From a virus, in the IMG/VR virus record IMGVR_UViG_3300035701_000306, positions 1 to 22,898 of that record: 22,898 nt of DNA; one strand, 5' to 3'. The notes beneath the pieces were generated by a model. It worked only from the letters and a program-made list of their open reading frames with translations, did not search any database and was not told the origin of the DNA. Position 1 is the stretch's first letter. Each line of letters opens with the position of its first letter. A program made the position numbers and the translations under genes. This document shows positions 1 through 22,898 of this stretch, one piece after another.

Positions 1-321
1 CAAGGATATGATACACTTGAGCAAGTTAAGAGCAATTTTATTAATCTCATTTTAACTCGTCTCGGGGAGCGTGTGCACCAACCCGAATTTGGATGTGGTA
101 TACATAATTTTTTGTTTGAACAAAAAATACAAGAAACGATGGAGCTAGCTAGGTTATCAGTTATAGATGCAGTGGCAAAATGGATGCCGTTTTTAGAGTT
201 GCTAGAGGTAACGGTAAATGAAGTGATTTCAAATATTAACACAAATACCTTACAATTATATGCTAAGTATCGGTTGTCCAATGCACCAAATTTGACCGGC
301 GAAATAATCATAACTTTCTGA
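1..321 (+). CDS. gp25: Baseplate wedge protein, T4 gp25-like (5' end cut by window)
   Basis: The reading frame is open from base 1, so the gene starts before the window; 106 residues are visible. The GTG at 73 is only an internal valine, because conserved sequence precedes it. Visible motifs are a helix ending in ILTRLGERVHQPEFGCG, which matches the gp25/GPW family signature (T..GER...P.FG), followed by a short helical and beta region. T4 gp25 is 132 residues, so roughly 25 residues are probably missing. In T4-type phages gp25 forms the inner baseplate wedge together with gp6 and gp53 and is required for sheath initiation. The gene for gp6 follows after 7 bp, which supports the call. The family assignment is from recognised motifs; no search was run. 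Confidence 0.86.
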   Translation, partial: QGYDTLEQVKSNFINLILTRLGERVHQPEFGCGIHNFLFEQKIQETMELARLSVIDAVAKWMPFLELLEVTVNEVISNINTNTLQLYAKYRLSNAPNLTGEIIITF

Positions 322-328
322 GAATACT

Positions 329-2275
329 ATGGCACTACAGAAATTAACTAAAAAACCAGCTCCTGCATTGAAGGAAATAAAGTATCTTAATAAGAACTTT
401 TTGGATTTTAGACAATCACTTATAAGTTTGTCTAAAGTATATTATCCTAACACATATACTGATTTTAATGAAGCATCTCCCGGAATGATGTTTATAGAAA
501 TGGCATCTTATGTGGGGGATGTACTTTCATTTTATGTTGATAATACATTCAAAGAAAATTTGTTGGGGTATGCGGAAGAAAACAAAAATGTCATTTCAAT
601 TGCGCAGTCTTTGGGATACAAACCAAGATTAACTGCACCTTCTATTTGTGATGCGGTTTTATTTCAAATTGTTCCCGCGTCAAATACATATGAGCCAGAC
701 CCCGATTATCTTTTACATATAGGAGCGGGGAGTACATTTTTTAGTAGTACAAATCCGCAGGTTATGTTCCGCAATATTGATATTGTAGATTTTGCTGACC
801 CGGCAGATCGTGATGTTACGGTATATGCTAGAGATTCTGGCACACAGCAGCCAACATTTTTTCTTGCAGTAAAAAAAGTTAGATTGATATCAAGTACGAC
901 AAAATCTATTCAAATAACAATTAATGATCCAGAAAAATTTCATGTTATAACACTTCCTGATAGCAATATAATTAATGTTATTAGTGTAGTAGATTCTCAG
1001 AATAATACATGGAATGAAGTGGATTTTTTGGCGCAGGATTATATATTTGACGAAACAACTCCTAATATATATGCAACTGAACCGGGGGTTCCTCCATTAT
1101 ATCGTGCGCAATTAATAAGTTCTCCCCGAAGATTTGTAACTAGATTAACTGAAAATAGTGCATATCAATTAATGTTTGGATCTGGGACCGGTACCGTATC
1201 AACCGCATTATATAATATTGATCCCAGACACATTGCAAATCAATGGTATACGACAAATTTAGCTAGCATTTCATTGAATGATATAAATTTCTTGGAATCT
1301 GATGCGTTTGGCGTTGCACCAGCAAATACTACATTAACAATTACATATTCTATTGGTGGTGGAATACAGTCTAATGTTCCATCAAATACTATTACTAATG
1401 TTGGATTGTTAAATGTTCTCAACGACACCACAGATTTATCTGGTGGGCAATTAGCCGTATTTAATACTGCAGTTCAATCGGTTGCAGTAAATAATGACAC
1501 CCCGGCAACCGGCGGCGCCGACGCAATGACCACTGAAGAAATACGACAAAATGCATTAGGATGGTTTAATGCACAGAATCGAGTAGTAACATATCGTGAT
1601 TATGTTACACGTACTTTGTCAATGCCAGCAAAATATGGATCGGTAATAAAGGCGTTTGCTATTAAAGATGAGCAAATTAATAAAGTTATTACTGCTGATG
1701 TGAGTACACGAACAGAAAACACTGATACTAATCCATTCAATAATGTGGTGTATGTTAATGATCCGGTCAGACCGAATGCGATCAATTTGTATGTGTTGGG
1801 GTATAATCAAAATAAAAAATTGACAACTTTAAATACAGCAGTTAAAGAAAATTTAGTTTTATATCTTGATCAATATCGTGTATTAACTGACGAGATTAAT
1901 ATTTTAGATGGATTTGTAGTTAATATTGCAATAGAATTTGACATTCTAGTATTTAAGAATTTTATTATGCGAGATGTATTGGCACGGTGCATAGATACCA
2001 TCAATGAATATTTTAATATTGACTATTGGCAAATTCAGCAACCAATTATTATAAATGATCTTATTTTACAAATTGCAGCCGTTGAAGGTGTGCAGTCAGT
2101 AAAGAGTTTGAAAATTCTTAATCGGTATCAATTCCAAGATGGAATGGATTATCAAAATTATCGGTATGATATTGACGAAGCAACGATAGATGGTATTATC
2201 TATCCGAGTCTCGATCCGTGTATATTTGAAATTCGTTATCCAGAACATGATATTATTGGGAACGCTACCTCGTAA
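329..2275 (+). CDS. gp6: Baseplate wedge protein, T4 gp6-like (baseplate J family)
   Basis: This 648-residue protein is close in length to T4 gp6 (660). The N-terminus carries the strongly conserved gp6 block with FNEASPGMMFIEMASYVGD, then SFYVDN and SLGYKPRL (about residues 47-105). The region around residues 395-430 (GGADAMTTEEIRQNALGWF, then NRVVTYRDY) matches the baseplate J core. The C-terminal third has the alternating helix/strand pattern typical of J proteins. In T4 the gp6 dimers form the iris ring of the baseplate that couples receptor binding to sheath contraction. The gene starts 7 bp after the gp25 stop, with a weak GAGA purine stretch before the ATG. The assignment is firm. Confidence 0.94.
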   Translation: MALQKLTKKPAPALKEIKYLNKNFLDFRQSLISLSKVYYPNTYTDFNEASPGMMFIEMASYVGDVLSFYVDNTFKENLLGYAEENKNVISIAQSLGYKPRLTAPSICDAVLFQIVPASNTYEPDPDYLLHIGAGSTFFSSTNPQVMFRNIDIVDFADPADRDVTVYARDSGTQQPTFFLAVKKVRLISSTTKSIQITINDPEKFHVITLPDSNIINVISVVDSQNNTWNEVDFLAQDYIFDETTPNIYATEPGVPPLYRAQLISSPRRFVTRLTENSAYQLMFGSGTGTVSTALYNIDPRHIANQWYTTNLASISLNDINFLESDAFGVAPANTTLTITYSIGGGIQSNVPSNTITNVGLLNVLNDTTDLSGGQLAVFNTAVQSVAVNNDTPATGGADAMTTEEIRQNALGWFNAQNRVVTYRDYVTRTLSMPAKYGSVIKAFAIKDEQINKVITADVSTRTENTDTNPFNNVVYVNDPVRPNAINLYVLGYNQNKKLTTLNTAVKENLVLYLDQYRVLTDEINILDGFVVNIAIEFDILVFKNFIMRDVLARCIDTINEYFNIDYWQIQQPIIINDLILQIAAVEGVQSVKSLKILNRYQFQDGMDYQNYRYDIDEATIDGIIYPSLDPCIFEIRYPEHDIIGNATS

Positions 2276-2291
2276 CTTGGAAATATATGAC

Positions 2292-3314
2292 ATGAGAACT
2301 TTCCTTTTTCCTACAAAAGATACTTCAATATACAAATCATACCCAAATAATAATGCGGGGTATGATGAAATATTAGAAGTTGGTAAATTAGAACATACTG
2401 GTGATTATGAGCCAGTTCGTGGATTGATTCATTTTGATCTTGCCGGAGTACTTCCTGTAAGTGCATCTGCTAATTTACGATTATACTTTGCATCTGCAAC
2501 CAATTTGAACAGTCAACAAATTTTATATGTGCTCCCTGCTAGTCAATCGTGGGACGAGGGAACTTCGTATTTCTATCAAACTCCAATGAATGTTGGAGAC
2601 GGAGCTACATGGTTATCCGCTTCGTTAACTGCGTTGTGGGGCACGGCTGGTTGGGCGGTGAGTGGTAGTGGATCTACACAATTAAGTACTCCTTCTGCTT
2701 CGGCGTCATTACTAGAACATCCACTGACCGATTTAGTAATAGATGTTACTAGTATTGTATCGGCAATTTCAGGATCATCTATTCCAAACTATGGATTTGT
2801 ATTAAAATTAGATGCCACGACAGAACAAAGTCCAACAAACAAAGCGAATTGTAAGTTTTTTAGTTCACAGACGCACACAATTTTTAAACCAGTAATAGAG
2901 ATAGTAAAAGATGATGCGTCATATACAACGGGTTCATTAAAAGTATTAACATCTTCTTCTGCTCAAATTTCAACATCTGGATTGAAATCTCATTATGAAA
3001 AAGGTGAATTAGATATGGTGAGATTTTTAGTACGAGATAAATATCCTCCGAAAGTATTTAATTTGGGTCCAAGATATAAAGCACAATATGCACTGCCCCT
3101 CAATACATTTTTTGAAATTAAAGATGTTTCTGCTAACATAATAGTATATCCGGGAGATGTATATGATAGATTATCGTGCGATGCCACGGGGTCATATTTT
3201 ATATTAGATACTGGATATTTGTACAGAAATAGAGTATATGAAATACACCTTTCTGTATTTTACAGCAATTCAGAAGTGGAATATATTCATGTAGGACAAT
3301 TTCGGGTAATATAA
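2292..3314 (+). CDS. Virion protein with N-terminal DNRLRE/CBM96-like beta-sandwich domain
   Basis: I place the start at the ATG at 2292 (340 residues). The same frame is open back to 2190, but that stretch lies inside the gp6 gene and its translation is out of character. The first ~190 residues follow the DNRLRE / carbohydrate-binding module 96 pattern: TKDTSIYKSYPNNNAG, a strand LEVGKLEH, then RGLIHFDLAG, LRLYFASA, SWDEGTSYF, and a closing VIDVTSIVSAI and NYGFVLKLD. This fold is known from secreted bacterial proteins and often binds polysaccharide. The C-terminal ~130 residues are beta-rich and not recognised. Its position right after gp6 suggests a baseplate or wedge accessory protein, and the domain suggests glycan contact; both are inference. 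Confidence 0.72.
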   Translation: MRTFLFPTKDTSIYKSYPNNNAGYDEILEVGKLEHTGDYEPVRGLIHFDLAGVLPVSASANLRLYFASATNLNSQQILYVLPASQSWDEGTSYFYQTPMNVGDGATWLSASLTALWGTAGWAVSGSGSTQLSTPSASASLLEHPLTDLVIDVTSIVSAISGSSIPNYGFVLKLDATTEQSPTNKANCKFFSSQTHTIFKPVIEIVKDDASYTTGSLKVLTSSSAQISTSGLKSHYEKGELDMVRFLVRDKYPPKVFNLGPRYKAQYALPLNTFFEIKDVSANIIVYPGDVYDRLSCDATGSYFILDTGYLYRNRVYEIHLSVFYSNSEVEYIHVGQFRVI

Positions 3315-3315
3315 T

Positions 3316-3672
3316 ATGTCATCACCGTATATTAAGACGATGTTTGTTTCTGAAAATACATTTTTTAATGATCAGATTAAGTTTTTACTAAATCCGGTAT
3401 TAATAGATCCTCGTCGTATTCCCGAATATCAAGTTTCGCAGAGTTTATTAGTCGGAACGGAGTTTGAATTTGATATAGGTAGAATTGCAAACATCGGGCA
3501 AATATACACCGATACTATATTCACTGCTGTTACTTCGTCGCAAAATTATGAATTGGTAGTAACAACTCCAATCGCCAATAGAGTTGTAATGGAACAATTA
3601 ATAGATAAGACATTCAAAGAATTAGATATCCAATCAAGCACATTAAATATTGAAGATATACTGAGCGAATAA
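3316..3672 (+). CDS. Small virion-cluster protein, unknown function
   Basis: This is a 118-residue protein starting one base after the preceding stop, in the tight TAATATG arrangement seen repeatedly in this cluster. Its stop overlaps the next start by one base. The sequence is mixed alpha/beta with no Cys, no signal peptide and no membrane segment. The end (from VVMEQLIDKTFKELDIQ to the terminal NIEDILSE) is predicted helical and acidic. I do not recognise a family. Location between baseplate genes and translational coupling make a minor baseplate or tail component likely, but nothing in the sequence shows a specific role. Confidence 0.7.
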   Translation: MSSPYIKTMFVSENTFFNDQIKFLLNPVLIDPRRIPEYQVSQSLLVGTEFEFDIGRIANIGQIYTDTIFTAVTSSQNYELVVTTPIANRVVMEQLIDKTFKELDIQSSTLNIEDILSE

Positions 3673-4523
3673 TGCCAAACCAAATTGATTATAAGCAAAA
3701 TATAAATACAGTTCCGCGTCGAGACGGCGTTTTGCGATTTGCCGCAAGTATTAGTGAACCAATTATATTACGAATAGAGCCAGCAGAATTTGGATATACA
3801 AATTCGGATATCGCAGAAATGCATTTATATGAAATTAGCACCGAGAGATTGATTGCATCTGCATATGTTCCCCTGTCTAGCGGATTAATAAGTGCCCGTG
3901 TGTATACAGAAAATGACATAACCTATACTCAGGACATTGTATTTGAGATGACAGAATTAACTCGCCAATATTTTCCACTTGTTCCTCCGGGTTTATATGA
4001 CATTACTGTTAATTTCTTTTCAGATATGGTGGGGTCGGAGGCGAATGATGACAAACTAGAAATAACGGTGGTATCTCCTTCTCGTAAAGAAATTGTTGTT
4101 AAATTTTCAGATACTCCGACTGCATCGCAGTTACGAGAAATTAAAGAATTTACTCCTCCATCGGTTAATAAACGGTTGGCGCAAGGAATTATTGAGCAAT
4201 TATTTCGGTCAAAAAATATATTAGATAATACTGCTACCGAATTTGAGAGTTTAGAAACTCCGGATATTCATGGAGTATTGGCAAATACACAAGCTGGAAT
4301 TAGATTACAATATATTGATCAGTATGATAGATTGTTGTCTTTTATGCCAGATTTATTGGACAAAATATATAAAATGACGATAATTCATTTGGTAGAAGCA
4401 AGCAAAACGGATTCGCGAATTCAACAATCCGAGTTGGAACTATTTATAACCACGGCAATAAAAGAAGAAGTAACCACTTTTATTAGTGATGGACATTTTG
4501 ATGCAAGGGTTGAGGTGAGCTAA
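3672..4523 (+). CDS. Virion-cluster structural protein, unknown function
   Basis: This 283-residue protein has an ATG overlapping the preceding TAA by one base. Residues ~15-135 are beta-rich and read like an immunoglobulin-type or jelly-roll domain (EPIILRIEPAEFGYTN, LPPG-type turn near VPPGLYDITVNFF). Residues ~150-275 are mostly helical and charged, with LREIKEFTPPSVNKRLAQG and a helix-rich tail. This layout of a beta domain followed by a helical tail is common in baseplate connector proteins, but I do not recognise a named family. There are no Cys residues. A Shine-Dalgarno-like GAGGTGAG near its end (4512-4519) serves the next gene. Confidence 0.7.
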   Translation: MPNQIDYKQNINTVPRRDGVLRFAASISEPIILRIEPAEFGYTNSDIAEMHLYEISTERLIASAYVPLSSGLISARVYTENDITYTQDIVFEMTELTRQYFPLVPPGLYDITVNFFSDMVGSEANDDKLEITVVSPSRKEIVVKFSDTPTASQLREIKEFTPPSVNKRLAQGIIEQLFRSKNILDNTATEFESLETPDIHGVLANTQAGIRLQYIDQYDRLLSFMPDLLDKIYKMTIIHLVEASKTDSRIQQSELELFITTAIKEEVTTFISDGHFDARVEVS

Positions 4524-4524
4524 T

Positions 4525-6378
4525 ATGGCATTTACTCTAGATAAGATAATTTTCTCCCCGGTTTTAGATCCAATATCTATTACACATACTGTTGGATTCG
4601 GTTCGGCGTTGGAACGTAAGTATGCAATTCAAAATATAGATGCCAATGAAGTTAAAATTAACATAAAATCTCCCGCCGGGGTGACTGTTACACCAACATT
4701 TATTCAATTGGCTCCCAACCAGACATCTATTGTACTCGTAACAGCTAATAGAACATTTTTTGATACTTTACCAAAGGGGTCTAATAATTTCAATATAACT
4801 TTTGAATTTATTGGAAAGGGAGATCCAATAAGTGGAACTTCCGATGTTATAGTATTTGAACTTCAATTAACTTCAACTCCAAGTCTTACACTAAAAGTTG
4901 CGGCAACAGCAACAGTAACTGCTCAAGTAATGGAAAAAAATCTTACTAAGCAGACACAAAATGTTGCAATGAATAAAATTATTACTTACGCATCTTCCAA
5001 TACCGGAGTTGTATCTGTGGGGCAGACAACCGGATTAGCAAAGGGAATATCCCCCGGAAACGCTCAAATAACAGTATCGAGTCAGGGTACTGGTGCACAG
5101 ATAGTTTCGGTTGGAGTATATGCTGATGCCGCTGGTCCTCGCTGGTGGGAAAAAGTGGTTGTTAACACTACAACAGCATCAAGATTCTATGCGGGACCAT
5201 TCACTACTAATATTCAACCATATCCAGTTCGTGAAACACGAAATGGTATACTATATGATGTTTATTATCAAAGAATAGAAGAAGATCATATTACTACCAC
5301 CACATATTATTATGATTGGAACGACATAACAGATTCTGTCAAGAATTTAACGGACGCAGAAAAACTGGCACAAGGGTATGTTCCTAGCACCACCAAACCA
5401 GCAGCCCCCGCTCCCAAGACGGTTGATGGAGGAATAGTTCGTGTAGTAACTAATGCTAAATATGAACAACGAATTGTTGCAGTTATCATTGCTCCCGGAG
5501 TATCAATAACTCCTTCGCCCACGCGAGCAGGGATAACAGTAACTCCATCGAAAACTCCGCCAGTAACACCATCGAATACTCCGCCGCTCGGTCAGTTGGA
5601 ACTGTGTACAACGGTGGGAAGGGTGATATCGTCTGTATGGTTAAATGCCACGCAAGATTATGTGTGCCGCGATGTACAAGATAATGTGGTGGGTGGATGT
5701 AAGGCAGGGGGGCAGTGTGGAGCGGAGAATCGGGCAGGAGATAGTGTTAGTCGTACCCCGGCTCCAACTCCTACACCATCTATCACCCCCTCCCCCGGCG
5801 CGCCCCCGCAACCCCTGTGTTACGAGTATAAGTTTTGGTTTGATCAAGAGTCTCCAGCAATATTACCACTGCCGTCAATTAATTATATAGATTGTAGCGG
5901 AACTTCTCGTTCAGAGAATAGTCTTAGCTTTGATAGTTCACAATTTAATCCAATTATTATCTGTGCACGTACAATGGGTTCATATAATCGTCTTACCCCC
6001 GGGACGGTCACTCAAAGTCCAGCATGTCAACCATTCTTACCCCCGAATCCTACTCCATCACATTCACCAATGCCAGCACAGACAATATCGTTTGGCGTCT
6101 TCGGCGGTCGAGGCATAATTAATGGCCACTCCGGGCCGTTCTCTGTAACTATGCCTTGGGGAGAAGGGATGGCGGTAAGTTGTGTTCCCGCCGCCGGGTA
6201 TGCCTTTAGCTATGCAGTTAGGGTAAATGCGTTAGGTAATGACATTGGTAGAATTATTTTACCTGATTTCATGGCATATGCAGACGGAATATTGGATGAA
6301 GTCAGAGCTTATTTCGTCCCAACGGCCCCCGGCAGCATTGGGTCCGGCACTGGTGGAGGGGGAGGATTATTAACATAA
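4525..6378 (+). CDS. Tail protein with BIG2-type domain, Thr/Pro linkers and Cys-bearing modules
   Basis: This is a 617-residue modular protein. Residues ~1-120 form a beta-sandwich-like N-terminal domain. Residues ~125-200 have the BIG2 (bacterial Ig-like group 2) pattern ending in ASSNTGVVSVGQTTGLAKG and the strand that follows it. There are three low-complexity Thr/Pro/Ser linkers: about 325-356 (VTPSKTPPVTPSNTPP), 410-429 (PAPTPTPSITPSPGAPPQP) and 504-518 (PPNPTPSHSPMPAQ). Between them are Cys-bearing modules (cysteines in ELCTT, YVCRD, GGCKAGGQCG; then LCYEY, YIDCSG, IICAR, SPACQ). The protein ends in a Gly-rich tail. The design resembles flexible, surface-exposed tail decorations of large environmental phages. 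The start is supported by GAGGTGAG 5 bp upstream. Host-surface contact is inferred. Confidence 0.75.
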   Translation: MAFTLDKIIFSPVLDPISITHTVGFGSALERKYAIQNIDANEVKINIKSPAGVTVTPTFIQLAPNQTSIVLVTANRTFFDTLPKGSNNFNITFEFIGKGDPISGTSDVIVFELQLTSTPSLTLKVAATATVTAQVMEKNLTKQTQNVAMNKIITYASSNTGVVSVGQTTGLAKGISPGNAQITVSSQGTGAQIVSVGVYADAAGPRWWEKVVVNTTTASRFYAGPFTTNIQPYPVRETRNGILYDVYYQRIEEDHITTTTYYYDWNDITDSVKNLTDAEKLAQGYVPSTTKPAAPAPKTVDGGIVRVVTNAKYEQRIVAVIIAPGVSITPSPTRAGITVTPSKTPPVTPSNTPPLGQLELCTTVGRVISSVWLNATQDYVCRDVQDNVVGGCKAGGQCGAENRAGDSVSRTPAPTPTPSITPSPGAPPQPLCYEYKFWFDQESPAILPLPSINYIDCSGTSRSENSLSFDSSQFNPIIICARTMGSYNRLTPGTVTQSPACQPFLPPNPTPSHSPMPAQTISFGVFGGRGIINGHSGPFSVTMPWGEGMAVSCVPAAGYAFSYAVRVNALGNDIGRIILPDFMAYADGILDEVRAYFVPTAPGSIGSGTGGGGGLLT

Positions 6379-6379
6379 T

Positions 6380-7270
6380 ATGACATTTACCATTAGTACT
6401 GGGGCATCATTATCATTGATATATGGGAATAAAATAACCCCAATCAATCCGACCATTCCCGGCTCTGCCATTACATATGCTGGATACGCCGGTCAAATTT
6501 TTTCGGTAAAATTGATTGCACACGCAGCTTCGGGAGAGTCAATGATTCCTCCTCCAGAAGATATTTCATGGGCTATACAGAATACAACTGTAGCCAAATT
6601 ATCTGGGCAGAATGGGTTAGAAAATAGTATTATTCTTGGCCCCTCGCGGGGAGAAACAGTTGTTACGGTTACATGGCAAAAACAGAACATTAAAGGAACA
6701 ATAAAAGTTATTACGGTTGCGTATACTTCGCAAACAACGGTTACATATGATGACGGAACAATATTGGGACAATTAATACGATTGGTATCCGAACCCACTG
6801 AATTGTCTCCAAATGATCCAGCGGGGAGAACAAAAATTTATATAGTAAAAGATGGGATGCCTCCTTCCATTTCTGACCTCAATACCGTTACTGCTAAATC
6901 AAAACTTACTCCTCGGGGTAGTATTATAGAGATGAGTGATGCTCTACACATTGCTGGTGATGGATTGGTGCCCATTGATATTCATAGTAATGTAGGAGAT
7001 CCTATAAATGTTCGTAAAACATTGTCATTTAAAAATCATACTATTAATGTGCCTATACAAGTAACTATTAAAGTCGCAGATTATTTTACTATCATTACTC
7101 CGTTTGGAGAATTGAAAAATTATAATTTTGTTGTAGAGCCACAACAAACTGTACAAGTTATATATGGAATAAATAAAAATGTTGTAAAAACAATGATTCC
7201 GAATGTATACAAAAATCCAATAAAAATAAGTGCGGTTTCTATGGACTCGGGCCAGATTTTTTTGGAATAA
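6380..7270 (+). CDS. Tail protein with Ig-like (BIG2-type) domain
   Basis: This 296-residue beta-rich protein starts one base after the preceding stop and has a strong purine-rich Shine-Dalgarno stretch (GGAGGGGGAGGA, 6355-6366) inside the Gly-rich end of the previous gene. Residues ~45-115 have the BIG2 layout: a strand ISWAIQNTTVAKLSG, a Gly/Asn turn, then ETVVTVTWQKQNIKGTIKV. A second beta domain follows (~120-230). The C-terminal part, from KNYNFVVEPQQTVQVIYG onward, is unrecognised. It probably pairs functionally with the preceding Ig-domain protein; duplication of an Ig-like module across the two genes is possible but the sequences are only loosely alike by eye. Its exact role on the virion is unknown. 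Confidence 0.7.
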   Translation: MTFTISTGASLSLIYGNKITPINPTIPGSAITYAGYAGQIFSVKLIAHAASGESMIPPPEDISWAIQNTTVAKLSGQNGLENSIILGPSRGETVVTVTWQKQNIKGTIKVITVAYTSQTTVTYDDGTILGQLIRLVSEPTELSPNDPAGRTKIYIVKDGMPPSISDLNTVTAKSKLTPRGSIIEMSDALHIAGDGLVPIDIHSNVGDPINVRKTLSFKNHTINVPIQVTIKVADYFTIITPFGELKNYNFVVEPQQTVQVIYGINKNVVKTMIPNVYKNPIKISAVSMDSGQIFLE

Positions 7271-7276
7271 TATAAT

Positions 7277-10200
7277 ATGACCCTGTTACCCACACATTAT
7301 CAAACAGTTACCATTACTGTATTATTGCCATTGGATGTGTTTGTGGTTGATCCACTACAAGCGCAGGACATGTTGCAGGTAATTGTAAATGTTATAGAGC
7401 CAATATTAGCAATTGAACCACTAGAGATTCAAATAGCTTCTGCCGTAGAACTTACTCCGGTTCCAATTAATTTAACTCAAACTCTTGAAAATTTGGCGCT
7501 ATTGATACTTGGTAACAAAATTACTACGGCATTTGACACAGACATAGAATTAAAATTATTATTGAATTTTGGTGAAGATGTACAACAACTATTAATAGCA
7601 AAAGATTATTTTAACAACACTAAAACTGAGATCAAATTAAAACTTCTTGATCCACTTATTCCTGATTATGATATAGGTAGTAAATTGTGGATTTCCAGAG
7701 AAGTTGCTTCGTCCGTATTAGACCGGATTAATTTATTACCCTTTCCATTAATAGATACCACTCCATACTTGCGACCACGGAATGTTAATGTTCGGTTTAT
7801 GAATTTATCTGGTATAAATTTGCGTAATGTTACATGGGACAGTCTCAATTTAAGTCCCACGGGTAGCTTAATAGGAACTTCGTCATGGAGTTATGAAAAT
7901 GCTATAATGCGCAGATGGTATACTAATGATTGGAAGTCAAGTGAATTAAATATTGATTTTTCGGATTACGCCAATTTTACCATGTATGGTTCTGCAGAAA
8001 AACGTGTACTGACATTTGTAGAAAAATTAAAACAAGTAGAATATAATAACTCACAATCATATAGTGCAGATCGCTCGGCGTCTCTTGCCACTTCCCAACA
8101 ATATGCGTTGACAGCAGAAGAAATAATTCGTAGTTTTGATCCATACGAAACACACCTCTATTTTGAAACAGAATTACCATATTCTGCATCTACCATACAT
8201 GCAGGAACAGAATATAATCCTGATGGTACATGGCCTAAAATAAGTGGTTCTGCTGTCTCTCCGTATAGTAATACAGCAGACACGTGGCTTGCGGTACAAG
8301 TTCCCATTGCACAACGATATGATGATGCCAATCAAAATTATTTAGTAAGTAATTTACCCGGACATATTCTTGATAATGACGAAAATAGTGAATTCTGGGA
8401 TTTTATAGCAATGATCGGACATTTCTTTGATAATTTGAAACCATATATTGATGCTAGTAAGTACATTTACAGTCGTACTCCTAATATTGATACAGAATTA
8501 TCTAAGGATTTAATATGGCAAGTTGCACATTCATTTGGTACGGAATTACCAAATAAAGCTGCGTTGGATAGTCTCAGTAGATATTTGTTTGGAGAAAATA
8601 ATTCATTAGCAGGCAGACGATTTACTTCAGAAATTTGGAAGAGAATATTACACAGTTATGTGTATCTCACCAAAATGAAAGGTACCCGTACTGCCGTTCG
8701 TTCTATCTATCATTCGTTTGGCATAACAGAACATCAATTGCCAATTCGTGAATCGGCCCGTCCCGTATCTTCATCAATGAATTTTTCTGATGAAAGTACA
8801 TATGCATTGCGATTTAATCCAAATGCATCCATTATCATACCGTGGTCGGCATCAGTGCGCGATAATTATGCAATAGAATTTAGATTCAATACAACTACTA
8901 ATACAACGACTACACTTTTCAATGCGGATAATATATGGAAACTTGAATTAGTACCGCATGGTACTATAGATAAATATTCTCGTATAGAAGTTCGCGATTC
9001 ATCTGACACTACTATATTATCTTCATCTTACGATACATACACTGATGGCACATTCTATAATGTCGTTTTACAGAAAGATTTAACAGGCACTCCAAAAATT
9101 GAATTAGATGTTCGCCAAACAGATGGAATTAGAAGAGTGTTGGTATCTTCGTATGATAGTGTTCCTACTGCTTCATGGGCAACATTTGATACCCCAGAAC
9201 ATTTGTATTTGGGTGGAAGCGGGTCAATATCCACAGAGAATTTTAGTGGTTTATTAGACGAATTTAGAATTTGGGGTATTACTTTAAATGACATTAGTAA
9301 AGAAGAACATTCATATAATCCGGGAAGTCATATTGGCACTGAAATAACAGACGCATACAATTATTTGCATGTTATGTTGTCATTTAATAAACCAGAAGAT
9401 GTGATTGGTTCATTCGGACTAATTACAAATGAAACTCCTTATTTTAATAAAGATGGTATTAGTATACCGTTTGATATTCTTCGTACTAATCTAAGTGTAT
9501 TTCAAACATATGGATTCTCTACTGGTACCGCGTATCCGCATCAATCGGAACTTATTACCAGATCCGCTCGGTATCGTACAATAGTTGGTGGTAGTTTATC
9601 GTACTCTTCTAATAAGATCCGTATTGCTGACCCTGCTCCATCGGGATCAAATTATACATTGCTGTCTCCAAAAAAGAGTATAATTCCGATAACAGCTAAA
9701 CAAGAAGAAACACGTGGCTCCAATATTGTGGGTATGTTCTTATCACCCACTGATGTTATCAATCAAATGATATATCGAGCATTTGGATTTTTTGATTTAG
9801 ATGACTATATTGGGTATCCCGGCGATCAGTTTAAGAACAAGTATAGTTCTTTAAGTACTATACAAAATATATTTGCATCTCAATATTTTAAAGGATACAA
9901 TCCCGGACAATTCATACGATTCTTTGATGAGTTTACTAATTCTATATTTGAATATTTGATTGAATTCATCCCGGCCAAAGCTGTATTGCTGCGGGGCATT
10001 GTTATAGAATCAAGTGTACTTGAGCGATCCAAGCAAACCATTCCCCATCCATTTCGTATTGATGGTACAGGTACTAGAAATAGTATTGCAAATGCGTTTG
10101 ATACGATTTATGGGTTGGAAACAACGATAGATGTTGCCGAGGATGTTTTAGTATCATCAGATTTGTCTAGTCTATTGGCAGAAATTGGAATAGATGCTCA

Positions 10201-11608
10201 AACAGTAGAAAATGAATATTGTACATATGAAGCCAGTGTCATAGAATCTTCCTATACTGAAATATCATCTGAATATGATTTATATGAGGGAGAAACATCT
10301 GTACTTGATGCAACTAGTATGAATGCAAGTTATGAATTGTATGACAATATTATTCCAATGAACAATAAAGTTAGTATTATTTCTGATTATATAACACTAG
10401 AAACCAGTGCAAACTTGGGGTTGTCATTCTCAACTGATTATGCGCTATCAAATTTTGATGTAGATATTTCATTAAACGCCAATTATACACAATCTAATGT
10501 ACCATATGAATTTGCTAACTCCATTCCGTCGATGTATGAAATTGGACCAATTACTGATTTGAATGATGATGGAGTTATTACCTATTTTAATCAGCCCGAA
10601 GGTATTTATAATTGGATCAATTATGTTAAGCGAGCTATAACATCGTCATATATGACGATTCCAACTACTATTCCTTCATGGTCCGCTGGTAACTTTTATA
10701 CGCGGGGAGACATTGTTCAACAAGTAGGAATCGTGGATGTGTATGATAATAGATTGTCGGGGAATAACAAATATTTCGTATTTACTACTGCTCAACAAAT
10801 ATCGGGGTCTACGGTTATTTCATTCCAGTCATTTAATCCTCCTCAATATGATGGAGAACATTGGGAGCCAGTACAATATATTACACGAGCGATCAATGGC
10901 CGCAAAAGAATAATATATGTTGATCCAACACAAGAAGAACTATTAGCAGGCACCGCAAAACTAACATGGGTTGAGTTAGATCGTATTGCCACGGACACCG
11001 GACTCAGAAAATTAGTTACAACAAGTGAAATTCAATTAACCGGTTCAGGTATTAATCAGGGTGTTATCAAATTTGAAAAGGGGTTCATTATATTGTCATT
11101 GGTAAGTAACAAGGATAATTATAGATTGAGGTTATATGGCAACCAAGAATCTCAAGCTATTGATAGCTCTAGAGTATTTGGAGTAGAGCCAGATGAAACT
11201 GTCAATGTTATACTTGACATTATTGTGGAAGCTGGAACTCAGAATATACAAATTCGTCTAAATCCTCCGGTCACTGGGTTTATAGATAATGAAGTTTTGC
11301 CAAATTTTGTCTATTATACACTGGATAATTTAGACGCTACTGTTAAAAACTTACAAATTTCATTTAATTTGTTTATATTAGAGGGTGTTTTAAAGGTACC
11401 AAGAGGATATTTGGCTCGGCATTATAAGTTTTTTAGAGATAATTCAACCGGGACCAGACGGCGAAATTATCTCGGCTCACTTCAAACACAATACACCACA
11501 ACAGATAATAAACCGCCGGTTGAAATATTCTCGTCAGAGGGTAATACATTGACCGTCCAGCCGGGTACGAACACATTGGGTGGGAATGAGTTCTTAAATG
11601 TAACTTAA
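7277..11608 (+). CDS. Large multidomain tail/baseplate protein with LamG-like domain
   Basis: This 1443-residue protein is the largest in the window. The N-terminal ~130 residues are unusually Leu/Ile/Pro-rich repeating strands. Residues ~368-495 (SEFWDFIAMIGHFFDNL, then WKRILHSYVYLTKMKGTRTA, SIYHSFGI) resemble the helical core of P2 gpI-type tail proteins, whose hallmark is a helix followed by KGT..A and a short Gly-Ile/Val turn. Residues ~500-680 form a LamG / concanavalin-A-like sandwich (YALRFNPNASIIIPWSAS at the start, FSGLLDEFRIWGITLND at the end). About 950-1075 is a Ser/Glu/Tyr-rich low-complexity stretch. The C-terminus has RRRNYLGSLQTQYTTTDNKP, a block I recall at the end of many large phage tail proteins. 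A tail-periphery or fibre-attachment role is likely. Confidence 0.8.
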   Translation: MTLLPTHYQTVTITVLLPLDVFVVDPLQAQDMLQVIVNVIEPILAIEPLEIQIASAVELTPVPINLTQTLENLALLILGNKITTAFDTDIELKLLLNFGEDVQQLLIAKDYFNNTKTEIKLKLLDPLIPDYDIGSKLWISREVASSVLDRINLLPFPLIDTTPYLRPRNVNVRFMNLSGINLRNVTWDSLNLSPTGSLIGTSSWSYENAIMRRWYTNDWKSSELNIDFSDYANFTMYGSAEKRVLTFVEKLKQVEYNNSQSYSADRSASLATSQQYALTAEEIIRSFDPYETHLYFETELPYSASTIHAGTEYNPDGTWPKISGSAVSPYSNTADTWLAVQVPIAQRYDDANQNYLVSNLPGHILDNDENSEFWDFIAMIGHFFDNLKPYIDASKYIYSRTPNIDTELSKDLIWQVAHSFGTELPNKAALDSLSRYLFGENNSLAGRRFTSEIWKRILHSYVYLTKMKGTRTAVRSIYHSFGITEHQLPIRESARPVSSSMNFSDESTYALRFNPNASIIIPWSASVRDNYAIEFRFNTTTNTTTTLFNADNIWKLELVPHGTIDKYSRIEVRDSSDTTILSSSYDTYTDGTFYNVVLQKDLTGTPKIELDVRQTDGIRRVLVSSYDSVPTASWATFDTPEHLYLGGSGSISTENFSGLLDEFRIWGITLNDISKEEHSYNPGSHIGTEITDAYNYLHVMLSFNKPEDVIGSFGLITNETPYFNKDGISIPFDILRTNLSVFQTYGFSTGTAYPHQSELITRSARYRTIVGGSLSYSSNKIRIADPAPSGSNYTLLSPKKSIIPITAKQEETRGSNIVGMFLSPTDVINQMIYRAFGFFDLDDYIGYPGDQFKNKYSSLSTIQNIFASQYFKGYNPGQFIRFFDEFTNSIFEYLIEFIPAKAVLLRGIVIESSVLERSKQTIPHPFRIDGTGTRNSIANAFDTIYGLETTIDVAEDVLVSSDLSSLLAEIGIDAQTVENEYCTYEASVIESSYTEISSEYDLYEGETSVLDATSMNASYELYDNIIPMNNKVSIISDYITLETSANLGLSFSTDYALSNFDVDISLNANYTQSNVPYEFANSIPSMYEIGPITDLNDDGVITYFNQPEGIYNWINYVKRAITSSYMTIPTTIPSWSAGNFYTRGDIVQQVGIVDVYDNRLSGNNKYFVFTTAQQISGSTVISFQSFNPPQYDGEHWEPVQYITRAINGRKRIIYVDPTQEELLAGTAKLTWVELDRIATDTGLRKLVTTSEIQLTGSGINQGVIKFEKGFIILSLVSNKDNYRLRLYGNQESQAIDSSRVFGVEPDETVNVILDIIVEAGTQNIQIRLNPPVTGFIDNEVLPNFVYYTLDNLDATVKNLQISFNLFILEGVLKVPRGYLARHYKFFRDNSTGTRRRNYLGSLQTQYTTTDNKPPVEIFSSEGNTLTVQPGTNTLGGNEFLNVT

Positions 11609-11623
11609 AACAGGATTAATACA

Positions 11624-11631
11624 TATTTATA
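11624..11631 (+). promoter_or_regulatory. TATTTATA motif, putative late promoter -10 element (site 1)
   Basis: The octamer TATTTATA lies in the 53-bp gap before the gene at 11662, with 30 nt between it and the ATG. The same octamer occurs in two other unit-leading gaps at nearly the same distance. A Shine-Dalgarno sequence (GGGAGTG, 11648-11654) lies between it and the start codon. The octamer is the reverse complement of the T4 late element TATAAATA. Promoter function is inferred from position and recurrence. Confidence 0.5.
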
Positions 11632-11661
11632 CTTGACATACGACAAAGGGAGTGATTTAAT

Positions 11662-12294
11662 ATGGGGTACTTAAATAATGCGACAGTAACAGTAGATGCT
11701 GTTCTGACAAAAAAGGGCCGAGAATTATTGGCTCGGGGCAGATCGGGGTTTAATATTACTCAGTTTGCCGTTGCCGATGATGAAGTTGATTATACTCTTT
11801 ATACAACATCACATCCTCTAGGAACCGCATATTACGGTTCTATAATTGAAGCAATGCCAGTGCTTGAAGCGGTAACGGACGAAACACAGTCACTTCGATT
11901 TAAATTGGTATCATTACCAAGAGGAACAAAAGAAATACCGTTCATTAGTTTGCCAGCTAGCAGCGTCCTGCTAACATATGGTATTGGCACACCATTCAGT
12001 TTAACTCCAGTAACCTCACAAGGATTCAATGGTCCGGCGTTTGGATATACAGTAATTCTGTATGATTCGGATGCTGCTGTTTTAACCGGAACTGGGCTTA
12101 CTGGTACTGTAACAACTCCGTTGTTTATCGGTGATACACTGAGTGCAAATTCAGTTGTTGTACAGGGTACTTCATTCACATTAAGTCCCAAGAATGTTCG
12201 TTCCCAGCGTACTACAAAACTTACGATTATCGGCAATCAGACCGGGGCGGCAGTAGACATTCCAGTGATAGTTAACCCCCGTCCAACGGTTTAA
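11662..12294 (+). CDS. Tail structural protein, conserved in large phages (function unknown)
   Basis: This 210-residue protein opens with MGYLNNATVTVDAVLTKKGR, then ELLARGRSGFNITQFAVADD and a block containing HPLGTAYYGSIIEAMP. I recognise this N-terminal half from memory as a recurrent, unnamed structural protein of large environmental phages. The C-terminal half (~100-210) is beta-rich, with Ig-like strands ending in AAVDIPVIVNPRPTV. It is the first gene of a unit: a TATTTATA motif is upstream and a good Shine-Dalgarno (GGGAGTG, spacing about 7) precedes the ATG. The next gene follows after 13 bp and its AAGGAG ribosome site overlaps this stop codon, so the two are probably co-translated. 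Role on the virion is not shown. Confidence 0.8.
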   Translation: MGYLNNATVTVDAVLTKKGRELLARGRSGFNITQFAVADDEVDYTLYTTSHPLGTAYYGSIIEAMPVLEAVTDETQSLRFKLVSLPRGTKEIPFISLPASSVLLTYGIGTPFSLTPVTSQGFNGPAFGYTVILYDSDAAVLTGTGLTGTVTTPLFIGDTLSANSVVVQGTSFTLSPKNVRSQRTTKLTIIGNQTGAAVDIPVIVNPRPTV

Positions 12295-12307
12295 GGAGTA
12301 CTAGAAT

Positions 12308-13402
12308 ATGATTTTCAAACGATTTGAAACCGATGACATTATACAGGGCAACCCCAGTGAAGTAACAACCGGACTGTGGACAGGTGATACGGGAAGTTTA
12401 ACATCATTTGTTACTTCCTCAACTCAAGTAGCCGCTGATAGTAGTCGATATTATGTTAATATTTTTGATGTGTCCACGGCAGATCAAGAAACTCAATTTG
12501 CCGTAGCATATGGCAATGTCGATGGCGGTGGTAGCGCCACATTAGTACAAGATGATACTGCAAAATTAGAAACCAAAGTAACATATCTTCAATATAAGAA
12601 TCTTCTTCTTGATCCAACGGATGATTATTTTACCTTTGGAACATTTACTTCTCATCACATTTATGTGGTTAATATTCAACGTGCTCGTACTCGTGGTCGT
12701 TTAGATGCGGGTAACTGGCAGTTGGTATTATCGGGGTCCAGAGGAACGAGTACATTTATTGATGATAGTTTACAGACATTGGGAGCCAATGTTTCCTTCG
12801 GTAAGTCCGGTCGCGTTTTTAATATCGTATCTGGTTCACTGACTGGTGTAAGTGGTAGTACTATAGCTGCAACCAGTTCTTCTAATGCTGGTGTGTTTGG
12901 ACTTTGTTATCCCGATCTTGGTATTTTGGTATTTAATCCCTCGGCAGTATCCGAGAGTGTTGGTCTTGTTGGCGCGGGCGAAAATTCTAGTAGCTTGACC
13001 AATATGGCCGCAGGAGGATGGAGTGCTCCGTTTGCGCCATATACTAGTTCTCTTGCTGGAAACGGGGGAGTATATTATCCTCAGTATAATCATTGGGGAT
13101 TTGTTCGTTCAATGCAATTGGGCAATGATTTCCAAGCACGGTCATCCGAAATTATTTCGTCAACACATTATTTTGTCAGACTGCGTAATAAGGAATACAA
13201 TTATACTAACAACCCGACTTTTTATAATCTATCAAATGGTACTATCAATAACGAAGATTTCGTGAATAATCCAAAAGTGTATGTAACAACTATTGGATTG
13301 TATAATGATAATAATGAATTATTGGCTGTTGGTAAGGTAAGTAAGCCGGTTGAAAAATCGTTTGAAAAAGAAGCACTTATTAGGGTCCGCTTGGATTTTT
13401 GA
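12308..13402 (+). CDS. Tail/virion structural protein with shared C-terminal module
   Basis: This 364-residue protein begins MIFKRFETDDIIQGNPSEVT and has a beta-rich body with many Ser/Gly/Thr turns, no Cys-pair motifs and no membrane segment. The final 41 residues (324-364: YVTTIGLYNDNNELLAVGKV and a charged strand ending RVRLDF) closely match the end of the next protein. This end module is one I recall from structural proteins of many large phages. The start is well supported by AAGGAG at 12293-12298, 9 nt before the ATG. The first ~190 residues look like a particle-assembly or fibre-attachment domain but I cannot name a family. Confidence 0.78.
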   Translation: MIFKRFETDDIIQGNPSEVTTGLWTGDTGSLTSFVTSSTQVAADSSRYYVNIFDVSTADQETQFAVAYGNVDGGGSATLVQDDTAKLETKVTYLQYKNLLLDPTDDYFTFGTFTSHHIYVVNIQRARTRGRLDAGNWQLVLSGSRGTSTFIDDSLQTLGANVSFGKSGRVFNIVSGSLTGVSGSTIAATSSSNAGVFGLCYPDLGILVFNPSAVSESVGLVGAGENSSSLTNMAAGGWSAPFAPYTSSLAGNGGVYYPQYNHWGFVRSMQLGNDFQARSSEIISSTHYFVRLRNKEYNYTNNPTFYNLSNGTINNEDFVNNPKVYVTTIGLYNDNNELLAVGKVSKPVEKSFEKEALIRVRLDF

Positions 13403-13457
13403 TACGTCATTGATATATAACAACTTACAAAGAAATACACTTTGAAAAAGAACTATT

Positions 13458-14315
13458 GTGAGCATAACATTCAAGGCATTGGATAAAGACGATTATCTGG
13501 TTGAACCACATGTAGCTAAAGCATCACAGGTTTATTATGTGATATCTGGTTCAATAGGCAACCCCGATCAAGTTACAATAGATTTAGCAGAACAACCGCC
13601 GCTACTTTGGCCCTCGTCAGATGAAGCGGCGGTTGGTTTTACTAATGATTCGGGCAGACATTCGTATTATATTTGGAAATCTCTCCTTCAAACCATTTAT
13701 TGGCCATCTGCCAGTATTGCTGAGTTGTATTCATACTATCCATCTGGATCTGTGTATGTAGTTAGCGTAGCCGGTGAGGCGTTGGGAGATGGTATATATC
13801 CGGGGTCATTTGAGTATTCAATAATAGGTACTTCAAATTCTATTATTGATGATCGTGTGGGGAATTTATATTTGTCAGGATCACCATCCTCAATTATGGG
13901 AACCGTTGATTATACACAGGGATTGGCAGTTATTAAGAAAGAGATGGGTACGAGTACTCCCGGCGTATCATCTGCTGGAGCATATTTTGATACCGCAGTA
14001 TCTTCATCTGTGAGATTTAAATCAACTACTACAATATTTCAACATTCTGTATATTGTAAAATGGATGCTTCTGATTTCAATTTTACATTGAACCCCACTG
14101 CGCAGGTAACGGTTACTGAATTTATCAGTGGAAGTGGTTCTGTGACCGGATCGCTGGTATATGATATGTTTGATACAGGAAGCTTAACTCCGTATGTTAC
14201 AACAGTTGGTTTATATGATCAGCATTATAATTTGGTGGCAGTAGCAAAAATTGCCAATCCAATTCCACGGTCCAAATTTTCCGAACAGACCATTGTGGTC
14301 AAGTTTGATACATAA
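13458..14315 (+). CDS. Tail/virion structural protein, paralogous C-terminus to upstream gene (GTG start)
   Basis: This 285-residue protein starts at GTG 13458. An in-frame TGA at 13443-13445 rules out an upstream start, and MSITFKALDKDDYLVEPHVA reads as a natural N-terminus. Only a weak purine stretch (GAAAAAGAA) precedes the start. The last 40 residues (246-285: YVTTVGLYDQHYNLVAVAKI, then NPIPRSKFSEQTIVVKFDT) correspond almost position by position to the end of the preceding protein. The rest is beta-rich and aromatic (YYIWKSLLQTIYWPSAS). The pair may have arisen by duplication of the end module or of the whole gene followed by divergence. A 55-bp gap without a TATTTATA motif separates it from the gene upstream, so co-transcription is likely. 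Confidence 0.77.
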   Translation: MSITFKALDKDDYLVEPHVAKASQVYYVISGSIGNPDQVTIDLAEQPPLLWPSSDEAAVGFTNDSGRHSYYIWKSLLQTIYWPSASIAELYSYYPSGSVYVVSVAGEALGDGIYPGSFEYSIIGTSNSIIDDRVGNLYLSGSPSSIMGTVDYTQGLAVIKKEMGTSTPGVSSAGAYFDTAVSSSVRFKSTTTIFQHSVYCKMDASDFNFTLNPTAQVTVTEFISGSGSVTGSLVYDMFDTGSLTPYVTTVGLYDQHYNLVAVAKIANPIPRSKFSEQTIVVKFDT

Positions 14316-14329
14316 ACAAACAATAATAC

Positions 14330-14337
14330 TATTTATA
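14330..14337 (+). promoter_or_regulatory. TATTTATA motif, putative late promoter -10 element (site 2)
   Basis: The second unit-leading TATTTATA lies in the 48-bp gap before the gene at 14364, with 26 nt to the ATG. It is preceded by AATAATAC, similar to the TTAATACA before site 1. Two purine-rich ribosome-site candidates follow it (AGGAG at 14350-14354 and AAGGA at 14358-14362). Function is inferred from recurrence. Confidence 0.5.
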
Positions 14338-14363
14338 GATGACTCTATTAGGAGATTAAGGAT

Positions 14364-14789
14364 ATGACACTCCTTGAAATGTATGAACAAAGTAGCTCTC
14401 CCAATGTTAAAGATGCCAGATTGCAAAAAGATGGCCAAAAAACCTTTAGCTATATGGATGGTGAAGTGGCGGTAGCACCCTTAGATATCAATCATGATGA
14501 TTCAATTGGTAATACACAGACTCAATTTAAGGCCCGTGCGCCAGCCGATAAAATTGTATTACAGTCAACTGGCGAAGACACAACTGCCGGGACATTCTTG
14601 CCCGGAGCGTTTGACAAGTATAAGAGATTTATATTAGATTCTAGATTTAATCAAACGACCCGCACGGGATTGTTACATCATTATAATAGATTTCTTGGTA
14701 ATGATTTTGCAAGTCTCTGGTCCGAATCTCCCGGAGTTAAGAAATATTATTGGTCGGGCATGTCTGGTGCTACCAATCCAAACAAATAA
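14364..14789 (+). CDS. Small protein in its own late-type transcription unit, unknown function
   Basis: This 141-residue protein starts MTLLEMYEQSSSPNVKDARL. The N-terminal half is acidic and looks extended; the C-terminal half has an aromatic/basic block (FDKYKRFILDSRFNQTTRTG, then LHHYNRFLGN) and a Gly/Asn-rich end. There is no recognised domain, signal peptide or membrane segment. It is flanked by a TATTTATA motif upstream and a strong hairpin downstream, so it appears to be made from a single-gene transcript. That arrangement would suit an abundant late protein, for example a virion structural or assembly component, but this is inference only. Confidence 0.75.
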   Translation: MTLLEMYEQSSSPNVKDARLQKDGQKTFSYMDGEVAVAPLDINHDDSIGNTQTQFKARAPADKIVLQSTGEDTTAGTFLPGAFDKYKRFILDSRFNQTTRTGLLHHYNRFLGNDFASLWSESPGVKKYYWSGMSGATNPNK

Positions 14790-14806
14790 TCAATTATTAT
14801 TAAAGA

Positions 14807-14844
14807 AACTCTCCCGTTGCCTATTGACAGGCGCCGGGAGAGTT
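14807..14844 (+). terminator. Strong hairpin terminator after the late gene cluster
   Basis: A 10-bp perfect stem, AACTCTCCCG (14807-14816) pairing with CGGGAGAGTT (14835-14844), encloses a 2x2 internal loop (TT/GC, one possible wobble) and a further 4-bp GCCT/AGGC stem with the 6-nt loop ATTGAC (14823-14828). The GC-rich stem stands out from the AT-rich surroundings and lies 17 bp after the stop codon. The following T-tract is poor (TTCGTATATTTAA), so termination may be partial or may need a factor. Confidence 0.8.
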
Positions 14845-14852
14845 CGTATATT
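14824..14852 (+). promoter_or_regulatory. Sigma70-type promoter overlapping the terminator hairpin
   Basis: A -35 box TTGACA (14824-14829, 6/6 to consensus) and a -10 box TATATT (14847-14852, 5/6) are separated by exactly 17 bp. The predicted start is near 14859, about 17 nt before the ATG of the HNH gene. The -35 box lies in the loop and inner stem of the upstream terminator, and the right arm of the hairpin forms the spacer. This fits host-polymerase (early) transcription of the replication cassette. It is a sequence match only. Confidence 0.62.
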
Positions 14853-14875
14853 TAATGATCGGATAAACATAAGTT

Positions 14876-15331
14876 ATGAGAAAAAATAGTATACGAACCG
14901 AATGGAAAGTTAAATTTTTAGATAGAATAACTGGCATTCATTTTAGAAATAAAGATAAGGTAGTTGATAAAATATTACGGCGAATAGATTCAAGTAAATA
15001 TGGATTGGTGTCGCGGTCAAAAAAGTACAATGTGGAATGCTTCATAACTATAGAAGATTTGCGGCACATGTTATATGATGCATATGGAACTCCGTGCAAA
15101 TACTGTAATATAATATTAACCATTAAGAATTTGACTATTGATCATATGATTCCAATATCAAAACAAGGAAGTTCTAATAAAGATAATCTTCAAGTTATTT
15201 GTAAAAAATGCAATAAGATAAAAGGTTCTTTGGACGAAGAAAAGTTCAATATTTTATTAGACTGGTTTAAAACAATACCAGATGAATTGCGAAAAGATAT
15301 TTCTATCAGATTGGCGCACGGAATACATTAA
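14876..15331 (+). CDS. HNH endonuclease
   Basis: This 151-residue protein has a complete C-terminal HNH domain. Two CxxC knuckles (C74/C77 and C109/C112) would bind a structural zinc. The catalytic core is LTIDHMIPISKQGSSNKDNL with D89-H90 and N104, followed by ICKKCNKIKGSLDEEKF, which supplies the third HNH residue N113. The N-terminal ~60 residues are basic and may bind DNA. Free-standing HNH proteins of this size are common in T4-like phages as homing endonucleases or DNA-processing enzymes. An in-frame TAA at 14870 fixes the start at 14876; there is no good Shine-Dalgarno. It is first in the cassette, ahead of primase, with 12 bp between them. Target site unknown. Confidence 0.88.
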   Translation: MRKNSIRTEWKVKFLDRITGIHFRNKDKVVDKILRRIDSSKYGLVSRSKKYNVECFITIEDLRHMLYDAYGTPCKYCNIILTIKNLTIDHMIPISKQGSSNKDNLQVICKKCNKIKGSLDEEKFNILLDWFKTIPDELRKDISIRLAHGIH

Positions 15332-15343
15332 CTATGAGGTTAC

Positions 15344-16264
15344 ATGACAGATGCATTAACTGTTCTGGAAAAGTTACTGGGGTCTTCTCAAAAAACAACA
15401 AAAGGGGAATATCTTTTTCATTGTGTTTTTTGTCATCATCGTAAAAAGAAACTATCAGTCAATTTAGGCAATAAATTTGGTTCTTGGAAATGCTGGGTCT
15501 GTAATAGAGCTGGTAGAAAACTTGTGTCGTTATTGTATGCGGTGGGTGCTCCGCCTGAGTACATACAAAGTATACGAGAATTAGATCCAGATTTCAAAAA
15601 ATTTCATGCGAAACTTCCAGAGCAAATTTTACAAGTACCCCAATTACCAATAGAATATCAACCATTATATATTCCGAGCACGATTTATGCGTATCGGCAT
15701 GCTCTGTCGTATGTATTATCTCGGGGGTTTGGTATTCATGACATTCTTAAGCATAAGTTTGGGTATTGTACAACCGGGGTATATAAGAATCGGTTGATTA
15801 TTCCCTCCTATGATAAAACACACAAGTTGAATTTTTTTGTGTCTCGATCATTTTATCCCGATGAAAAGTACAAATATAAGAATCCCCCGTGGTCCAAGGA
15901 TATCATTGTATTTGAAAGTATGATCAATTGGAAACTACCCGTTATTTTAGTAGAGGGGGTGTTTGATGCAATAACCATTCGTCAAAATGCGATTCCGTTG
16001 TTGGGGAAATTTATTAGTAATACATTATTAACTAAATTAATAGAAGAACATCCACCGGAAATTTGTGTTTTGCTGGACGATGACGCCCAAGAATCAGCAT
16101 GGGATTTATTTCATATGTTGAATTCATACGGGTTAACAGTAAAGAATGTGTCACCGACCAAAAAGGATGCTAATGAAATGGGGTTTGAAGATATCTGGAA
16201 AGAGATATTATCATCGCCGGGGTTTAGTTTTAAAGACATGATAACACAAAAACTTCATATATAA
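15344..16264 (+). CDS. gp61: DNA primase, T4 gp61-like (zinc finger + TOPRIM)
   Basis: This is a 306-residue primase. The N-terminal zinc-binding motif is of CHC2 type with C27/C30 and C50/C53 (FHCVFC ... WKCWVCN). The TOPRIM domain has the glutamate motif ILVEGVFDA (E204) and the metal-binding LLDDDAQ (D245-D247), followed by a DAN/E-type strand region KKDANEMG. T4 gp61 (342 residues) has the same two-domain order. It would lay down RNA primers for lagging-strand synthesis together with a gp41-type helicase, which is not in this window. A GAGGT sequence (15336-15340) a few bases before the ATG supports the start. It is co-oriented with, and close to, the HNH and methyltransferase genes, implying one operon. 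Confidence 0.88.
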   Translation: MTDALTVLEKLLGSSQKTTKGEYLFHCVFCHHRKKKLSVNLGNKFGSWKCWVCNRAGRKLVSLLYAVGAPPEYIQSIRELDPDFKKFHAKLPEQILQVPQLPIEYQPLYIPSTIYAYRHALSYVLSRGFGIHDILKHKFGYCTTGVYKNRLIIPSYDKTHKLNFFVSRSFYPDEKYKYKNPPWSKDIIVFESMINWKLPVILVEGVFDAITIRQNAIPLLGKFISNTLLTKLIEEHPPEICVLLDDDAQESAWDLFHMLNSYGLTVKNVSPTKKDANEMGFEDIWKEILSSPGFSFKDMITQKLHI

Positions 16265-16277
16265 TAGGATATTAATT

Positions 16278-16940
16278 ATGGAACCTTTATTGGATGCTCT
16301 TATACAAAAATATGGTAGCGACAAGAGTATGTCGAAATACACGCCAATGTATAGTGCTGCATTTACTCCAATGCGAGAAGCTGTTACTTCTGTTTTGGAA
16401 ATTGGAATAGGATCTATTGATAGAACTTTTAAACATAACATGTATGGTAATTTACGAAACTACCCAGATTATCTTCCCGGTGGTTCTCTTTGCGCATGGC
16501 GAGATTTTTTTCCCAAGGCAACGATCTACGGAGTAGATATTGATCCGAAGTGTCATTTAGAGAAAGAGAGAATTGTTACATATATTTTTGATTCGTCTGA
16601 TACCGCCGAGTGCAATAAACAATTATATTCTAAGACATTTGATATTATTATAGATGATGGAGATCATACGCCGTCTTCTCAAATACAGACCGCGCATAAT
16701 TTGTTTTCATTGGTGAGATTTTTGGGTTATTATGTAATAGAAGATTTAGGTGAGTGGACTCGTGATCATACTGTAGAAGAGAATATTAGTGCGTTATCCT
16801 CCATATTAACGCAGCACGAATATTATCACCACCATGGGGGAATACTTTTTATAAGAAAGAATTATAGTAAAAAACAATGTCTGGCATCTAATGAATTTTT
16901 TGAACGCTCTGAATATATATACCCAATAAATTATGTATAA
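16278..16940 (+). CDS. Class I SAM-dependent methyltransferase, TylF/CmcI-like
   Basis: This 220-residue protein has a Rossmann methyltransferase fold. Motif I is VLEIGIGS (E41, G43, G45), the acidic end of strand 2 is YGVDIDP (D87, D89), and FDIIIDDGDH (about 121-130) matches the metal-binding DDG[SD]H of the Methyltransf_24 / macrocin O-methyltransferase-like group. The N-terminus has IQKYGSDKSMSKYTPMY, also typical of that group. Such enzymes modify small molecules, sugars or proteins; the substrate here is unknown. It lacks the motifs expected of DNA N6-adenine or C5-cytosine methyltransferases (no DPPY, no PCQ). An AGGAT (16266-16270) supports the start. Its end overlaps the next gene by 8 bp. 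Confidence 0.82.
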   Translation: MEPLLDALIQKYGSDKSMSKYTPMYSAAFTPMREAVTSVLEIGIGSIDRTFKHNMYGNLRNYPDYLPGGSLCAWRDFFPKATIYGVDIDPKCHLEKERIVTYIFDSSDTAECNKQLYSKTFDIIIDDGDHTPSSQIQTAHNLFSLVRFLGYYVIEDLGEWTRDHTVEENISALSSILTQHEYYHHHGGILFIRKNYSKKQCLASNEFFERSEYIYPINYV

Positions 16941-17637
16941 TATAATACCTGTGAAATTCGATAAATTAACCACAATAGCACAGATCGCTGATATTCATAT
17001 ACGCATACTTCGCCGTCACGATGAATATAAACAGTGTTTTGACATATTGTATAAGCAGTTGCGCGAAGAATTACTGAATGGGAATGGTATTATAGTTGTC
17101 GCTGGTGATGTTGTTCATGCTAAAACAGATATGTCGCCCGAGATGATACAATTGGCATCAGAGTTTTTAAATACATTGGCTAACATTGCTCCCACTATTG
17201 TTATTGCTGGGAATCATGATTGTAATTTATCCAATGTGAATCGATTAGATGCATTATCCCCTATTATAGACAATCTAAAAAATCCCAATTTACATTATTT
17301 AAAACACAGTGGCATCTATACTGTTGCTGATGTGGATTTTGCCGTTCATTCGATTTTGGATGATAGGAGTAAGTGGCCAGTTGCAAATGATTGCAAAGCT
17401 AAGACTAAAATTGCCTTGTATCATGGACCCATTTATGGTGCAAAAACCGATTCCAATTATACAATTACGGATCGTCATGTTGAAATTTCATTGTTTAATG
17501 GATTTGATATAGTCATGCTTGGAGATGTACATAAAAAGCAGACCTTGCAGGAATATTCAGTTGAGGAAATAGAAGTTGATGAGAATGAAGTGGAACAATA
17601 TTTGAAAGATGGGTGGGAAATTGTTGTTCCATTATAA
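16933..17637 (+). CDS. gp47: gp47/Mre11-like nuclease, phosphoesterase core only (C-terminal part missing)
   Basis: This 234-residue protein contains all the metallophosphoesterase motifs of SbcD/Mre11/gp47: ADIHIR (D20, H22), VAGDVVH (D59), AGNHDC (N94, H95, D96), LYHGP (H164) and LGDVHKKQ (G197, D198, H200). T4 gp47 has 339 residues. Here the protein ends soon after the last motif, with a charged tail (VEEIEVDENEVEQYLKDGWE) and a TAA at 17635. The next expected conserved block, PGS-IQQ, is instead near the start of the downstream ORF in the same frame. Start choice is uncertain: ATG 16933 overlaps the methyltransferase gene, and GTG 16951 (VKFDKLTTIAQIADIHI) is a plausible alternative. Neither has a clear ribosome site. 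The protein probably works with the downstream product. Confidence 0.87.
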   Translation: MYNIIPVKFDKLTTIAQIADIHIRILRRHDEYKQCFDILYKQLREELLNGNGIIVVAGDVVHAKTDMSPEMIQLASEFLNTLANIAPTIVIAGNHDCNLSNVNRLDALSPIIDNLKNPNLHYLKHSGIYTVADVDFAVHSILDDRSKWPVANDCKAKTKIALYHGPIYGAKTDSNYTITDRHVEISLFNGFDIVMLGDVHKKQTLQEYSVEEIEVDENEVEQYLKDGWEIVVPL

Positions 17638-17735
17638 AACTTATTAGATTTTGGGCAAGTGAAGTAATTGACGGCGGTTTCTTAGAAAAATTAAAAGAGG
17701 TTTTGTATGAAGAAAGTACGATTAAAAAGAACTAA
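17637..17735 (+). pseudogene. Possible relic of a Vsr/DUF559-like homing endonuclease C-terminus
   Basis: Between the two parts of gp47 the main frame contains stops at 17635, 17665, 17683 and 17692. In the frame starting at 17637, however, the sequence reads as a plausible peptide, KLIRFWASEVIDGG, then FLEKLKEVLYEE, ending at the TAA 17733-17735. The R-F-W-x-x-E-[IV] signature followed by a short amphipathic helix resembles the C-terminus of Vsr-like and DUF559 endonucleases, some of which are homing enzymes. Only ~32 residues exist, there is no start codon for it, and it overlaps the next gene. The resemblance is from memory and could be chance. Confidence 0.35.
17696..17700 (+). promoter_or_regulatory. 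Ribosome binding site deciding the start of the gp47C-gp46 gene
   Basis: AGAGG lies 6 nt before the ATG at 17707. It is a good Shine-Dalgarno match at normal spacing, and so argues that the second half of the split pair is translated independently rather than being an inactive downstream fragment. Confidence 0.65.
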
Positions 17736-20274
17736 ACCCATAATACAATTCAGTGGGTCGGCAATTCAACAAAATCATGCAGAAAAATTGGTTGGACACG
17801 GATGGTGTAAATGGGATATAGATACTTGTACTCATGAATTTGTGGAATTACCAAACGACTATGGATATTATACACTAGAAATGATAAATGGGCAGATACA
17901 ATTTCCTGCGAATCTTCCTAATAATGTACGATTGAGATTATTTACAGGAGATGCAGACGAAACTATCATTAAAAAAACTGTTAGTGCATTGCGTAAAAAA
18001 TATAATGTCATTGAATTAAGTGTTAATCGTACCAAATTTTCATCTGTTGGGAGGCGGGCCAGAACGGATTTACTCGAATTAGGTGATTTGAGTAATGTAA
18101 GTATTCAGAATTCCATGATCGAATCGTGGCTAAAGGCTACACATGGAAAACAGATCAGTACTAAGTTAATAACTAAGATATTGGATATTAATAAAAAGTT
18201 AAATGATGAGATTGAGCACGATGATCAATCTCGAAATGTGCATTGGCGTCCTATAGAATTGAAATTTTCAAATATATTTTCGTATGGAGAAGATAACATT
18301 ATACGATTCGATGGCATGTCTGGTACCTACGGCATTTTTGCGCCCAATGCCAGCGGTAAATCCTCTTCTATGGATGCATTGATATTTGCATTATTTGACA
18401 AAACTCCCCGAGCATTCAAGGGGAGCGACATCATGAATAATAGAAAGTCCAAATTTAATGTTCAACTTATATTTGAAGTAGATAATAAACAATATCTTAT
18501 TCGTAGAGAAGGAATTCGAAAGAAAACTGGGCAAGTGAAAGTAATGGTGGAGTTCCTTTCTATCAATTTAGATGGTTCACTTGTCTCGTTAAACGGGGCC
18601 GAGCGATCAGATACCAATAATAACATTCGTTCTCTTATAGGAACATATGATGATTTTGTGTTAACTGCATTGAGTAGTCAAAATGCCAATTCTTTATTTA
18701 TTGATAAGTCACATTCAGAAAGAAAAGACCTCCTTAATCAGTTTATGGGATTGAACATATTTGATAAATTAGTAACAGTGGCAAATAATGAATCCAAGGA
18801 AGTGCAGGGAGCACTACGCAAATTCAAAAATGATGATTTTACACAGATGTTGGCAGACATTCAAACAGAATTGGACACTCTTGTCGGACAAGAAACAATA
18901 AATAATATACTGCACGGTTCGGTGTCAAAAGAGTTGGTTCAAGTAGAGCAGTTAATCAATGAATTGTATAATGAAAAACTCCCCGTGATTGGTGGGGAAA
19001 TAAATTTAGAAGAACAAAATCAAAAACGAGATCAATTGCACAGTAAGATTTTAACACTGGAACCAGAAATTGATAAAATACAAGGCCAAATAGACAAATT
19101 GGAAATAGAAATCGCAATTTCTCCGAATATAATTAGAACTGAAGCGGAGGTTATTGCAGTGACGGACACCATTTCCATCATTAACAAAGAAATATCTAAA
19201 CTGGAACAGAAAATTACCAAGGAACGAACATTATACAATTCCATTAAGGAACGAGTGGGTTGGTTGGATACATATGAATATGATCCCAATTGCACATATT
19301 GTGTGAACAATGTATTTTTTAAGGCGGCACTGAAAGATAAAGAAGAAATGGACTCCCATTTTGAACAAGTACGAGAATTAACAGAACAAAGAAATTCCGA
19401 GCGATTAAATGTAGAAGATGCCGAGAGTATCCTCAAGAAATATAAGGATGAATTGGCTATTAAAGCTGGCGTTGAACAACTCAAAACACGAAAATTAAAT
19501 GAAACGGTTAAAATACAAGAATTGAAAATGTCTCTTATTGAGATGGAAAAGAAAGTTCTTGAAATAGACGCAAAAATTGAAAAATATCTCGTACAGGAGC
19601 ATGCAATACAACACAACGAAAGTATAGATGCGACGATAGAGACACATAAACAAAATAAAGAACGAGTTCAAACGAATTTGTCCAATATTGATAAAAAGCT
19701 CCGTGAAATTCATGCCGTAATTGAAGTATGCAAATCTCGCAAAGAAGATTGTATTCGAAAAATGCGGGAAGCCGAAGAATTGGAGTTGGAATATGAAGGA
19801 TATCAGTATTATATGGATGCCGTTGGTCGTGATGGGGTTCCGTATGACTTGATTACCAAAATTATTCCTAATATTGAGGCAGAAATTAATAATCTATTAA
19901 CACAAATAGTGGATTTTACAGTCACTTTGACAGTTGATGACAAAAACATCAACGGGAAGATAGTATACGACTACGAGCGTCTGTGGCCGCTGGAAAATAG
20001 CTCAGGAATGGAGCGGTTTATTAGTTCACTCGCTATTAGGGTGGCTTTAATGAAGGCGTCTAACCTGCCCAAGCCCAATTTTATGATAATAGATGAAGGA
20101 TTCTCTGTGCTGGATGCGGAAAATTTGTCTAGTATGTCCAATTTATTCAATATCTTGAAAACTCAGTTTGATTTTGTGATTATTATCAGCCATTTGGATG
20201 TTATGCGAGATGTTGTGGATAATAGTGTAAGTATAAAATCCGAAGACGGATTTAGCAGTTTGAACTATACTTAA
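17707..20274 (+). CDS. gp46: gp46/Rad50-like ATPase carrying the C-terminal part of gp47 at its N-terminus
   Basis: This is an 855-residue protein. Residues ~10-180 match the part missing from the upstream nuclease: IIQFSGSAIQQNHAE, GHGWCKWDID, then LPNDYGYYTLEMINGQ, which is the capping-domain region of gp47/Mre11. From ~182 the SbcC/Rad50 ATPase begins: FSNIFSYGEDN, Walker A in FAPNASGKSS (about 209-220), Q-loop LSSQNANS, a long coiled coil (~330-700) with a zinc hook CTYC (C529, C532), the ABC signature SSGMERF (765-771), Walker B FMIIDEGFSVLD (D796, E797) and the switch histidine in ISHLD (H829). The complex would resect or process DNA ends in recombination-dependent replication. T4 gp46 is 560 residues; the extra N-terminus explains most of the excess. 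Confidence 0.9.
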   Translation: MKKVRLKRTKPIIQFSGSAIQQNHAEKLVGHGWCKWDIDTCTHEFVELPNDYGYYTLEMINGQIQFPANLPNNVRLRLFTGDADETIIKKTVSALRKKYNVIELSVNRTKFSSVGRRARTDLLELGDLSNVSIQNSMIESWLKATHGKQISTKLITKILDINKKLNDEIEHDDQSRNVHWRPIELKFSNIFSYGEDNIIRFDGMSGTYGIFAPNASGKSSSMDALIFALFDKTPRAFKGSDIMNNRKSKFNVQLIFEVDNKQYLIRREGIRKKTGQVKVMVEFLSINLDGSLVSLNGAERSDTNNNIRSLIGTYDDFVLTALSSQNANSLFIDKSHSERKDLLNQFMGLNIFDKLVTVANNESKEVQGALRKFKNDDFTQMLADIQTELDTLVGQETINNILHGSVSKELVQVEQLINELYNEKLPVIGGEINLEEQNQKRDQLHSKILTLEPEIDKIQGQIDKLEIEIAISPNIIRTEAEVIAVTDTISIINKEISKLEQKITKERTLYNSIKERVGWLDTYEYDPNCTYCVNNVFFKAALKDKEEMDSHFEQVRELTEQRNSERLNVEDAESILKKYKDELAIKAGVEQLKTRKLNETVKIQELKMSLIEMEKKVLEIDAKIEKYLVQEHAIQHNESIDATIETHKQNKERVQTNLSNIDKKLREIHAVIEVCKSRKEDCIRKMREAEELELEYEGYQYYMDAVGRDGVPYDLITKIIPNIEAEINNLLTQIVDFTVTLTVDDKNINGKIVYDYERLWPLENSSGMERFISSLAIRVALMKASNLPKPNFMIIDEGFSVLDAENLSSMSNLFNILKTQFDFVIIISHLDVMRDVVDNSVSIKSEDGFSSLNYT

Positions 20275-20322
20275 TTTGGAACGAAATTCATTCAATAGTA
20301 TCTGTATTATATGTAAGTGTAG

Positions 20323-20330
20323 TATTTATA
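20323..20330 (+). promoter_or_regulatory. TATTTATA motif, putative late promoter -10 element (site 3)
   Basis: The third unit-leading TATTTATA lies in the 84-bp gap between the recombination gene and the next tail gene, 28 nt before its ATG. It marks the switch from replication-type back to structural genes, which fits a late promoter. No convincing terminator is visible in this gap. Function is inferred from recurrence. Confidence 0.5.
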
Positions 20331-20358
20331 GTATATTAACAATCTATTGTGATATACT

Positions 20359-22590
20359 ATGGCTCGCATTCGCAAAGTTGTAACCAAGTTAAATCTCAGT
20401 ACGGTACCCGTTTACATAAACGATACTAAGTCATATTCTGACTATTTCTCCCTTTCACAATTTGATAGATATTTTACCAGTGGTAAGAATGGGTTTCTTA
20501 TCACTGGTACCTCGTATCTTACCCCGCAATCAGAGATTATATTGGAGCTAATAGATTCAAACGGAAACCCCGTATTTCTCAATCCTATTACAAACTATTC
20601 TGAGGGCGGGGGACGACTCATTTCGGTTGAAGTGTATGAAAATACCCCACCGGGGCCGGGAAATCTGTATATATTGGGAGTTGCCAGAGGTACTATTGCG
20701 GGGGGTTCAATACCCGTCGAATGGGCAAATAAATATAATATTCGTTGGACGGTACCAGTAAACATTGAACCGAGTAGAAAAAATGTATCTATTATTCGGT
20801 TCAAAAATGTACCAGAAATTTTTGTTACTGAACGACTTGGTGACAAACAAATAGTAACCAGATTGATAGAATCTCAATCTAATATACAGATTCCCATACA
20901 AACTCAATTTTTTAATTACTTGCCCGCTGGATATTCGTTGTTACCAACTTCATCATTATTTACTCGGGATATGTTGGGCGGATATATCACGGGGTCAATA
21001 ACCAAATTAACAACTACTCAATCTATCAGTGCAAGCATTAGTACATATCTTAATACAGAACAGACATGTTCTATTAAATTACCCATAGATAGGATTTTGA
21101 ATTCTGTCCGAGCGTTTACTGGCACAAATATCTATGATCAAAATGGAGTTAGTTTTCCTGTTACGGTATTAGAAAATGGAGTGACAACAGTTACAGAAAG
21201 TGTAACAACACAATCAGTAGATTTGTATAAAGTATATGCCACTTCAATATCGCAAAGTAACATGCAAATCCAATATGAAGTAGATAGAAAATCCACTGTA
21301 CCGGGTATTTCTAATGTATTTGTAGATTTGCGTATTATCAATTTAAATACCTTGAGTGGTGAAATTGCTCGTATTAAAACATTTGTAAAAGAACCACTGG
21401 CACAGGGAGATTATAATTTAGTAGCAGATACGAAACCACCTCCACAAGATTTCTTTGTTAGTGGGGGAGTGGTCAATACTGGTATTTTTACAACAGCTTC
21501 TCATGTTGATACTACATGGTTTGCTGATTTTAGTGGAAGTAACAAATATTATAGTGGTTCTGTAACATCTTCAATTAATATGATAACAGGAAGTGCAACT
21601 AAACTTCTTGATGGAGTAACATTTAATATAGTTAGTCCCGCCGCAACAGGCAGTTACTTTTTGGGTACACAAGAACCACTATTATTTTTTACTGGTAGCG
21701 AGTATACACTATCCTATGATGTATATTATGCTAAAGAAGTAAACGGGCAATCATATATCACAGACGCAGAGTTGAATGTATATTTGTATGGAAGTGGTTC
21801 CGCTCGGGGCATTAATGAAACTGTATGGGGAATGCCAATAGATTCTATTTCATTTGTAAATAAATCCATTGCGCTTATTGAAAAACGAGAAGTTAATTTC
21901 ATTGTTAAACAAAATGGTCCGGCGCAATTGCGTTTTCTCATGTCTGATGGGCATTTTACCTATACTAATATACGGTTAAAAACCGCAGAAGAATTTGGAT
22001 TTAATTCCGATGAAGTACAGATGGTAATTCCATTAGATGCGTATGCAAGTTCTTCTTTGATATTTAAAACCGAATTTTATGATATTAATAATAACAATGT
22101 TAATATTGATACATTATCTAGTCCGATACTTTTACCCCCCACATCTACTATTGCATTCGGTTCGGCATCTTTTGCGGATAGTGCATCTTTTGCGAATAGT
22201 GCATCATACGCATCATACACTCCCGGAATCGCAACCGTGGCATTTGTCATGAACGGTGGCGCGTATCCTCTCAGCACGGGGTTCAAGGGTTCTGTGCGCA
22301 TTCCAACAGATGTAACATTATCAGAAGTTGGTATATATACAAGTGGTTCGGGCAGTATTAATATTGATATTCGATTACAAACTCATACTACATATGAACC
22401 GCTGTCTAGTTCTCCCGCTTCTATCGTTGGTACGCCACTTTCCATGAGTAATGATACCAAATATCTCGACAACACATTGTCGGGATGGACTACTATGTTA
22501 ATGACCAATGATATTTTAAATTTCTTTGTGCTAGCAGTAGATGGGGCAGAATTAAAAGTAGCAACTATAGTATTCAATGTAGCAAGATAG
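20359..22590 (+). CDS. Large tail/fibre-type structural protein
   Basis: This 743-residue protein begins MARIRKVVTKLNLSTVPVYI. The first ~170 residues contain blocks (IILELIDSNGNPVFLNPI, NTPPGPGNLYILGVARG, WANKYNIRWTVPVNIEPSRK) that I recall from structural proteins of many large phages; they look like stacked Ig-type beta domains. A long beta-rich middle follows. Residues 603-620 are a hexapeptide repeat of the ASFADS type, often seen in fibre shafts. Residues ~625-743 form a C-terminal beta domain (FVMNGGAYPLSTGFKGSVRI, then GSINIDIRLQ and LSGWTTMLMTNDILNFFV) resembling tail-fibre tip domains. No Shine-Dalgarno is clear before the ATG. It is the first gene of a late-type unit. A receptor-contact role is likely but inferred. 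Confidence 0.82.
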   Translation: MARIRKVVTKLNLSTVPVYINDTKSYSDYFSLSQFDRYFTSGKNGFLITGTSYLTPQSEIILELIDSNGNPVFLNPITNYSEGGGRLISVEVYENTPPGPGNLYILGVARGTIAGGSIPVEWANKYNIRWTVPVNIEPSRKNVSIIRFKNVPEIFVTERLGDKQIVTRLIESQSNIQIPIQTQFFNYLPAGYSLLPTSSLFTRDMLGGYITGSITKLTTTQSISASISTYLNTEQTCSIKLPIDRILNSVRAFTGTNIYDQNGVSFPVTVLENGVTTVTESVTTQSVDLYKVYATSISQSNMQIQYEVDRKSTVPGISNVFVDLRIINLNTLSGEIARIKTFVKEPLAQGDYNLVADTKPPPQDFFVSGGVVNTGIFTTASHVDTTWFADFSGSNKYYSGSVTSSINMITGSATKLLDGVTFNIVSPAATGSYFLGTQEPLLFFTGSEYTLSYDVYYAKEVNGQSYITDAELNVYLYGSGSARGINETVWGMPIDSISFVNKSIALIEKREVNFIVKQNGPAQLRFLMSDGHFTYTNIRLKTAEEFGFNSDEVQMVIPLDAYASSSLIFKTEFYDINNNNVNIDTLSSPILLPPTSTIAFGSASFADSASFANSASYASYTPGIATVAFVMNGGAYPLSTGFKGSVRIPTDVTLSEVGIYTSGSGSINIDIRLQTHTTYEPLSSSPASIVGTPLSMSNDTKYLDNTLSGWTTMLMTNDILNFFVLAVDGAELKVATIVFNVAR
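22165..22218 (+). repeat. Three tandem 18-bp repeats encoding a hexapeptide shaft repeat
   Basis: Units at 22165-22182 and 22183-22200 differ at one base (GCATCTTTTGCGRATAGT); the third, 22201-22218, is degenerate. They encode ASFADS, ASFANS and ASYASY. The repeat lies between the long beta-rich body and the C-terminal domain of the tail protein, consistent with a short shaft or hinge. Slippage here could change its length. Confidence 0.8.
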
Positions 22591-22601
22591 GGAGTTCATA
22601 T

Positions 22602-22898
22602 ATGTCAACATTGCGAATGAGTTTTGTCAATTTGTTGGTACCAGATGGTAGTGGAAATGTGTATTGGCAACCCGCCGCCGTATTAGATACGAATGATTTG
22701 TGGCCTACAGACCAAGTATTAATATTTACAGATGGCGCAACTAAGGTAAGTTCATCGTGTCATATTCCCGTTCCAAAAAACTATGTGGGAACGGCGAAAA
22801 TTGGATTGCGATGGAAAACTACATTAACATCCAATGATGTAGTGTGGGATGTAGATTATCGTTCAGTAGCAGTTGGGGAATCAGCCGACCAAGCAACT
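22602..22898 (+). CDS. Virion structural protein, N-terminal part (3' end cut by window)
   Basis: An open frame of 99 codons starts at ATG 22602 and runs off the window without a stop. The start is supported by AGGGAG (22589-22594), 7 nt upstream, which overlaps the stop codon of the previous gene. The translation begins MSTLRMSFVNLLVPDGSGNV and includes YWQPAAVLDTNDLWP, KIGLRWKTTLTSNDVVWDVD and a final YRSVAVGESADQAT. I recall the W-x-VDYR block followed by ESxDQAT from structural proteins of other large phages, where it is typically beta-sandwich. It is probably co-translated with the preceding tail protein. No more specific role can be given. Confidence 0.75.
   Translation, partial: MSTLRMSFVNLLVPDGSGNVYWQPAAVLDTNDLWPTDQVLIFTDGATKVSSSCHIPVPKNYVGTAKIGLRWKTTLTSNDVVWDVDYRSVAVGESADQAT

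Follow-up and report, generated by a model that had tools for sequence, protein, structure and literature searches.

How did a phage come to encode the nuclease-ATPase gp47-gp46 in two open reading frames broken inside the nuclease part, and may the two products still make one enzyme? We studied this question in a stretch of viral DNA of 22,898 nucleotides (IMG/VR record IMGVR_UViG_3300035701_000306), hereafter the window. The arrangement is probably a gp47-gp46 gene split by an endonuclease that has since decayed, with two chains that reassemble through tails at the break; expression, pairing and activity are inferences. The features of the locus are as follows.

16933-17637, plus strand: ORF1, N-terminal part of gp47 (Mre11/SbcD-like) with all metal-binding motifs up to GDVH, followed by tail-N (Pfam, PHROG, alignment A6)
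17557-17634, plus strand: tail-N, SVEEIEVDENEVEQYLKDGWEIVVPL, acidic (tail HMM, AlphaFold2, charge)
17635-17706, plus strand: gap with four in-frame stops at 17635, 17665, 17683 and 17692 (sequence)
17637-17735, plus strand: putative remnant of the C-terminus of a Vsr-like homing endonuclease in frame 3, KLIRFWASEVIDGGFLEKLKEVLYEESTIKKN followed by a stop, overlapping the start of ORF2 (profile of endonuclease C-ends)
17696-17700, plus strand: AGAGG, ribosome-binding site for ORF2 (sequence)
17707-20274, plus strand: ORF2, C-terminal part of gp47 fused to gp46 (Rad50/SbcC-like) (phrog_77, alignment to fused relatives)
17707-17739, plus strand: tail-C, MKKVRLKRTKP, basic (AlphaFold2, charge, absence from the fused sister L017)
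17740-18249, plus strand: final strands of the gp47 phosphoesterase domain and the capping or Rad50-linking region (PDB fold match to Mre11 nuclease and capping domain)
18250-20271, plus strand: gp46 ATPase with Walker A NASGKSS, CxxC hook (C529, C532), SSGME signature and Walker B IIDEG (alignment A1)

The two open reading frames of the split gene

The initial annotation had described a split gp47 whose C-terminal part is fused to a gp46-like ATPase, in two ORFs of the same reading frame with four stops between them and a separate ribosome site for the second. The frame, stops and ribosome site were confirmed from the sequence, and the identity of the two parts from database matches, alignments and fold. 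ORF1 (234 aa) matched Metallophos (Pfam, E 1.2e-12) and the SbcD-like phrog_100 (3.6e-14), while ORF2 (855 aa) matched the SbcC-like phrog_77 (1.6e-47) and AAA_23. The phosphoesterase metal motifs DxH, GD, GNHD, H and GxH were all present in ORF1, and their columns in alignment A6 were invariant or nearly so (D20, H22, G58-D59, G93-N94-H95-D96, H164, G197-D198 and H200), which bears out the claim that ORF1 keeps the Mre11/gp47 motifs up to GDVH. The invariant columns of alignment A1 in ORF2 were G217-K218-S219, C529/C532, S766-G767-M768-E769 and D796-E797. Residues 1-180 of ORF2, previously read as gp47, indeed aligned with the middle of single-ORF gp47-gp46 fusions, and the joined N and C parts matched the Mre11 nuclease and capping domains in a Foldseek search of the PDB (3qg5_D, E 2.1e-11, 468 columns).

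It had also been suggested that one chain provides the nuclease core in trans, while the ATPase chain brings its capping domain. The position of the cut does not fit this picture. Because the last core strands (IIQFSG...QQN...GYYTLE) lie on ORF2, the break falls inside the phosphoesterase domain and not at the boundary between nuclease core and capping domain. The residues that follow LGDVHKKQTLQE and those that precede KPIIQF are extra tails, not gp47 sequence. A programmed frameshift joining ORF1 and ORF2 was rejected, as the path needs two shifts through frame 3. Since the window record is a fragment of 22.9 kb, the rest of the genome could still hold another, complete gp47.

Unbroken relatives and the contents of the gap

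The closest relative, L017, is 67% identical and carries gp47-gp46 as one unbroken ORF beside the same neighbouring structural gene, without tail-N, tail-C or the gap. About 110 further relatives likewise have single unbroken gp47-gp46 ORFs, and the distance from GDxH to QQN was 26-36 residues in 118 of the 120 continuous ORFs. As these relatives are unbroken, we read the split of the window as an insertion of ~162 bp that lies in the phosphoesterase domain, within a beta-hairpin; between the two origins proposed earlier, this supports a gp47-gp46 fusion that was interrupted within gp47. Several other lineages were broken at the same codons as the window, and a search of IMG/VR with an exact 47-base pattern retrieved no near-identical relatives of it.

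We found four states of the gap among split lineages: in some it contains a homing-endonuclease gene that is intact, in some only the remnant of one, in some a gene of unrelated kind, and in others there is nothing. An intact Vsr-like endonuclease lay in the gap of L081, L119, L212 and L179, and the gap ORF of L081 contained a Vsr-type nuclease domain (Pfam: MTES_1575 1.8e-7, Vsr 5.4e-6, DUF559 5.4e-5). The gap endonuclease was of HNH type in L216 and TnsA-like in L015, while truncated ones were present in L158 (100 codons) and L213 (77 codons). The gap of L215 contained an endonuclease remnant with a stronger match to the profile of endonuclease C-ends (E 7e-9) than that of the window. L147, L159, L172 and L184 were split without a gap. 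Finally, L072 was re-joined with the tails retained inside one continuous ORF, and L146 is likewise a naturally continuous ORF carrying them.

The window appears to belong to the remnant class, with moderate significance, because a peptide in frame 3 of its gap resembles the C-terminal end of the endonuclease. Among 621 window ORFs this peptide was the best against the C-end profile (E 0.0072, a short match), and it sits at the position of the L215 remnant. With an earlier endonuclease profile it reached only E 0.2-0.28 and rank 2 among window ORFs, and direct family searches with it gave no match; it is recognised solely by the profile from the relatives' endonucleases. The link to homing endonucleases, originally drawn by analogy, is supported by intact endonucleases at the same site in relatives and, with only moderate significance, by the putative remnant in the window itself.

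On the tree, the split or unsplit state changed at least 10 or 11 times, without a distinction between gain and loss, and the splits were nested inside short-loop clades. A single origin of the split is rejected, and many phages that are unrelated to one another share this split along with related tails. Neither the paired tails nor the repeated occurrence of the split figured in the initial annotation.

Tails at the break

All split halves bear tails that are missing from the unbroken relatives, namely an acidic strand-helix on the gp47 N-terminal part and a basic strand on the C-terminal part. The net charges in the window were opposite, -8 over the tail-N core and +6 for tail-C; charge pairing is not universal, because tail-N was near neutral in the clade with an unrelated gap gene. 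In this clade the tails were under purifying selection (dN/dS 0.15 and 0.31). When the tail HMM was applied leave-one-out, the window tail was the top of 621 window ORFs (2.3e-10), and the tails of L015 (1.6e-5), L146 (1e-6) and L216 (3.5e-12) were also matched, that of L159 only weakly (0.046). A tail-only profile search of IMG/VR identified 13 loci, all of them gp47, and no such tails turned up among 84,980 scanned genomes of bacteria and archaea. The tblastn search of phage records with the window tail had no match, which is uninformative as the query is too short.

The structure of the tails was modelled with AlphaFold2 on chains joined via an artificial linker in which glycine replaced the stops; no two-chain prediction was made. 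The folding alignments contained no phage-collection rows, and an alignment with split fragments was left out (MAFFT misplaced their tails). Tail-N was modelled as a strand (209-216), a helix (217-225) and a short strand (229-230), with pLDDT 96/93/88 over residues 201-230, and tail-C as a strand at 261-268 of the joined protein, with pLDDT 94 for residues 261-270. In this read-through window protein both tails thus lay in strands (pLDDT about 93), and the model of the naturally continuous L146 showed the same strand-helix-strand-strand element. The tails are predicted to extend the broken hairpin; that their two strands pair with each other is an inference from where the model assigned strands.

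Origin of the split and known systems

We propose that the ancestor was a single-chain gp47-gp46 (Mre11-Rad50) gene, and that a free-standing homing endonuclease gene entered the hairpin after the GDxH active-site motif and split it. This insertion would have left the upstream half with an acidic tail of 26 residues, and the downstream half with a basic tail of 11 residues and a ribosome site of its own. In the window phage the endonuclease may then have been deleted to its last ~30 codons while the split stayed. The two chains would be produced separately and reassemble without splicing, tail-N (strand-helix-strand) pairing with tail-C (strand) so that the hairpin is extended and the phosphoesterase domain made whole again, and therefore a working nuclease-ATPase would be kept. 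In the absence of expression or complex data, it remains an inference that both chains are expressed, that the tails pair and that the enzyme is active. Non-covalent reassembly through the tails is the most likely course, and the single-chain AlphaFold2 proxy is compatible with assembly.

A decayed endonuclease and four stops in the gap could also mark a pseudogene, in which the split inactivated gp47 and ORF2 persists as a lone ATPase. However, the metal-binding residues and ATPase motifs are all intact, ORF2 retains a ribosome site of its own, many lineages keep the same split and have tails under purifying selection, and some splits are tightly coupled ORFs without a gap, so we consider this improbable. 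That the fusion gene is intact and only looks split through a sequencing or assembly error can be practically dismissed even without read-level data, because 162 extra bp, four stops and tails matching those of unrelated contigs are not a point error, and homologous arrangements in many other contigs largely refute it. Vsr-like endonucleases are known from introns and from split-intein fractured genes (Dassa et al. 2009), and a group I intron or split intein might remove the insert to give a single protein. This is very unlikely: there was no Rfam match at E<=1 on 16900-18400 or at the gathering threshold in eight split relatives, inspection of the tails revealed no IntN/IntC flanking the break (no N-terminal Cys block, and no HN-C/S/T junction at the end of tail-C), and L146 holds the tail region in a continuous ORF.

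The tails could instead be an ancestral gp47 insertion that was lost repeatedly in fused phages, with endonucleases only landing there; reassembly would be unchanged. The tree changes lack gain or loss polarity, and the tails are more constant than the cargo, since the same tails accompany three types of nuclease and an unrelated gene, which counts for this reading. On the other hand, fused homologs far outnumber tailed ones, nearly all continuous ORFs have the short loop, and the splits sit nested within short-loop clades. We regard ancestral tails as unlikely, although not negligible.

The tail pair may further be a portable, non-splicing protein staple that moves with the insertion. The unit of tail-N, stop, cargo gene, ribosome site and tail-C would repeatedly enter the gp47 hairpin, keep the broken enzyme alive, outlive the endonuclease, allow cargo exchange and be able to heal into a longer single chain. 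This extension is tentative, conceivable yet short of probable; if true, homing endonucleases would have a third way, in addition to introns and inteins, of living inside an essential gene.

Descriptions of split phage genes whose halves function are few, and the way in which such halves come together has been termed a fascinating structure/function question (PMC2988022). Here, one site in one enzyme offers a natural series: unbroken, split with endonuclease, with remnant, with another gene or with nothing, and re-joined with the tails inside. As the tails are common to unrelated lineages and kept under selection after endonuclease loss, their role in assembly is directly testable. The arrangement may account for the persistence of endonucleases within essential genes where nothing is spliced, and could provide compact natural split-protein tags for a nuclease with assayable complementation.

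In Aeromonas phage Aeh1, the essential gene for NrdA (nrdA-A / mobE / nrdA-B) is interrupted by a homing endonuclease gene at a place critical for function; neither an intron nor an intein is involved, and the two chains form the enzyme (PMC2988022, PMC3267527). The gp47 split is probably alike, in that an endonuclease is inferred to have divided an essential enzyme gene into two chains with no intron or intein; the host gene differs, and, unlike the Aeh1 case, the gp47 split occurs in many lineages, several without endonuclease and two with the tails in one continuous ORF. Tail-mediated assembly of the split Aeh1 NrdA was reportedly described by Crona et al. in 2011; the gp47 tail HMM had no match in the Aeh1 NrdA halves, so homology of the tails was not detected. 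The principle is already known from Aeh1; of interest here are that the split recurs, that the endonuclease can be followed through stages of decay, and that the tails stay under selection once the endonuclease is gone. The gp47 split also resembles T4 gene 39/60 topoisomerase (mobA) and Aeromonas phage 25 gene 43A/43B, which are endonuclease-associated split replication genes with functional enzymes (PMC2988022). In split-intein fractured genes, an endonuclease gene between the halves breaks the gene (Dassa et al. 2009, doi 10.1093/nar/gkp095). The gp47 gene too was probably broken by an endonuclease gene, whereas it has no intein halves, and its tails stay and are predicted to associate. The endonucleases in the fractured genes of Dassa and colleagues (2009) are said to be of the Vsr-like family. 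A study of Mre11/Rad50 fusions reported no split forms, and the words 'split' and 'homing' are absent from its text (PMC3175470). It described fusions in Mimivirus R555 and Bacillus phage 0305phi8-36, single chains in the same order and abundant in aquatic virus metagenomes, which correspond to the intact parent form of the window gene.

The split gene and its unbroken relatives

The gp47 gene of the window is divided between two ORFs, the second of which also carries gp46.

16933-17637: ORF1, 234 aa, gp47-type phosphoesterase part
17635, 17665, 17683, 17692: in-frame stops in the gap between the ORFs
17696-17700: AGAGG site of ORF2
17707-20274: ORF2, 855 aa, same frame as ORF1

The four stops and the AGAGG site agree with the initial annotation of two same-frame ORFs, the second with its own ribosome site. 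ORF1 is a Mre11/SbcD/gp47-type phosphoesterase reaching as far as the GDVH motif (Metallophos in Pfam, 1.2e-12; phrog_100, 3.6e-14), and ORF2 is SbcC/gp46-like over residues 158-854 (phrog_77, 1.6e-47). As had been proposed, ORF2 starts with a gp47 block: its residues 1-180 align to the mid-part of single-ORF gp47-gp46 fusions. When ORF1 and residues 1-184 of ORF2 were modelled as one read-through chain, the PDB matches were to the nuclease and capping domains of Mre11 (3qg5_D, 2.1e-11; 7dog_B, 5.5e-10). Together, these two results place the break in the hairpin that follows GDxH, within the phosphoesterase domain. The suggested picture of a nuclease core supplied in trans to an ATPase with the capping domain therefore needs amending, as the nuclease domain is itself divided.

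L017, the relative nearest to the window (67% identity across gp47 and gp46), is unbroken at the split site (GDIHKYQILQERDEEKLRPVVVYSSSLIQQNHG) and lacks ~162 bp of the window, and the same structural gene follows gp47-gp46 in both. The parent form is a gp47-gp46 fusion, which bears out the option of an ancestral fusion interrupted inside gp47. Among 120 continuous gp47 ORFs that cross the split site in the loci retrieved, a set in which some contigs occur repeatedly, 118 had a GDxH-to-QQN distance of 26-36 residues. Mre11-Rad50 fusions of the same order are found in Mimivirus, a Bacillus phage and aquatic metagenomes (PMC3175470).

Gap contents at the split site

We collected split loci by searching IMG/VR and phage records, and found that gap content at the same site differs among them.

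Gap contents in split relatives
Vsr-like endonuclease gene: L077/L081, L119/L120, L212, L179
Zinc-ribbon and TnsA-like nuclease: L015 (from LR756508.1)
HNH-type gene: L216
Zinc-finger ORF, cut by contig end: L214
Truncated Vsr-like endonuclease: L158 (100 codons), L213 (77)
Endonuclease remnant: L215
Unrelated ~311-aa gene: L057, L065, L070, L094, L131, L139-L143
No gap gene: L147, L159, L172, L184

The L081 gene matched MTES_1575 (1.8e-7), Vsr (5.4e-6) and DUF559 (5.4e-5). The gap of L215 encodes VKNSDWKLIRIWESDIKFMTIDKLQTLLYE*, a clear Vsr-like endonuclease end (E 7e-9), and frame 3 of the window gap encodes KLIRFWASEVIDGGFLEKLKEVLYEESTIKKN*, which overlaps the ORF2 start as do the relatives' endonucleases. 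An endonuclease C-end profile that included L215 and left out the window placed this peptide at the top of the 621 window ORFs (E 0.0072). With the first profile, built from six endonucleases, it ranked second (E 0.2-0.28), and about 1 in 1,000 endonuclease-free ORF fragments score as high. Judged from sequence, the window gap likely, though not certainly, belongs to the endonuclease remnant class.

The L015 nuclease (3064-3981) has repeated zinc ribbons and, at its C-terminus, a TnsA-like domain that is also similar to the T4 gp4 head-completion protein found in cyanophages. The ~311-aa gene (3055-3987 in L057) is conserved, overlaps both neighbours and sits at the split site in one clade; its sole match was DUF354, weak and sub-threshold, and by eye it resembles a GT9-type sugar transferase, with no clear family.

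Tails flanking the break

All split lineages carry tail sequence absent from unbroken relatives, namely an acidic stretch ending the N-terminal gp47 part (tail-N; YSVEEIEVDENEVEQYLKDGWEIV in the window) and a basic one starting the C-terminal part (tail-C; MKKVRLKRTKP in the window). Both share a common pattern among split lineages. In leave-one-out profile searches, tail-N was the top ORF of its own locus each time (window 2.3e-10, L216 3.5e-12, L146 1e-6, L015 1.6e-5, L147 5.5e-4), L159 being matched weakly (0.046). Most pairs combine a tail-N and a tail-C of opposite net charge (window -8/+6, L081 -6/+6, L215 -7/+6, L147 -6/+4); in the clade that has the unrelated gene, tail-N is close to neutral. 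Searching IMG/VR with the tails alone gave 13 loci, each of them gp47, and a scan of GTDB genomes found no tails. In the clade with the unrelated gene, dN/dS was 0.15 and 0.31 for the tails versus 0.06 for the core, values that show purifying selection, so the tails matter even in the absence of an endonuclease.

We then modelled the window read-through protein with AlphaFold2 (stops set to Gly, 34-row alignment; mean pLDDT 85.5). Strands were predicted at 209-216 (SVEEIEVD) and 261-268 (KVRLKRTK) and a helix at 217-225, with pLDDT of 96, 93, 88 and 94 for 10-residue tail blocks and 48-63 for the artificial linker. L146, which naturally holds the tail element within one ORF (KWKEEIVDEKDLDKYLEDGWEIVEENKIRKAQCLAIYPGS), was predicted to fold likewise (strand 197-201, helix 204-212, strands 216-219 and 222-226). 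Given this agreement between models, the tails most likely extend the interrupted hairpin, one from each side; strand pairing is inferred, without a two-chain model.

Origin of the split

On a quick 57-row tree, which includes some rows that are long or partial and does not distinguish gain from loss, split/fused state changed at least 11 times and tail/no-tail at least 10. Grouping all 21 tailed rows as one was rejected (p-AU 5.8e-5). The window's partner was the fused L017 (100*), and the split pairs L077/L118 and L212/L213 were separate, nested among fused relatives. L072, continuous with shortened tails (LQEYSCEELVVNESKLTTKKIKHIKPAIKYSG), clustered with split L214 and L215 and tailed L217; a split that later healed is the best interpretation of it.

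The best-supported scenario is that a gp47-gp46 fusion was split through endonuclease insertion, that the two chains would reassemble non-covalently by way of the tails, and that the endonuclease later decayed while the split persisted. The endonuclease's 3' end probably survived, we infer, because the ORF2 translation start region sits in it. Were the window gene instead a pseudogene, the interruption would mark loss of function, which the intact catalytic residues throughout gp47 and gp46 argue against. An intron or intein at the break was not supported.

The split gp47 would work like Aeh1 NrdA, reassembly being inferred for gp47; in that enzyme, two separately encoded halves make up the active form (PMC2988022, PMC3267527). 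Crona et al. 2011, as cited in PMC3267527, reportedly attribute the interaction domains of Aeh1 NrdA to the mobile element. No homology of the gp47 tails to those halves was detected, and therefore we do not claim membership by descent. The literature searched, which covered few subscription journals, contained no report of a split gp47.

Other interruptions and genes were observed. The Rad50 P-loop is interrupted in L158 (4685-7204) and L179 (5464-6063), one ORF ending ...NQGGKCLRADSKIVIKYDLDEIEKKLGFIPEELK, and a later L158 ORF contains ...HQYYSNDIVSHNTVFTVDAIKFLLFGK; the L158 break resembles a split intein located at Walker A. The C-terminal gp47 part is broken once more in both, so that a single gene lies in at least four pieces. 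In the window, primase and gp47 are separated by a methyltransferase-like gene (16278-16940; phrog_21658, 5.3e-10); primase adjoins gp47-gp46 directly in L017 and in another relative, L002. Ahead of the primase, at 14876-15331, is an HNH (endonuclease VII-like) ORF, possibly a further endonuclease or else a replacement nuclease; L002 and L017 carry a small conserved gene there (MKPRSAK...). A structural-region ORF (4525-6378) with Pro/Thr/Ser-rich, TPSITPSP-type stretches is possibly a fibre or adhesin linker.
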